Source of the DNA: Streptomyces sp. NBC_01723
Lineage (GTDB): Bacteria > Actinomycetota > Actinomycetes > Streptomycetales > Streptomycetaceae
Direction: 5' to 3'
Length of the DNA stretch: 64,000 nt
NCBI RefSeq assembly: GCF_036246005.1
Contig: NZ_CP109171.1
Location: forward strand, 5,382,001-5,446,000
Below the pieces are notes generated by a model that was given only the letters and a program-made list of their open reading frames with translations, ran no database searches and had not been told where the DNA came from. The translations under genes and the position numbers were made by a program. Shown here in pieces: positions 1-64,000 of this stretch (within the stretch, counting starts at the first letter, position 1; every line of letters begins with the position of its first letter).

Positions 1-753
1 ACCGAGTGGAACGGCGTCGAGAACTACAAGGAGACCCTCACCAGCGAGCAGTTCTGGCGGGTCACCCTCCGCTCGATCCTCTTCACCGCGGCCAACGTCG
101 CCCTGATCATGGTCCTCGGCACCCTGATCGGCCTGCTCCTCGCCCGCCTCGGCAGGCGGATGCGGTTCACCCTGCTGATCGGCCTGGTGCTGGCCTGGGC
201 GATGCCCGTGGTGGCCGCCACCACCGTCTACCAGTGGCTCTTCGCCACCCGTTACGGCGTCGTCAACTGGGTCCTGGACAAGCTCGGCTGGCACTCCATG
301 GCCGACTACAGCTGGACCAGCAGCCAGATGTCGACGTTCTTCGTCGTCACCCTGCTGATCGTCTGGATGTCCATCCCGTTCGTCGCGATCAACCTGTACG
401 CGGCGACCACCACCATCCCGGGAGAGCTCTACGAGGCCGCGTCGCTCGACGGCGCCGGCGTCTGGCGGAGCTTCACCACGGTCACCATGCCGTTCCTGCG
501 CCCCTTCCTCTACGCCACGACCTTCCTGGAGATCATCTGGGTCTTCAAGGCGTTCGTGCAGGTCTACACCTTCAACGAGGGCGGCCCGGACCGGCTCACC
601 GAGATCCTGCCCGTGTACGCCTACGTCGAGGGCGTCGGCAACCAGCACTACGGCATGGGTGCGGCGATCGCCGTCCTGACCATCCTGATCCTGCTCGGCC
701 TGACCGCCTACTACCTCAGGATCGTGCTCAAGCAAGAGGAGGACGAGCTGTGA
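1..753 (+). CDS. dasB: DasB-type sugar ABC transporter permease (5' end cut by window)
   Basis: Inner-membrane permease of a CUT1-type sugar importer. The frame is open from base 1, so the N-terminus lies outside the window; the visible 250 residues have about five hydrophobic segments. The permease EAA loop is clear (EAASLDGAGVWRSF, then MPFLRP), where the MsiK-type ATPase docks. Its TGA overlaps the GTG of the next permease, so the two are translationally coupled. With the second permease, a GH3 hexosaminidase and nagB nearby on the opposite strand, this matches the das chitobiose/GlcNAc cluster of Streptomyces. The symbol rests on gene order and similarity recalled from memory. Confidence 0.88.
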   Translation, partial: TEWNGVENYKETLTSEQFWRVTLRSILFTAANVALIMVLGTLIGLLLARLGRRMRFTLLIGLVLAWAMPVVAATTVYQWLFATRYGVVNWVLDKLGWHSMADYSWTSSQMSTFFVVTLLIVWMSIPFVAINLYAATTTIPGELYEAASLDGAGVWRSFTTVTMPFLRPFLYATTFLEIIWVFKAFVQVYTFNEGGPDRLTEILPVYAYVEGVGNQHYGMGAAIAVLTILILLGLTAYYLRIVLKQEEDEL

Positions 754-1580
754 AGCGCTCGCTCTTCGGCCGCGTCTGGCCCAACGCCACGGCGGTCGTC
801 CTGTTCATCGGCTTCGTCTTCCCCGTGTACTGGATGTTCGCCACGGCCCTCAAGCCGCGGGGCGACATCCTCGCCGACAACCCGGTGTGGTTCCCGACCG
901 ACATCACCTTCGAGCACTTCGAGACCGCGACGGGCGCCGACCACTTCTGGACGTACGTCACCAACTCGCTCACGGTGACCATCTGCGCGGTCGTCTTCTC
1001 CCTGATCATCGCGCTGGCCGGGTCCTTCGCCCTGGCGCGGATGCGGTTCAGGGGGCGGCGCGGCTTCATCATCGGCTTCATGCTGGCCCAGATGGCGCCC
1101 TGGGAAGTCATGGTCATCGCGATGTACATGATCGTGCGGGACGCGTCGATGCTGAACAGCCTCGTGCCGCTCACGCTCTTCTACATGATGATGATCCTGC
1201 CCTTCACCATCCTGACGCTGCGCGGCTTCGTCGCCGCGGTGCCCAAGGAGCTGGAGGAGTCCGCGATGGTCGACGGCTGCACCCGCGCCCAGGCGTTCCG
1301 CCGGGTCATCCTGCCGCTGCTCGCGCCGGGCCTGATGTCCACCTCGCTGTTCGGCTTCATCACCGCCTGGAACGAGTTCGCCCTCGTCCTGGTCCTCAAC
1401 AAGGACACCGAGGCCAAGACGCTGCCGCTGTGGCTGTCCAGCTTCCAGACCCAGTTCGGCGACGACTGGGGTGCGACCATGGCCGCGTCGTCCCTCTTCG
1501 CCGTCCCGATCCTGATCCTCTTCGTCTTCCTCCAGCGCAAGGCCGTCAGTGGCCTGACCGCCGGCGCCGTGAAGGGATAA
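750..1580 (+). CDS. dasC: DasC-type sugar ABC transporter permease
   Basis: Second permease of the importer, 276 residues. It starts at a GTG that shares bases with the upstream stop (GTGA). It has an N-terminal membrane segment (TAVVLFIGFVFPVYWMF), five further hydrophobic stretches, and the EAA loop (EESAMVDGCTRAQAFRRVILP) in the normal place about 90 residues from the C-terminus. Length is typical of MalG-like proteins. It pairs with the permease before it; the binding protein should lie upstream outside the window, and as usual in Streptomyces no ATPase gene is linked. The substrate (chitobiose/GlcNAc) is inferred from context. Confidence 0.9.
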   Translation: MKRSLFGRVWPNATAVVLFIGFVFPVYWMFATALKPRGDILADNPVWFPTDITFEHFETATGADHFWTYVTNSLTVTICAVVFSLIIALAGSFALARMRFRGRRGFIIGFMLAQMAPWEVMVIAMYMIVRDASMLNSLVPLTLFYMMMILPFTILTLRGFVAAVPKELEESAMVDGCTRAQAFRRVILPLLAPGLMSTSLFGFITAWNEFALVLVLNKDTEAKTLPLWLSSFQTQFGDDWGATMAASSLFAVPILILFVFLQRKAVSGLTAGAVKG

Positions 1581-1589
1581 CGCCACCCG

Positions 1590-3080
1590 ATGACGACCAT
1601 CGCCAGCGGCACCGACACACTCACGCAGAACGCGCTCACCGTTCTCCAGCCCGGCTTCTCCGGCACCACCGCCCCCGACTGGCTGCTGCGCCGCCTTGGG
1701 GAGGGGCTCGCCTCCGTCGCCCTGTTCGGGCGGAACGTCGAGACGCCCGACCAGGTGGCGGCCCTGACCGCGCAGCTCCGCGCCGAACGCGAGGACGTGC
1801 TGGTCGCCATCGACGAGGAGGGCGGCGACGTCACCCGCCTCGAGGTGCGCACCGGCTCCTCCTTCCCCGGCAACCACGCCCTCGGCGCGGTGGACGACGT
1901 GGGCCTCACCCGCGAGGTCGCCGCCGAACTGGGCCGCCGGCTCGCGGACTGCGGCGTCAACTTCAACTGGGCGCCGTCCGCCGACGTGAACTCCAACCCG
2001 GACAACCCGGTCATCGGCGTACGCTCCTTCGGCGCGAGCACCGACCTGGTCGCCCGGCACACCGCCGCCTACGTCACCGGCATGCAGTCGGCCGGCGTCG
2101 CCACCTGCACCAAGCACTTCCCGGGGCACGGGGACACGGGCATCGACTCGCACCACGCCGTGCCGCGCATCGACGTGGACGCCGCGGTGCTGGCCGAACG
2201 CGACCTGGTCCCGTTCCGCGCGGCCATCGCCGCCGGCAGCCGCGCGGTGATGAGCGCCCACATCCTGGCCCCGGCCCTGGACCCGGACCGCCCGGCCACG
2301 CTCTCCCGCCGCATCCTGACCGACCTGCTCCGCGGTGAGCTGGGTTACGACGGCCTCATCGTCACCGACGGCATCGAGATGCGGGCCATCTCCGGCACCT
2401 ACGGCATCGAACGCGGCAGCGCCCTGGCCATCGCGGCGGGCGCCGACGCGATCTGCGTGGGCGGCGGCCTCTGCGACGAGGACACCGTGCGGCGGCTGTC
2501 CGACGCCCTGGTCGAGGCGGTCCGCTCCGGCGAACTGCCCGAGGAGCGGCTGGCCGACGCGGCCGACCGGGTCCGTGCCCTGTCCCGCTGGACCGCGGCG
2601 AACCGCCCGGACGCCCGCACCGCTGGTGCCCCGGACGAGGAGGTGGGCCTGCGCGCGGCCCGCCGTGCCCTGCGCGTCACGGCGACCGAGGGCTTCGGCC
2701 CGCTCACGGCGCCGCCGTTCGTGGCCGCCTTCACCCCGGTCGCGAACATCGCGGTCGGCGACGAGACCCCCTGGGGCGTCGCCGCCGAACTCCGCCGTCT
2801 GCTCCCGGGCACGGAGACCGGCAGCTTCACCGGACCCGACGCCGGGCACGAGGCACTGTCCGCGGCGGGCACGCGCCGGGTCGTCGCGGTCGTCCGCGAC
2901 GAGCACCGCCACCCCTGGATGGCGGCGGCCCTCGACACGCTGCTGGCGGCCCGGCCCGACACGGTCGTCGTCGAGATGGGCGTTCCCCGGGCCGAACCCC
3001 GCGGCTCCCTCCACCTGGCCACCTACGGAGCGGCCCGCGTCTGCGGCCGGGCGGCGGCGGAGGCGGTCGTCGGAATCTGA
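1590..3080 (+). CDS. dasD: GH3 beta-N-acetylhexosaminidase (DasD/NagZ-like)
   Basis: A 496-residue glycoside hydrolase family 3 enzyme that releases GlcNAc from chitobiose-type substrates. The NagZ-type signature KHFPGHGDTGIDSHH is at residues 175-189 and supplies the His/Asp acid-base loop. The nucleophile is Asp260 in VTDGIEMR. No signal peptide is seen, so it should act in the cytoplasm on sugar brought in by the permeases; it begins 9 nt after dasC in the same operon. The last ~170 residues form the second GH3-like domain, which is less conserved. DasR control would act from the operon promoter outside the window. Confidence 0.88.
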   Translation: MTTIASGTDTLTQNALTVLQPGFSGTTAPDWLLRRLGEGLASVALFGRNVETPDQVAALTAQLRAEREDVLVAIDEEGGDVTRLEVRTGSSFPGNHALGAVDDVGLTREVAAELGRRLADCGVNFNWAPSADVNSNPDNPVIGVRSFGASTDLVARHTAAYVTGMQSAGVATCTKHFPGHGDTGIDSHHAVPRIDVDAAVLAERDLVPFRAAIAAGSRAVMSAHILAPALDPDRPATLSRRILTDLLRGELGYDGLIVTDGIEMRAISGTYGIERGSALAIAAGADAICVGGGLCDEDTVRRLSDALVEAVRSGELPEERLADAADRVRALSRWTAANRPDARTAGAPDEEVGLRAARRALRVTATEGFGPLTAPPFVAAFTPVANIAVGDETPWGVAAELRRLLPGTETGSFTGPDAGHEALSAAGTRRVVAVVRDEHRHPWMAAALDTLLAARPDTVVVEMGVPRAEPRGSLHLATYGAARVCGRAAAEAVVGI

Positions 3081-3127
3081 CGACACCCGCCGTCCGACGA
3101 CACCCGCCGACGACACCCGCCGGGTGT
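3081..3127 (+). repeat. Three direct copies of CGACACCCGCCG, the last forming a hairpin
   Basis: The 12-mer occurs at 3081, 3098 and 3111, directly after the dasD stop. The third copy forms ACACCC-GCC-GGGTGT (3113-3127). It probably works as a short terminator between the convergent dasD and DUF2267 genes. The repeat is unlike the neighbouring sequence and could be slippage-generated. Confidence 0.5.
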
Positions 3128-3162
3128 GCGGACCGATCGGGGGTTCGGAGGATCTTCCCGGT

Positions 3163-3606
3163 CTACGCGGCGCGCTTCAGTTCGGCCCGGCCGAACAGCA
3201 GCGCGTAGCCGGTGGGGAGCTGGTGCAGGATGCGGGTGATGAGGTCGGGGCCGGCGTGGGCGGCGACGGCGGCGAAGACGGAGCCGGTGTCCCAGCGGGT
3301 GGTGGCCAGGGAGGCCCCGGAGCGGGCGGCGAGGTCCTTGACGAAGGCCCATCCGGTCAGCGGCCGGGTGTCGGGGATCTGCGCGGTCAGGACACGCGCG
3401 GCCTCCTGGGGCAGGCAGGCGGCCAGGTCGACGCGTTCGTCGCCGGTCAGCCGGCGTCCCAGCCCCGAGAGGACCAGGCGGACGGCTTCGTCGGCTCTCT
3501 CGATGGTGGGGTACGCGCCTTCGTAGCGGACCTTCTCCAGCATCTGCTCGTACGCCGTCCCGTACGGCTGCTGGTGCTCAGACGGTACGCGCACGTCGGT
3601 GATCAC
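3163..3606 (-). CDS. DUF2267 domain protein
   Basis: A 147-residue soluble protein, GTG start, matching the DUF2267 pattern: two similar helical halves, each with a YEGAYPTIERADEAVRLVLSGLGRRL-like stretch in pieces followed by AACLP or LPTGY. Family members are common in actinobacteria and often sit near stress genes, but no biochemical role is known to me. It lies convergent to dasD and upstream of, on the same strand as, hsp18 (266 bp apart). The gap holds only a duplicated GGGGAGGCCGAC motif near 3700. Confidence 0.75.
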   Translation of the reverse strand: MITDVRVPSEHQQPYGTAYEQMLEKVRYEGAYPTIERADEAVRLVLSGLGRRLTGDERVDLAACLPQEAARVLTAQIPDTRPLTGWAFVKDLAARSGASLATTRWDTGSVFAAVAAHAGPDLITRILHQLPTGYALLFGRAELKRAA

Positions 3607-3872
3607 TGCGGTGCATGCCTTTCGTGGAGGGGTGCGGTGTGTGGCACCGAGGTAGGGGTCGGATGGGCTGGGGCGGCCGAAGAAGAGTTCGTGGCCGACG
3701 GGGAGGCCGACGGGGAGGCCGACGAACCGTTCGGGTAGCGGTTCGGCGCGCGGCGGGTCGAGCAGGGGCGAGGTCCGCGCCCGGCTCGCGGCACGCCGGA
3801 CTGCCCACGGGGTGCGGAGGGCGGGGTGAGGGGGGAGACCGGGGTGCCCGTCCTCCGCACCGTCCGGCCGTG

Positions 3873-4304
3873 TCAGCCGGAGATCTCCTTGCGGCCGGTC
3901 CCGATGCCGATGGAGATCTTGCGGGGCTTGGCGCGCTCGGCGATCGGGATGCGCAGGGTCAGCACGCCCGCGTCGTAGTCGGCCTGGATGCGCTCGGTGT
4001 CGAGGGTGTCGGCGAGCACGATCTGGCGGGAGAAGGCACCCAGCGGCCGCTCGGACAGTTCCATCTGAACGTCGTCGGCCTTCGCCACCGGTCGGCGCTC
4101 GGCCTTGACCGTCAGCATGTTCCGCTCGACGTTGATGTCGATCGCGTCCGCGCTGACGCCGGGCAGGTCGAAGGCCACCACGTACTCGTCGCCCTCGCGG
4201 TAGGCGTCCATCGGCATCGCCGCCGGCCTCGACCAGGTGCCCGGACCCATCAGCTGCTGCGTCAGCCGGTCCAGCTCACGGAAGGGATCAGTGCGCATCA
4301 ACAT
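3873..4304 (-). CDS. hsp18: Small heat-shock protein, Hsp20/alpha-crystallin family (Hsp18)
   Basis: A 143-residue cytoplasmic ATP-independent chaperone that holds unfolding proteins. The start is the ATG at 4304 ([12 protein letters not shown]), preceded by a GGAGGT site 7 nt away; a longer in-frame start has no such site. The alpha-crystallin domain spans about residues 35-135 ([15 protein letters not shown]) and ends with [18 protein letters not shown], where the C-terminal IxI-type anchor sits. It is divergent from a RheA-like regulator, with two operator-like palindromes between them, so it should be derepressed on heating. Confidence 0.93.
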
Positions 4305-4370
4305 CGTGAATACACCTCCAGCAGGTTCAGGCAGTTGCTGCCAATGCGCTTCACTGACACTGTTGTAGCA

Positions 4371-4389
4371 TGTCATCCAATGGATGACA
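4371..4389. promoter_or_regulatory. RheA-type operator 1
   Basis: Perfect palindrome TGTCATCC-AAT-GGATGACA, which reads as TGTCATC-N5-GATGACA, the operator form I recall for RheA upstream of hsp18 in Streptomyces. It lies 67 nt before the hsp18 start. Confidence 0.75.
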
Positions 4390-4396
4390 AACGCGA

Positions 4397-4415
4397 TGTC
4401 ATCTTCCCAATGACA
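4397..4415. promoter_or_regulatory. RheA-type operator 2
   Basis: Imperfect second copy, TGTCATC-TTCCC-AATGACA, centred 26 bp from operator 1. It directly precedes the ribosome-binding site of the regulator, so binding here would also repress the regulator gene. Confidence 0.65.
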
Positions 4416-4432
4416 AGCCCGAGGAGGTGCCC

Positions 4433-5065
4433 GTGACCCCGGCCGACCAGCCGTCCCCGTCCCGCACCGACGCCCACAGCCCGGCGTCGTTCCTTGCCGC
4501 CGCGGCGGCCCTTGATGCCATAGACCACGTCCTGCGCGACGCCCAGCAGGCGGCCGCGGACGTTCCCGACGCCCCCGGCCCCGGGCCGGAGCAGGCGCTG
4601 GCCTCCCTGATGCTGCTGGGTCAGGTACGCGAGCGGCTCGCCGGATGGGAGACCGGCCTGATCGAAACGGCCCGCGACGCGGGAGCCAGTTGGGCAGACC
4701 TAGCCCACCCCCTCGGCGTCGCCAGCAGGCAGGCCGCCGAGCGCCGCTACCTGCGCGGCCGCCCCGGCCCCGCCGGAACCACCGGCGAAGAGCGTGTGAC
4801 CGCCACCCGCCAGGCCCGGGCCGCCGAACGGAGCACCGCCACCTGGGCCCGCAGCAACGCGGCAGACCTGCGCCGCCTCGCCGGCCAGATCACCGCACTC
4901 ACCGACCTCCCCCCCGCCGCCCACCGCCCGCTCGGCGAGCTCCACGCGGCCCTCGCCCACGACGACCCCGCCGACCTCATCGCCCCGTTGGCCGCCACCC
5001 GCCCCCACCTGGCCGCCGCCCACCCCGGGCTCGCCGCCCGGCTCGACACCCTGTCACCCCCGTGA
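4433..5065 (+). CDS. rheA: RheA-like repressor of hsp18
   Basis: A 210-residue helical protein of the family usually named HSP18 transcriptional regulator. The chosen GTG (4433) follows GAGGAGG; an in-frame GTG two codons earlier overlaps that site. The segment [25 protein letters not shown] in pieces (about residues 85-108) has helix-turn-helix character, and the rest is Ala/Arg-rich helix. RheA of S. albus is a temperature-sensing repressor encoded divergently from hsp18, and this gene has the same position and operators. The identity rests on context and the operator more than on a fold I can verify. Confidence 0.72.
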
Positions 5066-5134
5066 CCCCACCCTGCGCACCCCGGTAGCAGCCCGGTCGG
5101 CCTCCGGCCGGGAACGCGGCGTCGGCGGTACGAC

Positions 5135-5171
5135 AAGGGCGCCGGCCCCCGTGCGGGGTGCCGGCGCCCTT
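5135..5171. terminator. Bidirectional hairpin terminator
   Basis: AAGGGCGCCGGCCCCC and its exact complement (apart from one unpaired T) flank a GTGC loop, in the gap between the convergent rheA-like and nagB genes. Confidence 0.75.
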
Positions 5172-5225
5172 CGCGCGTCCCTCGGACCACCCCGCGGCGT
5201 GGCGGCCGGGGTGCTGCCGGACCGG

Positions 5226-6011
5226 TCAGATGCCCTGCCACTCCGGCTTGTGGGCGTAGGTGTGCCGGAAGTAGTCGGCGAGCTTCAGCTTGGAAGCGGC
5301 GGCCTCGTCGACGACGACCGTGGCGTGCGGGTGCAACTGCAGTGCGGAGGCCGGGCACACGGCCGCGACCGGGCCCTCGACGCTCGCGGCGACCGCGTCC
5401 GCCTTGCCCTCACCGGTGGCGAGCAGCACCACGTGCCGCGCCTCCAGGATGGTGCCGATGCCCTGCGTGATCACGTGGTGCGGCACCTGCTCGATGTCGC
5501 CGTCGAAGAAGCGCGCGTTGTCGACGCGGGTCTGCTCGGTGAGCGTCTTGATCCTGGTCCGGGAGGCCAGCGAGGAGCACGGTTCGTTGAAGCCGATGTG
5601 TCCGTCGGTGCCGATGCCCAGCAGCTGGAGGTCGACCCCGCCGGCCCCGCTCAGCGCCTGGTCGTACTCCTCGCACGCCGCCTGGACGTCCGCGGCCGTG
5701 CCGTCGGGGCCCGTGAACGCGTCCATGCCGATCCCGAGCGGTTCGAGCACCTCGCGCCGCAGCACCGAGCGGTACGACTCCGGGTGCTCCGCCGGCAGCC
5801 CCACGTACTCGTCGAGCTGGGCGATCCGCGCCCGCGCGGTGTCCACGGCACCCGAGCGCACCTTGGCCGCCAGCGCCTCGTACACGGGCAGCGGCGTGGA
5901 ACCGGTGGCCACCCCGAGCAGGGCGTCGGGCTTGCGCCGGAGCAGCTGCGCCATGGCCTCGGCTATGAGTTCGCCGCCCGCCTTGGCATCGGGAACGATG
6001 ACAACTTCCAC
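5226..6011 (-). CDS. nagB: Glucosamine-6-phosphate deaminase
   Basis: A 261-residue cytosolic enzyme converting glucosamine-6-phosphate to fructose-6-phosphate and ammonia, the last step of GlcNAc use. Conserved pieces are GVATGSTPLPVYEAL (phosphate loop, ~33-47), QLDEYVGL with the catalytic Asp67, and LGIGTDGHIGFNEP with Asp136/His138. Length and residue spacing match the E. coli enzyme. It is a single gene on the strand opposite to das, with a dre palindrome 54 nt upstream of the start, so DasR should repress it until glucosamine-6-phosphate accumulates. Confidence 0.96.
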   Translation of the reverse strand: MEVVIVPDAKAGGELIAEAMAQLLRRKPDALLGVATGSTPLPVYEALAAKVRSGAVDTARARIAQLDEYVGLPAEHPESYRSVLRREVLEPLGIGMDAFTGPDGTAADVQAACEEYDQALSGAGGVDLQLLGIGTDGHIGFNEPCSSLASRTRIKTLTEQTRVDNARFFDGDIEQVPHHVITQGIGTILEARHVVLLATGEGKADAVAASVEGPVAAVCPASALQLHPHATVVVDEAAASKLKLADYFRHTYAHKPEWQGI

Positions 6012-6064
6012 GCTGGCCTGCCGTTTCGAAGAGAGGACTCACCCGGGGCCCGGGACTGGCTCTG

Positions 6065-6076
6065 TGGTTTAGACCA
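6065..6076. promoter_or_regulatory. DasR-responsive element (dre) upstream of nagB
   Basis: TGGTTTAGACCA matches the dre core TGGTCTAGACCA except for one base. It lies in the nagB promoter region (54 nt before the start), the expected place for DasR repression. Confidence 0.8.
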
Positions 6077-6131
6077 ATCTAACAGAGCAGGGCCCAGCGG
6101 GCGCGTCGAATCGGTCAGGCGGACAAAGGCG

Positions 6132-6884
6132 TCACGTCAGGGAACCTCCCGTCGCGTCGACCCAGCTTCCGGTGACCCACCGGCCCTCGTGCGAGGCGAG
6201 GAACGCCACCACGTCGGCCACCTCCGACGGCGTCCCCACCCCGCCCAGCGCGGAGAGGGCCGCCGCCCGGTCCCAGCCCTCCGCGCTGCCGTGCAGCAAC
6301 TCGGCCGTGTTGTCCGTGTCGATGATGCCGGGGGCCACCGAGTTCACCGTGATGCCCCGGGCGCCCAGCACCTTGGAGAGGTCGCGCGAGAGCACGTCCA
6401 GCGCGCCCTTCGTCATCGCGTAGGCCACGTTGTCCGGCATCACGGCGGTGCGGGCCAGTCCCGAGGAGACGTTGATGACCCTGCCTCCGTCGCGCAGTCG
6501 CCCCAGGCCGTGCTTGAGCAGGAAGAACGGCGCCTTCACATTGACCGCGAAGACCGCGTCGTACTCCTCCTCGTCTATCTCCGCGATCGGGTGCGTGCTG
6601 CCGATCCCCGCGTTGTTCACCAGGATGTCCAGTCCGTCGGCGTGCCGGTCGAACTCCTCCCACAGCGCCTCGGCGGCCCCGGGGGAGCGCAGGTCCGCCC
6701 CGATCGTGAACGCCGAGCCGCCCGCCGCCTCGATCTCGGCCGCCGTGTCCTTCGCCGCCCCCTCGTTCCTCCCGTAGTGCACCGCGACCCGGGCGCCGTC
6801 ACGCCCCAGCCGCTCGGCGATCCCGCGTCCGATGCCCCTGCTCGCTCCCGTGACGAGAGCTGTCCTGCCCGCAAGCGCGCCCAT
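6132..6884 (-). CDS. SDR-family NAD(P)-dependent oxidoreductase
   Basis: A 250-residue classical short-chain dehydrogenase/reductase. Evidence: the cofactor motif TGASRGIG (13-20), NNAG (about 89-92), the catalytic Ser in NVSSG and the YAMTK (YxxxK) motif. It looks like FabG-type or glucose-dehydrogenase-type enzymes, but the substrate cannot be read from the sequence. It is divergent from a TetR gene with shared operator-like repeats, so it is probably the direct target of that regulator. Confidence 0.88.
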   Translation of the reverse strand: MGALAGRTALVTGASRGIGRGIAERLGRDGARVAVHYGRNEGAAKDTAAEIEAAGGSAFTIGADLRSPGAAEALWEEFDRHADGLDILVNNAGIGSTHPIAEIDEEEYDAVFAVNVKAPFFLLKHGLGRLRDGGRVINVSSGLARTAVMPDNVAYAMTKGALDVLSRDLSKVLGARGITVNSVAPGIIDTDNTAELLHGSAEGWDRAAALSALGGVGTPSEVADVVAFLASHEGRWVTGSWVDATGGSLT

Positions 6885-6908
6885 GGTGGCGCCCCCTTCG
6901 CATTTGAA

Positions 6909-6920
6909 TAGCGGTCGCTA
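6909..6920. promoter_or_regulatory. Palindromic operator, TetR/SDR intergenic, copy 1
   Basis: TAGCG-GT-CGCTA, a perfect 5-2-5 palindrome 25 nt upstream of the SDR start. Confidence 0.55.
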
Positions 6921-6956
6921 CAAAAATGACCGTACAGCGGTCCGGCGACATTTCTC

Positions 6957-6968
6957 TAGTGCTCGCTA
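6957..6968. promoter_or_regulatory. Palindromic operator, TetR/SDR intergenic, copy 2
   Basis: TAGTGCTCGCTA, a degenerate copy of the upstream palindrome, centred 48 bp from it and 14 nt before the TetR start. This is consistent with autoregulation. Confidence 0.45.
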
Positions 6969-6981
6969 TAAAATCCACTCC

Positions 6982-7683
6982 ATGGTGAGCAGGGAGCGCG
7001 GCGGCGAGAGCGGTGACGGGCAGGGCGAGGGACAGGGCGCCGGGCGGGGCGGGAAGGGCGTGCGGTCCGGGGCGCCGACTCGGGCCGCCGCCGGCAGGGG
7101 CCGCGGACGCCCTCGCTCCTTCGACCGCGCGACGGCGCTGGAGGCGGCCCTCATGGCCTTCTGGGAGCGCGGCTACGAGGCCACCTCCGTCTCCGACCTC
7201 ACGCGGGTCATGGACATCGGCGCCCCGAGCCTCTACAGAGCCTTCGGCGACAAGCGCTCGCTCTTCGAGGAGGTCGTCCGGGAGTACGGCGTGCGGTACG
7301 GCTCCTTCGGCGACCGCGCGCTCGCCGAGGAGTCGACCGCCCGTGCGGGGATAGAGAGGATGCTGCGCGAGGCCGCCGACGAGTACACGGCCCCCGGCCG
7401 TCCGCACGGCTGCCTCGTCGTCCACGCCGCCGCCAACTGCTCGACCCCCGAGGTGGAGGAGTCCCTGCGGGTGCGGCGCAACGCCAACATCGCCGCGATC
7501 GAGAGCCGGATCTCGGCCGACGTGGCCGCTGGCGTACTGCCGCCGGACACCGACGCCGCCGCCCTGGCCCGGCACGCCGGCGCGATGATCCAGGGCATGT
7601 CCCAACAGGCGCGCGACGGCGCGAGCCGGACGGAACTGGAGGCGCTGGTGGAAATTGCCCTGGCGGTCTGGCCCCGCGGGTGA
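6982..7683 (+). CDS. TetR/AcrR-family transcriptional regulator
   Basis: A 233-residue regulator. After a Gly/Arg-rich N-terminal tail of about 45 residues comes a TetR DNA-binding domain (FDRATALEAALMAFWERG, then YEATSVSDLTRVMDIG, then APSLYRAFGDKRSLF). The C-terminal half is the ligand/dimer region with CLVVHAAANCS, as in AefR/YcdC-like regulators. The ATG at 6982 is the first after the divergent promoter; no strong ribosome-binding site precedes it, so the start is uncertain and the tail may be partly untranslated. It probably represses the divergent SDR gene. Confidence 0.85.
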   Translation: MVSRERGGESGDGQGEGQGAGRGGKGVRSGAPTRAAAGRGRGRPRSFDRATALEAALMAFWERGYEATSVSDLTRVMDIGAPSLYRAFGDKRSLFEEVVREYGVRYGSFGDRALAEESTARAGIERMLREAADEYTAPGRPHGCLVVHAAANCSTPEVEESLRVRRNANIAAIESRISADVAAGVLPPDTDAAALARHAGAMIQGMSQQARDGASRTELEALVEIALAVWPRG

Positions 7684-7765
7684 GCCAACAGGGTTAGGCT
7701 GCTGGCGGGTGCCGGGACGCCTGGAAAGCAGGCGGATCGCGCAAGAACAAACACGGTCCACCGCA

Positions 7766-7794
7766 TGGACACGCTTAGTGGTCTAGTCCAGAAT
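7766..7794 (+). promoter_or_regulatory. Promoter with dre in the spacer (small RNA promoter)
   Basis: TGGACA (7766-7771), a 17-bp spacer, then CAGAAT (7789-7794). The dre-like TGGTCTAGTCCA at 7779-7790 covers the spacer and the first bases of the -10, so DasR binding should block RNA polymerase. No coding start lies within 240 nt downstream, so the transcript begins as non-coding RNA. Confidence 0.65.
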
Positions 7795-7800
7795 GGTGAC

Positions 7801-7959
7801 GAGACGCTGACCGTGCCACTCACGCGAAGTGATCGTCAGGCTTCCGCCTTCCCCGCACAGGAGGGCGGACCGAGGAACCGGAGCTCTCTGCCCTGACTGC
7901 CCCGGCTCCTCATCCTTCGGCCGACCGGGACCGCACACCCCACGGCCGATGTTGCTCCG
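7801..7959 (+). ncRNA. scr5239: scr5239-like small RNA
   Basis: In S. coelicolor the gap upstream of the pdtaS-like gene encodes scr5239, an sRNA of about 159 nt that I recall as DasR-controlled and acting on the agarase and methionine-synthase mRNAs. Here the gap has the same neighbours and a promoter with a dre. Downstream are stem-forming segments: CACT/AGTG near 7816-7833, GAGGAACCGG with CCGGCTCCTC (7872-7911, one mismatch), and CATC..CGGCCG with CGGCCGATG (to ~7951). The 5' end is set from the -10 and the 3' end from the remembered length, so both are approximate. Confidence 0.6.
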
Positions 7960-8037
7960 GGCTGCGGTGCCGGGAGGGTTGAGGGTCCCTCCCAGGCGCC
8001 GCGGCCCGCGGGTGTACCGCCAGGTACGCTCAGGCCC

Positions 8038-9513
8038 GTGCCCTCCATGAACGAACTCGTACGCCAGCACACCGCGCTCGACGACTCCGACCTCGAGTGG
8101 CTCCACCTGCTGGTCTCGGAGTGGCAGCTCCTCTCCGACCTCTCCTTCGCCGACCTGGTCCTGTGGGTCCCCACCCTGGACGGCACCCGGTACGTCTCCG
8201 TCGCCCAGATGCGGCCCAACACCGGCCCCACCTCCTACCAGGACGACATGGTCGGCCACCTCGTCCCGCGCGGCCGGCGCCCCATGCTGGACGCCGCCCT
8301 CGACGAGGGCCGGATCGTGCGCGAGGGGGACCCGGAGTGGCGCGAGGAGGTCCCGGTCCGGGTCGAGTCCATCCCGGTACGCCGTCAGGGCCGCGTCCTG
8401 GGCGTCATCGCACGCAACACCAACCTGCTCACCGTGCGCACCCCGAGCCGCCTGGAACTGACGTACCTGCAGAGCGCCTCGGACCTCGCACAGATGATCG
8501 CGGCCGGCGCCTTCCCGTTCGAGAACCAGCAGGTCGACATGGACGCCTCGCCCCGCGTCGGCGACGGCCTGATCCGGCTCGACGCGGACGGCATCGTCCA
8601 GTACGCCTCCCCGAACGCGCTGTCGGCCTACCACCGCATGGGACTCGCCGCCGACCTGGTCGGCTGCCACCTGGGCCTGACCACCGCCGAACTCGCCCCG
8701 TCCCGCGGTCCGGTGGACGAAGCGCTGGCCAAGGTGGCCAGCGGCTGGGCGCCGCGCGAGTTCGAGATCGAGGCGCACGACGGGGTGATCCAGTTCCGGG
8801 CCATCCCGCTCAAGCCCAAGGGAACGCGCATCGGTTCACTCGTACTGCTGCGCGACGTCACGGAACTGCGCCGCCGCGAACGCGAGCTGATCACCAAGGA
8901 CGCCACCATCCGGGAGATCCACCACCGGGTGAAGAACAACCTCCAGACGGTGGCCGCCCTGCTGCGCCTGCAGGCCCGGCGCATCGAGTCCGACCGGGGC
9001 CGCGAGGCGCTGGAGGAGGCCGTGCGCCGCGTCGGTTCGATCGCGATCGTGCACGAGACGCTCTCCCAGAACCTGGACGAGCGGGTGGAGTTCGACGAGA
9101 TCGCCGACCGGGTGCTGGCGATGGTGGCGGAGATCTCGCCGGGCAAGGTGACCGGCCGGCGCACGGGCCGCTTCGGCATCCTCGACGCCGAGGTCGCGAC
9201 CCCGCTCTCGATGGTCCTGACCGAGGTGTTGCAGAACGCCCTCGAACACGGCTTCCGGGAGGGTGACACCGGGACGGTCGAGGTCTCCGCGGTCCGCGGC
9301 GGCACGCCGAAGGAGGCCCGGCTCCGGGTCACCGTCCAGGACGACGGCGTGGGTCTGCCCGCCGACTTCGACCCGCACCGCTCGGGCAACCTCGGCCTGC
9401 AGATCGTCCGCACCCTGGTGGAGGGCGAACTGGGCGGCACCTTCGACATGGTCCCGGCCCCGGAGCGTGGCACTCAGGTCATTCTGGACATTCCCGTGCC
9501 CGTGGCGAAGTAG
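8038..9513 (+). CDS. pdtaS: PdtaS-like sensor histidine kinase (HisKA_2/HWE type)
   Basis: A 491-residue soluble histidine kinase closely resembling mycobacterial PdtaS. In order: a GAF-like N-terminal kinase sensor domain (1-~155; WQLLSDLSFADLVLWV, RPNTGPTSYQDD), a PAS domain (~165-275), a HisKA_2 phosphoacceptor with EIHHRVKNNLQ (His295/296), and HATPase (LQNALEHGF; DDGVGLP; GNLGLQIV). PdtaS phosphorylates PdtaR, an ANTAR-domain antiterminator; no such gene is in the window. The GTG at 8038 and ATG at 8047 are both possible; alignment with PdtaS favours the ATG. No clear ribosome-binding site. Confidence 0.88.
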   Translation: MPSMNELVRQHTALDDSDLEWLHLLVSEWQLLSDLSFADLVLWVPTLDGTRYVSVAQMRPNTGPTSYQDDMVGHLVPRGRRPMLDAALDEGRIVREGDPEWREEVPVRVESIPVRRQGRVLGVIARNTNLLTVRTPSRLELTYLQSASDLAQMIAAGAFPFENQQVDMDASPRVGDGLIRLDADGIVQYASPNALSAYHRMGLAADLVGCHLGLTTAELAPSRGPVDEALAKVASGWAPREFEIEAHDGVIQFRAIPLKPKGTRIGSLVLLRDVTELRRRERELITKDATIREIHHRVKNNLQTVAALLRLQARRIESDRGREALEEAVRRVGSIAIVHETLSQNLDERVEFDEIADRVLAMVAEISPGKVTGRRTGRFGILDAEVATPLSMVLTEVLQNALEHGFREGDTGTVEVSAVRGGTPKEARLRVTVQDDGVGLPADFDPHRSGNLGLQIVRTLVEGELGGTFDMVPAPERGTQVILDIPVPVAK

Positions 9514-9575
9514 TGCGGGGCCGCCGGGTCATCGGGCGGTTCTTCGGACGGTCTTCGGGCAGTCCTCGGACAGCA

Positions 9576-9604
9576 AAAAGCCCCGGACCGGTGAAGGTCC
9601 GAGG
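9576..9604 (-). terminator. Intrinsic terminator of wblE
   Basis: Read on the minus strand: CCTCGGACC, a 6-nt loop, GGTCCGGGG, then TTTTT. This is one of the few textbook U-tract terminators in the window. It sits about 100 nt beyond wblE and faces the end of pdtaS. Confidence 0.8.
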
Positions 9605-9707
9605 CCAGTGCTCGTGCGATCGCATCGGGGGTACTGCGCGCTGCGGCTCGGGAGCGGGGGATGCGTACTCGCTGTACGCGCCGCCAAGCTCAGGCAGGGT
9701 GGCTGTG

Positions 9708-9965
9708 TCAGGCGGAGGCCTGACGGGCCCGGTTGCGGGCGGCACGGCGCTTCATCGCGCGGCGCTCGTCCTCGCTGAGACCACCCCAGACGCCGGAGTC
9801 CTGACCGGACTCGAGCGCCCACTGCAGGCACTGCTCCATGACAGGGCAGCGACGGCAGACGGCCTTGGCTTCCTCGATCTGCAGCAGCGCGGGACCGGTG
9901 TTGCCGATGGGGAAGAAGAGCTCGGGGTCTTCCTCGCGGCAAACGGCGCGGTGACGCCAGTCCAT
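9708..9965 (-). CDS. wblE: WhiB-family iron-sulfur regulator WblE (WhiB1-like)
   Basis: An 85-residue WhiB-like protein. Four cysteines (Cys9, Cys37, Cys40, Cys46; C-x27-C-x2-C-x5-C) bind a [4Fe-4S] cluster sensitive to NO/O2. GVWGG is the turn motif, and the basic tail RRAMKRRAARNRARQ binds DNA. Size and sequence fit WblE/WhiB1, which partners the principal sigma factor. AAGGAGAGG lies at good spacing before the ATG. Position between pdtaS and a lipid-kinase gene agrees with the S. coelicolor order as I remember it. Confidence 0.95.
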   Translation of the reverse strand: MDWRHRAVCREEDPELFFPIGNTGPALLQIEEAKAVCRRCPVMEQCLQWALESGQDSGVWGGLSEDERRAMKRRAARNRARQASA

Positions 9966-10284
9966 GGCTGCTACCTCTCCTTGGTATTACATGCGGGTTG
10001 CTTGTGAATGTGAACGCTTTCACGAATCCCTCAACAAGGGAAGGGCCGACAGCCAGGTTCCCTGGCGTGGTCCTGTGGTTTGAAGAGGGGTTCCGGTGAT
10101 CTGTGGAGGCCGGTCTTGCGGGCCGTCCCGATCGCCAAGAAGAGACTCGCAAACCTGGGCGGCGGATACAACCCCTTCAGGAAAGTTTTTTTTGATTCTT
10201 CGGTGTCGACTAGGTCACAGCCGTACTTCCATGGGGTGGACCCTGGTCTAAACGTTCGAGTGAAAGGACTTTCGCCCCTTCTGC
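9966..10284 (-). promoter_or_regulatory. wblE upstream region with palindrome
   Basis: 319 nt without a convincing gene. Near wblE it holds GTGAA-CGCT-TTCAC (10010-10023), an inverted repeat 45-58 nt before the start and a plausible operator or promoter-overlapping site. At 10185-10193 there is a run of eight T on the + strand within an AT-rich patch. A small minus-strand frame in this gap lacks the expected third-position bias. Confidence 0.45.
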
Positions 10285-11253
10285 TCACACAATCACACGC
10301 AGTGCACGGCGTACGCCTGTGAACGTCACGCTGGTTCGCAGCCCCAGGTGGTCACCGTCCATCTGGAGGGGGAGCGGCACCTTCGAATGCAAGGTGAAGT
10401 CGGTCAGGTCGTGCAGGGAGACCGCGTGCCGGCCCCGGGGTCCGCGCTCGGGGGACGAAGTGAGCAACTGGGTGCCATACCGGGCGACAGCGGCCGTCGA
10501 CAGGCGGCTGAGGCCGAACACGTCGAGCGCGGTGTCGAACGAGGCTTTAGGTGACGCGTAGATCGGGCGATTGCCGAGAAACGTCCAGGGGCACGTGTTC
10601 GAGACTATGGACAGCACCAGATCGGTGACCGGGTCCTCGCCCGCTCGCTCCAGGGTGATCGTCCCGCTGCGGCGGTGCGGCTCGCCGACGAGTGCGCGCA
10701 TCACCTGGCGGACGTAGAGAGCGTGTGTCGATTTCTTGCCGCGCTCACGGTGCTGCTCGACGCGGCCGACCACGCCGGCGTCGAAGCCCAGGCCGGCGTT
10801 GAAGGTGAACCACCGGGACGGGACCGCCTCGTCCTCCGACCCCGGCGTCCCCGAGGCCAGGCCGAGCCCGACGGTCCGCTCGCTGCCCTCGCGCAGGGCG
10901 TCCAAGAGCGCGCCGGTGGCCTCCACCGCGTGGTTGGGCAGGCCGAGGGCGCGGGCGAAGACGTTGGTGGAGCCACCGGGGACCACCGCGAGACCGGGCA
11001 GATGCTCCGGATCGGGGCCCGCGTGCAGCAGACCGTTGACGACCTCGTTCACCGTGCCGTCGCCGCCGAGGGCCACCACCAGCTCGATGTCGTCACTCTG
11101 CGCCGCGTGCCGGCCGAGGTCGCGCGCGTGCCCGCGGTACTCGGTGGTGACCGCCTCCAGCTTCATCTCGCTGGCGAGGGCGTGGATCAGCACGTCGCGC
11201 GTACGCGCACTCGTGGTGGTTGCCGCCGGGTTGACCACGAGAAGTGCACGCAT
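10285..11253 (-). CDS. Diacylglycerol kinase/sphingosine kinase-family lipid kinase
   Basis: A 322-residue cytosolic or membrane-associated lipid kinase of the DagK/BmrU/YegS type. It starts at the ATG at 11253 (MRALLVVNPAAT). The nucleotide-binding signature GGDGTVNEVVNGL begins at residue 63, and PGGSTNVFARALG follows, both typical of the DAGK catalytic domain. The C-terminal half is the beta-sandwich lipid domain. The substrate (diacylglycerol or another lipid) is inferred from family. It lies upstream of wblE on the same strand with a 319-nt gap, so is probably a separate unit. Confidence 0.88.
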   Translation of the reverse strand: MRALLVVNPAATTTSARTRDVLIHALASEMKLEAVTTEYRGHARDLGRHAAQSDDIELVVALGGDGTVNEVVNGLLHAGPDPEHLPGLAVVPGGSTNVFARALGLPNHAVEATGALLDALREGSERTVGLGLASGTPGSEDEAVPSRWFTFNAGLGFDAGVVGRVEQHRERGKKSTHALYVRQVMRALVGEPHRRSGTITLERAGEDPVTDLVLSIVSNTCPWTFLGNRPIYASPKASFDTALDVFGLSRLSTAAVARYGTQLLTSSPERGPRGRHAVSLHDLTDFTLHSKVPLPLQMDGDHLGLRTSVTFTGVRRALRVIV

Positions 11254-11379
11254 GGTCTGCAGGGTACCTACTGGGTGGTACTCGGCCCAGACCGAGGTGA
11301 AGATCGCCGCGGTGGAACCGCGCACGTGATAGGGCGGACACCTCGCGGACGCCGGTGCCCGGAGGGCTACCCTTCAGGG

Positions 11380-11826
11380 GTGAGCAGTGAGCCGAACCCC
11401 GTTTCCGAAGCCGCCGAAGAGGCGGGCCCGCGTCCTCGCCGGCTGACCGCCGCGGCCGCGCTCGCCGCACTGGAGGGACTGGCGCTCGTCGTGGGCGGCG
11501 CCTGGATGCTCGTCGGGGGGCTGACCGGCCACCCCGACGACCGGACCTCCGCGATCACCGGTGGCGTCACCCTGATCGTCCTCGCGCTGCTGCCGCTGCT
11601 CGCCGCGCGCGGGCTGCTCGGCCGACGGGGCTGGAGCCGGGGACCCGCCGTGATCACGCAGATCATGGCGCTGCCCGTGGCCTACAACCTGCTGACGACG
11701 AACGGCCCGGCCATTCCCGCGGGCATCGTGCTCGCCGTGGTCTCCGTCACGGCACTGGTGCTGCTCGTCAACCCGGAGACCACCCAGGCCCTCGGCATCC
11801 GGGGCCCCGGCAACGCCGAGAAGTAG
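11380..11826 (+). CDS. Small integral membrane protein
   Basis: A 148-residue protein with a charged N-terminus and four hydrophobic segments (LAALEGLALVVGGAWMLVG; ITGGVTLIVLALLPLLAA; VITQIMALPVAYNLL; GIVLAVVSVTALVLLV), ending in a polar tail. It belongs to a group of actinobacterial hypothetical membrane proteins; I know no function. The GTG start at 11380 is the first after the divergent gene's promoter; a GGAGGG lies 13 nt upstream. It is convergent with sigH. Confidence 0.78.
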   Translation: MSSEPNPVSEAAEEAGPRPRRLTAAAALAALEGLALVVGGAWMLVGGLTGHPDDRTSAITGGVTLIVLALLPLLAARGLLGRRGWSRGPAVITQIMALPVAYNLLTTNGPAIPAGIVLAVVSVTALVLLVNPETTQALGIRGPGNAEK

Positions 11827-11832
11827 GCGGGG

Positions 11833-11860
11833 CCGCCGCCCGCGGGCGCGGGCGGGGCGG
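11833..11860. terminator. GC-rich hairpin between membrane gene and sigH
   Basis: CCGCCGCCCGC and GCGGGCGGGGCGG can pair around GGGC in the 34-nt gap between two convergent genes. Confidence 0.6.
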
Positions 11861-12958
11861 CTACTCCTCGACCAGCAGCTTCTCCCGCAGCTGCGCCAGG
11901 GTGCGGGCCAGCAGCCGCGAGACGTGCATCTGCGAGATGCCGACCTCCTGCGCGATCTGCGACTGGGTCATGTTGCCGAAGAAACGCAGCAGCAGGATCC
12001 GCTTCTCGCGCGGCGGGAGGTCCTCCAGCAGCGGCTTGAGCGACTCCCGGTACTCGACGCCCTCCAGGGCCTCGTCCTCGGCGCCGAGGGTGTCCGCGAC
12101 CGCCGGGGACTCGTCGTCGGTGTCCGGCACGTCGAGGGAGAGCGTGGAGTAGGCGTTGGCCGACTCCAGGCCCTCCAGGACCTCCTCCTCTGAGATCGCG
12201 AGCTTCTGCGCCAGCTCGTGCACCGTGGGGGAGCGCCCGTGCAGCTGGGAGAGTTCCGCGGTGGCCGTGGTCAGGGCCAGCCGCAGCTCCTGGAGCCGGC
12301 GCGGGACGCGGACCGCCCAGCCCTTGTCCCGGAAGTGCCGCTTGATCTCGCCGACCACCGTCGGTGTCGCGTACGTGGAGAACTCCACCCCGCGGTCCGG
12401 GTCGAAACGGTCGACCGACTTGATCAGTCCGATGGTGGCGACCTGGGTCAGGTCGTCCAGAGGCTCGCCGCGGTTGCGGAAGCGGCGCGCGAGGTGCTCG
12501 ACGAGCGGCAGGTGCATGCGGACCAGCCGGTTGCGCAGCTCCGCGTAGGCGGGGCTGTCCTTCTCCAGCGTGCGCAGCTCCGCGAACAGGAGGCGCGCCC
12601 CGCTGCGGTCCTGCGGGTCGTGCCGTGTGCCCTGCGTGCCCCGGGCACCCGGCGCGCCGTCCTCGGAGTGTCGCTCGTGCTCGCTCATCGTCCCGCCCGT
12701 TGCCCTTTCCCGAGCCTTCTCCTCCGCTCGGACGGGCCGGACGGGGGTGTCCCCGGTCCGCTGCCCGTCGCCCGGAGTGACGGCCTCGGGAGAGGTCTCG
12801 TCCTCCGGATGCGGCCGGGCCTGCTCGGGGATGCCGTCGATGCCGTCCGCCGTGCGCCGGGCCTCGTTCGGGGAACGCTCGCCCTCGGCCGGCCGCTCCC
12901 GTGTGCCGCGCTCGTCGTCCCGCACCGGCCCGTCCCCGTCCCCGTTTGCGTCCCTCAC
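11861..12958 (-). CDS. sigH: RNA polymerase sigma factor SigH (SigB/SigF family)
   Basis: A group 3 sigma factor of 365 residues from the GTG at 12958, which overlaps the ushX stop (GTGA). The first ~95 residues are an acidic, low-complexity extension. An internal ATG at 12688 (MSEHERHSEDG) would give a 275-residue core form. Region 2 is at RMHLPLVEHLARRF through FSTYATPTVVGEIKRHF, and region 4 is LPPREKRILLLRFFGN with SQIAQEVGISQMHVSRLL. S. coelicolor SigH, for osmotic/heat stress and development, is made as several proteins of different lengths, which fits the extension seen here. Confidence 0.93.
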   Translation of the reverse strand: MRDANGDGDGPVRDDERGTRERPAEGERSPNEARRTADGIDGIPEQARPHPEDETSPEAVTPGDGQRTGDTPVRPVRAEEKARERATGGTMSEHERHSEDGAPGARGTQGTRHDPQDRSGARLLFAELRTLEKDSPAYAELRNRLVRMHLPLVEHLARRFRNRGEPLDDLTQVATIGLIKSVDRFDPDRGVEFSTYATPTVVGEIKRHFRDKGWAVRVPRRLQELRLALTTATAELSQLHGRSPTVHELAQKLAISEEEVLEGLESANAYSTLSLDVPDTDDESPAVADTLGAEDEALEGVEYRESLKPLLEDLPPREKRILLLRFFGNMTQSQIAQEVGISQMHVSRLLARTLAQLREKLLVEE

Positions 12959-13368
12959 GTCGGCCCGGGTCCCGCGCCGCGCTGTTTGTAGAGGCTGATC
13001 GAAACGGTTTTGTCCTCGTCCACGGCGGAGGAGACCTTGCCCGCGAGGGCGGACAGCACCGTCCAGGCGAAGGTGTCCCGCGAAGGGGCGTGGCCGTCCG
13101 TGGTCGGCGCCGAGACGGTGACTTCGAGCGAGTCGTCGACGAGGCGGAAGACACAGCTGAGCACCGAGCCGGGCACGGCCTGCTGGAGCAGGATCGCGCA
13201 GGCCTCGTCGACTGCGATGCGCAGGTCCTCGATCTCGTCGAGGGTGAAGTCCAAGCGGGCTGCGAGGCCGGCCGTCGCCGTACGCAGCACCGACAGGTAG
13301 GCACCCGCGGCCGGCAGCCGGACTTCGACGAAGTCCTGGGTCGCGGGCTCGCCTGCGATCTGGGACAC
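12955..13368 (-). CDS. ushX: UshX/PrsH anti-sigma factor (SpoIIAB-like)
   Basis: A 137-residue GHKL ATPase-type protein resembling RsbW/SpoIIAB anti-sigma factors. The N-box-like stretch DLRIAVDEACAILLQQ is at about residues 55-70. The G1/G2 boxes are weak, as is common in actinobacterial members. It starts at GTG 13368, with GGAGG just upstream, and is translationally coupled to sigH. UshX (PrsH) is known as the SigH antagonist. The locus is the first gene of the ushX-sigH operon. Confidence 0.9.
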   Translation of the reverse strand: MSQIAGEPATQDFVEVRLPAAGAYLSVLRTATAGLAARLDFTLDEIEDLRIAVDEACAILLQQAVPGSVLSCVFRLVDDSLEVTVSAPTTDGHAPSRDTFAWTVLSALAGKVSSAVDEDKTVSISLYKQRGAGPGPT

Positions 13369-13497
13369 CCTCACCTCCAAGGTGGTACAAGCGTTACAGG
13401 GCCAGGGGGTCGCCCTCGGGGTAACGCGATACGTGGTTCAGCGGTGACGTTATCGCGCTCCGAAGTTTCCTGTCCCCGAGACCCCAACCCCATGCTG

Positions 13498-13510
13498 TCA
13501 CTCATAGTAA
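13498..13510. promoter_or_regulatory. BldD-type box upstream of ushX-sigH
   Basis: TCAC-TCATA-GTAA fits the BldD consensus TNAC-N5-GTNA exactly. It lies 130 nt upstream of ushX. A sigH promoter is an established BldD target in S. coelicolor, so the site is probably functional. Confidence 0.6.
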
Positions 13511-13618
13511 ACACACGAACACGCACAGTGGCTAGGGGTTCGGCGGGCCCAAATCGGAAGAGCGCGCGCCGGGTTGACGTACCCAGGCGTCAGACGGTCG
13601 AACCGTACCGGGCCGAGG

Positions 13619-13879
13619 TCACACGAGGACGTGGTCGACGAAGCACCAGCGCCAGTTCTCCCCGGGCTCGAAGGTGCGCATGACCGGGTGGCCGGTCTCC
13701 TTGTGGTGCGTCGTGGCGTGCTGCCCCGGCGAGGAGTCGCAGCAGCCGACATGACCGCAGTCGAGGCACAGCCGCAGCTGCACCGGGTCCGTGCCCTCGG
13801 CCAGACACTCCGGACAGGTCTCACCGCGCGGCTCCGGCTCCGGGTGCGGCAGCGCGTCGGCGTGCGTGCACTGTTTCAT
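13619..13879 (-). CDS. UBP-type zinc finger protein
   Basis: An 86-residue protein consisting of one ZnF-UBP domain. Metal-ligand candidates follow the family order: CTHAD, CPECL, LRLCLDCGHVGCCDSS, then the histidines of QHATTHHKETGHPV, ending FEPGENWRWCFVDH. In eukaryotes this fold binds the ubiquitin C-terminus; the bacterial role is unknown. It starts 60 nt from, and divergent to, the Na+/H+ antiporter gene. Confidence 0.88.
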   Translation of the reverse strand: MKQCTHADALPHPEPEPRGETCPECLAEGTDPVQLRLCLDCGHVGCCDSSPGQHATTHHKETGHPVMRTFEPGENWRWCFVDHVLV

Positions 13880-13939
13880 GATTGCCAGGTTACGACGGGT
13901 GCGTGGATCACCGCGCGGAAAAAGAGGGCGGGCGAGGAC

Positions 13940-15532
13940 ATGGACGTGATGCCGCTGCTGTTGCTGGTGGCGGGCAGTGCCGCGGTCGCCGCCGCGGGGC
14001 GGCGGGTACCGGTGCCGGTGCCGCTGCTGCTGGTGGCGGTGGGCCTGGCGGTGAGCTACGTCCCGGGCGTGCCCGACTACACCCTCGACCCGCACATCGT
14101 CCTGCCCCTGCTGCTGCCCCCGCTGCTCTACACGGCGGCCACCGACAGTTCCTACCTGGACCTGCGGGCCCAGGTGCGGCCGGTGGCGCTGCTGTCCGTG
14201 GGCTACGTCCTCTTCGCGACCTTCGTCGTCGGCTGCGCCGCGTACCTGATCGTGCCGGGTCTGCCGCTGACGGCGGCCCTGGTGTTCGGCGCGGTGGTCG
14301 CGCCGCCGGACGCCGTCGCCGCCACGGCCGTCGCGCGCCGGGTGGGGCTGCCCTCCCGGATCACCACGATCCTCCAGGGCGAGTCCCTGGTGAACGACGC
14401 CACCGCGATCACCGCCTTCAGGGTGGCGCTCGCGGCGGCGGTCGGCGAGGGCGCCACGTGGGCCGGCGGGATCCTGGAGTTCGTGATCGCGGCGATCGGC
14501 GGCGTGGGCGTGGGGCTGGTGCTGATGGTGCCGCTGCACTGGCTGCGCACCCATCTGCGGGAGGCGCTGCTGCAGAACACGCTCTCCCTGCTGATCCCGT
14601 TCGTCGCCTACGCGGTCGCCGAACAGGTGCACGCCTCCGGGGTCCTCGCGGTGGTCGTCGTCGCGCTCTATCTCGGCCACCGCGCGTGGGAGGTCGATTT
14701 CGCCACCCGGCTCCAGGAGGAGGCGGTGTGGAAGATGGTCGCGTTCGTGCTGGAGTCGGCCGTGTTCGCCCTGATCGGACTCCAGCTGCCCGTCGTCCTC
14801 AAGGGGCTCGGGGAGTACGAGGGCGCCGAAGCGGCCTGGTACGCCGTCGCCCTCTTCCTGGTGGTCGCGGTGGCGAGGTTCGTGTGGGTGTATCCGGCGA
14901 CCTACCTGCCGCGCCTCTCGGCACGCGTACGCGCGCGGGAGGGCGACCTCTCCTGGACGGGGCCGTTCGTCATCGGCTGGGCGGGGATGCGGGGCGTGGT
15001 CTCGCTGGCCATCGCGTTCTCCATCCCGCTCACCGTGCACGACGGCGATCCCTTCCCCGAGCGCAACCTCATCCTGTTCCTCACCTTCACCACCGTCATC
15101 GGCACGCTGGTCGTCCAGGGCGTCACCCTGCCGCCGCTGATCCGCCTGCTGAAGTTCCCCGCTCGCGACGTGCAGACCGAGACGCTCGCCGAGGCCAACG
15201 CGCAGGCACAGGCCTCCCGGGCGGCCGAGCGGCGCCTGGACGAGCTGCTCGCCGACGAGCGCAACGCCCTGCCGGGCCCCCTCGCCGAGCGCCTGCGCAC
15301 GGTCCTGGAGCGCCGCCGCAACGCCGTCTGGGAGCGGCTCGGGCAGGTCAACCCGGTCACCGGCGAGACCGTCGACGACACGTACCGGCGGCTGTCGCGG
15401 GAGATGATCAGCGCCGAGCGCGATGTCTTCGTCCGGCTGCGGGACGGCCGTTACATCGACGACGAGATGCTGCGAACGCTGCTGCGCCGCCTCGACCTGG
15501 AGGAGGCGGCGGCCTACCGGGAGGCCACGTGA
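13940..15532 (+). CDS. Na+/H+ antiporter, CPA1 family
   Basis: A 530-residue membrane protein with about a dozen hydrophobic segments in the first 390 residues. The CPA1 ion-site motifs are visible: APPDAVAATAVARRVGLP and ESLVNDATAI (the ND pair). WAGMRGVVSLAIAFSIP is the conserved late transmembrane segment with the functional Arg. A ~120-residue cytosolic, highly charged tail follows. It exchanges Na+ (or K+) for H+ for pH/ion homeostasis. The first ATG (13940) was chosen; ATG 13949 is possible. Confidence 0.9.
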   Translation: MDVMPLLLLVAGSAAVAAAGRRVPVPVPLLLVAVGLAVSYVPGVPDYTLDPHIVLPLLLPPLLYTAATDSSYLDLRAQVRPVALLSVGYVLFATFVVGCAAYLIVPGLPLTAALVFGAVVAPPDAVAATAVARRVGLPSRITTILQGESLVNDATAITAFRVALAAAVGEGATWAGGILEFVIAAIGGVGVGLVLMVPLHWLRTHLREALLQNTLSLLIPFVAYAVAEQVHASGVLAVVVVALYLGHRAWEVDFATRLQEEAVWKMVAFVLESAVFALIGLQLPVVLKGLGEYEGAEAAWYAVALFLVVAVARFVWVYPATYLPRLSARVRAREGDLSWTGPFVIGWAGMRGVVSLAIAFSIPLTVHDGDPFPERNLILFLTFTTVIGTLVVQGVTLPPLIRLLKFPARDVQTETLAEANAQAQASRAAERRLDELLADERNALPGPLAERLRTVLERRRNAVWERLGQVNPVTGETVDDTYRRLSREMISAERDVFVRLRDGRYIDDEMLRTLLRRLDLEEAAAYREAT

Positions 15533-15554
15533 GCAGTGCGCGCCCGGGAGGCGG

Positions 15555-16463
15555 TCAGGGGAACGGCCGGCCGGTGACGACCGCGGCCAGGGCGGTCCCG
15601 CGGGGGAAGGCGCCCTCCTGGGTGAGGGCGAGCAGGGCGTGCAGGAGCTTGGCTACATACACGCGCTCCACGGGCAGGCCGTGGCGGTCTTCGAAGTCGT
15701 CGGCGAAGGAGTCGAGCTCCGGCGTCGTGCGGGCGTAGCCGCCGCAGTGGAAGCGGTCGTCGAGGCTCCAGTCGCCGCGCGGTCCGCCGAACGCACGGTC
15801 CTGGAGCCGTCGTATGTCGTCGGTCAGGAAGCCGCCCTTGAGCACGGGTATCCCCAGCGTCCGCCGGCCCCGGGGCAGGCCCGCGGCCAGACCGGCGAGC
15901 GTGCCACCCGTGCCGCAGGCGACGGCGGCCACGTCGGCGTGTCCGCCCAGTTCCTCGCCGAGAGCCCGGCAGCCGCGGACGGCCGACGCGTTGCTGCCGC
16001 CCTCGGGGACCACGACCGCGTCCTCGGCGGCCACCGCGCGCAGCAGCGCGGCCAGGGTCTCCGGCTCGCTCTTGCGGCGGTACGTCGAGCGGTCGACGAA
16101 GTGCAGCCGCATGCCGTCGGCCGCGCACCGGGCCAGGGAGGGGTTGAGCGGCCGCCCGGCCAGTTCCTGACCCCGCACCACGCCCACCGTCGACAGGCCG
16201 AGCAGCCGGCCGGCGGCGGCCGTGGCGCGCAGGTGGTTGGAGTAGGCGCCGCCGAACGTGACGACGGTACGGCCCCGCGCGGTGGCGAGATTCGGCGCCA
16301 GTTTGCGCCATTTGTTGCCGACCAGGTCGGGGTGGATCAGGTCGTCCCGCTTCAGCAGCAGCCGGACGCCGTGCCGCTCGAACCGCCCGTCGACGATCTC
16401 CTGGCAGGGTGACGGCAGGCGGGGGCCGAGGGTGGCGAGGTCGGAGGTGTCGGTGCCGGTCAC
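15555..16463 (-). CDS. PLP-dependent ACC deaminase/D-cysteine desulfhydrase-family enzyme
   Basis: A 302-residue fold-type II PLP enzyme. LLKRDDLIHPDLVGNKWRKL in pieces carries the probable Schiff-base Lys within NKWRKL. GGAYSNHLRATAAAG is the substrate/PLP loop, and PEGGSNASAVRG plus ACGTGGTLAGLAAG bind the PLP phosphate. 1-aminocyclopropane-1-carboxylate deaminase and D-cysteine desulfhydrase share these features, and the sequence alone does not tell them apart. GTG start; it ends tail-to-tail 22 nt from the antiporter. Confidence 0.87.
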   Translation of the reverse strand: MTGTDTSDLATLGPRLPSPCQEIVDGRFERHGVRLLLKRDDLIHPDLVGNKWRKLAPNLATARGRTVVTFGGAYSNHLRATAAAGRLLGLSTVGVVRGQELAGRPLNPSLARCAADGMRLHFVDRSTYRRKSEPETLAALLRAVAAEDAVVVPEGGSNASAVRGCRALGEELGGHADVAAVACGTGGTLAGLAAGLPRGRRTLGIPVLKGGFLTDDIRRLQDRAFGGPRGDWSLDDRFHCGGYARTTPELDSFADDFEDRHGLPVERVYVAKLLHALLALTQEGAFPRGTALAAVVTGRPFP

Positions 16464-16499
16464 CGGGCCATTCTCACGCCGCGGCGAGGGCGCGTCACT

Positions 16500-17090
16500 T
16501 CAGCTCAGCCGGTCCCCGATCCGTGCCCGCATGGACGCCATGGTGAACCCGCGCGGGTCCACCTTCCCGGGCTGCCACTCCAGGTGCCCGATCACGGACC
16601 GTTCGTTCCATCCGTGATGGCGGCAGACCGCGGCGGCGGCCCGCTCGATGGCCTCCAGCTGCGCCGCCGGCCAGGGGTCGTCGCCGTCGCCCAGGTTCTC
16701 GCACTCGAACCCGTAGAAGTGCCGGTTGCCGTCGGTGTTCGCCTCGTTGTCCTTCGGCAGCGCCCGCTCGGCGATCACCGCGCGCAGGACGTCGTCGTCG
16801 CCGAGGCCGGCGTGGTTGGCCCTGCCGTACCCGACCAGATGGACCCGGCCGTCCTTCGTGATGACCCCGTGGCACAGGGGACCGGGCAGGCCCTCGTAGC
16901 CCTTGCGGCAGATGTCCACCGTCCGGGCGCTGCCCTTCGTGACCGTGTGGTGGATCATCACACCGTTCACGGGCCCCCAGGGGCCCTTGTGGTTGCGGTT
17001 GTGGTCACGCCAGTCGCCGACCTCGACGATGGTGAGCCCCTCCGCCTTCAGTGCCTTGAGGAAGCTGCTCGCGGACATGGGTGAGGCCAC
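16500..17090 (-). CDS. Peptidoglycan recognition/N-acetylmuramoyl-L-alanine amidase (Amidase_2)
   Basis: A 196-residue amidase-2/PGRP-fold protein. GVMIHHTVTKGS has the first zinc-ligand His; HFYGFECENLGDGDDPW and VIGHLEWQPGKVDPRG carry the remaining catalytic features. No signal peptide or cell-wall-binding domain is present, which resembles phage endolysins more than housekeeping secreted amidases. The GTG at 17090 is preferred because AAGGAG precedes it by 6 nt; an ATG four codons later has no such site. It is divergent from the encapsulin gene. Confidence 0.82.
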   Translation of the reverse strand: MASPMSASSFLKALKAEGLTIVEVGDWRDHNRNHKGPWGPVNGVMIHHTVTKGSARTVDICRKGYEGLPGPLCHGVITKDGRVHLVGYGRANHAGLGDDDVLRAVIAERALPKDNEANTDGNRHFYGFECENLGDGDDPWPAAQLEAIERAAAAVCRHHGWNERSVIGHLEWQPGKVDPRGFTMASMRARIGDRLS

Positions 17091-17175
17091 GGCCGACTCC
17101 TTCACGCTGTGTGACGGCCGCCTTGGCACGGCCGTCTCGTACGGTGCTTGTACCGAAACGGAGCTCCCGCTATTA

Positions 17176-17247
17176 CTTGTCCGGCGCGCGTACGAGCGTT
17201 TTCGGCCAATCTCGTCCCGGCCCATCGCCTGGAACAGGCCGGACAAG
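17176..17247. promoter_or_regulatory. Wide dyad upstream of the encapsulin operon
   Basis: CTTGTCCGGC (17176-17185) and its exact complement GCCGGACAAG (17238-17247) lie 52 nt apart in the 317-nt divergent gap between the amidase and encapsulin genes. This could be a dimeric or looping operator; I know of no matching regulator. Confidence 0.4.
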
Positions 17248-17364
17248 ACGCCGAGACGGCGAAACAAGCTCCCATATCTGCCCCGGCTTCCGGTGATCCA
17301 TTCCCGCTCTTTCGTGTAATAGCACCGGCACGCTCCGTGAGGAAGGCTGGTGCACGCACATCGA

Positions 17365-17386
17365 TGCCGGGCGCAGCCGCCCGGCA
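17365..17386 (+). promoter_or_regulatory. 5'-UTR hairpin before the encapsulin start
   Basis: TGCCGGGCG-CAGC-CGCCCGGCA, a perfect 9-bp stem with a 4-nt loop, ends 5 nt before the GGGAGGG ribosome-binding site. It could modulate initiation or protect the 5' end of the mRNA. Confidence 0.45.
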
Positions 17387-17407
17387 CGACCGGGAGGGCA
17401 ATTCCTT

Positions 17408-18814
17408 ATGTCGGTAGGCGAAGAGGTCCGCAGCGAGCAGACCAGGCCGCAGCAGAGCCTCGGCACGGCGGCCGCGCGGAACCTGGCCACCACGACCAAG
17501 TCCGTTCCTCAGATGCAGGAGATCAGCTCACGCTGGCTGCTGCGCTCGCTTCCCTGGGTGGACATCCAGGGCGGCACGTACCGGGTGAACCGGCGTCTGA
17601 CCTTCGCCGTCGGCGACGGCCGCGTGACGTTCGTGAAGACCGGCGACCGCGTCGAGGTCGTCCCCGCGGAGCTGGGCGAGCTGCCGGCGCTGCGGTCGTA
17701 CGAGGACGACGAGGTCCTGTCGGAGCTCGCACAGCGCTGCGAGCAGCGGGAGTTCGGCCCCGGCGAGGTCATCGCCTCGTTCGGCGGCCGGGTCGACGAG
17801 GTGTACCTGCTCGCGCACGGCAAGGTGGAGAAGATCGGCACCGGTCCCTACGGTGACGACGCGGTGCTCGGTGTCCTCGCCGACGGCGCCTACTTCGGCG
17901 ACCAGGCGCTGCTCGACGGGGACGCCATCTGGGAGTACACGGCCCGCGCGGTCACCGCCTGCACCGTGCTCGTGCTGCCCCGCCACGAGGTGGACCAGGT
18001 CGCGGAGCGCGCGGAGTCCCTGAGCGCGCACCTGGAGGAGCAGCGCTCGCTCCCGGAGCAGAACACCAACAAGCACGGCGAGAAGGCGATCGACCTCTCC
18101 GCCGGTCACAGCGGCGAGCCGGACATCCCGCACACCTTCGTCGACTACGAGGCCCGGCCGCGTGAGTATGAACTGAGCGTCGCCCAGACCGTGCTGCGCA
18201 TCCACTCGCGCGTGGCCGACCTCTACAACCAGCCGATGAACCAGACCGAGCAGCAGATCCGGCTGACGGTCGAGGCGCTGAAGGAGCGCCAGGAGCACGA
18301 GCTGGTCAACAACCGCGAGTTCGGCCTGCTGCACAACTGCGAGTACGACCAGCGGATCCAGCCGCACGACGGCGTGCCGGGGCCGGACGACCTGGACGAG
18401 CTGCTGAGCCGCCGCAGGGGCACCAAGCTGCTGCTCGCCCACCCCCGTGCGATCGCCGCGATCGGCCGGGAGCTCAACCGGCGCGGACTGGTCCCCGAGA
18501 CGATCGACGTCGCCGGCAACCGCATCCCGACCTGGCGCGGGGTGCCGATCTACCCGTGCAACAAGATCCCGGTCACCGAGGCCCGTACGACCTCGATCAT
18601 CGCGATGCGTACCGGCGAGCAGGAGCAGGGCGTCATCGGGCTGCGGGCCACCGGCATCCCCGACGAGATCGAGCCGAGTGTGTCGGTGCGCTTCATGGGC
18701 ATCAATGAGCAGGCCATCATCAAGTACCTGGTCACGGCCTACCACTCGGCCGCGGTCCTGGTGCCGGACGCGCTGGGCGTCCTGGAAAACGTCGAGATCG
18801 GCCGCTGGCAGTGA
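17408..18814 (+). CDS. Family 2B encapsulin shell protein with cyclic-nucleotide-binding-like insert
   Basis: A 468-residue HK97-fold shell protein of the family 2B encapsulins (EshA-like). The N-terminal arm and start of the HK97 fold are at 1-~100 ([24 protein letters not shown] in pieces). A cyclic-nucleotide-binding-like domain is inserted at ~100-220 ([27 protein letters not shown]). The fold resumes with [16 protein letters not shown] and ends with [30 protein letters not shown]. Family 2B shells enclose terpenoid enzymes, and the next gene is a polyprenyl synthase. Whether the insert binds a nucleotide cannot be told here; the residues expected for the phosphate-binding cassette look weak. 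Confidence 0.93.
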
Positions 18815-18838
18815 CGCCAGTCCGCCCGACGTCGTGTC

Positions 18839-18856
18839 CCCGCCCTCCCGGGCGGG
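18839..18856 (+). terminator. Intercistronic hairpin between shell and cargo genes
   Basis: CCCGCCC-TCCC-GGGCGGG, a 7-bp perfect stem in the 87-nt gap. It lacks a U tract and may attenuate transcription or stabilise the shell mRNA end, giving more shell than cargo. Confidence 0.5.
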
Positions 18857-18901
18857 TACACCCCCGGGGTACGGGAGTGGGCCCATGGGGGAGGTGAGTC
18901 C

Positions 18902-20062
18902 ATGACGGAGACCGGGTGCGGCGCCACCGCGACCCGCGGTCCCACCGGAGCGCCGGAGAGGCAGGGGGCCATCGGCACACAGCGCGCGGACGAGCCGGGC
19001 ACCCCGGTCGGCGGACCCGGGCCGCCGGTGTCCGAGGGGCAGGAGGCGGCGGCGCTCCTGAGCGAGTCCCGGGCGTCGGTCGACCCCGAACTCCGTTCCG
19101 CCATCGCCGCACTGCCCCCGATGATGCGCCGCGTCGCGCTCTATCACTTCGGCTGGCAGCACGCGGACGGCACGCCCGCGGAGGGCAACGCGGGCAAGGC
19201 GATCCGTCCCGCACTCGTCCTCACCGCGGCCGCCGCGCTCGGCGGGCCCACGGCCCGTGCTGCGGCGGTGCGGGCCGCCGCCGCGGTGGAGTTGATCCAC
19301 AACTTCACACTGCTGCACGACGACGTGATGGACCGGGACACCACCCGGCGCCACCGGCCCACCGCCTGGACCGTGTTCGGCGACGCCGACGCGATCCTCA
19401 CGGGGGACGCCGTTCAGGCGCTCGGCCTGCGGTTGCTCGCCGCGGACCCGCATCCGGCGTCCGCGGCGGCGGCCATCCGGCTGTCCGACTGCGTCATGGA
19501 ACTGTGCGAGGGCCAGCACACGGACACGGCGATGGAACGGCGCGCGCCCTACGAGGTCACCCTCGACGAGACGGTCGCCATGGCCGAGGCCAAGACGGGC
19601 GCCCTGCTGGGATGCGCCTGCGCGCTCGGCGGGCTGTACGCCGGTGCCGCCGAGGAGGACGTCGAGGCGCTGGACGCCTTCGGCCGGCAGGCCGGGCTGG
19701 CCTTCCAGCTCATCGACGACGTCATCGGCATATGGGGCGACCCGCGCCACACCGGCAAGCCGGCCGGCGCGGACCTGGCCGTCCGCAAGAAGTCGCTGCC
19801 GGTGGTCGCCGCCCTCACCTCCGGCACCCCGGCCGCCGCCGAACTCGCCGCGCTGTACGCGGCACCGTACGACAAGGACAAGGAGGACCTGGAGCGCACC
19901 GCCCTGGCCGTGGAGCGGGCAGGCGGCCGGGACTGGGCGCAGGCCCAGGCGGCCGACCGGATGGCACGGGCGATGCAGGAACTGGCCCGTGCCGTGCCGG
20001 ACCCGGAGTCGGCGGGCGGACTGCTCGCACTGGCCGAGTTCGTGACCCGGCGCACCACCTGA
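18902..20062 (+). CDS. Polyprenyl diphosphate synthase, presumptive family 2B encapsulin cargo
   Basis: A 386-residue trans-isoprenyl diphosphate synthase condensing IPP with allylic diphosphates. The first Asp-rich motif is LLHDDVMD (Asp140/141/144), followed by RR. The second is FQLIDDVIGIWGD, where the usual fifth-position Asp is Gly276 and another Asp follows at 280; KKSLP completes the site. The first ~60 residues are disordered, rich in Gly/Pro/Thr, and resemble the N-terminal targeting regions of family 2 encapsulin cargos. The start follows a strong GGAGGTGA. Product chain length is unknown. Confidence 0.9.
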   Translation: MTETGCGATATRGPTGAPERQGAIGTQRADEPGTPVGGPGPPVSEGQEAAALLSESRASVDPELRSAIAALPPMMRRVALYHFGWQHADGTPAEGNAGKAIRPALVLTAAAALGGPTARAAAVRAAAAVELIHNFTLLHDDVMDRDTTRRHRPTAWTVFGDADAILTGDAVQALGLRLLAADPHPASAAAAIRLSDCVMELCEGQHTDTAMERRAPYEVTLDETVAMAEAKTGALLGCACALGGLYAGAAEEDVEALDAFGRQAGLAFQLIDDVIGIWGDPRHTGKPAGADLAVRKKSLPVVAALTSGTPAAAELAALYAAPYDKDKEDLERTALAVERAGGRDWAQAQAADRMARAMQELARAVPDPESAGGLLALAEFVTRRTT

Positions 20063-20268
20063 CGGCCACCTGACCGCCGTCCGCCGCACCACCCGGCCCT
20101 GCCAGGGCCGGCCGCAAGACCCCGGAGCCCGTGCAGGGCCGTACGGCACCTGACCCGACGTACGGCCGCACCGCCGACGGCTCCGGTCCGGCGGGTCCCG
20201 CACTTCCCCACGGTGTGCGGGGCCCGCCCCCTTTCCCTCTCCGGCCGGCGCGTGAGGCTTCCCGGATA

Positions 20269-20303
20269 GGCTCAACCTCCTTACACACGAACGACGTTGA
20301 GCC
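20269..20303 (+). promoter_or_regulatory. Inverted repeat upstream of the GNAT gene
   Basis: GGCTCAAC (20269-20276) and GTTGAGCC (20296-20303) form an 8-bp perfect dyad with a 19-nt spacer, just before the ribosome-binding region of the acetyltransferase. It could be an operator or a leader stem-loop. Confidence 0.4.
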
Positions 20304-20321
20304 GAAGGGGCGGGGCGGGTT

Positions 20322-20942
20322 ATGAGCGTGGTGATCCGGACGGCGGGGGCGGACGACCGGGAGCGGGTCGTCCGGCTCCTGGACGAGGCCTTCCAGGACG
20401 ACCCGGTCAGCAGCTGGGTCTTTCCCGGCGCGGAGTACCGCCGGCTGACCCATCACCGGCTCATGGCGGCCTTCGCCGACGCCGTGCTGGCCGACGGGCG
20501 CATCGATCTCACCGACGACGGCGCGGCCTGCGCGCTGTGGCTGCCCGTACCCGCGCACGAACCGGCCGGGGACCAACAGGCCGCCGAAGGGCCCGTCGAG
20601 GACGTCCCCGCCCTGGTGCGCGAGGCCGTCGACCCGGACAACGAGCGCGTCGAGCTGATAGCCCGGCTCACCGAGGGCATCCACCCCACCGGCCGGGCCC
20701 ACGAGTACCTGTGGATGATCGGCGTGGCCCCCGGGCGGCAGGGCGAGGGTCTGGGCACCGCGCTGATGGAGTCGGTGCTCGACCGCTGCGACAGCGAGAG
20801 GACGCCCGCCTACCTGGAGGCGAGCAGCGCCCGCGGCCGGGCGCTGTACGAGCGCCTGGGCTTCGAGTTCACCGGACAGGCCCTCCAACTGCCCGACGGT
20901 CCCCTGATGTGGCCGATGTGGCGCGAGCCGCGGAACGAATAA
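20322..20942 (+). CDS. GNAT-family N-acetyltransferase
   Basis: A 206-residue GNAT enzyme transferring acetyl from acetyl-CoA to an unknown amine. The CoA-binding motif is IGVAPGRQGEGLGTALME (about 132-149). Late GNAT elements are PAYLEASSARGRALYERLGFEF. The N-terminal IRTAGADDRERVVRLLDEAFQDDP is the usual acceptor-side start. It has its own leader 260 nt after the cargo gene, so need not belong to the encapsulin operon. No cargo-like disordered extension is present. Confidence 0.86.
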   Translation: MSVVIRTAGADDRERVVRLLDEAFQDDPVSSWVFPGAEYRRLTHHRLMAAFADAVLADGRIDLTDDGAACALWLPVPAHEPAGDQQAAEGPVEDVPALVREAVDPDNERVELIARLTEGIHPTGRAHEYLWMIGVAPGRQGEGLGTALMESVLDRCDSERTPAYLEASSARGRALYERLGFEFTGQALQLPDGPLMWPMWREPRNE

Positions 20943-21018
20943 TCAGGAGACCAGACAACTACATGCGGAGTACTGTGTGCGTAGTGGTCAAGGGGTGGCC
21001 AGGAAGAGGGGGACCGGT

Positions 21019-21603
21019 TTGCGCAAGCTCACGTATTTCATCGCCTGTTCGATCGACGGCTTCATCGGCGGCCCGGACGGCGACGCGTCGTTCATGTACC
21101 CGTTCGTGGACGAGGAGTTCTTCGCGTTCCTGAAGGCGGAGTACCCGGAGACGGTGTCGAGCCTCGGCCGACGGCTGCGCGGTATCGAGGACCTGCCGAA
21201 CAAGCGGTTCGACACGGTGATCCAGGGCCGGGGCAGCTACGACGTGGCGCTGAAGGAGGGCATCACCAGCCCCTACGCACACATGCGCGAGATCGTCGCC
21301 TCGCGCACCCTCACGGAGTCGCCCGACCCCAACGTCGAGATCGTCTCGACGGACCTGGTCGGCAGGGTCCGCGAACTGAAGGCGGAGGAGCGTGACTTCG
21401 GCATCTACCTGTGCGGCGGGGCGGCCGTCGCCGGGGAGCTGGTCGACGAGATCGACGAGCTGGTCATCAAGACGTACCCGGTGGTGCTGGGCACCGGCAT
21501 GCCGATGTTCGCCTCGGGCTTCGAGGTCTCGGAGTTCGTGACGGGGTCGGTGCGCACCTTCGGCAACGGCGTCGTGGTGCGGACCTATGACCGGAAGCGC
21601 TGA
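21019..21603 (+). CDS. Dihydrofolate reductase-family protein (RibD C-terminal-like)
   Basis: A 194-residue DHFR-fold reductase of the YwjB/YyaP type. LTYFIACSIDGFIGGPDGD is the typical beginning, and GIYLCGGAAVAGELVDEIDELVI then YPVVLGTGMPMF the typical end. The TTG at 21019 is preferred because AGGGGG precedes it; GTG/ATG starts further upstream lack one. Substrate unknown; such proteins are NADPH-dependent reductases outside folate metabolism. Confidence 0.82.
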   Translation: MRKLTYFIACSIDGFIGGPDGDASFMYPFVDEEFFAFLKAEYPETVSSLGRRLRGIEDLPNKRFDTVIQGRGSYDVALKEGITSPYAHMREIVASRTLTESPDPNVEIVSTDLVGRVRELKAEERDFGIYLCGGAAVAGELVDEIDELVIKTYPVVLGTGMPMFASGFEVSEFVTGSVRTFGNGVVVRTYDRKR

Positions 21604-21641
21604 GCCGTCCGTGCCCCGGGTGCGACAGGGGTGCGGACGCA

Positions 21642-21678
21642 CGGAGGGGCCCGGCCGGGTTGCGGCCGGGCCCCTCCG
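21642..21678. terminator. Perfect hairpin between DHFR-like gene and sodN
   Basis: A 15-bp perfect stem (CGGAGGGGCCCGGCC with its complement) around a 7-nt loop lies between convergent genes. Confidence 0.8.
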
Positions 21679-21731
21679 GTCTGTCCTGCGGCCCGCGATG
21701 GTGCACCGATCGCCGGCCCTGGATGCAGGGG

Positions 21732-22127
21732 TCAGGCCTTCTTGGTCTCCCAGAAGATCTTGTCGATCTGGGCGATGTAGTCCAGGGCCTTCTGGCCGGT
21801 CGCCGGGTCGGTCGAGCCCTTGGCGGCCGAGAGGGCCTTCAGGGTGTCGTTGACCAGCTGGTGCAGCTCCGGGTACTTCTCGAAGTGCGGGGGCTTGAAG
21901 TAGTCGCTCCACAGCACGGACACGTGGTGCTTCGCGAGCTCGGCGCGCTGCTCCTTGATGACCGTGGCGCGGGCCTGGAAGTGCGGGTCGTCGTTACCGG
22001 CCATCTTCTCCTGGACGGCCTTCACCGACTCCGCCTCGATGCGGGCCTGGGCCGGGTCGTACACGCCGCAGGGCAGGTCGCAGTGGGCGCTGACCGTGAC
22101 CTTGGGGGCAAACAGGCGGGAAAGCAT
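21732..22127 (-). CDS. sodN: Nickel superoxide dismutase
   Basis: A 131-residue NiSOD precursor. The leader MLSRLFAPKVTVSA (14 residues) is removed to expose His1 of the nickel hook HCDLPCGVYDP, whose His1, Cys2 and Cys6 bind Ni. The rest is the four-helix bundle that builds a hexamer in the cytoplasm (e.g. HFEKYPELHQLVNDTL). Length equals the S. coelicolor enzyme. The gene is divergent from its maturation peptidase sodX; expression is nickel-dependent in Streptomyces, but I see no clear Nur-type box in the 142-nt gap. Confidence 0.97.
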   Translation of the reverse strand: MLSRLFAPKVTVSAHCDLPCGVYDPAQARIEAESVKAVQEKMAGNDDPHFQARATVIKEQRAELAKHHVSVLWSDYFKPPHFEKYPELHQLVNDTLKALSAAKGSTDPATGQKALDYIAQIDKIFWETKKA

Positions 22128-22269
22128 GAAGCGTTCCTTCCTCGTGATCGTCTTCTCAGGGGGGACATTACTCCCTGGGTGGCCCGATTTCGCGAGTGCC
22201 CCCGTGGGCTTAGGACAAAAGTCCGGGGGTGAGACTGAGACTGGTGGAGGAAAGACCGGGAGGTGCCGG

Positions 22270-22710
22270 GTGATGCCGGAGCGGCCGTCGCAGGAGACCG
22301 AGCGCGCGAGAGGCGCGCTGCCCTTCGGGCCGGCCGAGGTGACCGGGCCGTCGATGGTGCCCACGTTGCACCACGGTGACGTGCTGCTCGTGCACTGGGG
22401 TGCGCGGGTCCGGCCGGGTGACGTGGTCGTGCTGCGGCATCCCTTCCAGCAGGACCTGCTGGTGGTCAAGCGGGCCGTCGAGCGGCGCGGGACCGGCTGG
22501 TGGGTGCTCGGGGACAACGCCTTCGCCGGCGGTGACAGCACCGACTACGGGGTCGTCCCCGAGGACCTGGTGCTCGGCAGGGTGCGCCTGCGCTACCGGC
22601 CGCCGCGGCCGGGTCGGCGCTCCCCGTTCGCCGTGACCCGCTGGGCGCTGTCCGCGCTCAGGCCGGTGCCGGCCTCCCGGTCCGCCTCCAGACGCTTGCG
22701 GGCGCGGTAG
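22270..22710 (+). CDS. sodX: NiSOD maturation peptidase SodX (S26 signal-peptidase-like)
   Basis: A 146-residue soluble S26-type peptidase that trims the SodN leader. The catalytic Ser is in TGPSMVPTLHHGDVLLV, the general-base Lys in LLVVKRAVERRG, and the GDN motif in WWVLGDNAFAGGDSTDYG. It lacks the membrane anchor of secretory signal peptidases, as expected for a cytoplasmic processor. GTG 22270 sits at ideal spacing from GGAGGT; ATG 22273 is the alternative. Its last 118 nt overlap the convergent CGNR gene. Confidence 0.9.
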   Translation: MMPERPSQETERARGALPFGPAEVTGPSMVPTLHHGDVLLVHWGARVRPGDVVVLRHPFQQDLLVVKRAVERRGTGWWVLGDNAFAGGDSTDYGVVPEDLVLGRVRLRYRPPRPGRRSPFAVTRWALSALRPVPASRSASRRLRAR

Positions 22711-23243
22711 GCCGCCACGTTGGCGCGGGTGGCGCAGCGGTCGGAGCAGTAGCGCCGGGAGCGGTTGGTGGAGGTGTCCAGGTAGGCGTTGCGGCAGGGG
22801 GACGCCTCGCACAGGCCCAGGCGGTCCACTCCGTACTCGGTGAGGTGGAAGGCGAGGCCCATCGCCGCGATGGCGGCGAAACCGGCGGTGGCGTTGGACG
22901 GGTGGTCCGCCAGGTGCATGTGCCACAGCGGGCGGTCGTCGTCGTCGCGGTGGTCGTGGCCGGAGATCTGCGGGCTCACCGGGAACTCCAGGAGCAGGGA
23001 GTTCAGCAGGTCGACGGCGAGGGTCTCGTCGCCGGCGTCGGCCGCCTCGAACACCGCCCGCAGCCGTGCCCGGACCGAGCGGAAGCGGGTCACGTCCGAG
23101 TCGGCCGCCCGCCGGGCCGCCGACTGGTTGGCACCGAACAGTTCGCGGACGGCCTCGACCGAGGTCAGGGAGTCCTGTCCGCGGGACGGTTCCTCGGTGT
23201 TGACGAGACGTACGGCGTAATCCGAGTAATAGGCCAGTTCCAC
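22593..23243 (-). CDS. ABATE/CGNR zinc-finger regulator
   Basis: A 216-residue protein with an ABATE-type N-terminal domain (MELAYYSDYAVRLVNT; AVRELFGANQ) and a C-terminal CGNR zinc finger (CEASPCRNAYLD; YCSDRCATRANVAAYRARKR) that probably binds DNA. GTG start. The C-terminal ~39 codons overlap sodX in the opposite direction, an uncommonly long convergent overlap. The family is presumed to sense a ligand through the N-terminal domain. Confidence 0.85.
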   Translation of the reverse strand: MELAYYSDYAVRLVNTEEPSRGQDSLTSVEAVRELFGANQSAARRAADSDVTRFRSVRARLRAVFEAADAGDETLAVDLLNSLLLEFPVSPQISGHDHRDDDDRPLWHMHLADHPSNATAGFAAIAAMGLAFHLTEYGVDRLGLCEASPCRNAYLDTSTNRSRRYCSDRCATRANVAAYRARKRLEADREAGTGLSADSAQRVTANGERRPGRGGR

Positions 23244-23342
23244 TTGTAGTCCTTACGAAGGGGCTCTATGGTCGTGCCTGCGGTCAGGTAACAGCTGATC
23301 GTGCTTCCAGGGTATTACGTCACGCATGCACGGAGGGGCCCG

Positions 23343-24131
23343 ATGACGGACGCCGACACCACGAACACCACCGACGCCACCACGGCCGGCGCCGACTGGC
23401 GGGCCTGGCAGGAGAGCTGGGACCGGCAGCAGGAGTGGTACATGCCGGACCGGGAGGACCGCTTCCGGATCATGCTCGACATGGTCGAGGCGCTCGTCGG
23501 CACCGCGCCGCGCGTACTGGACCTCGCCTGCGGCACCGGCACCATCACCGCCCGGCTGCTCGCCCGCTTCCCCGGGGCCACCAGCACCGGCGTGGACCTC
23601 GACCCCGCGCTGCTCGCGATCGCCGAGGGCACCTTCGCCGGCGACGACCGGGTCTCCTTCGTCACCGCCGACCTCAAGGACCCCGACTGGCCGGCGAAGC
23701 TGCCGCACGACTCGTACGACGCCGTCCTGACCGCCACGGCCCTGCACTGGCTCCACGCCGAACCCCTCGCGGATCTCTACGGCCGGGTCGCGGGCCTGGT
23801 CCGCGACGGTGGTGTCTTCATGAACGCGGACCACATGATCGACGACACGACGCCCCGGATCAACGCGGCCGAGCGGGCGCAGCGGCACGCGCAGATGGAC
23901 GCGGCCAAGAGCGGGGGCGCGCTCGACTGGGCCGAGTGGTGGCAGCTCGCCGCCAAGGACCCGGTCCTCGCCGAACCGACCGCCCGCCGCTTCGAGATCT
24001 ACGGCGAGCACGCCGACGGCGAGATGCCCTCGGCGGCCTGGCACGCGCGCGTCCTGCGCGAGAAGGGCTTCGGCGAGGCGCGGCCGGTGTGGTGCTCGCC
24101 GTCGGACACGCTGCTGCTCGCGGTGAAGTGA
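23343..24131 (+). CDS. Class I SAM-dependent methyltransferase
   Basis: A 262-residue methyltransferase. Motif I is VLDLACGTGTITARLL (about 57-72), followed by the acidic STGVDLDPALL; motif post-I is SFVTADLKDPDW, and later DAVLTATALHWLH resembles TAM/UbiE-like enzymes. Substrate unknown. ATG 23343 lies just after GGAGGG. It ends convergent with the ABC operon at a strong terminator. Confidence 0.85.
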   Translation: MTDADTTNTTDATTAGADWRAWQESWDRQQEWYMPDREDRFRIMLDMVEALVGTAPRVLDLACGTGTITARLLARFPGATSTGVDLDPALLAIAEGTFAGDDRVSFVTADLKDPDWPAKLPHDSYDAVLTATALHWLHAEPLADLYGRVAGLVRDGGVFMNADHMIDDTTPRINAAERAQRHAQMDAAKSGGALDWAEWWQLAAKDPVLAEPTARRFEIYGEHADGEMPSAAWHARVLREKGFGEARPVWCSPSDTLLLAVK

Positions 24132-24143
24132 GACCGTGACACG

Positions 24144-24181
24144 GATGAGGGGCGGTACGGGTTTCCGTACCGCCCCTCATC
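24144..24181. terminator. 17-bp perfect bidirectional terminator
   Basis: GATGAGGGGCGGTACGG, a GTTT loop and its exact complement, between two convergent genes. Confidence 0.88.
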
Positions 24182-24208
24182 ACGCTGCCGCCGGCGCCCG
24201 CCGTGTCC

Positions 24209-24970
24209 TCAGAGGACCTTGGACAGGAACGCCTTCGTCCGCTCGTGCTGCGGATCGGTCAGGACGTCGCGCGGGTTGCCCGACTCGACCACCACGCCGT
24301 CGTCCATGAAGACCAGGCTGTCGCCCACCTCGCGGGCGAAGCCCATCTCGTGGGTGACGACGACCATCGTCATACCGGACTCGGCCAGGTCGCGCATGAC
24401 GTCGAGGACGTCGCCGACCAGCTCCGGGTCCAGGGCCGAGGTCGGCTCGTCGAACAGCATCAGCTTGGGGTCCATCGCGAGGGCCCGGGCGATCGCGACC
24501 CGCTGCTGCTGGCCGCCGGAGAGCTGCGAGGGGTAGTTGCCGGCCCGGTCGGACAGGCCCACCCGCTCCAGCAGGGCGCCCGCGCGCTCCCTGGCCTGCG
24601 CCCTGCTCGCGCCCTTGACCTGGACCGGCGCCTCCATGACGTTCTCCAACGCCGTCATGTGCGGGAACAGGTTGAAGCGCTGGAAGACCATGCCGATGTC
24701 CCGGCGCTTGACGGCGACCTCGCTGTCCTTCAGCTCGTAGAGCTTGTCGCCCTTCTGGCGGTAGCCGACCAGCTCGCCGTCGACGTAGAGCCGTCCGGCG
24801 TTGATCTTCTCCAGGTGGTTGATGCACCGCAGGAAGGTGGACTTGCCGGAGCCGGAGGGGCCGATCAGGCAGAACACCTCACCCGACTTCACCTCCAGGT
24901 CGATGCCCTTGAGGACCTCGATGGCGCCGAAGGACTTGTGGACGCCCTCGGCCTTGACCATGGCGGTCAT
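24209..24970 (-). CDS. Polar amino-acid ABC transporter ATPase (GlnQ-like)
   Basis: A 253-residue ATPase powering amino-acid uptake. Walker A is GPSGSGKST, the Q-loop is in [19 protein letters not shown], the signature is [15 protein letters not shown], Walker B is [12 protein letters not shown], and the switch His is in [12 protein letters not shown] 24970 overlaps the permease stop (ATGA). Third gene of the operon: binding protein, permease, ATPase. The substrate class (Glu/Gln or similar) is inferred from the family. Confidence 0.93.
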
Positions 24971-25917
24971 GCGGCACCTCCCGTCGTGCTGGAGCGGTTC
25001 GACAGGGAGAACAGGTTCGCCCTGATCTTCTGCATCGGCGTCGGCGGCAGGCTGCGGCTGGAGCCGCGGGCGTAGTGCCGCTCCAGGTAGTACTGGCCGA
25101 CGCTGAAGACCGAGGTCAGCAGCAGGTACCAGGCCGCCGCCAGGAACAGCATCTCGGCGGGTGCGCCCGAGGTCTGGCCGATGTCCTGGGCCACTCTGAA
25201 CAACTCGGAGTACTGGACGACCGACACCAGCGAGGTCGTCTTCAGCATGTTGATGACCTCGTTGCCCGTCGGCGGCACGATCACGCGCATCGCCTGCGGG
25301 ACCACGATCCGGCGCAGCGTCTTGGTGTGGCTCATGCCGAGCGCGTGGGCCGCCTCGGTCTGGCCCTCGTCGACCGCGAGCAGACCGGCGCGGCAGATCT
25401 CCGCCATGTACGCGGCCTCGTTGAGGCCGAGGCCGAGCAGAGCCGTCAGGAACGGCGTCATGAAGTCGGACCACTCGTCGCGGTAGAACGGGCCGAGGTT
25501 GATGTACTCGAAGACCAGGCCCAGGTTGAACCAGACGACGAGCTGCACCAGGACCGGGGTGCCACGGAAGAACCAGATGTAGAACCACGCGATGGACGAG
25601 GTCACCGGGTTCTTCGACAGCCGCATCACCGCGAGCATGATGCCGCCGACGATGCCTATGAGCATGGCCAGGACGGTGATCAGCAGGGTCTTGCCCATGC
25701 CGGACAGGATCCGGTCGTCGAAGAAGTAGTCCGGGATCGCACCCCAGTTGATCTTGCCCTGGGAGAACGCGTACACGACCGCGGCCAGCAGCGCGATCGC
25801 GACGACCGCGGTGACGTAGCGGCCGTAGTGCCGGACCGGGATGGCCCTGATGGCCTCCGGGCCGGCCGGCGGGGTGTCCGCCGGGCCGGAGCCCGTCTTG
25901 TCAATGTCAACAGTCAC
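24967..25917 (-). CDS. Amino-acid ABC transporter permease (HisM/GlnP type)
   Basis: A 316-residue permease, GTG start. It has a 30-residue cytosolic N-terminus, about six hydrophobic segments, and [16 protein letters not shown], the family hallmark. The EAA loop is [28 protein letters not shown] in pieces. A single permease implies a homodimer in the complex. It overlaps the ATPase gene and starts 30 nt after the binding-protein stop. Confidence 0.92.
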
Positions 25918-25947
25918 GGATGTTGCCTTTCAGTGCCCGCCGCGCGG

Positions 25948-26907
25948 TCACTTGCCGCCGTTGATGGTGGCCTCCGTGACGGCGCCTTCCGCCACGCCCC
26001 ACTTGTCCATGATCTTCTTGTACTCGCCGTTGGCGATCACCGCGTCCAGCGCCGCCTTCAGGGCGTCGCGCAGCTGCGTGCTTTCCTTGGCGACCGCGAT
26101 GCCGTACGGCGCGGCCTCGACCTGCTCGCCGACCATCTCGAAGTCCTTGCCGCCACCGGAGGTCTTCACCGCGTAGGCCGCCACCGGGAAGTCGGAGGAG
26201 CCGGCGTCGGCGCCGCCCGCGCGCAGGCGGGTCTGGGCCTGCTGGTCGTTGTCGAAGGCCTCCATGGAGATCTTCTTGCCGGCCGGACACTTCTCGTTCT
26301 CGGCCTTGGCCAGGTCCTCGGAGACCGTGCCGCGCTGGAGCACGAGCTTTTTGCCGCACAGGTCGGACCAGGTCTTGATGCCCTGGTCGTCGCCCTTCTT
26401 GGTGTAGATCGAGACGCCGGCGGTGAAGTAGTCGACGAAGTCGACGCCCTGGCCGACCTTCTTTCCGGTGTCCGAGTCGATGCCCTCCTGGCGGTCCTTG
26501 GTGTCGGTCATCGCGGACATGGCGATGTCGTACCGCTTGGAGCGCAGACCCGTGATCAGGGTGTCGAAGGTGCCGTTCTCGAACTCGAACTTCACGCCGA
26601 GCTGCTTGCCCAGGGCATCCGCGAGGTCGGGGTCGATACCGACCGTCTTGCCGGAGTCGTCCTTGAACTCGACGGGCGCGTAGGCGATGTCGGAGCCGAC
26701 CTTGACGGTGCCCTTGTCGCGGATCGACTGCGGCAGCTTGTCGGCCAGCGGAGCACCGCTCGAGGACTGGTTGTCGCTGCCGGAGTCGCTGTTCTCGGTC
26801 TGGTCGCCGCATCCGGTGAGGAGCAGCGCGCCTGCGACCGCGATCGCACCGACCGCTGCTAGCCGGGAGTGCGCGGCGGTCGTACGACGGGTGGAGCTTG
26901 CGGTCAT
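25948..26907 (-). CDS. Amino-acid ABC transporter substrate-binding lipoprotein
   Basis: A 319-residue SBP_bac_3 family lipoprotein. The signal peptide ends in a lipobox (ALLLTGC, acylated Cys33), followed by a Ser/Asn-rich linker. Domain motifs: VKVGSDIAYAPVEFKDDSGKTVGIDPDLADAL in pieces, then FDTLITGLRSKRYDIAMSAMTDTKDR. ATG 26907 follows GGAGGAACC. First gene of a three-gene uptake operon. Ligand unknown; glutamate/glutamine-like is plausible. Confidence 0.92.
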   Translation of the reverse strand: MTASSTRRTTAAHSRLAAVGAIAVAGALLLTGCGDQTENSDSGSDNQSSSGAPLADKLPQSIRDKGTVKVGSDIAYAPVEFKDDSGKTVGIDPDLADALGKQLGVKFEFENGTFDTLITGLRSKRYDIAMSAMTDTKDRQEGIDSDTGKKVGQGVDFVDYFTAGVSIYTKKGDDQGIKTWSDLCGKKLVLQRGTVSEDLAKAENEKCPAGKKISMEAFDNDQQAQTRLRAGGADAGSSDFPVAAYAVKTSGGGKDFEMVGEQVEAAPYGIAVAKESTQLRDALKAALDAVIANGEYKKIMDKWGVAEGAVTEATINGGK

Positions 26908-27548
26908 GGTGGTTCCTCCGGCGGATGAAAGGAGTTGCCGATGGGGACGGTGGTGTTCCGGTGGAGCAAGGCGCCTGCCGGGGGGCCGGCGGGCGCCGTG
27001 GGTCGACGTGAGCACACACCTTCGAGTGCCGCGACCTCGTGTGATTACGGCATCTTGCCATTCGGACTCGGCCATTCAGGGGGGCCGTCATGTCAAAATC
27101 GGCTAACGGGTCACCTCCCGAACCGCATCAGGTCGGTACATCACGACCGAACCTTTACGGGAATCTGCCCCTCCGGCCGGAAGATCTGCGGAATTTCTCG
27201 TTATCCGAGCATGGATCGTCAGTGTGTACGGCCGTTGCAAGCGGCTTCTCCGGGTCTGTCAAGGGGCGCCGCGAGGTTGTCCTGATCCCCGGCTATGAGC
27301 CATGTCACCGACATGCGGCGTTCGGGGTCCGGCATGTGAGCTTGCTCTTATCCGACTCGTCGCCGGAGGCGTCCGTCGGGTAAGAAGGTTCTTTACACCC
27401 CTCATCAGGGGCTCAGGGCGCGTGTGCGGCGCGCCCGTCGCGCGGGGTCCTCGTGGCCCGTACAGCCATCCTCCCGCGCGGTGCCCGCCCATTCCTCACC
27501 AGGAGTGGACAAACCCTCAAACCATGAACTCTTAAGGGGTAAGACAAA
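26908..27548. other. 641-nt divergent intergenic region without a supported gene
   Basis: It separates the binding-protein gene (minus) and malic enzyme (plus), so holds both promoters. GGGTAA at 27378-27383 resembles stress-sigma -10 elements. A short hairpin CCCCT-CATC-AGGGG is at 27398-27411. The middle (about 27080-27330) is less GC-rich than genes here. A + frame from 27090 has a ribosome-binding-like GGGGGG, but its third positions are not G/C-biased. Confidence 0.5.
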
Positions 27549-28778
27549 GTGGCAGCGGAGATCGTCAATCCTCGCAGCGACAACGGAGCCGGTGCGGAGC
27601 AGGGGGCGGGCGCTGAGCCGCTCGACTCCTTCGACCCCGCGTTCGCGCTGCACCGCGGCGGCAAGATGGCCGTGCAGGCCACCGTGCCGGTCCGTGACAA
27701 GGAAGACCTGTCCCTGGCGTACACGCCCGGCGTCGCGAAAGTGTGCAGCGCGATCGCCGAGCAGCCCGACCTCGTCCACGACTACACCTGGAAGTCCTCG
27801 GTCGTCGCGGTCGTGACGGACGGCACGGCGGTGCTGGGACTCGGGGACATCGGGCCCGAGGCGTCCCTCCCGGTGATGGAGGGGAAGGCGATCCTCTTCA
27901 AGCAGTTCGGCGGGGTGGACGCGGTCCCGATCGCCCTGAACTGCACGGACGCCGACGACATCGTCGAGACCGTGGTCCGCCTCGCGCCCTCGTTCGGCGG
28001 CGTCAATCTGGAGGACATCTCGGCGCCGCGCTGCTTCGAGATCGAGCGCAGGCTCCAGGAGCGGCTGGACATCCCGGTCTTCCACGACGACCAGCACGGC
28101 ACGGCGGTCGTGACGCTGGCGGCGCTGCGCAACGCGGCGCGGCTGAGCGGGCGGACGCTGGGTGAGCTGCGCGCGGTGATCTCGGGCGCGGGCGCGGCCG
28201 GTGTCGCCATCGCCAAGATGCTGGTGGAGGCCGGTATCGGGGACGTCGCGCTGGCCGACCGCAAGGGCATCATCTCGGCGGGCCGGGCGGACCTCACGCC
28301 GGTCAAGCAGGAGGTGGCCTCCTTCACCAACAAGGCGGGGCTGTCCGGCTCGCTGGAGGACGCGCTCGCGGGCGCCGACGTCTTCATCGGCGTCTCCGGC
28401 GGCACGGTGGCCGAGGAGGCGGTGGCCTCGATGGCGAAGGGTGCCTTCGTCTTCGCGATGGCCAACCCGAACCCCGAGGTGCACCCGGAGGTCGCCCACA
28501 AGTACGCGGCGGTCGTCGCCACGGGGCGCTCGGACTTCCCGAACCAGATCAACAACGTGCTGGCGTTCCCGGGCATCTTCGCGGGCGCGCTCCAGGTGCG
28601 GGCGTCGCGGATCACCGAGGGCATGAAGCTCGCGGCGGCCGAGGCGCTGGCCTCCGTGGTGGGCGAGGACCTCGCCGCGGACTACGTCATCCCGTCCCCG
28701 TTCGACGAGCGGGTCGCCCCGGCCGTCACGGCGGCGGTGGCGGCCGCGGCCCGTGCGGAGGGTGTGGCGCGCCGGTGA
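27549..28778 (+). CDS. NAD(P)-dependent malic enzyme
   Basis: A 409-residue malate oxidoreductase (decarboxylating) making pyruvate, CO2 and NAD(P)H. LSLAYTPGVAKVCSAI carries the catalytic Tyr, ILFKQFGGVDAVPIAL the catalytic region, and FHDDQHGTAVVTLAAL the metal site. ISGAGAAGVAIAKML binds the dinucleotide. It is the short bacterial type without a phosphotransacetylase domain. Gene order suggests the NADP-type enzyme of S. coelicolor, but cofactor choice is not clear from sequence. GTG start. Confidence 0.93.
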   Translation: MAAEIVNPRSDNGAGAEQGAGAEPLDSFDPAFALHRGGKMAVQATVPVRDKEDLSLAYTPGVAKVCSAIAEQPDLVHDYTWKSSVVAVVTDGTAVLGLGDIGPEASLPVMEGKAILFKQFGGVDAVPIALNCTDADDIVETVVRLAPSFGGVNLEDISAPRCFEIERRLQERLDIPVFHDDQHGTAVVTLAALRNAARLSGRTLGELRAVISGAGAAGVAIAKMLVEAGIGDVALADRKGIISAGRADLTPVKQEVASFTNKAGLSGSLEDALAGADVFIGVSGGTVAEEAVASMAKGAFVFAMANPNPEVHPEVAHKYAAVVATGRSDFPNQINNVLAFPGIFAGALQVRASRITEGMKLAAAEALASVVGEDLAADYVIPSPFDERVAPAVTAAVAAAARAEGVARR

Positions 28779-28800
28779 CGGTGTGACGCGCGTGTGCGCT

Positions 28801-28843
28801 GAGCGGCCTCGTCCTCCTCGGGAGGGCGGGGCCGCTCGCTTTT
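28801..28843 (+). terminator. Malic enzyme terminator
   Basis: GAGCGGCC and GGCCGCTC enclose a second internal CCTCC/GGAGG pairing and are followed by GCTTTT. Confidence 0.8.
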
Positions 28844-28949
28844 GCGGGAGGCCGCTGCCTGGCCCGGCGGCGGCGCTGGTGGCAAGAGGGTGTGTGTCAC
28901 AGGGCGTCGCGGTTCCGGTCGGCGGGTGGGGAACCCTATCGTCAGGGCC

Positions 28950-29915
28950 ATGTTCGCTGCCTACGCCGCCCGAATCGACCGCGACGAGCCGCTGACCGGC
29001 CTGGAGTTGGGGGAGCGTCCGGCTCCCGAGGCCCGGCCCGGCTGGAGTGTCGTCGATGTCAGGGCCGCCTCCCTCAACCATCACGACCTCTGGTCCCTGC
29101 GCGGCGTCGGCCTCCCGGAGGACCGGCTGCCGATGATCCTGGGCTGCGACGCCGCCGGTGTCGACGCGGACGGCAACGAGGTCGTCCTGCACTCGGTGAT
29201 CGGCCAGACCGGCCACGGGGTCGGCCCCCGGGAGCCGCGCTCCATCCTCACCGAGCGCTACCAGGGGACGTTCGCCGAGCAGGTCGCCGTGCCCACCTGG
29301 AACATCCTGCCCAAGCCGAAGGAACTGTCCTTCGCGGAGGCCGCCTGTCTGCCCACCGCCTGGCTGACGGCGTACCGGATGCTGTTCACCAACGCCGGGG
29401 TGCGTCCCGGCGACTCCGTGCTGGTGCAGGGTGCCGGCGGCGGGGTGGCCACGGCCGCGATCGTGCTCGGCAGGGCCGCGGGGCTGCGGGTCTTCGCCAC
29501 CAGCCGGGACGAGGCGAAGCGGAAGCGGGCCCTGGAGCTGGGCGCGGTGGAGGCCGTGGAGCCGGGTGCGCGGCTGCCGCAGCGGGTGGACGCCGTCATC
29601 GAGACCGTGGGCGCCGCAACCTGGTCGCACTCGGTGAAGTCGCTGCGGCCGGGCGGGACGCTGGTCATCTCCGGCGCCACCAGCGGCGACCGGCCCTCCC
29701 ACGCGGAGCTGACCCGGATCTTCTTCCTGGAGCTGCGGGTCGTCGGTTCCACGATGGGCACCAAGGACGAACTGGAGGACCTGCTCTCCTTCTGCGCCGC
29801 CACCGGTGTACGTCCCGTCATCGACGATGTGCTCCCGCTGGACCGGGCCCGTGAGGGGTTCGAGCGGATGGCCTCCGGGGAGCTGTTCGGCAAGATCGTG
29901 CTCAGCGGCTCCTGA
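28950..29915 (+). CDS. MDR-family alcohol dehydrogenase/quinone oxidoreductase
   Basis: A 321-residue medium-chain reductase. GroES-like catalytic half: VRAASLNHHDLWSLRG and MILGCDAAGVDADG. Rossmann half: VLVQGAGGGVATAAIVLGRAAG. It keeps some zinc-enzyme features but lacks the four-Cys structural loop, so may be a quinone-reductase-like MDR. Downstream is a gap with tandem operator-like repeats belonging to the next gene pair. ATG 28950 is the first in-frame start at the right place. Confidence 0.85.
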   Translation: MFAAYAARIDRDEPLTGLELGERPAPEARPGWSVVDVRAASLNHHDLWSLRGVGLPEDRLPMILGCDAAGVDADGNEVVLHSVIGQTGHGVGPREPRSILTERYQGTFAEQVAVPTWNILPKPKELSFAEAACLPTAWLTAYRMLFTNAGVRPGDSVLVQGAGGGVATAAIVLGRAAGLRVFATSRDEAKRKRALELGAVEAVEPGARLPQRVDAVIETVGAATWSHSVKSLRPGGTLVISGATSGDRPSHAELTRIFFLELRVVGSTMGTKDELEDLLSFCAATGVRPVIDDVLPLDRAREGFERMASGELFGKIVLSGS

Positions 29916-29924
29916 CCCCGCGAT

Positions 29925-29940
29925 GTCAACTGGGGTTGAC
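29925..29940. promoter_or_regulatory. Operator-like repeat 1 upstream of the HTH/Clp-N pair
   Basis: GTCAAC-TGGG-GTTGAC, a perfect 6-4-6 palindrome. Confidence 0.6.
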
Positions 29941-29949
29941 GTCGAGCGG

Positions 29950-29969
29950 ATGTCAATCTACGTTGACAT
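29950..29969. promoter_or_regulatory. Operator-like repeat 2 upstream of the HTH/Clp-N pair
   Basis: ATGTCAAT-CTAC-GTTGACAT, a 7/8-matched palindrome centred 27 bp from repeat 1 and ending 2 nt before the start codon. Occupation would block both transcription and initiation. Confidence 0.6.
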
Positions 29970-29971
29970 GC

Positions 29972-30181
29972 ATGAGCGAAGCAACGGATCTCGCCACGCG
30001 TGCGGGTGACCGCGACCCCAGGGTCGGGCTGCGGGCCGTCGCCGCACTGCGGAGGCTGCTGGAGCAGCTGGAGTCGGTGCAGGTGCGCAGCGCGCGCCAT
30101 CAGGGTTGGTCGTGGCAGGAGATCGCCACGGAGCTGGGGGTCAGCAGGCAGGCCGTGCACAAGAAGTACGGGAGGCATTGA
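29972..30181 (+). CDS. Small helix-turn-helix protein
   Basis: A 69-residue protein, nearly all one HTH unit: RSARHQGWSWQEIATELGVSRQAVHKKYGRH (final 31 residues, split here at GWSWQEIA/TELGVSRQAVHKK). The N-terminus is helical (LRAVAALRRLLEQLESVQ) and probably dimerises. Its stop overlaps the ATG of the Clp-N gene by one base (TGATG). Tandem palindromes at its start suggest autorepression. No ligand domain. Confidence 0.85.
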   Translation: MSEATDLATRAGDRDPRVGLRAVAALRRLLEQLESVQVRSARHQGWSWQEIATELGVSRQAVHKKYGRH

Positions 30182-30753
30182 TGTTCGAGCGATTCACGAA
30201 GGACGCCCGAGCGGTCGTGCAGGGGGCCGTCGAGCACGCCGAGGCCGCGGATGCGCGGACCGTCGACACCGGACACCTGCTGCTCGCCCTGCTGGACCGG
30301 GAGGGCAGCCGGGCCTCCTTCGCGCTGACGGCGCTCGGGGCCGGCGGCGAGCGCCGGGACTCGGTGCGGCGGGCGCTGGCGGAGGCGCGGCGCCGGGCCG
30401 GTCTGACGCAGGCCGAGACCGACGCCCTCGCCGGACTGGGGATCGACGTCTCCGAGGTCGTCGCCCGGGTGGAGGAGGTGCACGGTGTCGGGGTCATGTC
30501 CGGCGAGCGGAAGGGCGGACGCCGGTGGTCCGGGCACCGCGGCTTCGACCGGGGCGCCAAGGAGGTCCTGGAGAAGGCGCTGCGGGTCGCCGTCGCCCGG
30601 CACGACCGGCGCATCGGGGACGAGCACCTCCTCCTCGCGCTGACGATCCGCCCCGGCGTGCCCGCGGAGGTGCTCGCCGACCACGGGGTGACCCACGCGT
30701 CGCTGACCAGGGTGCTGGGCGACGGCTCCGGGGAGGGCGCGGGCGCGGCCTGA
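30181..30753 (+). CDS. Clp N-terminal domain protein (double Clp-N, no ATPase)
   Basis: A 190-residue stand-alone Clp N-domain protein. Two repeats are visible: FTKDARAVVQGAVEHAEAADARTVDTGHLLLALL in pieces (5-38), then FDRGAKEVLEKALRVAVARHDRRIGDEHLLLAL in pieces (~122-155). Each matches the ClpA/ClpC N-domain that binds adaptors or substrates. There is no AAA+ module, so it may act as an adaptor or decoy of ClpC. Co-translated with the preceding HTH gene. Confidence 0.88.
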   Translation: MFERFTKDARAVVQGAVEHAEAADARTVDTGHLLLALLDREGSRASFALTALGAGGERRDSVRRALAEARRRAGLTQAETDALAGLGIDVSEVVARVEEVHGVGVMSGERKGGRRWSGHRGFDRGAKEVLEKALRVAVARHDRRIGDEHLLLALTIRPGVPAEVLADHGVTHASLTRVLGDGSGEGAGAA

Positions 30754-30812
30754 GCCCGACGCCCCGCGTCCGACGCCCCCCCGGCCGGGTGCCGGGGGCC
30801 GGGTCCCGGAGG

Positions 30813-31868
30813 TCAGGCCTTCGGCGTCCGCAGAATCGCCCCGATGTGCGCCGCCGCCGCCGACAACTGACGACGGGCGTCACGGAGCTGGTCGGGGGTG
30901 ACGCCCCGGTCCCGGGCGGCGTCACGGATGTCGTCCCGGAAGCGGTCGAGCAGCCGGTCCAGGTCACGGGCCGGGTCCCCGGTGGAGTCCGCGGTGTCCT
31001 CGTTGGCCCAGGCCGGGGCGTAGCCGGCGGGGAAGTCCTCGGGGGTGGCGGAGTACTCGGGCCGGGGGGTGGTGGAGCCCGCGTCGGTGCGGCCGAAGCC
31101 CCAGTCCTTGCCGAACTCCTTCCCGAAGTCCTTGCCGAAGTCGCCGACCTCCTTCGCCAGTTCGCTCAGCCCCTCGCGCAGTCCCGTGGGCCAGTCGCCC
31201 CGCGAGAAGTGGTCCTGCACCTGCTCCTGGACCCGCTGGGCGATGCGCTGCACCTCCTCCTGCGCCTGGGTCCGGGCCCGCTCCTGGGCCTCCTTGGCCT
31301 GACGCCGGGCCCGCTGGGCCTCGTCGCGGGCGCGCCTGCTCTCGTCCTTGGCGCGGCGGGCCTGCTCCTTCCACTCCTGCTTGACCCGGCGCATCTCCTC
31401 CTTGGCGGCCCGCCAGGCCTCCTTGTCGTCGACGCCCCCGGCCGCGTCCGACTCGTCCTGCGTCCCCGATCCGGCGCCCTGGCGCGCCGCGTTGGCCGCG
31501 GCCCGCGTCTCCCGGCGCAGGTCTCCCGCCGCGCCGCGCACGTCGGCCCGGATCTCGGCGGCCAGCTCGGCGACCGACTCCCGGATCTCCAGCTCCAGAT
31601 CGGCCAGCTCGCCGCTGCGCTCGGCCAGCTCGGCGCGGCCGGCGTCCGTGATGGCGTACACCTTGCGTCCGCCCTCGGTGGTGTGGGTGACCAGTCCCTC
31701 GGCCTCCAGCTTGGCCAGGCGCGGGTACACCGTGCCCGCCGACGGGGCGTAGAGGCCCTGGAAGCGCTCTTCGAGGAGCCGGATCACCTCGTAGCCGTGG
31801 CGCGGGGCCTCGTCCAGGAGCTTGAGGAGATAGAGGCGCAGTCGGCCGTGGGCGAAGACGGGGGGCAT
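30813..31868 (-). CDS. PadR-family regulator with long charged coiled-coil
   Basis: A 351-residue protein. The N-terminal PadR winged helix is at 1-~75 (LRLYLLKLLDEAPRHGYEVIRLLEER; SAGTVYPRLAKLEAEGLVTH). From ~85 to 220 it is a Lys/Arg/Glu-rich helix with coiled-coil character (KEEMRRVKQEWKEQARRAK), unusually long for PadR proteins of about 110-200 residues. A less ordered tail follows. It begins 1 nt after the DUF4097 stop, so both are in one operon; a CGATATATCG palindrome at that promoter is a candidate operator. Confidence 0.88.
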   Translation of the reverse strand: MPPVFAHGRLRLYLLKLLDEAPRHGYEVIRLLEERFQGLYAPSAGTVYPRLAKLEAEGLVTHTTEGGRKVYAITDAGRAELAERSGELADLELEIRESVAELAAEIRADVRGAAGDLRRETRAAANAARQGAGSGTQDESDAAGGVDDKEAWRAAKEEMRRVKQEWKEQARRAKDESRRARDEAQRARRQAKEAQERARTQAQEEVQRIAQRVQEQVQDHFSRGDWPTGLREGLSELAKEVGDFGKDFGKEFGKDWGFGRTDAGSTTPRPEYSATPEDFPAGYAPAWANEDTADSTGDPARDLDRLLDRFRDDIRDAARDRGVTPDQLRDARRQLSAAAAHIGAILRTPKA

Positions 31869-31869
31869 G

Positions 31870-32820
31870 TCAGAGCACCTTCTTGTCGGTCGTGCCGTCC
31901 GACGGGGCGGCGGTGTCGCCGTGGTCCCGGACGGCAGCGGAATTGTCCCCCGAGGCGCCCGGCGCGTCGTGCGCCGGGCCGGTGTCCCGTGGCTCCCGCT
32001 CCCACGGAGTGTCCGCCGCGGCCGGCCGCCGCAGCAGGGCGATCGAGCCGGAGATCGTGGTGGCCTTCAGCCGTCCGTTGCCCGCGCCGAGCCGCCCGGT
32101 GATCCGCTTGGCACCCCACTGGCCGCCCACCCGGAGGTCCTCGAAGGCGCTGGAGACCGCGCCGCTGGCTGTGTTGGCCTCCACCTGGGCGTCGGCGGGC
32201 TGGGGCAGCCGGATGGCGATCTCGCCCGAGACGCTGGTCAGGCTGATGTCGGTGGGTCCGCCGGCCGGGTCCAGGTCGACGATCATCGATCCGCTCACCG
32301 AGTCCGCCCGCACGGAGGAACCCGCCTCCACGACCGTCAGGTCGCCGGAGACGGAGTTGAAGCGCAGGTCTCCGGTGAGGGCCTGGGCCTCCACGTTCCC
32401 CGAGACGGTGTCCGCGCGGACCGGGCCCGCGAGGCTCACCAGGGTGGTGTCGCCGGAGACGCCCCTCACCTCGGCGTGCCCGTCGAGCCCGGAGACGACG
32501 GCCGCGGCGCTGACCGCGCCCACCTCCACGCGGGTGCCGGTCGGCACCGCCAGGGAGACCACCGCGCTGCGGCGCCAGCCCTTGCGGTCGAGCCACTTGA
32601 GGAAGCCCTTCCAGGGCAGGTCCTCGTAGGCCACGGTGAGCGCGCCGTCCTCATGGGTGACGATCAGGGGTGGTCCCTCGATCTCGGAGACCTCCAGGCG
32701 GGCGGAACCCTCGTCCGTGCCCACGACGTTCACCGTTCCGTTGACGATGCGTACGTGCAGGCGGCTCACGGACTCGTCGAAGGTGAGTTTCCTGGGCTCC
32801 GCGACGGACCACTCGGACAT
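31870..32820 (-). CDS. DUF4097-family beta-repeat protein
   Basis: A 316-residue protein with repeated beta strands (VSGDTTLVSLAGPVRADTVSG, RFNSVSGDLTVVEAG and RADSVSGSMIVDL as separate copies) typical of DUF4097/LiaI-LiaF-like beta-helix proteins. No signal peptide. ATG 32820 has GAGGAGG 8 nt upstream; ATG 32850 also has a good GGAGG, so a 10-residue longer form (MARSVEEVCT-) is possible. Immediately upstream of, and co-expressed with, PadR. Function unknown; in Firmicutes relatives occur in envelope-stress systems. Confidence 0.8.
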   Translation of the reverse strand: MSEWSVAEPRKLTFDESVSRLHVRIVNGTVNVVGTDEGSARLEVSEIEGPPLIVTHEDGALTVAYEDLPWKGFLKWLDRKGWRRSAVVSLAVPTGTRVEVGAVSAAAVVSGLDGHAEVRGVSGDTTLVSLAGPVRADTVSGNVEAQALTGDLRFNSVSGDLTVVEAGSSVRADSVSGSMIVDLDPAGGPTDISLTSVSGEIAIRLPQPADAQVEANTASGAVSSAFEDLRVGGQWGAKRITGRLGAGNGRLKATTISGSIALLRRPAAADTPWEREPRDTGPAHDAPGASGDNSAAVRDHGDTAAPSDGTTDKKVL

Positions 32821-32870
32821 GGTGCAGACCTCCTCGACCGAACGCGCCATATCGCGTCCTCCGAAATTCA

Positions 32871-32880
32871 CGATATATCG
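32871..32880. promoter_or_regulatory. PadR operator-like palindrome
   Basis: CGATATATCG lies in an AT-rich stretch upstream of the DUF4097-padR operon, and a related ATATCGCG occurs at 32849-32856. Confidence 0.45.
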
Positions 32881-32957
32881 CGGACACGGAAAGTCAAGAC
32901 ACCCGTTCTGACGATCAACGATCGGCCGAGTGGGATGAATTGCCCTACCTTGTGATC

Positions 32958-33767
32958 ATGTCAACGGAAGAGTCCGGGAGAGGGCCCGCGGCCGGCGCCC
33001 TGCTGCTGTGCCGCGCCGAGCCGGACTCCGTCGCCGCCGTCGCCCCGCTGCTCGGCGAGCGCATGCCCCTGGCCGGGGCGGGCGGGGAGTGGAGCGTGCT
33101 GGTCCCCGAGGGCGGGCCCTGGCGGTACGGCGGCGAACCGGTCGACCGCGTGGTCACGGGCTGGGCCGCGGCGCTCGCCGTCGGCGCCCCCTGGCCCGTG
33201 CTCGCCCTGTGGTGGGACGCGGACCGGGCCGGTTACACCCTGGCGTCCGGATTCCACCGCCCGGTCGGCTACGTGTGGCTGACCGACGGCACGCCCGTCG
33301 CCGAGGGCGAGGCGATGCGCACCTTCGCCGCCCGCCTCGGCCTGGACCCGGTCCTGGACCTCGAGTCCCTGGAGCGGCTGACGAAGCCCGACCCCGATGC
33401 CGACGCGCGCGCCAGGCTGGGCGGACTGCTCGCCGTCCTCACGCGCGCGGGAGTCGCCCTCCCCGCGGGCCTCGCCCCCGGCACGCCGGCCGGCCGTCTC
33501 GGCGCGGCCGCCCGCACCCTCCCCGACGCCCGCCGGACAGCGGCCGCCGCGCGTCGCCCGCCCGCCGACGAGAGCCCCCTCGCCCCCTGGCTGCCCCGGG
33601 TCGGCGGCCCCGGCGCCCGGGTCCTCGCGCTCGCCCAGATGGCGGCCGGTCTGCCCCTCAGCGCCTGGGGAGTGCGGCACCGCAGCGGCGGCTGGACCGC
33701 GGCGGGGCTGCTGCTGACCGCCCACGGGGCGCTGGGGGCGGCGTACGCGTCGTCGCGGCGCGCCTGA
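32958..33767 (+). CDS. Hypothetical protein, actinobacterial
   Basis: A 269-residue protein I do not recognise. Strong third-position bias supports coding. It is Ala/Gly/Pro-rich, with a Trp-containing N-terminal half (GGEWSVLVPEGGPWRYGG; PVLALWWDADRAGYTLASGF) and a hydrophobic C-terminal segment (VLALAQMAAGLPLSAWGV; WTAAGLLLTAHGALGAAY) that may form two membrane helices. ATG 32958 follows a GTG two codons earlier. Divergent from the DUF4097-padR operon. Confidence 0.7.
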   Translation: MSTEESGRGPAAGALLLCRAEPDSVAAVAPLLGERMPLAGAGGEWSVLVPEGGPWRYGGEPVDRVVTGWAAALAVGAPWPVLALWWDADRAGYTLASGFHRPVGYVWLTDGTPVAEGEAMRTFAARLGLDPVLDLESLERLTKPDPDADARARLGGLLAVLTRAGVALPAGLAPGTPAGRLGAAARTLPDARRTAAAARRPPADESPLAPWLPRVGGPGARVLALAQMAAGLPLSAWGVRHRSGGWTAAGLLLTAHGALGAAYASSRRA

Positions 33768-33810
33768 CGCCGACGACCGGTGCTCCCGTCCGTGCGACCG
33801 GTGACCGGCA

Positions 33811-33897
33811 CTGATGAGTCCTGACTGATGGGTCCTGACCGATGGGTCCTGACCGAGTCCTGACTCATGAATCAGGACTGATGAGTCCTGACTGAGT
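33811..33897. repeat. 14-bp tandem repeat with internal hairpin
   Basis: Units of TGATGRGTCCTGAC start at 33812, 33826 and 33840 (first base C in the third) with a degenerate copy and another at 33879. Between them AGTCCTGA and TCAGGACT (33856-33863/33872-33879) form a hairpin. It lies just after the hypothetical gene stop and before a convergent small gene, so may be a terminator grown by repeat expansion. Confidence 0.7.
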
Positions 33898-33930
33898 CGC
33901 GCCCGACGAGTCCTACTGGTGCTGCCGGGA

Positions 33931-34119
33931 CTACTCGTCCTCGTCCTCGTCCTCGTCGTCCAGCCGGGCCAGCCACGTCGCCAGGCGCTCCACCGGTACC
34001 TCGAAGTCCGGGTTCAGGTCGACGAAGGTCCGCAGCTGCTCGGCCAGCCACTCGAAGGTGACCTCCTCCTCGCCGCGCCGCTTCTCCAGTTCCTCGATGC
34101 CTCGGTCGGTGAAGTACAA
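33931..34119 (-). CDS. Small conserved acidic protein (DUF6104-like)
   Basis: A 62-residue protein, conserved in Streptomyces as I recall. It reads YFTDRGIEELEKRRGEEEV, FEWLAEQLRTFVDLNPDFE and VPVERLATWLARLDDE, ending in a Glu/Asp repeat. The start is a TTG (34119) with AGGAG 6 nt upstream; longer frames lack a good site. No known function. Confidence 0.8.
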   Translation of the reverse strand: MYFTDRGIEELEKRRGEEEVTFEWLAEQLRTFVDLNPDFEVPVERLATWLARLDDEDEDEDE

Positions 34120-34316
34120 CTCATGCTCCTGATGCGGGTGGGGCGTGCCCACGGGCGTGCCCACGGCGTGTCCTTCCAGCGTAGACCGTGCGGCCGGGCC
34201 CGCCCTCCCGGTGTGGCGGCGGGGGTCGCGTGGGGCCGGACTGGGTATTAGCCTCGGGGTCAAGTGGCGGGTGTCCGCGCGCGGTTGGGGAGCGGCGGAC
34301 TCGACGGGGGAGCGAG

Positions 34317-34637
34317 ATGAGCCGCATCCAGGACGTGGAACTGCCGGACGGCACGGTGATCACCGCCCGCATCAGCGAGGCGGACGGGTACGAAGACCAG
34401 GAGGACGTCGGCTTCGCAGAGAAGGCCGTCGCCAAGGTCGAGCAGCTCCAGGAGCTGATCACCGGGGTCGGCTCCTCGGTGCTGGACGCGGCCCGCGAGG
34501 CCGGACCCAGCGAGGCCGCCATCACCTTCGGCGTGGAGCTGACCGCCAAGGAGGGGGTGGCCGTCGCGGTGCTCGCCCGGGGCGAGGCCAAGGTGTCGCT
34601 TGAGATCACGCTGACCTGGCAGTTCGACCGGGCATGA
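34317..34637 (+). CDS. Trypsin-co-occurring domain protein (TCD1/CU044_2847-like)
   Basis: A 106-residue beta-rich protein beginning MSRIQDVELPDGTVITARIS. FAEKAVAKVEQLQELITGVGSSVLDAAREAGPSEAAITFGVELTAKEG in pieces continues to LEITLTWQF. This matches the small domain family named for co-occurring with trypsin-like proteases in prokaryotic conflict systems. Its stop overlaps the protease ATG (ATGA), so the two are made together and may bind each other. First gene of the 34.3-45.5 kb block. Confidence 0.82.
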   Translation: MSRIQDVELPDGTVITARISEADGYEDQEDVGFAEKAVAKVEQLQELITGVGSSVLDAAREAGPSEAAITFGVELTAKEGVAVAVLARGEAKVSLEITLTWQFDRA

Positions 34638-36592
34638 GCGAGGGGAACGACCGCCTCTACGAACTCGCCCGCGCCGCCACCGTCCACCTGCTGCCCGCAC
34701 GGGGCGCCGACACGCCGCTGTGGGGGAGCGGCTTCTTCGTCGCGCCCGGCTGGGTGCTCACCGCCGCCCACGTGCTGCGCCCGCATCTCGCGCAGGACAC
34801 TGGCACCGTCTTCCGGGTGCGCGGCGACGGCGTCGACGCCGAGGCCCGGCTGGAGCAGTGGCTGCTCACCGACCCGCGCCGCACCCCCGTACCGCTGGAG
34901 GAGGACCTGGCCCTGGTGCGGGTGGCGGGGGAGCCCGAGGAGCAGCACCACGAGTGCGTGTGGCTCGGCGACCGCGCGGTGCGCCACTCCGGCGTCCTCA
35001 AGGTGTGCGGCTACTACCCCGGCCCGCCCGAGACCCACTTCCGGATCGTCGACGCCGAGGTCAACGGCCACGAGGACCGGCACGGACTGATCATCAAACC
35101 GGACATCGACTTCCCGTCCGGCGTCTCGGGCGGCCCGCTCCTCGACCCGGAGACCGGCGCCGTCGTCGGGCTGATCAAGTCGCGGCGCAAACAGCAGGAC
35201 GGCGGCAAGGCCGTCGCGATCTCCGCGCTGCGCCGCTTCGGACGGACGTACCGCACCGTCATGGCCGCCCACGACCGCTGGCACGGCGGCGAGCCGCAGT
35301 CCCCGGCCGGTGACAACTGGATCGACCTCCAGGGCGGCCCGCCGTCCGGCGGCGGCGAGCAGTGGACCCCCGCCGACCGCCGCGAGGCCCTGCGCCTGCT
35401 GGCCGAACTGCCCCCGCCGCCGGACGCGCCCACCGTCGAACTCCTCGCGAAGAAGGCGCGCAGCCACAACCAGTGGCCGGGCGGCACCCCCGCGCTGCTC
35501 ACCTGGCGGGACGGCGCGGGACTGCTCTACGAGGGCGCGCGCCCGCTGGAGGCGCTGACGTTCCTGCGCTATCTGCGCTACGTCGAGCTGTACACGGCCT
35601 CCCGGGGCGGCGAAGCCACCGCCCTCGGCCACTGGATCGGCGTGCGCCTGCGCCGGGAACCACGCCGGGCCATGCACGACTTCGTCCGCGACGCGCGCCT
35701 CCCCGAGGCCCTGCACCCCGCGCCCGACGGCGGGCCGGAACGCATCGTGATCCCCTATCCGGGGCCGGGCGAGGGCGGCACCGTCGCGGTCCTGCTCGAC
35801 CCCGTCATCGGCGCGCGGCCCGCCCGCTTCTTCTGGCAGATCTGGTACGACGACGGACACGGCGAGCCCGAACTCCACGAGGCCGACGGCTCCGTGCACG
35901 GGCACGACCCCGCGGCCCTGGTCCAGGCCATGCGCGGACCGCTGGGCGCGCTGCTGCGGGCCAAGGACCAGGAGGGCCGGCCGGTGCCGCTCGAAGTCGC
36001 GCTGCCGGGCGAGTACTTCGACACCGCGGTGCACCGCTGGCGCTTCGACGACATCGCCGAACTGAACGACGCCGGACATCTGGGGGCGCGCCGCCGGGTG
36101 GTCCTGCGCGCCCTCGAGCGCCGGGGAGATCCGGACAAACTCTGGTCCGAGCGCTGGCAGGCCATGGCCGCCCAGCAGGGCTTCAGCGGCTGGCGCACCG
36201 CGGCACAGGGCGACTTCCCCGGCGTACACGGCTACCGCGACGCCGCCTTCGACCGCATCCCGGTCATGTGCCGGCCGGCCGGACGCGGCCCCGGGCGCAC
36301 CGCGATGAGGCTCGCCCTGGAGGGCGGCCACGGCGTCGCGCTCTGGCACGTCGACGGCCACTCCTCGGGAGCCTGCCCCGCCTCGTGCGACACCCTGTAC
36401 GCCCGGGCGGAGGAGCTCCTCGGGACCCTCGGCTCCCTCGCCGAACTGCCGGACCTGATACGCCACGTGCGTCAGGACGTCAGCGAGCTGCGGGCCGACC
36501 GGGCCTGGGCCGAACCGGTCGCGCTCCTGTACGACGATCCGCGCCGGCCCCTGCCCTCGGAGGAGGGCGGCACCCTGGACGCCCCGCTGTGA
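34634..36592 (+). CDS. Trypsin-like serine protease with VMAP-type C-terminal region
   Basis: A 652-residue two-part protein. Residues 1-~225 form a chymotrypsin-fold protease with an intact triad: His46 in VLTAAHV, Asp91 in EEDLALVRV, Ser165 in SGVSGGPLLD. No signal peptide, so cytoplasmic. A helical middle part follows (SHNQWPGGTPALLTWRDGAG). The C-terminal ~300 residues (FFWQIWYDDG; LEVALPGEYFDTAVHRWRFD; HVRQDVSELR) resemble the C domain of vWA-MoxR-associated proteins (VMAPs). In such systems the VMAP links an effector, here a protease, to the MoxR/vWA pair. Confidence 0.85.
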   Translation: MSEGNDRLYELARAATVHLLPARGADTPLWGSGFFVAPGWVLTAAHVLRPHLAQDTGTVFRVRGDGVDAEARLEQWLLTDPRRTPVPLEEDLALVRVAGEPEEQHHECVWLGDRAVRHSGVLKVCGYYPGPPETHFRIVDAEVNGHEDRHGLIIKPDIDFPSGVSGGPLLDPETGAVVGLIKSRRKQQDGGKAVAISALRRFGRTYRTVMAAHDRWHGGEPQSPAGDNWIDLQGGPPSGGGEQWTPADRREALRLLAELPPPPDAPTVELLAKKARSHNQWPGGTPALLTWRDGAGLLYEGARPLEALTFLRYLRYVELYTASRGGEATALGHWIGVRLRREPRRAMHDFVRDARLPEALHPAPDGGPERIVIPYPGPGEGGTVAVLLDPVIGARPARFFWQIWYDDGHGEPELHEADGSVHGHDPAALVQAMRGPLGALLRAKDQEGRPVPLEVALPGEYFDTAVHRWRFDDIAELNDAGHLGARRRVVLRALERRGDPDKLWSERWQAMAAQQGFSGWRTAAQGDFPGVHGYRDAAFDRIPVMCRPAGRGPGRTAMRLALEGGHGVALWHVDGHSSGACPASCDTLYARAEELLGTLGSLAELPDLIRHVRQDVSELRADRAWAEPVALLYDDPRRPLPSEEGGTLDAPL

Positions 36593-36728
36593 GGGAGGGG
36601 GTGAACTGGCCGGAAACGGTCGTTCCAGGGAGACGCCGCGGGTACATTCACAGGGGCCCGTTGTGGGTGCGCGACGCCCTCGTCGGCCAGGCCGTGGACC
36701 ACCACCGACCGTCGACGAGGAGCACCGA

Positions 36729-37727
36729 ATGAGCGAGTGGTTCATCTACCGGGGCACCGGGCGACCGGACCCGGAGCGGATCGGGCAGCTGCCCGGCCCG
36801 CCTCCGTGGCGGGCCTTCGACACCCCGGCCGTGGACTACGACGTACCGGACCTCGGCTCCTCCACCCGGCGCCGCCTCGGCGCGCGCACCGTCCCGCTGC
36901 CCATCCAGGACCCCGGCACCCTCGAACTGGTCAACGCCGCCCTGTACCTGCGCCGCCCCCTCCTCGTCACCGGCGAACCGGGCGTCGGCAAGTCCACCCT
37001 GGCCCACTCCATCGCGTACGAACTCGGCCTCGGCCGGGTCCTGGAGTGGCCGGTCGTCAGCCGCAGCGAACTGCGCGACGGCCTCTACACGTACGACGCC
37101 ATCGGCCGCCTCCAGGACGCCCAGCTCCCGGACGGCCCCCGCTCCCCGGACATCGGCCGGTACATCAAGCTCGGGCCGCTCGGCACCGCCCTGCTCGCCG
37201 CCGACCGGCCCCGGGTGCTGCTCATCGACGAGCTGGACAAGAGCGACATCGACCTGCCCAACGACCTGCTGAACGTGCTGGAGGAAGGCGCGTTCGCCAT
37301 CCCCGAGCTGGAGCGGATCGCCGACCGGACCCCGGTCGTCGAGGTCCTCACCGCCGACGGCGGGCGGGTCGCGGTGACCGGCGGTCAGGTGGGGTGCCGG
37401 GCCTTCCCGTTCGTCGTCATGACGAGCAACCGTGAGCGCGAGTTCCCCGCCCCGCTGCTGCGCCGCTGCATCCCGCTCGACCTCAGGGCCCCGCGCGACG
37501 AGCGCCTCGCCGCCCTGGTGCAGGCCCATTTCGGCCAGGGCGCGTACGACGACAACCGCGACATCGTGGACCAGTTCACCCGCGCCGAGACGGACGGGGC
37601 GCTGCGCCCCACCGACCAACTGCTCAACGCGATCTTCCTCGCCCAGTACGCCGCCCGCGACGCCGTGCACCGGCGGGAGGAGATCTCGGATCTGCTGATG
37701 CAGCCCCTGGACCGCGGGCTGCGGTAG
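36729..37727 (+). CDS. MoxR-family AAA+ ATPase
   Basis: A 332-residue AAA+ protein. Walker A is GEPGVGKST (82-90), Walker B is VLLIDELDKS (~163-172), sensor 1 is VVMTSNRERE, and the arginine-finger region is APLLRRCIPLDL. The order is typical of MoxR proteins, which remodel substrates together with vWA partners. It lies 136 nt after the protease and 3 nt before the vWA gene. A weak promoter (TCGTTC-N17-TACATT near 36620-36647) may start a second transcript here. Confidence 0.93.
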   Translation: MSEWFIYRGTGRPDPERIGQLPGPPPWRAFDTPAVDYDVPDLGSSTRRRLGARTVPLPIQDPGTLELVNAALYLRRPLLVTGEPGVGKSTLAHSIAYELGLGRVLEWPVVSRSELRDGLYTYDAIGRLQDAQLPDGPRSPDIGRYIKLGPLGTALLAADRPRVLLIDELDKSDIDLPNDLLNVLEEGAFAIPELERIADRTPVVEVLTADGGRVAVTGGQVGCRAFPFVVMTSNREREFPAPLLRRCIPLDLRAPRDERLAALVQAHFGQGAYDDNRDIVDQFTRAETDGALRPTDQLLNAIFLAQYAARDAVHRREEISDLLMQPLDRGLR

Positions 37728-37730
37728 CCG

Positions 37731-40700
37731 ATGGCCGCCCAGGAACCCCCGCCCCCGGCCGACGGCGCGGCACCGGTGCTCGCCGCGCTGGTCGCGCGCA
37801 TGCGGGACGCGGGGATCGGGCCGGGCGTCGAGGAACTGGCGGACGCCCTGTGGCTGGCCCGCTGGCTGCCCGGCCCCGCCCGTCCGCAGGCGCCCGGCGC
37901 CCCCGTCGCGGGCCGCCGCGCCGGTGACCCGCCCGGCGGACCGGGCGCCGCGGCCCCGCCACCGGCCCCCGTCCCGCCCGCCGCGCAGGGCGGGACCACG
38001 CCCCCCGACAGCGCCTGGCTGTTCGCCCCCGGCGGCGGGGACGGCCCCGGCACCGGCGAGGGCGGCACCGGCGGCGCCCTGGCACCCGTACGGGTCCCGG
38101 CCGCGCCCGCCCTGCCCGAACCCCTCGCCCTCCAGCGCGGCCTGCGGCCCCTCCAGCGTTACCGCGCCCCCGTCCGCCCGGTCCCGCGCACCCTGGACGA
38201 GCGGGCCACCGCCGAACGGGCCGCCGAGTCCGGGCTCGTCCTGCCCGTCCTGCGCACCGACCGGCGCCGCGAGGCGCGCCTGCTGCTCCTGATGGACGTC
38301 TCGACCTCCACCGTCGTCTGGCAGCAGGCCCTCGACGAACTGCGCCAGGTCTGCGCCCGCGCCGGCGCGTTCCGGGAGCTCGCCGTGCAGTACCTGCACG
38401 AAGGACCGGGCGGCCTGCCCGGCTGCTCCTCCCGGCCGGGGACCGGCGGCCCGCTGCACGCGCCCGAGCAGCTCAGCGACCCGACGGGACGCCGCGTGAC
38501 CCTGGTGCTCAGCGACTGCGCCGGACCCATGTGGCGCAGCGGCCGCATGCAGCGCCTGCTGCACCGCTGGGCGGCGACCGCGCCCGTCGCCGTCGTCCAG
38601 CCGCTGCCGCAGCGGATGTGGGTCCGCACCCACCTCCCGGCCCGCCGCGGACTGCTGCACCGGCGCGAGGGCCCGGCCGGGGCGCTGGAGTTCCGCCCCG
38701 ACCGGGGCGGACCCGAGCGGGGCGCCCTGCCGGTGCCCGTACTGGCGCTGCGCCGGCCCTCGGTGGAGGGCTGGGCGCGGCTGGTGTCCGGCGCCACCGG
38801 GCAGTCCCTGGCCGCCGCCGCGGGCTGGGTGCGCGCCGACCACTCCGCCTCCGCCGCTCCGGTGCGCGCCGCCGAGGAACTGGGCGGGGCCGACCGGGTC
38901 CGGGCGTTCTGGCGCCCCGCCTCCCCGGAGGCCCGCCGCCTCGCCGTGTACCTGTCGGCGGTGCCGCTCTACCTGCCGGTCATGCAGCTGGTCCAGCACG
39001 CGATGCTCGCCGGGAGCGGCCCCGACGTGCTCTCCGAGGTGCTGCTCGGCGGGCTGCTGCGCCGCCGCCCGGACGCCGACGACCCGAAGGCGGTGCGGTA
39101 CGCCTTCCTGCCGGGCGTCGCCACCGAGCTGCGGACGCGGCTGACCGTCGAGGACGTGGAGCTGCTGTTCAAGCACTGCTCCGAGTACGTGGAGCGCCGC
39201 TTCGGCCGCAGCGTGCGCAACTTCCCGGCCCTGGCCGGGGCGTACCTGCGCGGCACCGTCACCCCCGGGGAGGGGCTGGCGCCCGTCACCGACCCCGGCC
39301 CGGACGAGCCCGCCGGGCTGCGCGCCTTCGCCGAGGTCTCGGCGGAGGTGCTGCGCGACCTCGGGGCGCGGATGCCGCGACCGGCCGCGGGCCCCGAGCT
39401 GAGCGTGCCGGAGCTGCTGGAGCGGGGGCGCGAGGCGCAGGCCCGCTTCGAGGCGGAGGGGCTGACCCGCGCCCTGGACGACGCGGTCGGCCACCTGCGC
39501 CGGGCGCTCGCCGCCGCGGGCCCGGGGGAGCGGCGCGTGGAGGCCGCGGAGGAACTGGCGCTGTCGCTGCTGCGCCGGTGGCAGGCGGGCGCCGACGGCG
39601 AGGACCTGCGGGAGGCCTGGGAGGCGCTGGCCGACCTGCCGGGGCTCACCGGGCGCGGGAGGTTCGTGCGGGGCACGCTCCTCTGGGACCAGGCCGTCGC
39701 GGTACGCGAGGAGGGCATCGGCTTCCCGGGGGTCGGCGACGATCTGCGGGACTGGGCCGTCGCGGCCGCGCACGACGGCCAGGACCCGGCGGAGTTCGCC
39801 CGGGCGGTCCTGTTCCTCCTCGCCGACCAGGACTTCCAAGCCGTGCTGGACACGCCCGGTGAGGACGCGGACCGGCGACACGCGAGCGCCCGGGCATTGA
39901 TGAACCTGCGCCGCCTCGTCGCGCTGGCGGGTGCGGGTCGGCATGGGCCGGACGGCCCCTATCGGGACGGCGTCGGACCGCAGGAGTGGTACCGCGCCCA
40001 CCTGTACCGAGCCCTCGACGCGGCCACCACGGCGGTCACCGTGTCCGCCTCCCACGCCACCCGCGTGGAGCGGGGCCGCCTCTGGCTCGATCTGGCGCGC
40101 CAGTTCGCCGGCCAGGGGCCGGTCCCCGCCCCGGTCGTCCAGTTGGACCTCGCGCGGGCCGCGGCCGCCTCGGCCATCGATGACCTCTATGACGGGGTGG
40201 CCCCCCAGAACCTCAAGGTCGCGCATGCCGGAGAGGACTTCCTCCCGGACGCCGAGCGCTGCCGGGCCTGGCTGGACCTGGCGTCCGCGATGGGCCTCTC
40301 CCGGATCACGAGTGAGGACGGCGGCGACCACCGCCGGCTGATCGAGGTCCTGAAGCGGGCCACCGAGGCCGCCAGGGACGACGCGGACTTGCAATTCGAG
40401 TGCCACACCCGCACCGCCCGCGTCCACCGGGACCGCTACGAACGCACCGGTGACCCCGCCCTGCTGGACCGGGCCGTGGACGCCTGGGACACGGCCGTAC
40501 GCCTGCTGCCCGAGGACGACCCCCGGCTGCCCGCGGTGCTGACCGACCACGGCACCACGCTGCACCGGCGCGGCGAGCGCCACGACGCACCCCAGGACGC
40601 GCACCGGGCCGTCGACGTGCTGCGCCGGGCCGTCGACGAGACCCACCCCGACGACCCCGAACTGCCCGCGCGCCGCCACCTGCTGGCCGCCGCCCACGTC

Positions 40701-41102
40701 GGGCGCTACCGACAGGCGCACGTGCTCTCCGACCTGTACGAGGCCGACTGGCTGCTGGGTGAGGTGGTCCGTGCCGCCGAGGAGCCGCGGTTCCTGGCGC
40801 GGTGCCTCATCCTGCGCGGCACCGTCGCCGAGTACCTGTACGACCGGCTGGGTACCGCCGGCCACCTGGACGAGGCCGTGGAGCACTACGCACGCGGTGC
40901 CGGACACGCCCGCGAGGCGGACGCCGACAGCCTCACCGCCCTGGCGCTGCGAGGCCGGGCCGGCGCCCGGGAACGCCTCGGCCGCACCCGCCCCGCCCTC
41001 GCCGACTACCGCGAGGCCCTCCGCCTGACCACGGACGTCACCCTCGCGGGGCGGCTGCGCACCGACATCGCCCGCCTCACCTCCGGAACGGCCGACGCGT
41101 GA
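37731..41102 (+). CDS. von Willebrand A domain/TPR protein (SAV_2336-like)
   Basis: A 1123-residue protein. After a ~150-residue Pro/Gly/Ala-rich N-terminal linker comes a vWA-like domain starting RLLLLMDVSTS, whose Asp189-x-Ser191-x-Ser193 is a MIDAS metal site; TLVLSDCAGPMW is the later MIDAS loop. A helical region follows (~400-560), then TPR-type repeats (about 580-1110; HTRTARVHRDRYERTG, LRGRAGARERLGRTRP). vWA proteins in these systems act with MoxR ATPases. The GTG of the next small gene overlaps its stop. Confidence 0.85.
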   Translation: MAAQEPPPPADGAAPVLAALVARMRDAGIGPGVEELADALWLARWLPGPARPQAPGAPVAGRRAGDPPGGPGAAAPPPAPVPPAAQGGTTPPDSAWLFAPGGGDGPGTGEGGTGGALAPVRVPAAPALPEPLALQRGLRPLQRYRAPVRPVPRTLDERATAERAAESGLVLPVLRTDRRREARLLLLMDVSTSTVVWQQALDELRQVCARAGAFRELAVQYLHEGPGGLPGCSSRPGTGGPLHAPEQLSDPTGRRVTLVLSDCAGPMWRSGRMQRLLHRWAATAPVAVVQPLPQRMWVRTHLPARRGLLHRREGPAGALEFRPDRGGPERGALPVPVLALRRPSVEGWARLVSGATGQSLAAAAGWVRADHSASAAPVRAAEELGGADRVRAFWRPASPEARRLAVYLSAVPLYLPVMQLVQHAMLAGSGPDVLSEVLLGGLLRRRPDADDPKAVRYAFLPGVATELRTRLTVEDVELLFKHCSEYVERRFGRSVRNFPALAGAYLRGTVTPGEGLAPVTDPGPDEPAGLRAFAEVSAEVLRDLGARMPRPAAGPELSVPELLERGREAQARFEAEGLTRALDDAVGHLRRALAAAGPGERRVEAAEELALSLLRRWQAGADGEDLREAWEALADLPGLTGRGRFVRGTLLWDQAVAVREEGIGFPGVGDDLRDWAVAAAHDGQDPAEFARAVLFLLADQDFQAVLDTPGEDADRRHASARALMNLRRLVALAGAGRHGPDGPYRDGVGPQEWYRAHLYRALDAATTAVTVSASHATRVERGRLWLDLARQFAGQGPVPAPVVQLDLARAAAASAIDDLYDGVAPQNLKVAHAGEDFLPDAERCRAWLDLASAMGLSRITSEDGGDHRRLIEVLKRATEAARDDADLQFECHTRTARVHRDRYERTGDPALLDRAVDAWDTAVRLLPEDDPRLPAVLTDHGTTLHRRGERHDAPQDAHRAVDVLRRAVDETHPDDPELPARRHLLAAAHVGRYRQAHVLSDLYEADWLLGEVVRAAEEPRFLARCLILRGTVAEYLYDRLGTAGHLDEAVEHYARGAGHAREADADSLTALALRGRAGARERLGRTRPALADYREALRLTTDVTLAGRLRTDIARLTSGTADA

Positions 41103-41251
41103 GTGACCCCACCGACGAGACGGAGATACCCCTGCCCGTCCTCCACCGCCCCGCCCGCACCGATCACCCGGTGCTCGCCGCGGTCCTCGCCGAACTCCGC
41201 GTCCGGGACGGGGAGACCACCGTCGTCGCCCACTACGAGGACGCGCCGTGA
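41099..41251 (+). CDS. 50-residue candidate RiPP precursor (FxsA position)
   Basis: A short frame from GTG 41099 (overlapping the vWA stop) to TGA at 41249-41251 (overlapping the GTG of the radical SAM gene). The peptide has an acidic start (SDPTDETEIPLPVLHRP), a helical middle (HPVLAAVLAELRVRDGE) and the tail TTVVAHYEDAP. It lacks the FxSxx C-terminus expected for FxsA peptides, but Tyr46-Glu47-Asp48 or His45 could be the aromatic residue of a three-residue cyclophane. Double overlap means co-translation with the maturase. It could instead be a small regulatory protein. Confidence 0.7.
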   Translation: MSDPTDETEIPLPVLHRPARTDHPVLAAVLAELRVRDGETTVVAHYEDAP

Positions 41252-42465
41252 CGGCCCGGCCCCGGCCGCCCGCCCACCCCGTCTGGCCGCACACCGGGCT
41301 CGACGCCACCGACCACGTCCCCACACCCCTGCGGCAGTTCGTGCTCAAGGTGCACGGCCGCTGCAACCTCGACTGCACCTACTGCTACCTCTACCGCGGC
41401 CAGGACAGCGGCTGGCGGGACCGCCCGGCCCGCACCGACGCCCGCACCATGGACCGGGCCGCCGCCCGCATCGCCGAGCACGTCCGCGCCCACGGCCTCG
41501 ACCACGTCCGGGTCGAACTGCACGGCGGCGAACCCCTGCTCACCGGCCCCGCCCCCGTCAGGGCCTACGCCCGCGCCGTCCGCCTCGCCGTCCCCGAGGG
41601 CTGCCGGGTCACCGCCACCGTGCAGACCAACGGCACCCGCCTCACCGAGCGCGCCCTGGAACAGCTCACCGAGGACGGCATCCGGGTCGGCCTCAGCCTC
41701 GACGGCGGCCGTGCCGCCCACAACGGGCGCCGGGTCGACCACGCGGGGCGGCCGGCCTGGCCCGCCGCGCTCGCCACCGCCCGCCGCCTCGCCGCGCACC
41801 CGGACGCGTACGCCGGGATCCTGTGCACCGTCGACCTGGCCGCCGACCCGCTCGACGTCTACCACTCGCTGCTCGAACTCGCCCCGCCCCGCCTCGACCT
41901 CCTCCTTCCGCACGCCAACTGGGACCGGCCGCCGCCCGGCCTGCGCGGCGGCCGACCCGGCCGGCACCGCCCCGCCCCCACGCCCTACGGCGACTGGCTC
42001 ACCACCGTCTTCGACGCCTGGTGGGACGGGGGCCGGCCGCGCACCCGCGTCCGGCTCTTCCAGGAGATCGCCGCCCTGCTGCTCGGCTCGCCCGGCGCCG
42101 CCGAGGCCGTGGGCCTGTCGCCGGTCGCCGCCGTCGTCGTCGAGACCGACGGCACCATCGAGCAGGTCGACTCGCTCAGGTCGGCCTACCGGGGCGCCGC
42201 CGAGACCGGCCTCGACGTGTTCCGGCACTCCTTCGACACGGTCCTGCGCCACCCGGGCGTCACCGCACGCCAGCTCGGCGAGCGCGCCCTCGCCGCCGAG
42301 TGCCGCGCCTGCCCGGTGGTCCGGGTGTGCGGCGGCGGCAACTACGTGCACCGGTTCGCGCCCGGCTCCGGCTTCCGCCACCCCAGCGTGTACTGCGCCG
42401 ACCTGGAGCGGCTGATCCGGCACGCCGCACACCGGCTGGAACACACCGTCCGTACCGGCGCATGA
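41248..42465 (+). CDS. Radical SAM/SPASM peptide maturase, FxsB-like (cyclophane-forming family)
   Basis: A 405-residue radical SAM enzyme. The [4Fe-4S]-SAM motif CNLDCTYC has Cys39/43/46; GGEPLL is the SAM-binding turn. The C-terminal SPASM-type cysteines are in ECRACPVVRVCGGGNYVHRF and YCADLERL, which is the FxsB pattern. FxsB-group enzymes make aromatic-to-side-chain C-C crosslinks in short peptides. There is no fused HExxH domain. Overlaps the 50-residue peptide and precedes the FxsT-like gene by 102 nt. Confidence 0.9.
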   Translation: MTARPRPPAHPVWPHTGLDATDHVPTPLRQFVLKVHGRCNLDCTYCYLYRGQDSGWRDRPARTDARTMDRAAARIAEHVRAHGLDHVRVELHGGEPLLTGPAPVRAYARAVRLAVPEGCRVTATVQTNGTRLTERALEQLTEDGIRVGLSLDGGRAAHNGRRVDHAGRPAWPAALATARRLAAHPDAYAGILCTVDLAADPLDVYHSLLELAPPRLDLLLPHANWDRPPPGLRGGRPGRHRPAPTPYGDWLTTVFDAWWDGGRPRTRVRLFQEIAALLLGSPGAAEAVGLSPVAAVVVETDGTIEQVDSLRSAYRGAAETGLDVFRHSFDTVLRHPGVTARQLGERALAAECRACPVVRVCGGGNYVHRFAPGSGFRHPSVYCADLERLIRHAAHRLEHTVRTGA

Positions 42466-42567
42466 GCGGGACGTCATGCCCAACTCCGCACGCAACAAGT
42501 CGCTTTGACGCACAATTGACTAACCTGTGCTCAGTCGTGACCAGGTTTCAGCTGAGGGGACTGCGAG

Positions 42568-45528
42568 ATGGTGACGGAGCTGGGACACGTCACGGTGGTC
42601 TTCGCCGGGCAGAGTGAATCCTGGGCCAAGTGGATCGACCACCAGGTCCGCGCCGCCGGCCGGACCGCCACCCTGGTGCGCTGGAACCCGCTGCGCCGAC
42701 CGCCGACCGCCGACGCCCTGACCGACCTGCTGGGCGCCCCCGGCCGCATCCTGCTCGTCATCGACGACTGGTACGAGCGGCTGGGCACCGAGCGGTTCGA
42801 GGCCTGGGCCGCGGTGCTCCGCGCGGTGCTGCCCGACGTCCGCGACCGCGTCGCCGCCGTGAGCGTCACCGCGCAGCCGCTGCCCGCGGAGGTCGTACCC
42901 CTCGCCCCCGTCGAACTGCGCGGCCTGCGGCCCGAGGTGGCCCGCGCCCGCGTCCTGGAATGCGCCGGCGTCCCGGCCCCCGGCCTCCTCGTCGACCTGC
43001 GCCGCGGCCCGCGCTTCCCGGACGACCCGCCCGAGGTGTGGCACGTCCCGCGCCGCAACCGCCGCTTCATCGGCCGCACCGAACTCCTGGAGCGGATGTA
43101 CGAGGCCCTCACCGGCGCCGGACACGACGGCGCCGTACTCGCGCTGCGCGGCCCCGGCGGCGTCGGCAAGACGCAGCTGGCCCTGGAGTACGCCCACCGG
43201 TTCGCGGGCGAGTACGACATCGTCTGGTGGATCACCGCCGCCCAGCGGGTCACGGCCCGCACGCAGTTCGCCGACCTGGCACCCGAACTGGGCCTCCGGG
43301 ACGCGGGCGACCTGGCCGCCACCATCAAGGCCGTACGCCGGGAACTCGACCGCACCGCCCGCCCCTGGCTGATCGTGCTGGACGGCGCGGGCGACCCGGA
43401 GAAGGTGCTCGACCTGCTGCCCGAGGGACGCGGACACGTCCTGGTCACCACGCACCGCACCGAGTGGGCGGCGCAGGGGGAGACCCTCCAGGTCCCGGTC
43501 TTCGAACGCCGGGAGAGCATCGCCTTCGTGGCCCGGCGCACCGCGCGGCTGAGCACCGACCAGGCCGACCGGCTCGCCGACGCCGTCGAGGACACGCCGC
43601 TACTGCTCGACCAGATGGCCGCCTGGCTCGACACGAACCCCGCCATGTCCGTGGACGAGTACGTGAGCGACATCCGCGACGGCAGCCCGGGCCGCTTCGG
43701 CCACATGCCCTCCCGCGACTATCCGGAGAGCTTCCAGGTCGCCTGGGCCAAGCTCCTCAACACCCTGCGCGAGGGCGCCGAACCCGCCTGGCACCTGCTC
43801 AACCTGCTGGTCTGCTTCTCCCCCGAAGTGGTCCCGGTCCGGCTGCTGCAGACCGCCCGGCACACCGACCTGCCGCCCGAGCTGGCCGAACTGGTCGCCG
43901 AGCCCAGCAGCTGGAACTCCGCCCTGCGCAAGCTCTCCGAGATCACCTCGATGCGCATCGAGTACGAACAGGGCCCGCGCCTCGACACCCAGACCGTCGG
44001 CACACTGCGCATGCACCGGCTCTTCCACCGCTACGTCCGGTACGTCCAGTCACCCGAGGACGCCGAACGCCACTTCGCGGCCGCCCGCCGGCTCCTGGTC
44101 TCCGCCGACCCCCGCGACTCCTCCGCGCCGGGCAACTGGACCCGCTACGGCGCGCTCATCCCGCACCTGGAGCCCGCCGGGGCGCTGGACTCGGCCGACG
44201 AGGACGTCCGGGACCTCGTCCTGAACTGCATCGAGTACCTGCGGATGCGCGGCGAGTACGACGACGGCCGGCGGCTGAGCCGACGGGCCGTGGAACGCTG
44301 GCGCGAGACCTCGGGCGACACCGACCGGGCCGTCCTGGTCGCCGTCCACCAGCTCGCCAACATGCAGCGCAGACTCGGCCGGTACGCGGAGGCCGAGGCA
44401 ACCGGACGCGAGACGATCCGCCGGCTGCGGGCCGCGACCGGCGTCCGCCCCATCGAGCTGATCCGCGCCAAGGACGGGCTGGGCGGCACGCTCATGGCCC
44501 TCGGCCGGTACGCGGAGGCGCGTGCCCTGTTCGAGGAGGCCGCCGGGACCGCGGCCGTCGAGCTGGGCGGCGAAGAGGTCCCGCGCACCCTCACCGTCCG
44601 CAGCAACCTCGCCATGGCCCTCGGCCTCCAGGGCCACTACACCGAGTCCCTCGCCCTGCACCGCCGGATCTTCGAGGCCCGGGTGGAACTGCTCGGCGGC
44701 AAGGACGCGCTGACGCTCAACTCGGCGCTGCGCACCGCCTGGATGCTGCGGCTGCTCGGCAACTACCGTGCGGCGCTGGAGATCCAGGGGCACAACTCCC
44801 GCCTGCACAGCCAGGTCCTCGACCGCAACCACAGCCAGACCCTGCACGCCGAACACAACCTCGCCCTGTGCTCCCGCCGGGTCGGCGACCTCCAGTTCGC
44901 CCACGCCATGATGCGGGGCGTGCGGCAGAAGCTGCTGCGCCGGCGCGGCGCCCTGCACCCCGAGTCGCTGCTGGTCTCCTGCGACTACGCGATGCTGCTG
45001 CGTCAGCTCGGGGAGACGGAGGAGGCCCGCGGCCTGGCCGAGGCCACCGCCACGCACTACGCGGCGCAGCTCGGGGAGGACCACCCGTACACCGTGGGGG
45101 CCCGGGACAACGTGGCCGTGATCATGCGCGACTCGGGCGAGACCCGGGCCGCCCTGGAACTCTCCCGGCAGTGCACCGCGCGGATGGAGAAGGCGGTGGG
45201 CCGGGACCATCCCTGGTCCGTCGGCTGTGCGAAGAACGAGGTGGCCGCGCTCGCCGGCGCCGGGGAGCGGGACGCCGCGGCCGCCGTGGGCCGGGACGCC
45301 TGCGCCCGGTCCGTCCGCGCCCTGGGCGAGAACCACGTCCTCACCGTCAGCCTCCGGGCCGGACTGGCGCTGGACCTCGCGGCGCTGGGGGAGCGCGAGG
45401 AGGCCGAGGCCCTGCGCCGGGACGTGGACACCCGGCTCACCGCTCTCTTCGGCGCGGACCATCCGCACGTCCGGCAGATCCAGGAACGGCACCACCCCTA
45501 CTGGGACTTCGAACCCCAGCCCATCTGA
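42568..45528 (+). CDS. FxsT-like protein: TIR-like domain, NB-ARC ATPase, TPR array
   Basis: A 986-residue STAND-type protein. Residues 1-~140 resemble a TIR domain (VTVVFAGQSESWAKWIDHQVRAAG), with no convincing catalytic Glu. A NB-ARC P-loop GPGGVGKTQ is at 195-203 with a Walker-B-like LIVLD at 268-272, followed by winged-helix and helical parts. The C-terminal ~450 residues are TPRs of the kinesin-light-chain kind (LGRYAEAEATGRETIRRL; LGGKDALTLNSALRTAWML). This is the architecture named FxSxx-COOH system TPR protein. STAND proteins oligomerise on sensing a trigger. ATG follows GAGGGG. Confidence 0.88.
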   Translation: MVTELGHVTVVFAGQSESWAKWIDHQVRAAGRTATLVRWNPLRRPPTADALTDLLGAPGRILLVIDDWYERLGTERFEAWAAVLRAVLPDVRDRVAAVSVTAQPLPAEVVPLAPVELRGLRPEVARARVLECAGVPAPGLLVDLRRGPRFPDDPPEVWHVPRRNRRFIGRTELLERMYEALTGAGHDGAVLALRGPGGVGKTQLALEYAHRFAGEYDIVWWITAAQRVTARTQFADLAPELGLRDAGDLAATIKAVRRELDRTARPWLIVLDGAGDPEKVLDLLPEGRGHVLVTTHRTEWAAQGETLQVPVFERRESIAFVARRTARLSTDQADRLADAVEDTPLLLDQMAAWLDTNPAMSVDEYVSDIRDGSPGRFGHMPSRDYPESFQVAWAKLLNTLREGAEPAWHLLNLLVCFSPEVVPVRLLQTARHTDLPPELAELVAEPSSWNSALRKLSEITSMRIEYEQGPRLDTQTVGTLRMHRLFHRYVRYVQSPEDAERHFAAARRLLVSADPRDSSAPGNWTRYGALIPHLEPAGALDSADEDVRDLVLNCIEYLRMRGEYDDGRRLSRRAVERWRETSGDTDRAVLVAVHQLANMQRRLGRYAEAEATGRETIRRLRAATGVRPIELIRAKDGLGGTLMALGRYAEARALFEEAAGTAAVELGGEEVPRTLTVRSNLAMALGLQGHYTESLALHRRIFEARVELLGGKDALTLNSALRTAWMLRLLGNYRAALEIQGHNSRLHSQVLDRNHSQTLHAEHNLALCSRRVGDLQFAHAMMRGVRQKLLRRRGALHPESLLVSCDYAMLLRQLGETEEARGLAEATATHYAAQLGEDHPYTVGARDNVAVIMRDSGETRAALELSRQCTARMEKAVGRDHPWSVGCAKNEVAALAGAGERDAAAAVGRDACARSVRALGENHVLTVSLRAGLALDLAALGEREEAEALRRDVDTRLTALFGADHPHVRQIQERHHPYWDFEPQPI

Positions 45529-45559
45529 CGGACGGTGCGCGGGACGACCGCGGAACGCC

Positions 45560-45595
45560 GGAGGGGCCGGCCCCGTTCCCGGGACCGGCCCCTCC
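45560..45595. terminator. Bidirectional hairpin between FxsT-like gene and kgd
   Basis: GGAGGGGCCGG and CCGGCCCCTCC, an 11-bp perfect stem with a 14-nt loop that can pair further, between convergent genes. Confidence 0.75.
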
Positions 45596-45613
45596 TGTCG
45601 CCTCCGTGTGCGA

Positions 45614-48600
45614 TCAGGCCTCGAAGACCTCACGCACCAGCTGCTCCTGCTCGGCCTGGTGCCGCTTGGCGGAACCGACGGCCGGGGACGAGCCGTGCGG
45701 GCGCGAGATGCGGCGCAGGCGCTCGCCGTGCGGGATGTCGGCGCCGACCGCCAGGTCCAGGTGGTCGATCAGGTTGAGCGCGATGAACGGCCAGGCACCC
45801 TGGTTCGCCGGCTCCTCCTGGGCCCACAGGTACTTCTCGGCATTCGGGTACTTGGCGATCTCCGCCTGGAGCTCGGCACCCGGCAGCGGGTACAGGCGCT
45901 CGATGCGGATGATGGCCGTGTCGGTCGCGCCGCGCTTCTTCCGCTCGGCGTCGAGGTCGTAGTAGACCTTGCCGGCGGTGAAGACGACCTTCTTGACGGC
46001 GGCCGGGTCGACCGAGTCGTCGCCGATGACCGGGCGGAACTGGCCCGTCGTGAACTCCTCCGCCTTCGAGGCCGCGGCCTTCAGGCGCAGCATCGACTTC
46101 GGGGTGAAGACGACCAGCGGCTTGTGGTGCGGGTTGTGCACCTGCCACCGCAGGAGGTGGAAGTAGTTCGACGGCAGGGTCGGCATCGCGACCGTCATGT
46201 TGTTCTGCGCGCAGAGCTGGAGGAACCGCTCCGGCCGGGCCGAGGAGTGGTCCGGGCCCTGGCCCTCGTAGCCGTGCGGCAGGAGGAGGGTGACGCCGGA
46301 GGTCTGGTTCCACTTCTGCTCGGCCGACGAGATGAACTCGTCCACGACCGTCTGCGCGCCGTTGACGAAGTCGCCGAACTGCGCCTCCCACATCACCAGC
46401 GCGTCGGGGCGGGCCAGCGAGTAGCCGTACTCGAAGCCCATCACCGCGTACTCGGAGAGCAGCGAGTTGTAGACGTTGTACCGGGACTGGTCCTCGGACA
46501 GGTACAGCAGCGGCGTGAACTCGTCGCCCGTCTCACGGTCGATGACGACCGCGTGGCGCTGGCCGAAGGTGCCGCGCTGCGAGTCCTGGCCGGAGAGCCG
46601 GACCGGGACGCCCTCCAGGAGCAGCGAGCCGACGGCGAGGGTCTCGCCCATGCCCCAGTCGATCGTGCCGTCCTCGACCATCGCCGCCCGGCGCTGCAGC
46701 TGCGGCAGCAGCCGCGGGTGCACGGTGACGTGGTCGGGGATGTTGACCTGGGACTCGGCGATCCGCTTGACCGTCTCGGCGCTGACCGCGGTGTTCACCG
46801 CGACCGGGAACTCGGCCTGCGGCTCCGAGGGCTCGGCGGAGGCCGGCTGGGACGCGGCCTCGCGGACCTCGGTGAAGACCTTCTCCAGCTGCCCCTGGTA
46901 GTCCTGGAGCGCCTGCTCGGCCTCTTCCAGGGTGATGTCGCCGCGACCGATGAGGGACTCGGTGTAGAGCTTGCGCACCGAGCGCTTCTTGTCGATCAGG
47001 TCGTACATCAGCGGCTGGGTGAAGGCCGGGTTGTCGGTCTCGTTGTGCCCGCGGCGGCGGTAGCAGATGAGGTCGATCACCACGTCCTTGTTGAACGCCT
47101 GGCGGAACTCGAAGGCCAGCCGCGCCACACGGACGCAGGCCTCCGGGTCGTCGCCGTTCACGTGGAAGATCGGGGCCTCGATCATGCGGGCCACGTCGGT
47201 GGCGTACATCGAGGAGCGCGAGGACTCCGGGGCGGCGGTGAAGCCGACCTGGTTGTTGATGACGACGTGGACCGTGCCGCCGGTGCGGTAGCCGCGCAGC
47301 TGCGACATGTTCAGGGTCTCGGCCACCACGCCCTGGCCCGCGAAGGCCGCGTCGCCGTGGATCGCCACCGGCAGGACGGTGAAGTCCGTGCCGCCCTTGC
47401 CGATGATGTCCTGCTTGGCGCGCGAGACGCCCTCCAGGATCGGGTCGACCGCCTCCAGGTGCGAGGGGTTGGCGACCAGCGAGACCTTGATCTGCTCGCC
47501 GTCCAGGCCGGTGAAGGTGCCCTCGGCGCCCAGGTGGTACTTCACGTCGCCGGAGCCGTGCATCGACTTCGGGTCGAGGTTGCCCTCGAACTCGCGGAAG
47601 ATCTGCGCGTACGACTTGCCGACGACGTTGGCCAGCACGTTCAGCCGGCCGCGGTGGGCCATGCCGACGACGACCTCGTCCAGGCGCGACTCGGCCGCCG
47701 AGTCGATGACCGCGTCGAGCAGCGGGATGACGGACTCGCCGCCCTCCAGGGAGAAGCGCTTCTGGCCGACGTACTTCGTCTGCAGGAAGGTCTCGAAGGC
47801 CTCCGCCGCGTTCAGCCGGCGCAGGATGCGCAGCTGCTCCTCGCGCTCCGGCTTGGTGTGCGAGCGCTCGATGCGGTCCTGGATCCACTTGCGCTGCTTC
47901 GGGTCCTGGATGTGCATGAACTCGACGCCGGTGGTGCGGCAGTACGAGTCGCGCAGCACGCCGAGGATGTCGCGCAGCTTCATCAGGGACTTGCCCGCGA
48001 AGCCGCCGACCGCGAACTCGCGCTCCAGGTCCCACAGGGTGAGCCCGTGCTCGGTGATGTCCAGGTCGGGGTGCTTGCGCTGCTGGTACTCCAGCGGGTC
48101 GGTGTCGGCCATGACGTGGCCGCGGACCCGGTAGGAGTGGATCAGCTCGAAGACGCGGGCGGCCTTGGTGACGTCGTCGTCGTGGCTGGCGTCGATGTCC
48201 TTGAGCCAGCGGACCGGCTCGTAGGGGATGCGCAGCGCCTTGAAGATCTCGTCGTAGAAGCCGTTCTCGCCGAGGAGCAGGTTGGCGACCTGGCGCAGGA
48301 ACTCGCCGGAGGCGGCGCCCTGGATGACCCGGTGGTCGTAGGTCGACGTGAGCGTCATGACCTTCGAGATGCCGAGCTTGTTCAGGGTGTCCTGGCTGGT
48401 GCCCTGGAACTCCGCGGGGTAGTCCATGGAGCCGACGCCCATGATGACCGACTGGCCGGGCATCAGGCGCGGCACCGAGTGGACGGTGCCGAGGCCGCCG
48501 GGGTTGGTCAGGGAGACCGTGACGCCGGAGAAGTCGTCCATCGTCAGCTTGCCGTCGCGGGCGCGGCGGACGATGTCCTCGTAGGCCTGCCAGAACTCGA

Positions 48601-49432
48601 AGAAGTTCAGCGTCTCGGCCTTCTTGATCGCCGCGACGACCAGCTGGCGGTCGCCGTTGGGCTTGACCAGGTCGATGGCGAGGCCGAGGTTGACGTGCGC
48701 GGGCTTGACGAGGGTCGGCTTGCCGTCCTTCTCGCCGAACGCGTAGTTCATCGTCGGCATGGCCTTGATGGCCTGCACCATCGCGTAGCCGATGAGGTGC
48801 GTGAAGGAGATCTTCCCGCCCCGGGCGCGCTTGAGGTGGTTGTTGATGACGATGCGGTTGTCGAACAGCAGCTTCACCGGGACGGCGCGCACGGACGTGG
48901 CCGTGGGCAGCTCCAGCGAGGCGTTCATGTTCTTCGCGACCGCGGCGGCCGGGCCGCGCAGGGTCACCAGCTCGGGGCCCTCGGGGGCCGCGGCGGCGTC
49001 CTTCGAGGAGGCGGCGGAGGCGGCGGGCGCGGCCGCCTTCGCCTGCGGCTGGGCCGCGGGCTTCGCCGGCGCGGCGGCGGGCTTGGCGGCCGGAGCCGCG
49101 GCGGCGGGCTTCGCGGGGGCGGCCGGCTGGGCGGGCGCCTTCGGCTGGGCCGGGGCGGGAGCCTGCGCCTGTGGTGCGGGGGCGGCCTGTGGCGCGCTGC
49201 CGGAGTCCGTGGCCGCGGCCGCGGGGGCGGCGGCCTGGGCCGCGGGCGCCCCGGGCTTGTAGTCGGCGAAGAAGTCCCACCAGGCTCGGTCCACGGAATT
49301 CGGGTCCTGGAGGTACTGCTGATAGATCTCGTCAACGAGCCACTCGTTGGCACCGAACGCGGCAGCGGGGTTCTTGCCCGCTTGGTCGGTGTCGGTCGAG
49401 ATGCTCGAGTTACTGGGGGACTGTGGCGACAC
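45614..49432 (-). CDS. kgd: Multifunctional 2-oxoglutarate decarboxylase/dehydrogenase (Kgd)
   Basis: A 1272-residue actinobacterial KGD. Order: an E1 N-terminal piece ([18 protein letters not shown]), an Ala/Pro linker (~55-130), an E2-like acyltransferase domain ([21 protein letters not shown] in pieces; [18 protein letters not shown], where the canonical HxxxD is HRVIQ), and the ThDP-binding E1 part ([41 protein letters not shown] in pieces). No lipoyl domain. It converts 2-oxoglutarate to succinyl-CoA within the PDH-like supercomplex and is inhibited by GarA/OdhI-type FHA proteins in relatives. GTG 49432 gives the MSPQSPSN start I recall for orthologues. Confidence 0.94.
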
Positions 49433-49713
49433 GGCGAGAACCGCCCTCTTCCGCTTCACAAGATGGTGGACAGCGGGAATCAAGGCTACGCCTTGCCGAC
49501 CCCGAAGGTCAGGCCGGGCCCGTTCATCGTCGCGTAAGTCACATTGCAGACGGTGTTTCGGCGCTGGAAATGGCGGGAAACAAGCGAGGTTCTGCTGCAC
49601 GTGGGAAGAGCGGAGCGGGACCCGGCGCCGGGAAAACGCGGGCCTGTCCCTGATCACACGTGTCCGCCAGGGCGGATGCTCGTGGATCTTGAAGCTCCGC
49701 TTCGAACCCTACG

Positions 49714-50838
49714 TCAACCCGGCGTCGACGGCAGGCCCGGAAGAGTGATGAGAATCCGGCAGCCGCGCTCGGATTCGGCCACACCGATCCGGCCGCCGTG
49801 CAGATCCACCGCCCAGCGCGCGATCGCGAGCCCCAGACCGGTGCCGCCGTCGCTGCCCGGACCGTGCGGCCGGGACACCGAACCCCGGTTGAACCGCTCG
49901 AACACCCGGCGCCACTCCGAACGCGGGATGCCGGGTCCCTCGTCGAGGACCTCCAGCTCGAGCGACTCGGGCAGCTCCCCGCGGCGCGCGCGGACCGTCA
50001 CGCGGCCGTGCGGCGGGCTGTGCTTGACCGCGTTGTCGATGAGGTTGGCGACGACCTGGTGGATGCGCTCGGGGTCGGCGTGCGCGGTCAGCTCCGGCGG
50101 GAAGACGTCGAGCGCCAGGTGGACGTCGGTACGCGTGTGGCTGCCCGAGCCGGAGGCGATGCCCGCGCGGGCCGAGGCGACCATGTTGGCCTCCTTGAGC
50201 ACGCCGGAGAGGTACGGCCAGACCTCGAAGCGCCGCTTGCGCAGCGGTATCACGCCGTTGTCCAGGCGGGAGAGGTCCAGCAGCGTCTCCACCAGCCGGC
50301 CGAGCCGCTCGGTCTGGCCGAGCGCGGTCCGCATGGTCTCCGGGTCGGCCTCGGTGACGCCGTCGACGATGTTCTCCAGCACCGCGCGCAGGCCCGCGAT
50401 GGGGGTGCGCAGCTCGTGCGAGACGTTCGCGACCAGCTCCTTGCGCTGGAGGTCCTGCGCCTCCAGGTCGTCGGCCATGCGGTTGATGGTGACGGCCAGG
50501 TCGCCCAGCTCGTCGCGGCGGTTCTCGCGCACCCGGCGCGTGTAGTCGCCGTGCGAGATGGACCGGGCCACCGCGTTCATCTCGTCCAGCGGCGCGGTCA
50601 GCGAGTGCGCCACGAACTGGGTGATCAGCAGCGTGGCGATCATCGAGAAGACCGTGATGAAGCGCAGCTCCGTCTTGGTGTGCACCGCGATCACCGACAG
50701 ACCGGTGGTGATCAGCACCGACGTGACGACCAGCGCGCCCAGCTTGGTCTTCACCGAGAACGGGCGTACGCCGCCCCAGGGCTCCCCGGCGATGCGGGGG
50801 CCGGGGCTCCTCCGTGCGGCCTCCCGCCCTCGGCTCAT
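49714..50838 (-). CDS. Sensor histidine kinase (HisKA)
   Basis: A 374-residue membrane histidine kinase with two N-terminal hydrophobic segments (KLGALVVTSVLITTGLSVIA; FITVFSMIATLLITQFVA) and almost no extracellular loop, so it may sense within the membrane. A HAMP domain follows (~81-135), then HisKA NVSHELRTPIAGLRAVLEN and HATPase (VVANLIDNAVKHS; DEGPGIPRSEW; GTGLGLAIARWAV). Its ATG overlaps the response-regulator stop (ATGA), so the regulator is translated first. Located directly upstream of kgd. Confidence 0.92.
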   Translation of the reverse strand: MSRGREAARRSPGPRIAGEPWGGVRPFSVKTKLGALVVTSVLITTGLSVIAVHTKTELRFITVFSMIATLLITQFVAHSLTAPLDEMNAVARSISHGDYTRRVRENRRDELGDLAVTINRMADDLEAQDLQRKELVANVSHELRTPIAGLRAVLENIVDGVTEADPETMRTALGQTERLGRLVETLLDLSRLDNGVIPLRKRRFEVWPYLSGVLKEANMVASARAGIASGSGSHTRTDVHLALDVFPPELTAHADPERIHQVVANLIDNAVKHSPPHGRVTVRARRGELPESLELEVLDEGPGIPRSEWRRVFERFNRGSVSRPHGPGSDGGTGLGLAIARWAVDLHGGRIGVAESERGCRILITLPGLPSTPG

Positions 50839-51575
50839 GGCGTCGGCGTCTCCAGCGCGTACCCCACGCCGTGCACGGTGCGGATGCGCTCGGCGCCGAT
50901 CTTCCGGCGCAGCGCCTTGATGTGGCTGTCCACGGTCCGGGTGCCGGAGGCGTCCGCCCAGTCCCACACCTCGGCCAGCAGCTGCTCACGGGAGAGCACC
51001 GCGCGCGGGGTGTTCGCCAGGCAGACCAGCAGGTCGAACTCGGTGGGGGTGAGGTGGACGTCCTCGCTGCGCACACGCACCCGGCGCTGCGCGTGGTCGA
51101 TCTCCAGCTCACCGAGGCGCAGGATGCCGCTGCGCGGCGTCGAGGCGGCCACGACGGCCCGCTCCACCCGGCGCAGCAGCACGTGCACGCGCGCGGCCAG
51201 CTCGCGCATCGAGAACGGCTTGGTCATGTAGTCGTCGGCGCCCACGCCGAGCCCGACCAGCATGTCCGTCTCGTCGTCGCGCGCGGTGAGCATCATCACC
51301 GGCACCGGCCGCTGGGCCTGCACGCGCCGGCAGACCTCCAGGCCGTCGAAGCCCGGCAGCATGATGTCGAGGATCAGCAGGTCCGGCTGCCATGCCTCGG
51401 CCGTGTCGACGGCGGACGGACCGTCGCCCGCCGTCTGCACCAGGAACCCCTCGGCGCGCAGGCGGGTCGCGATGGCGTCCACGATCGTCTGGTCGTCCTC
51501 GACCACCAGCACCCGGCGCTGTGCGCCCTGGGTGGCCGCGGCCGAGCCGTTGTGGGAGGTCTGTGTCTGCTCCAT
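50835..51575 (-). CDS. OmpR/PhoB-type response regulator
   Basis: A 246-residue two-component regulator. Receiver domain: VLVVEDDQTIVDAI, phospho-Asp in LLILDIMLPGFDG, and Lys in TKPFSMREL. DNA-binding winged helix: VHLTPTEFDLLVCLANTPRAV and DSHIKALRRKIG, then VHGVGYALE. ATG 51575 (MEQTQTSHNG) chosen; the longer frame runs into the promoter. Forms one operon with the kinase. Signal and targets unknown. Confidence 0.93.
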   Translation of the reverse strand: MEQTQTSHNGSAAATQGAQRRVLVVEDDQTIVDAIATRLRAEGFLVQTAGDGPSAVDTAEAWQPDLLILDIMLPGFDGLEVCRRVQAQRPVPVMMLTARDDETDMLVGLGVGADDYMTKPFSMRELAARVHVLLRRVERAVVAASTPRSGILRLGELEIDHAQRRVRVRSEDVHLTPTEFDLLVCLANTPRAVLSREQLLAEVWDWADASGTRTVDSHIKALRRKIGAERIRTVHGVGYALETPTP

Positions 51576-51688
51576 CGCCCGCCCCTGAGGTGTGCTTTCC
51601 GGAATCCGTGGGGTGATCCCATGACTGCGATTGACGCTTGAATGATCCGTGTCAGAGCAGCAGCGTACGGGGAGTTCCCACGGCATTG

Positions 51689-52387
51689 CTATCCAGGACC
51701 GACGCCGAGATGGACGACGTCCGGAACGCCCCGGGCAACGGGGATCTCTTCGGTACGCACCTGCTGGAAACCGGCATTACGCAAGGTTTCTTCGAATTCC
51801 GGAGAGGGCTGCGCAGACCATACGGCAAGTACCCCGCCGGGCCTCAACAGCCGTGCGCAGCCCGCCAGTCCGGACGGTCCGTACAGCCCGTCGTTGCCCT
51901 CGGTGACGGTCCAGCCGGGGCCGTTGTCGATGTCCAGGCAGAGCGCGTCGTACGTGTCGGAAGTCTCATTGACGTAGGTCACCAGGTCCGCTTCGACGAT
52001 CTTCGTGCGCGGGTCGGCCAGCGCACCCGCCGACAGGGCGGAGAGCGGCCCGGCGCGGTGCCAGTCGATGACGGCGGGCTCTCGTTCGACGACCGCGATC
52101 CGGCCCCAGCGGGGGTCGGCGGCCGCGTGGGCGAGCGAGAAGCCGACGCCGAGCCCGCCGATGAGCAGGTGCGGCGCGGTCCGCCCGCCGGACCCGGCGA
52201 GCGCGTCGGCCGCCGCGTCGACCAGCCGCCGCTCGGAGCGCCCGTCGGAGGTGTCCATCAGGAAGCAGCCGTTCGCGATGATCTGGAGCAGTGTCCCGTG
52301 CCGGCGCAGGACGACCTCGCCGTACGGGCCCTCCCTGCGGTCCAGCACCTCGGGGGCCTCGCGGAAGTCGGGGGAAGTGATGGCCAT
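51689..52387 (-). CDS. Spermidine synthase-like SAM-dependent protein
   Basis: A 232-residue Rossmann-fold protein of the spermine/spermidine synthase type. PHLLIGGLGVGFSLAHA is the nucleotide loop, IAVVEREPAVIDWH the acidic ribose-binding strand, and DALCLDIDNGPGW corresponds to the catalytic loop. It lacks the full polyamine-synthase gatekeeper pattern, so its substrate may differ. Divergent from lon, 164 nt away. Confidence 0.82.
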   Translation of the reverse strand: MAITSPDFREAPEVLDRREGPYGEVVLRRHGTLLQIIANGCFLMDTSDGRSERRLVDAAADALAGSGGRTAPHLLIGGLGVGFSLAHAAADPRWGRIAVVEREPAVIDWHRAGPLSALSAGALADPRTKIVEADLVTYVNETSDTYDALCLDIDNGPGWTVTEGNDGLYGPSGLAGCARLLRPGGVLAVWSAQPSPEFEETLRNAGFQQVRTEEIPVARGVPDVVHLGVGPG

Positions 52388-52509
52388 CGGCCCATCCTGG
52401 CAGGAATGCCGCGCGGGCCGGGAGCGCTTTTCGTGCAGGGGCGGCGGCGCTCCGAGCAGTGATCGCTCAGAGCGAACACCCTCGGGGGAACAATCGGGGA
52501 CTCCCTTTC

Positions 52510-52530
52510 ATTGAGTCGATGTAACTCAAC
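52510..52530. promoter_or_regulatory. HAIR element (HspR site) upstream of lon
   Basis: TTGAGT-N7-ACTCAA within A...C flanks fits the HAIR consensus CTTGAGT-N7-ACTCAAG except for its outermost bases. It lies 22 nt before the lon start. lon is a known HspR-regulon member in Streptomyces. Confidence 0.8.
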
Positions 52531-52551
52531 TTGACTGCCGAAGGGGAGATC

Positions 52552-54975
<2,424 letters not shown>

Positions 54976-54994
54976 CGGACGCTGCCGGATGAGA

Positions 54995-55031
54995 CGGAGG
55001 CCCGGATCCCCTGAGGGGGTCCGGGCCTCCG
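54995..55031 (+). terminator. lon terminator, inside the LysR reading frame
   Basis: CGGAGGCCCGGA (54995-55006) and its exact complement (55020-55031), with an inner CCCC/GGGG and a TGAG loop, 20 nt after the lon stop. Confidence 0.85.
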
Positions 55032-55984
55032 CCGTGCGTGCCGGGGGGCCGCGCCCATGCCTCGGGAACCACCTCGCGGGCCAGGCGGACCAGGTCGGGG
55101 ATGGCCGGGTGGGCCGGGGCGCCGCGCTTCCAGGCCAGCACCAGGGGGACCGGCGGCGCGTCCGTCAGGGGGCGGTAGGCGATCGCGGGGTGGAGATGCA
55201 GCCGCGGGGTGGCCGAGGTCGAGACGCCGACCGCCCGTCCCGCGGCGATCGCGGTCAGCCACTCGTCCGTGTTGGTGACCTCGATCGTCGCCGTGGGCCG
55301 CGCCTCCGGCGGCCACAGGTCGAGCGTGGTGGTCCCGGCCACCGTGTTCAGGGCGATCGGCCACGACCGGAGGTCCGCCAGCGTCAGGGACTCCCGTCCG
55401 GCCAGCTCGCTGTCCGCGGGGACCACCGCCACCCGCTCCTCCCGCTTCAGCAGCTCCGTGACCAGTCCCGGCGCGTCGAGCGCCCCGCGCAGCAGTGCCA
55501 CGTCGACCTCGCCGCGGGTCAGCCCGGCGGTGCGGTCGTCGATCCGGCGCAGCTCCAGCGGTACGTCAGGGTGCTCCTCGTCCCAGCGGCGCAGCAGCGG
55601 GACGGTGTGGTCGCCGAGTGCCGCCCAGGGGTGGCCGAGGCGCAGCGGCAGCGCGCCCGGCGAGCGCGGGTCGAAGACCGCGTCCACGGCGGCCAGCGCG
55701 GCCGCCGCCCGGTCCCGGAAGCCGCGTCCGGCGGCCGTCAGCTCCAGGTGATGCGTGGAGCGGTCCACGAGGCGGGTGCCGAGGTGGGTCTCCAACTGGC
55801 GCAGCGTGCGGGAGAGCGCGGGCTGGCCGGTGTGCAGGAGCGCCGCGGCGCGCGTGATCGTGCCCTCCTCGGCGATCGCGAGGAAGGCCCGCAGATGGCG
55901 CAGCTCCATGGTCATGCCTCGTGAGCATAACCGTGGACGGACAGGCATTTCACGGGCCGCGCCCGGATTCCTAGCGTGGAGGCC

Positions 55985-56926
55985 ATGGCAGAGACGACCC
56001 ACGCGGCCCTCGCCGCGCAGCCCGCGGTCACACCCACTTCCCGCACCACCGTCGCCCCGCCCGGCGCGGGCAGCCTCACCGGCATCGCGATGGTGCTGGC
56101 CGGCACGGTCTCCGTACAGTTCGGCTCGGCCGTGGCGGCCCTGCTGTTTCCGCGGGCCGGTGCCTTCGGCGTGGTGGCGCTGCGGGTGACGCTCGCGGCG
56201 CTGCTGCTGACGGCCGTCTGCCGTCCCCGCCTGCGTGGCCACAGCCGCACCGACTGGGCCGTCGTGACCGCGTTCGGGGTGGCCCTGGGCGGCATGAACC
56301 TCCTCTTCTACCAGGCGATCGAACGGATCCCGCTCGGTCCGGCCGTCACCCTGGAGGTGCTCGGCCCGCTCGCCCTGAGCGTGTTCGGCGCCCGCCGCGC
56401 CCTGAGCCTGGTCTGGGCGGCGCTGGCCCTCGCCGGTGTCGCCCTCCTCGGGCACGAGGGCTTCGCCGAACTGAGCCCGGCGGGTGTCGCCCTGGCCCTC
56501 GGCGCGGGTGCGATGTGGGCGGCGTACATCGTCCTCAACGCGCGGGCCGGCGCCCGTTTCGCCCGGCTCGACGGGCTGGCCCTGGCGATGGCCGTGGCCG
56601 CGCTGCTGAGCCTCCCGCTGGGGATCGGGTCGGCGGGTACGGCGCTGCTCCAGCCGTCGGTGCTCGGCCTCGGGGCGGCCGTGGCCCTGCTCTCCTCCGG
56701 ACTGCCCTACACCCTGGAACTCCTGGCCCTGCGGCGGCTTCCGGCACCCACGTTCGCGGTTCTGATGAGCCTGGCCCCGGCGATCGCGGCGCTGGCCGGC
56801 TTCCTCGTCCTGGACCAGGGCCTCTCCCTGCCGCAGTGCCTGGCCGTCGCGCTGGTGGTGGCGGCGAGCGTCGGCGCGGTGCGGACGGGCAGGCGCGGCG
56901 CGGGGGACGGCGACCGGGCCCGGTGA
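55985..56926 (+). CDS. EamA-family (DMT) exporter, RhtA-like
   Basis: A 313-residue protein with ten predicted membrane helices in two EamA repeats (from GIAMVLAGTVSVQFGSAVAALL and from GVALALGAGAMWAAYIVLNAR in pieces). YQAIERIPLGPAVTLEVLGPLAL is the conserved repeat junction. RhtA-like members export threonine/homoserine or other small metabolites. The neighbouring divergent LysR gene is the likely regulator. ATG 55985 is chosen; GTG 55976 is possible. Confidence 0.88.
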   Translation: MAETTHAALAAQPAVTPTSRTTVAPPGAGSLTGIAMVLAGTVSVQFGSAVAALLFPRAGAFGVVALRVTLAALLLTAVCRPRLRGHSRTDWAVVTAFGVALGGMNLLFYQAIERIPLGPAVTLEVLGPLALSVFGARRALSLVWAALALAGVALLGHEGFAELSPAGVALALGAGAMWAAYIVLNARAGARFARLDGLALAMAVAALLSLPLGIGSAGTALLQPSVLGLGAAVALLSSGLPYTLELLALRRLPAPTFAVLMSLAPAIAALAGFLVLDQGLSLPQCLAVALVVAASVGAVRTGRRGAGDGDRAR

Positions 56927-56931
56927 CGTGG

Positions 56932-56971
56932 GCCGGCGCCGGCCGCCGCGGCCCGGGCGGCCGGCGCCGGC
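56932..56971. terminator. 16-bp perfect hairpin between EamA and lysozyme genes
   Basis: GCCGGCGCCGGCCGCC and its exact complement around an 8-nt loop, separating convergent genes. Confidence 0.85.
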
Positions 56972-56977
56972 GCCGGG

Positions 56978-57805
56978 TCAGCCGTTGGCGAGCGCCTGCA
57001 CGCGGTCGAGCGCGCCGTTGAACCTGTTGTGGTCGCCGACCGTCGGACCGGACGACGTGTACTGCCACATCGTGTAGTAGCCCCAGCCGGCCGGCAGCGT
57101 GCCCACCGACGCGGCGTACCGGGCGATCCACAGCGGGTTGTTCGCGGCGAAGCCGCCGTAGTTGCCGGTGCACTGGGTCCACCAGCTGGTGGCCGTGTAG
57201 ATCACGGCGTCCCGGCCGGTGCGGGCCTTGTACGTGTTCAGGAAGTCGCGGATCCAGGAGACCATCTGGCTCTGCGTCTTGCCGTAGCAGGCGGCGCCGT
57301 ACGGGTTCCACTCGATGTCGAGCGCCCCCGGCAGCGTCCTGCCGTCCCTGGACCAGCCGCCGCCGTGGTCGACGAAGTAGTTGGCCTGGGCGGCGCCGCT
57401 CGCGCTGTCCGGGGTGGCGAAGTGGTAGGCGCCGCGGATCATCCCGACGTTGTACGAGCCGTTGTACTGCTGGGCGAAGTACGGGTTGGTGTAGTACGTC
57501 CCCTCGGTGGCCTTGACGTAGGCCCACTTGACCCCGCTGTTCCACAGGGTCGACCAGGCGACGTTGCCCTGGTGGCTGGAGACGTCGACGCCCTCCGTCT
57601 GGGCGGCGTCGCCCGGGACCGGGATGCCGTGGCTCCCGTCGTGTTCGAGGACGCCCATGCCCATGTGGGCGGAGCCGCGCGGCGGGGTGTCGGCGGCCGA
57701 CGCCGCCTGCGCGGGGAGGGCGGACACCAGGGAGAGGGCGGCGAGCAGGATCCCGGTGACGGCGAGACGCCGGCCGCGGGCCGATCCGGATCTGTGCACG
57801 AGCAT
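56978..57805 (-). CDS. Secreted GH25 lysozyme (cellosyl-like muramidase)
   Basis: A 275-residue secreted muramidase. Signal peptide: SGSARGRRLAVTGILLAALSLVSALPAQAASA in pieces, cleaved near residue 37. The GH25 domain runs from GVDVSSHQGNVAW (catalytic Asp in the DVSSHQG turn) to the end; GALDIEWNPYG has the second acidic pair and YTMWQYTSSGPT the terminal strand. No cell-wall repeat domain, so it is a catalytic module only. Start ATG with GGAGG. It is preceded by an unusual structured leader. Confidence 0.93.
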   Translation of the reverse strand: MLVHRSGSARGRRLAVTGILLAALSLVSALPAQAASAADTPPRGSAHMGMGVLEHDGSHGIPVPGDAAQTEGVDVSSHQGNVAWSTLWNSGVKWAYVKATEGTYYTNPYFAQQYNGSYNVGMIRGAYHFATPDSASGAAQANYFVDHGGGWSRDGRTLPGALDIEWNPYGAACYGKTQSQMVSWIRDFLNTYKARTGRDAVIYTATSWWTQCTGNYGGFAANNPLWIARYAASVGTLPAGWGYYTMWQYTSSGPTVGDHNRFNGALDRVQALANG

Positions 57806-57834
57806 GACGTGCCTCCGATGGCTCGGTGGGGCCC

Positions 57835-58017
57835 GGGGGGTGTCGTTCGGCTCTTGCCGGGGTCGCGGGGGCCGGTACGCGCATCTGCGGCGTCGTCGGT
57901 TGCCAGGGCTCCGCCCTGTCGCCCTCCTCCGCCTTGCAGCCGCACGCACCAGACCCCACTCGGGTCGGCTGCGAGGCACCGTTGCCCGGAGCCGGCCAGA
58001 TCCGAACGACACCCCCC
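57835..58017 (-). promoter_or_regulatory. Candidate structured RNA leader of the lysozyme gene
   Basis: Two perfectly complementary 16-nt arms, 57835-57850 and 58002-58017 (GGGGGGTGTCGTTCGG and complement), are 151 nt apart. Within them nest GGCCGG/CCGGCC (57870-57875 with 57992-57997), a 7-bp hairpin GCAGCCG/CGGCTGC (57936-57972) and CAGGGC-TCC-GCCCTG (57904-57918). Read on the minus strand this is a closed multi-stem RNA ending 30 nt before the lysozyme start. I recognise no known riboswitch class. Confidence 0.55.
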
Positions 58018-58242
58018 TGGTGGGGGATGCGTGAGTGGGGAGGAGAACCCGTGTGTGGCGTGGGCATGCCATTCGTGGGTCCGGTGACGACGCTACGCAC
58101 GTAGAACGGGAGGTGGGAAGGGGGACCGGAAGCTGCCGTTGGTCTAAGCCTGCGAAATACTTGCCAAGCTGCGGTGATGACGGACCGTGGCGGAAACTTT
58201 CAGGACCGGGAAAAACCGGAAAGAACCGAGGCAGGGGCTGAC
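58018..58242. other. Divergent promoter region, lysozyme/MarR
   Basis: It holds the promoters for the lysozyme (minus) and the MarR gene (plus). CCCCC-CTGGT-GGGGG overlaps the leader's edge (58012-58025). No gene is supported; a longer MarR start at 58174 or 58177 lies here without a ribosome-binding site. Confidence 0.5.
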
Positions 58243-58737
58243 GTGCACGAAAGCGGGAACGGCGACGGTCGCGCAGTCGAATCCGAGCTTGCCGGCAGTG
58301 GTGTGAACCAGCCGGAGTTCCTGGCGCTGGAGCGGGAGTTGACGGTCCTGCTGCGGCGCGCCCGGGCCAACCAGGGCGAGATGGCCCGGGAGGTCCACCC
58401 CGACCTGGAGTCGTCCGCGTACGGCCTTCTCGTGCGGCTCGGGGAGTGCGGCGGGCAGCGGGCCACCGACCTCGCCGCCTACATCGGCGTCGGCAAGGCC
58501 ACCATGTCCCGGCAGCTGCGCGCCCTGGAGGATCTCGGCCTCGTCGCCCGCGAACCCGACCCCGCCGACGGCCGCGCCTGGCTCGTCACCCTGACCCGGG
58601 AGGGCCAGGACCGCGTCGGCCGGGTACGCGAGGCCCGCCGCGCCCGCTACGCCGGCCGGCTCGCCGACTGGGACCCGCGCGAGGTCTCGGAACTGGCCCG
58701 CCTGCTGCACGAACTGAACCGCGGGATGGAGAAGTAG
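58243..58737 (+). CDS. MarR-family transcriptional regulator
   Basis: A 164-residue winged-helix regulator. LERELTVLLRRARANQGEM starts the domain; ATDLAAYIGVGKATMSRQLRALEDLGLV is the HTH, read as ATDLAAYIGVGKATMS and RQLRALEDLGLV; EPDPADGRAWLVTLT is the wing. GTG 58243 has AGGGG at good spacing; in-frame ATGs at 58174/58177 lack one, so the N-terminus is uncertain. Convergent to the phosphatase gene. Target unknown; the divergent lysozyme is a candidate. Confidence 0.83.
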   Translation: MHESGNGDGRAVESELAGSGVNQPEFLALERELTVLLRRARANQGEMAREVHPDLESSAYGLLVRLGECGGQRATDLAAYIGVGKATMSRQLRALEDLGLVAREPDPADGRAWLVTLTREGQDRVGRVREARRARYAGRLADWDPREVSELARLLHELNRGMEK

Positions 58738-58753
58738 CCCCGGCCCCCAGGCC

Positions 58754-59545
58754 TCACAACTCCGCGTACACCACCGTCGCGTCGTCGTGGGTCTTGCTGC
58801 GGCCGAGGTGCGCGCGGGTGCCCGCCGCGTCCGTCCGCTCCAGCTCCCGTACGCGGTCCACCAGGGCTCGCGCGCCCCGCTTGCGCAGCAGGGTGAGGCA
58901 GTCCGTCCAGTCGCCCTCCCGGAACTTCTCCACCCACCGCCCGGCCCCGTCCGTCAGCGCCGCCAGGGTCCGCACCTCGCCGCGCGGCAGCACCCCCGTC
59001 ACCGCGCGCGCCGCCACCGCCGGATCGGCCGCGGCCGTGTAGAAACCGCCCTCCTTGTTGCGCAGGTCGGCGTCCACCATCGCGTCCGTGGCGAGCGCCG
59101 AGCGGGGGATCCGGGCCAGCCGGTCGTCCAGGACGGCCGAGACCGCGCCGTCGGGCGCCTCCACCAGCAGGGCGGAGTCGGAGAGGACCAGGTACTCGAC
59201 CTCGGCGGGTGACCAGCGGGCGACGACCACGGTTGCCTGCGGGGTGCGCGGGTGAGAAAGGTCACAGGTTTCCGCGTGTGCCGCAGAGGTACGCGCGATG
59301 GCGCGGGACAGCGCGTCGACGAGGGGGACATCCGGCAGTGAAACGGTCAGTTCGGTCAGCGCGCCGCCGAGGTGGGCCGTGAACCAGGGCACGGAATGCA
59401 GACACCCCGTCCCGGTCCGCGGAGGTGTCACCCCGTCCAGCACGACGAGTGAGCCGCCCTGCCCCGAGGCCGGTAGTCCGACGCTCGCGAAGTCCTCGTT
59501 GGGGTGGTCGGCCAGTCCGGGTTCCGAGACGAGTTCGGTGCGCAT
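58754..59545 (-). CDS. PP2C-type protein phosphatase-like protein
   Basis: A 263-residue PP2C-fold protein. N-terminal NEDFASVG and SLVVLDGVTP are the metal-binding pieces (the usual DG pair), YLVLSDSALLV and AALTDGAGRWVE the later Asp-containing strands, and THDDATVVYAEL the last motif. Several acidic positions are kept, so it may be active. ATG 59545 begins MRTELVSEPG. No membrane or sensor domain. Confidence 0.8.
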   Translation of the reverse strand: MRTELVSEPGLADHPNEDFASVGLPASGQGGSLVVLDGVTPPRTGTGCLHSVPWFTAHLGGALTELTVSLPDVPLVDALSRAIARTSAAHAETCDLSHPRTPQATVVVARWSPAEVEYLVLSDSALLVEAPDGAVSAVLDDRLARIPRSALATDAMVDADLRNKEGGFYTAAADPAVAARAVTGVLPRGEVRTLAALTDGAGRWVEKFREGDWTDCLTLLRKRGARALVDRVRELERTDAAGTRAHLGRSKTHDDATVVYAEL

Positions 59546-59995
59546 CCGGCCAGTCTGCACGACCCCTTCACAGGGTCCGCAAAAGGCTGGCACCCTCCAC
59601 GGATTCCCCCGGAACCCGCGCGCCGGTGCAGGTCAGGCGCCTGATTTGGGGTGGAATCACATGCCCGGACGACACGTGGCGGCACATAGTGCCACCGCCC
59701 GTCGCAGACGTCCAACCGGCTCGCCGCACACCCGAGTCGCACGCGCCGGGGGAACTTGCCCACCAACTCCCGTCCGGGGTTCACTCCTTCGGGTGGCGGG
59801 TCGGATGATGCGTGCTCACCACCCACCGGCACTGGGAGGGTCGGGAAACTGTGGGGGGCCTGCCCCGCTCACGCGGTCTCCCCGCCCGACGCGCTGCCGG
59901 CGGCCGGGGCACGGCCCGGAGCTCGGCGGAGGATGCCTGCGCCGACCGGCCAGTTGACGGAGCGCCACCCGGGCCCACGGGTACACGAGTGAGGA
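59546..59995. other. 450-nt region upstream of the conservon
   Basis: It carries the divergent promoters of the phosphatase and cvnA. A short GGCAC-ATA-GTGCC hairpin is at 59681-59693. No frame has convincing coding bias over its length; GTGAGGA just before cvnA is its ribosome-binding site. Confidence 0.5.
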
Positions 59996-62818
59996 ATGCG
60001 AGCACCGGTGCAGAAGACGCGGCCTCGTCGCACAGACAAGCAGACGGCCCCCGCGGGGAGCGCTGAGCGCACCCCCGGCACCTCTACCCCGGCACCGCCG
60101 GAGACCCCCGTCGGCAAGGGTCGTCCCACCCACGTACGCAACCGCCTGATCGTCGCCGTGGCGGTCGTGGCCGCAGCCGTCGCCGCGGCCGGCGCCCCCT
60201 CGGTCGTGACCGCCTCCGGGCAACTGCACGACTCCCAGGAACTGGTGACGCTCGCCGAACGCACCCAGGGCGCGCTCAGCCTCGCCCACTCCCTCGCCGA
60301 CGAGCGCGACGAGGTCACCCCCTACATCGCGGCCGGCCGGCCCGAGGACAAGGCGCCCTCCGAGCAGCGCAGCGCCCGCGTGGACCGGCAGGTCGAGGAG
60401 TTGCGCGCCGACACCGACACGCCCTCCGCCCTGCGCGAGGACCTGGACGCCATCGCCGCCCTGCGCCGGGCCGCCCTCACCGGCAAGAGCACCGCCCTCG
60501 AATCCCACCAGGCGTACTCCGAGGCCATCACCGAACTCCACGCCCTGGCCGAGGAGATGCCGCCCCGCGCGGGCGCCGGCGCCTACGCGCTGGCCGAACT
60601 GGACACCGCCGTCCAGCAGGCCGCCGCCACCCGTGGCCTCCTGCTCGCCGCGCTCTCCGTGCCCAGCAGCACCCGGACCGTCATCGACCCGATCACCGGC
60701 CTGCCCACCGAGACGACCAGCTCCTCGGACGCGGACGCCAAGCAGCGCGACGCGCTCGCCGCCGCCGCCCAGCAGGCCCGGGTGCGCTCCGACGCGGCGC
60801 TCGCCGACTTCCGCGAGGGCGCCCCCAAGGAGGCGCGGAGCAGCTTCGACGCCACCGTCGCCGGGCCCGAGGTCAACTCCGCCGAGAAGTACCTCGCCGG
60901 GCTCACCGACGAACCGACGCTCTCCGACGACGACCTCGGCACCAGCACCAAGCGGCTCGACGCCGCCCTCTCCGCCCGCGTCGACGCGATGCGCGGCGCC
61001 GAGTCCGCCCTCTACGAGAAGCGCACCACGGCGCTGGAGCAGCTGCGCGACGACGACGTCACCGCGCTGGAGATCCGGGTCGCCGCCCTCGGCGCCCTGA
61101 TCCTGCTCGCCCTCGGCATCGCCACCGCCATGGCCCGCACCCTCACCCGCCCGCTGTCGGTGCTGCGCCGGGGTTCGGCACGGCTGGCCGGCGCGGAGGA
61201 CATGGCGGCCGAGGAACCGGTCGCCTTCACCGGCCGCAACGACGAGTTCGCCCAGGTCGTCCGCTCCGTCAACGCCCTGCACGCGCACGCCGCGACGCTC
61301 GCCGAGCGGGTCAACACGCTGGAGTCCGACCGCAAGCACCTCGTCGGCCAGCGCCAGAAGATGGCCGACGCCCGCGAGGAACTGCGCGCCGAACTCGCCG
61401 AGTCGGCCGCCCGCCTCGACGTGGTGCGCAAGAGCATCGGCTCCACCTTCGTCAACCTCGCGCTGCGCACCCTCGGCCTGGTCGAGCGGCAACTCGCCGT
61501 CATCGAGAGCCTGGAGGAGCGCGAACAGGACCCGGACCGGCTGTCCACCCTGTTCAAGCTCGACCACTTCGCCACCGTCATGCGCCGGCACAGCGAGAAC
61601 CTCCTCGTCCTGGCCGGCACCGAACACGTCCAGCACAGCGCCTCACCGGTGCCGCTGGTCGACGTGGTCCGGGCCGCGGTGAGCGAGATCGAGCGGTACG
61701 AGCGGGTCCGTATCGCCGCGCTGCCGCCGCACGCGCACGTCGCCGGGTTCGCCGCCGACGACCTCTCGCACCTGCTCGCCGAACTGATGGAGAACGCCAC
61801 CTCGTTCTCGCCTCCCGACCTGCCCGTCGAGGTCTCCGGCTGGCTGCTGGAGAACGGCGAGGTGATGCTCTCCGTCCAGGACGAGGGCATCGGCATGGCC
61901 ACCGACCGGCTCCAGCGGCTCAACGCCCGCCTCACCGACTTCGACCCGCAGGCGCCGTACGACCAGGAGGGCGAGGACGGTCTCGGGCTCGGCCTCTACG
62001 TGGTCGCCCGGCTCGCCCACCGGCACGGGGCGCGCGTGCGGCTGCGGGAGCAGAAGCAGGGCGGGGTCGCGGCCGTCCTCGTCCTGCCCGCTCCGCTGCT
62101 CGCACCGGCCCCGCCGGCGGCACTGGCCCCGACCGTGCCGGTGTCCGACGGCACGGGGTCCTTCTCCCTGCCCGGCGCCACTGCGGAGGCCAACTCCAAC
62201 GTCCTGCACGGGCGCGCGACGAAGGGTGCGCACCGGAGCGCGGACCCGCTGGTGGCTTCGGCGGAGGAGGCCGTACGGCGCGCGGAGGGGGACGTTACCG
62301 CCGCACCGGCCACCGCGGACGCACCGGAGCCGGAACCGGAGCCGGAGGGCGCACCGGCCGCCGAGAGCGACGCAGGGGACACCGACGCGCCCGGCTCCCG
62401 GGACGAGACCGCCGCCCTGGGCCGGGACCTCCCCGACGACACCACGATGGCGCTCCTGCTCCCGGCCCAGGCCGGACCACCGGACCTGGAGCCCGCCGCG
62501 GACCCGGAGCCCGCTCCCGGACCGGAGCCCGCACGCGACCCGTACGCCGTCGGCCCCGACGCCCACGACCGCGCGCCGGACGAGGCCGAACCCGTCACCG
62601 ACAAGGGCCTGCCCAAGCGGACCCCGAAACTCAGCACACCCGCGACGGCACCGCGGCCGCGCACCTCGGGCTCCGTCGACGCCGAGGCACTCCGCCGCCG
62701 CCTGGGAGGATTCCGCCAGGGGGCGGAAGCCGGACGACGCGACGTCGAGGCGGAGATCGCCGCGGCGGACACAACCGAAGAAGCCACGGGGGGCACCGTC
62801 GAGGAGGCAAGCAGTTGA
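59996..62818 (+). CDS. cvnA: Conservon sensor kinase CvnA (nitrate/nitrite-sensing-domain type)
   Basis: A 940-residue membrane histidine-kinase-like protein. Basic N-terminal tail, TM1 (VRNRLIVAVAVVAAAVAAAGAP), a ~300-residue extracellular NIT-like helical domain, TM2 (LEIRVAALGALILLALGIAT in pieces), HAMP, then a helical domain with SFVNLALRTLG-like pieces and an HATPase (LLAELMENATSFSPP; VQDEGIGM; GLGLYVVARLAHRHG). A long acidic Pro-rich tail follows. First gene of a Streptomyces conservon acting like a G-protein-coupled module. Which numbered conservon is not assigned. Confidence 0.92.
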   Translation: MRAPVQKTRPRRTDKQTAPAGSAERTPGTSTPAPPETPVGKGRPTHVRNRLIVAVAVVAAAVAAAGAPSVVTASGQLHDSQELVTLAERTQGALSLAHSLADERDEVTPYIAAGRPEDKAPSEQRSARVDRQVEELRADTDTPSALREDLDAIAALRRAALTGKSTALESHQAYSEAITELHALAEEMPPRAGAGAYALAELDTAVQQAAATRGLLLAALSVPSSTRTVIDPITGLPTETTSSSDADAKQRDALAAAAQQARVRSDAALADFREGAPKEARSSFDATVAGPEVNSAEKYLAGLTDEPTLSDDDLGTSTKRLDAALSARVDAMRGAESALYEKRTTALEQLRDDDVTALEIRVAALGALILLALGIATAMARTLTRPLSVLRRGSARLAGAEDMAAEEPVAFTGRNDEFAQVVRSVNALHAHAATLAERVNTLESDRKHLVGQRQKMADAREELRAELAESAARLDVVRKSIGSTFVNLALRTLGLVERQLAVIESLEEREQDPDRLSTLFKLDHFATVMRRHSENLLVLAGTEHVQHSASPVPLVDVVRAAVSEIERYERVRIAALPPHAHVAGFAADDLSHLLAELMENATSFSPPDLPVEVSGWLLENGEVMLSVQDEGIGMATDRLQRLNARLTDFDPQAPYDQEGEDGLGLGLYVVARLAHRHGARVRLREQKQGGVAAVLVLPAPLLAPAPPAALAPTVPVSDGTGSFSLPGATAEANSNVLHGRATKGAHRSADPLVASAEEAVRRAEGDVTAAPATADAPEPEPEPEGAPAAESDAGDTDAPGSRDETAALGRDLPDDTTMALLLPAQAGPPDLEPAADPEPAPGPEPARDPYAVGPDAHDRAPDEAEPVTDKGLPKRTPKLSTPATAPRPRTSGSVDAEALRRRLGGFRQGAEAGRRDVEAEIAAADTTEEATGGTVEEASS

Positions 62819-63318
62819 CCGCGCCCAGTACCTTCGGTCTGAGCAGTGAGGCCCGCAATCTCCACTGGCTGCTGACCAACCTCGTGGAGGAGGTGCCCGG
62901 CATCCAATCGGTCGCGGTGGTCTCCTCCGACGGCCTCCTGCTCCTCTCCTCCGACCCCGGTCGGAACGAGGAGGCCCGGCAGGTCCGCGAAGCGCCCCGC
63001 ACCGGTCCCCGCGGCTCGGCGGCCGACCTCGCCACCGTCGTCTCCGGCGTGGGCAGCCTGACGATCGGCGCCGCCCGGCTGATGGACTTCGGCACGGTGA
63101 AGCACACGATGGTCGCGATGGACGAGGGCAGCCTGTTCGTGATGTCGATCAGCGACGGCTCGCTGCTCGGCGTGCACGGCTCCGCGGACTGCGACATGAG
63201 TGTCGTCGCGTACCACATGGCGCTCTTCGTCGGCCGCGCCGGCCATGTCCTGACGCCCGAACTCCGCAGCGAGCTGCGGAAGTCCCTGGAGTCCGAGTCG
63301 ACGGGGAGCGCCCGATGA
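62815..63318 (+). CDS. cvnB: Conservon roadblock/LC7 protein CvnB
   Basis: A 167-residue roadblock/LC7 fold protein beginning LSSEARNLHWLLTNLVEEVPGIQSVAVVSSDGLLLL in pieces. Its TTG start overlaps the cvnA stop (TTGA), with GAGGAGG upstream. A putative GTPase-regulator partner of CvnD; slightly longer than usual because of an insertion near residues 45-60. Confidence 0.92.
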   Translation: MTAPSTFGLSSEARNLHWLLTNLVEEVPGIQSVAVVSSDGLLLLSSDPGRNEEARQVREAPRTGPRGSAADLATVVSGVGSLTIGAARLMDFGTVKHTMVAMDEGSLFVMSISDGSLLGVHGSADCDMSVVAYHMALFVGRAGHVLTPELRSELRKSLESESTGSAR

Positions 63319-63755
63319 GCAGCAGTCCCGGGAACAGCCGGGGGAACCTCCCCGTACGCGGCGCAGACCGCAAACCCGCCCGCGTACGCCCCTACTCGCT
63401 CACCGGCGGACGGACCCGCTTCGGCCACGTCCTGCTGGTCGAGACGTTCGTCGGCGCCACGGCCGGCACCGCCGCGCTCGAAGCCGCCGAGGAGCGCAAG
63501 GAACTGACGAACGGCGGCCTGACCTCCCGCGTGATGCCGGAGATGCGGGCCATCGTCGAACTGTGCCGCCGTATGCGTACGGTGGCCGAGATCGCCGCGC
63601 TGCTGAAGATGCCGCTCGGCGTGGTCCGCGTGCTCCTCAGCGACCTGGCGGACCAGGGAAAGATCCGTGTGTACGGCACCGGGACCGGCCACGGCACGGG
63701 CCGCCCGGACCGCGCTCTGCTCGAAAGGGTGCTCAGTGGACTCCGTCGTCTCTGA
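63315..63755 (+). CDS. cvnC: Conservon DUF742 protein CvnC
   Basis: A 146-residue DUF742 protein with VRPYSLTGGRTR near residue 23 and a winged-helix-like C-terminal half (EMRAIVELCRRMRTVAEIAALLKMPLGVVRVLLSDL in pieces). ATG overlaps the cvnB stop (ATGA). It links the kinase to the GTPase in conservons. Confidence 0.93.
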   Translation: MSSSPGNSRGNLPVRGADRKPARVRPYSLTGGRTRFGHVLLVETFVGATAGTAALEAAEERKELTNGGLTSRVMPEMRAIVELCRRMRTVAEIAALLKMPLGVVRVLLSDLADQGKIRVYGTGTGHGTGRPDRALLERVLSGLRRL

Positions 63756-64000
63756 CGCCGCCGCCTCCGGCGTCTCCCCGCTCGTCGACCCCGACGAGCC
63801 CGCACAGCCCTGGCAGACGGACCCGACCCGCGCGCCCATAGCCACGAAGATCGTGGTGGCGGGCGGTTTCGGCGTCGGCAAGACCACGCTGGTCACCGCC
63901 GTCTCGGAGATCACGCCCCTGCAGACCGAGGCGCTGATGACCGAGGCGAGCGAGGAGACCGACGACCTCACCGCCACCCCGGGCAAGCTCACCACCACCG
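63736..64000 (+). CDS. cvnD: Conservon GTPase CvnD (3' end cut by window)
   Basis: The first 88 residues of a Ras-like small GTPase. The GTG start lies 20 nt inside cvnC, making four coupled genes. The G1 P-loop GGFGVGKTTLVTAVSEI is present, preceded by KIVVAG; EASEETDDL then TPGKLTTT leads to the switch regions. G3-G5 motifs lie outside the window. Confidence 0.92.
   Translation, partial: MDSVVSDAAASGVSPLVDPDEPAQPWQTDPTRAPIATKIVVAGGFGVGKTTLVTAVSEITPLQTEALMTEASEETDDLTATPGKLTTT

What the first reader, a model, noticed from the sequence alone, without database searches (positions are those of the whole stretch)
34317..45528. VMAP-MoxR-vWA-type conflict system fused to an FxsB/FxsT peptide-modification module
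Seven same-strand genes, most overlapping or 3 nt apart, encode a trypsin-co-occurring protein, a cytoplasmic protease with a VMAP-like half, a MoxR ATPase, a MIDAS-type vWA/TPR protein, a 50-aa peptide, a radical SAM maturase and a TIR-like/NB-ARC/TPR protein. The parts are known separately as prokaryotic NTP-dependent conflict systems and as the FxSxx system. Finding them as one unit suggests a defence or self-recognition system in which a crosslinked peptide is the signal, inhibitor or toxin.
Basis: partly seen in the sequence, partly recalled or inferred. Interest (0 to 1): 0.9.

Follow-up and report, generated by a model that had tools for sequence, protein, structure and literature searches.

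The report
Swappable peptide-and-immunity gene cassette
Seven Streptomyces genes form one unit that makes a small, probably cross-linked peptide next to a protease and an immune-receptor-like protein; this is a known kind of predicted infection-response system, but whole alternative versions of it are swapped between species at one fixed place in the chromosome, which makes its function testable.

Summary
The seven genes are real and at the stated coordinates: Trypco1, trypsin-VMAP-C, MoxR, vWA-TPR, 50-aa peptide, FxsB-family rSAM, TIR-like/NB-ARC/TPR. The peptide ends HYEDAP: YxD cyclophane kind, not FxSxx. The combination is not new: Kaur et al. 2020 (PMC7159879) describe VMAP-MoxR-vWA systems with FxSxx peptides, SPASM radical-SAM enzymes and a downstream TIR-AP-ATPase-TPR gene, and propose peptide as toxin or signal. 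What I did not find in print is the genetics. In 150 Streptomyces genomes most of this cassette family sits between a small gene and kgd. The two flanks are under 1 kb apart in 57 of 135 genomes (2 of these carry the cassette just outside) and over 5 kb apart in 65. Occupants fall into classes by tailoring enzymes: FxsB only (Tyr-x-Asp peptides, the window), FxsB+HExxH (mostly Phe-x-Ser/Asn), HExxH only, neither. On 60 genomes the three main classes need 2 changes on MoxR, vWA and NB-ARC trees, but 21 on gyrB and 18 on adjacent kgd. The cassette is inherited and exchanged as one block, largely independently of its flanks. Most likely an intracellular invader-triggered suicide system with the peptide linking vWA complex and NB-ARC protein; function is untested.

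The parts
34119..45599 (.). exchangeable cassette between the small DUF6104-like gene and kgd
   Evidence: DNA similarity to four empty sites stops at window 34118 (4 of 4) and resumes at 45600, 45611, 45614, 45614
34317..34637 (+). trypsin-co-occurring domain 1 protein (106 aa)
   Evidence: PF19493 2.2e-17; NF041216 5e-20
34634..36592 (+). trypsin-like protease fused to VMAP-C (652 aa)
   Evidence: PF13365 2.3e-15, PF20028 8.4e-34; H46, D91, S165 invariant among 43 sequences of A2
36640..36645 (+). GGGTAC, SigB-like -10 element candidate upstream of MoxR
   Evidence: GGGTA[CT] in 18 of 18 class A loci aligned (window included); window's -35 candidate (GTTC) departs from GNNT; 0 of 25 class B sites
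36729..37727 (+). MoxR-type AAA ATPase (332 aa)
   Evidence: PF00004, PF07728 above cut-off; carries WFIYRG and PPWRAF, fitting the VMAP-system MoxR motifs WxhapG and PsWRxa of Kaur 2020
37731..41102 (+). vWA (MIDAS DVSTS...D) plus helical/TPR tail (1123 aa)
   Evidence: NF041121 7.6e-134; MIDAS; TPR matches all below cut-off
41099..41251 (+). 50-aa precursor peptide, tail HYEDAP (Tyr-x-Asp)
   Evidence: NF041709 5.8e-10, 39 bits, below cut-off 55; relatives
41248..42465 (+). FxsB-family cyclophane-forming radical SAM/SPASM maturase (405 aa)
   Evidence: TIGR04269 429.9 bits; nearest solved structure ChlB radical SAM domain 9gm3, 2e-72
42505..42519 (+). TTGACGCACAATTGA block upstream of FxsT
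   Evidence: exact in 13 of 18 class A loci, 1-2 mismatches in 4 more, not in L020; in the site survey 6 of 17 class A sites and 0 of 48 in B, C, D
42568..45528 (+). FxsT: TIR/SEFIR-like N-terminus, NB-ARC, TPR (986 aa)
   Evidence: NF040586 795 bits; NB-ARC 4.4e-9; TPR_12 1.9e-35; TIR/SEFIR profile matches
33931..34118 (-). left flank: small gene, DUF6104-like (name recalled; no call names it)
   Evidence: found in 148 of 150 genomes
45614..49657 (-). right flank: kgd, multifunctional 2-oxoglutarate dehydrogenase
   Evidence: NF008907 2113 bits; its C-terminal part found in 149 of 150 genomes

Best explanation
Shown: a complete VMAP-type ternary conflict system with a Tyr-x-Asp peptide module, one of several alternative cassettes exchanged as a block at the site next to kgd. 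Inferred, in order: (1) the fast-evolving vWA-TPR protein (or VMAP) recognises a cue of intracellular invasion; (2) MoxR ATP hydrolysis remodels the vWA-VMAP complex and licenses the trypsin-like protease, with Trypco1 as adaptor; (3) FxsB links the Tyr and Asp of the YED tail of the 50-aa precursor, which stays in the cytoplasm; (4) the modified tail is the link between the ternary complex and the NB-ARC/TPR protein FxsT: proteolysis of the precursor (perhaps at the conserved Arg), or of another partner, changes the ligand state of FxsT; (5) FxsT assembles through its TIR/SEFIR-like domain and stops or kills the hypha, limiting spread. Exchange of whole cassettes reflects selection to change invader specificity.
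For: Family and motif; catalytic triad read in 46 of 49 protease hits. FxsT goes with peptide tailoring: all 63 site regions with a maturase beside NB-ARC have a full FxsT (NB-ARC >=520 bits); of 4 MoxR sites without a maturase, 3 have the NB-ARC (two also a TIR-like stretch) fused into the vWA reading frame itself and one has neither, a fusion that argues vWA and FxsT act together and that the peptide bridges them when they are separate. Block inheritance. vWA-TPR and VMAP-C diverge most, MoxR and NB-ARC least in 39 close same-class pairs. None of the seven proteins matches a transporter family. Arg aligned before the tail in 20 of 20 peptides; acid at the trypsin-189 position in 31 of 38 FxsB-bearing loci. 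SigB-like -10 element before MoxR (element type from passages of PMC8346170).
Against: No function has been tested; PADLOC has no convincing match. The S1 acid also occurs in 6 of 11 loci without FxsB, and loci with R, G or Y there keep a peptide Arg, so protease-peptide matching is not shown. In the TIR-like alignment no Glu is invariant or >=90% conserved, so an NADase is unlikely. Whether the maturase-free sites also lack a peptide gene was not examined. Structure prediction never ran. Many species lack a cassette at the site, so it is dispensable.
Confidence: 0.4

Rival explanations
1. Allorecognition locus: classes and vWA variants are alternative alleles that make fused or mating hyphae incompatible, with the NB-ARC protein as executioner, like fungal het loci.
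For: Fixed-site, multi-class, whole-cassette exchange with flanks following species; NLR-type protein; fast-evolving vWA tail; Kaur 2020 itself notes the parallel with fungal hetero-incompatibility NACHT proteins.
Against: 57 of 135 sites are under 1 kb (55 without the cassette beside them); the peptide tail is constant among close relatives (17 of 17); within-species allele data were not available here.
Confidence: 0.2
2. The peptide is the ligand of the vWA MIDAS metal site, its Asp coordinating the metal; it primes or inhibits the ternary complex rather than FxsT.
For: MIDAS intact in 33 of 39 FxsB loci; Asp in the tail motif in 15 of 16 readable class A sites (by eye); MoxR and peptide class co-inherited.
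Against: MIDAS also intact in 6 of 11 loci without FxsB, and degenerate (D-x-G-x-A) in the 4 class C loci examined and imperfect in 6 FxsB loci; tailoring enzymes track a separate FxsT more tightly than MIDAS state.
Confidence: 0.15
3. The peptide is an exported RiPP (signal or antibiotic) and the other genes are regulation or immunity.
For: FxsB-family peptides are RiPP precursors; the NB-ARC-TPR layout also occurs in Streptomyces regulators such as AfsR (title and start of abstract, PMC10936776).
Against: No transporter family match among the seven proteins and no signal peptide by eye; a related leader type occurs with HExxH alone.
Confidence: 0.12
4. Chance neighbours: two unrelated systems that happen to sit side by side here.
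For: FxsB-FxsT units without VMAP genes exist (G014, G109); 38 of 69 FxsB loci with room have none of the five upstream domains, mostly outside this FxsB clade.
Against: Conserved order, translational overlaps, shared history and shared site.
Confidence: 0.02

Closest known systems
VMAP-MoxR-vWA ternary conflict systems with FxSxx peptide-processing module (Kaur et al. 2020, PMC7159879; section 24 and the first parts of sections 9 and 35 read, the rest as passages)
   Same: Core gene order, trypsin-VMAP with Trypco, TPR-only vWA tail, peptide, SPASM radical SAM, separate downstream TIR-AP-ATPase-TPR
   Different: YxD instead of FxSxx/RxD/acidic/FtsH-type peptide; no HExxH gene, whereas the paper makes an MPTase part of the module's core; fixed-site cassette exchange is not mentioned in the parts I read
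YxD triceptides / YxdB (Sugiyama 2022 JACS, not read; seen through passages of review PMC11002830)
   Same: Tyr-x-Asp motif beside an FxsB-like maturase; YxdB forms a C3(Tyr)-Cbeta(Asp) bond
   Different: Crosslink not shown here; 39 bits against the 55-bit NF041709 cut-off
ChlB (structure 9gm3, radical SAM domain; that the whole protein is fused to an HExxH domain is recalled)
   Same: Radical SAM domain homologous along its length (2e-72)
   Different: No HExxH half or gene in the window
DGR-diversified ternary systems (PMC10907252, passages)
   Same: vWA protein proposed as the variable sensor of a VMAP system
   Different: There variation comes from retroelements; none of the seven proteins here matches one

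Membership tests
VMAP-ternary conflict system | VMAP with C-terminal VMAP-C | tested here: met
   PF20028 8.4e-34, above cut-off
VMAP-ternary conflict system | gene order VMAP-MoxR-vWA | tested here: met
   same layout in relatives
VMAP-ternary conflict system | MoxR N-terminal motifs WxhapG and PsWRxa | tested here: met
   WFIYRG, PPWRAF read by eye in P0003 (motifs)
VMAP-ternary conflict system | vWA N-terminal [D/E]xxx[D/E]xxxa motif | tested here: inconclusive
   EELAD then L where an aromatic is asked; near-match by eye
VMAP-ternary conflict system | anti-invader function | not testable with these tools
   no assay; PADLOC without convincing match
FxSxx-COOH peptide system | C-terminal FxSxx | tested here: not met
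   tail is HYEDAP; no TIGR04268 match listed for P0005
FxSxx-COOH peptide system | FxsB and FxsT partners | tested here: met
   TIGR04269 and NF040586 above cut-offs
YxD cyclophane peptide (NF041709) | score over curated cut-off | tested here: not met
   39 bits against 55
YxD cyclophane peptide (NF041709) | Tyr-x-Asp near the C-terminus beside an FxsB-type maturase | tested here: met
   Y46-E-D48 of 50 residues; 15 of 16 readable class A sites have Tyr-x-Asp (by eye)
YxD cyclophane peptide (NF041709) | Tyr-Asp crosslink | not testable with these tools
   needs mass spectrometry or NMR
Catalytic TIR NADase | conserved catalytic Glu | tested here: inconclusive
   no invariant or 90% conserved Glu among 52 sequences; profile match to solved TIR/SEFIR domains mainly covers the N-terminal half; fold prediction unavailable

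The most novel reading that the evidence does not exclude
The site next to kgd is a multi-allelic recognition/immunity locus of Streptomyces: each allele is a self-contained cassette with its own chemically distinct cytoplasmic peptide (Tyr-x-Asp, Phe-x-Ser/Asn, or hydroxylase-only tails) matched to its own NLR-type protein and MoxR-vWA-protease switch, the peptide replacing the covalent vWA-NB-ARC link seen in maturase-free alleles; whole alleles are swapped between species by recombination in the flanking housekeeping genes, a bacterial counterpart of fungal het or plant R-gene loci.
Probability: 0.28. Interest if true: 0.85.

Novelty: new variant of a known kind. Interest (0 to 1): 0.6.

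Why it matters
Predicted VMAP ternary systems and FxsB-type cyclophane peptides both lack a demonstrated function in anything I read here. A single chromosomal site that is empty or holds one of several interchangeable cassettes in related species is a natural set of allele swaps: the cassette can be inserted, deleted or exchanged at its own place without disturbing neighbours, and phage range, hyphal compatibility and peptide chemistry read out. It also says which parts to test together: tailoring enzyme and separate NB-ARC protein appear and disappear together.

Tried and rejected
Chance adjacency: rejected. FxSxx identity of the peptide: rejected by its tail. Protease S1 acid matched to the peptide Arg: suggestive only; no covariation, and the acid also occurs without FxsB. 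Peptide as sole MIDAS ligand: weakened. SigB-like promoter as a property of the whole family: rejected; GGGTA[CT] lies upstream of MoxR in 12 of 17 class A sites, 9 with the full motif (mononucleotide-shuffle expectation 1.5 and 0.2), but 0 of 25 in B, 3 of 19 in C, 1 of 4 in D; controls upstream of other genes: TCD1 10 of 55 (1 full), trypsin 3 of 63 (1 full), vWA 1 of 65, FxsB 1 of 42, HExxH 2 of 44, TIR 3 of 63 (none full). 'DUF6104' rests on recall; NCBIfam names nothing there. Simple vertical inheritance: rejected by label changes on gyrB and kgd, although labels are still more clustered on gyrB than in any of 200 shuffles. Constancy of the tail in the 20 peptides is partly by construction (they were picked by Y.DAP at the end); I therefore rest it on the 17 readable loci with FxsB >=75% identical. 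Paper searches that listed nothing on the site or on tests of the system: (open-licence PMC only). Figures and supplements of Kaur 2020 were not seen, so a remark on the site there cannot be excluded.
Full report
WHAT IS THERE. The window is G000:C1:5382001-5446000 of an 8.85 Mb genome that the tool places in the same genus as the 150 genomes surveyed below; named relatives of the cassette are mostly Streptomyces, so I call the set Streptomyces. Seven + strand genes run from 34317 to 45528. Trypco1 (34317-34637) overlaps the trypsin-VMAP-C gene (34634-36592) by 4 nt. After 136 nt follows MoxR (36729-37727), 3 nt later the vWA-TPR gene (37731-41102), which overlaps the 50-aa peptide (41099-41251, GTG start) by 4 nt, which overlaps fxsB (41248-42465) by 4 nt. 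After 102 nt comes fxsT (42568-45528). The MoxR carries WFIYRG and PPWRAF, which fit the two motifs (WxhapG, PsWRxa) that Kaur et al. give for MoxR proteins of VMAP systems. PADLOC gives no convincing match.

THE PEPTIDE IS YxD, NOT FxSxx. Its tail is VVAHYEDAP. NCBIfam matches the YxD-tail cyclophane model NF041709 (5.8e-10, 39 bits, under the 55-bit cut-off) and lists no FxSxx match. For a YxD system, a review reports a C3(Tyr)-Cbeta(Asp) bond made by YxdB (passages of PMC11002830). Of 20 loci whose FxsB is >=75% identical to the window's, 17 have a readable peptide and all 17 end YEDAP (L015 is frame-broken but has YEDAP in another frame; L076 is cut, L077 masked). Among 20 peptides picked by the pattern Y.DAP (window included), an Arg is aligned upstream of the tail in 20 of 20.

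ALREADY KNOWN AS A COMBINATION. Kaur et al. 2020 (PMC7159879, section 24) say that about 20% of actinobacterial VMAP systems carry a peptide module, that with FxSxx peptides there is an added SPASM radical-SAM gene, that the vWA then has only TPRs, and that a TIR-AP-ATPase-TPR gene lies downstream; they propose a toxin or signal. They assign cleavage of the precursor to a 'zincin-like MPTase'. NCBIfam now names the HExxH domain TIGR04267 'aKG-HExxH-type peptide beta-hydroxylase', and the corresponding gene of L040 matches it (8.8e-49). The window has no such gene, so among the families recognised its only protease is the trypsin-VMAP protein.

NEIGHBOURHOOD. One capped scan of genome contigs gave 79 FxsB loci, the best 80 of 455. 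With the window, 69 have at least 7.5 kb upstream: 30 have TCD1, trypsin, VMAP-C, MoxR, vWA and FxsT, 1 has all but VMAP-C (L040), 38 have none of the five (one of these, L026, is cut by its contig end); of 11 with less room 1 has all five, 4 the vWA only, 6 none. In 150 genomes of the genus, FxsB occurs in 97. Of 59 FxsB hits at >=57% identity, 43 have a listed MoxR upstream on the same strand (4.4-5.6 kb, two at 9.4 kb); of 26 lower-identity hits that I entered out of the longer list, 1 does. Of six regions fetched around unlinked FxsB hits, four (G039, G042, G101, G134) have a MoxR that the listing had not shown and two (G109, and the second locus of G068) have none; G071 also has one.

ONE FIXED SITE. 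Most of these systems lie between a small gene that I recall as DUF6104 (left) and kgd (right). In the 150 genomes the small gene is found in 148, kgd in 149, both on one contig in 135. The distance is bimodal: under 1 kb in 57 (two of these, G097 and G104, carry the cassette on the other side of the small gene), 1-5 kb in 13, 5-8 kb in 4, 10-26 kb in 61. FxsB hits at >=57% lie within 27 kb of a flank in 51 of 59 cases, 6 are elsewhere on the same contig and 2 on other contigs; MoxR hits at >=58% in 65 of 74, 3 elsewhere, 6 on other contigs. Against four empty sites the window's DNA similarity stops at 34118 in 4 of 4 and resumes at 45600-45614, so the cassette is about 11.5 kb with edges at the two neighbouring genes. 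None of the seven proteins matches an integrase family.

CLASSES. I fetched all sites over 1 kb plus G097, G104 and G076 (the G034 and G118 regions were cut at 20 kb, so G118 lacks its left end). Of these 80 regions and the window, 81 in all: class A, FxsB without HExxH, 17; class B, FxsB+HExxH, 27 (8 without a TCD1 hit, 2 without TCD1/trypsin/VMAP-C hits, 2 without any VMAP, MoxR or vWA); class C, HExxH without FxsB, 19; class D, no maturase, 5 (G017, G068, G079, G094 and the remnant G007); 4 short sites with only an HExxH-profile hit; 8 short sites and the extra region G076 with none. Full FxsT (NB-ARC >=520 bits) is present in all 63 A-C regions. In the four class D sites with MoxR it is not: in G017, G068 and G079 a shorter NB-ARC (76-108 bits; also a TIR-like stretch in G017 and G079) lies in the vWA reading frame itself, and G094 has neither. 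Kaur reports such vWA-AP-ATPase fusions for other peptide types. By eye, the tail has Tyr-x-Asp in 15 of 16 readable class A sites (the other Tyr-x-Glu; one masked), and Asp at that third place in 0 of 25 class B sites (Ser 13, Asn 7, Ala 2, Gln 2, Glu 1). Class C precursors often have Trp-containing tails; a related leader (LPDL..DL..LR..) recurs in A, B and many C. The classes are few lineages, so this is not many independent observations.

BLOCK INHERITANCE. On the MoxR tree of 65 sites the four classes need 4 changes (minimum 3); on the NB-ARC tree of 65 rows also 4 (some long branches, above all G007 and G068). As an unlinked marker I used the best gyrase-B-family match (PF00204) in 80 genomes: 66 occupied plus 14 empties chosen by hand, mostly near the window by kgd identity. 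There the five labels need 32 changes (minimum 4; shuffled mean 44.7, and 0 of 200 shuffles as low, so some clustering by kinship remains). On the 60 genomes of classes A-C with gyrB, MoxR, vWA and NB-ARC (dropped from 68: five class D, G014 and G109 without MoxR, G048 without gyrB match) labels need 21 changes on gyrB, 18 on 400 nt of adjacent kgd (59 rows), 2 on each of MoxR, vWA and NB-ARC. Spearman correlations of pairwise distances: gyrB-kgd 0.74; cassette proteins among themselves 0.43-0.90 (MoxR-NB-ARC 0.87); cassette proteins with gyrB or kgd -0.01 to 0.19. Sister genomes with different cassettes include G118(B)/G136(C): gyrB 2.0%, kgd 3.7%, MoxR 32% different. Many other close pairs share a class. 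The gyrB rows were not checked one by one for orthology; the 0.74 with kgd argues for it.

WHICH PARTS VARY. In 39 close same-class pairs the median difference is 0.22 (vWA-TPR tail), 0.21 (VMAP-C), 0.19 (vWA), 0.15 (trypsin), 0.14 (HExxH), 0.13 (FxsB), 0.10 (Trypco1), 0.09 (TIR), 0.08 (MoxR), 0.07 (NB-ARC). This agrees with Kaur's statement that vWA and VMAP evolve fast and suits vWA as sensor, as proposed in PMC10907252 (passages).

ACTIVE SITES. His-Asp-Ser is read in 46 of 49 protease hits (in the other 3 the profile hit does not allow it). The trypsin-189 position is Asp/Glu in 31 of 38 with FxsB and 6 of 11 without; the alignment to factor XII places an acid there (a weak 1.4-bit segment anchored on GxSGGP). 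MIDAS DxSxS..D is intact in 33 of 39 with FxsB and 6 of 11 without. The N-terminus of FxsT matches a TIR domain of TRR-2 (2.4e-4) and SEFIR domains (0.016) over its first half; no Glu is 90% conserved, so it is probably a scaffold rather than an NADase. FxsB is closest among solved structures to the ChlB radical SAM domain (2e-72).

REGULATION. GGGTA[CT] lies upstream of MoxR in 18 of 18 class A loci aligned, a -10 type used by Streptomyces SigB-like factors (passages of PMC8346170); in the site survey it is in 12 of 17 class A and 0 of 25 class B sites. A TTGACGCACAATTGA block lies before fxsT, exact in 13 of 18 but in only 6 of 17 class A sites of the survey. MoxR-to-fxsB and fxsT may thus have their own starts.

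MECHANISM AND LIMITS. Shown: parts, order, site, classes, co-inheritance, vWA-NB-ARC fusions where no maturase is present. Inferred: sensing, protease licensing, crosslink, peptide-FxsT binding, suicide. Two readings remain close: invader-triggered suicide and allorecognition; both predict changeable alleles, and only experiments or within-species sampling separate them.

Noticed in passing
L129 (G000:C1:2484000-2503000): The same genome has a second, divergent MoxR/vWA set (MoxR 52% identical) with weak Trypco1 and trypsin hits and no FxsB; one search counts three MoxR matches in this genome.
   Followed up: partly
L144 (G014), L200 (G109): FxsB-HExxH-FxsT units at the same site with no VMAP, MoxR or vWA hit: the peptide/NLR half can stand alone.
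   Followed up: partly
L147 (G017), L186 (G079), L181 (G068): vWA reading frames that carry NB-ARC (and in two a TIR-like stretch) themselves, with no FxsB or HExxH at the site.
   Followed up: partly
L142, L169, L183, L188 (G012, G046, G074, G083): About 2 kb sites with only an HExxH-profile hit: possible relics of a lost cassette or lone hydroxylases.
   Followed up: no
L139, L145, L153, L164 and other class C sites: HExxH without FxsB beside precursors with Trp-containing tails (SWPEDAF, EFWAEG...): a hydroxylase-only peptide class.
   Followed up: partly
L026, L135, L136: Two FxsB genes about 4.6-4.7 kb apart with FxsT between them: tandem peptide-maturase units.
   Followed up: no
L015:3504-4010; L137: Peptide reading frame broken in L015 and FxsB in two pieces in L137 (decay or sequencing error); only noted.
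   Followed up: no
G016, G020, G063, G080, G111, G146 site coordinates, among others: The small flank gene is inverted relative to kgd in some genomes; in G097 and G104 it lies on the other side of the cassette.
   Followed up: no
L028 (Actinacidiphila glaucinigra): The same flanks surround the cassette in a genus other than Streptomyces.
   Followed up: no
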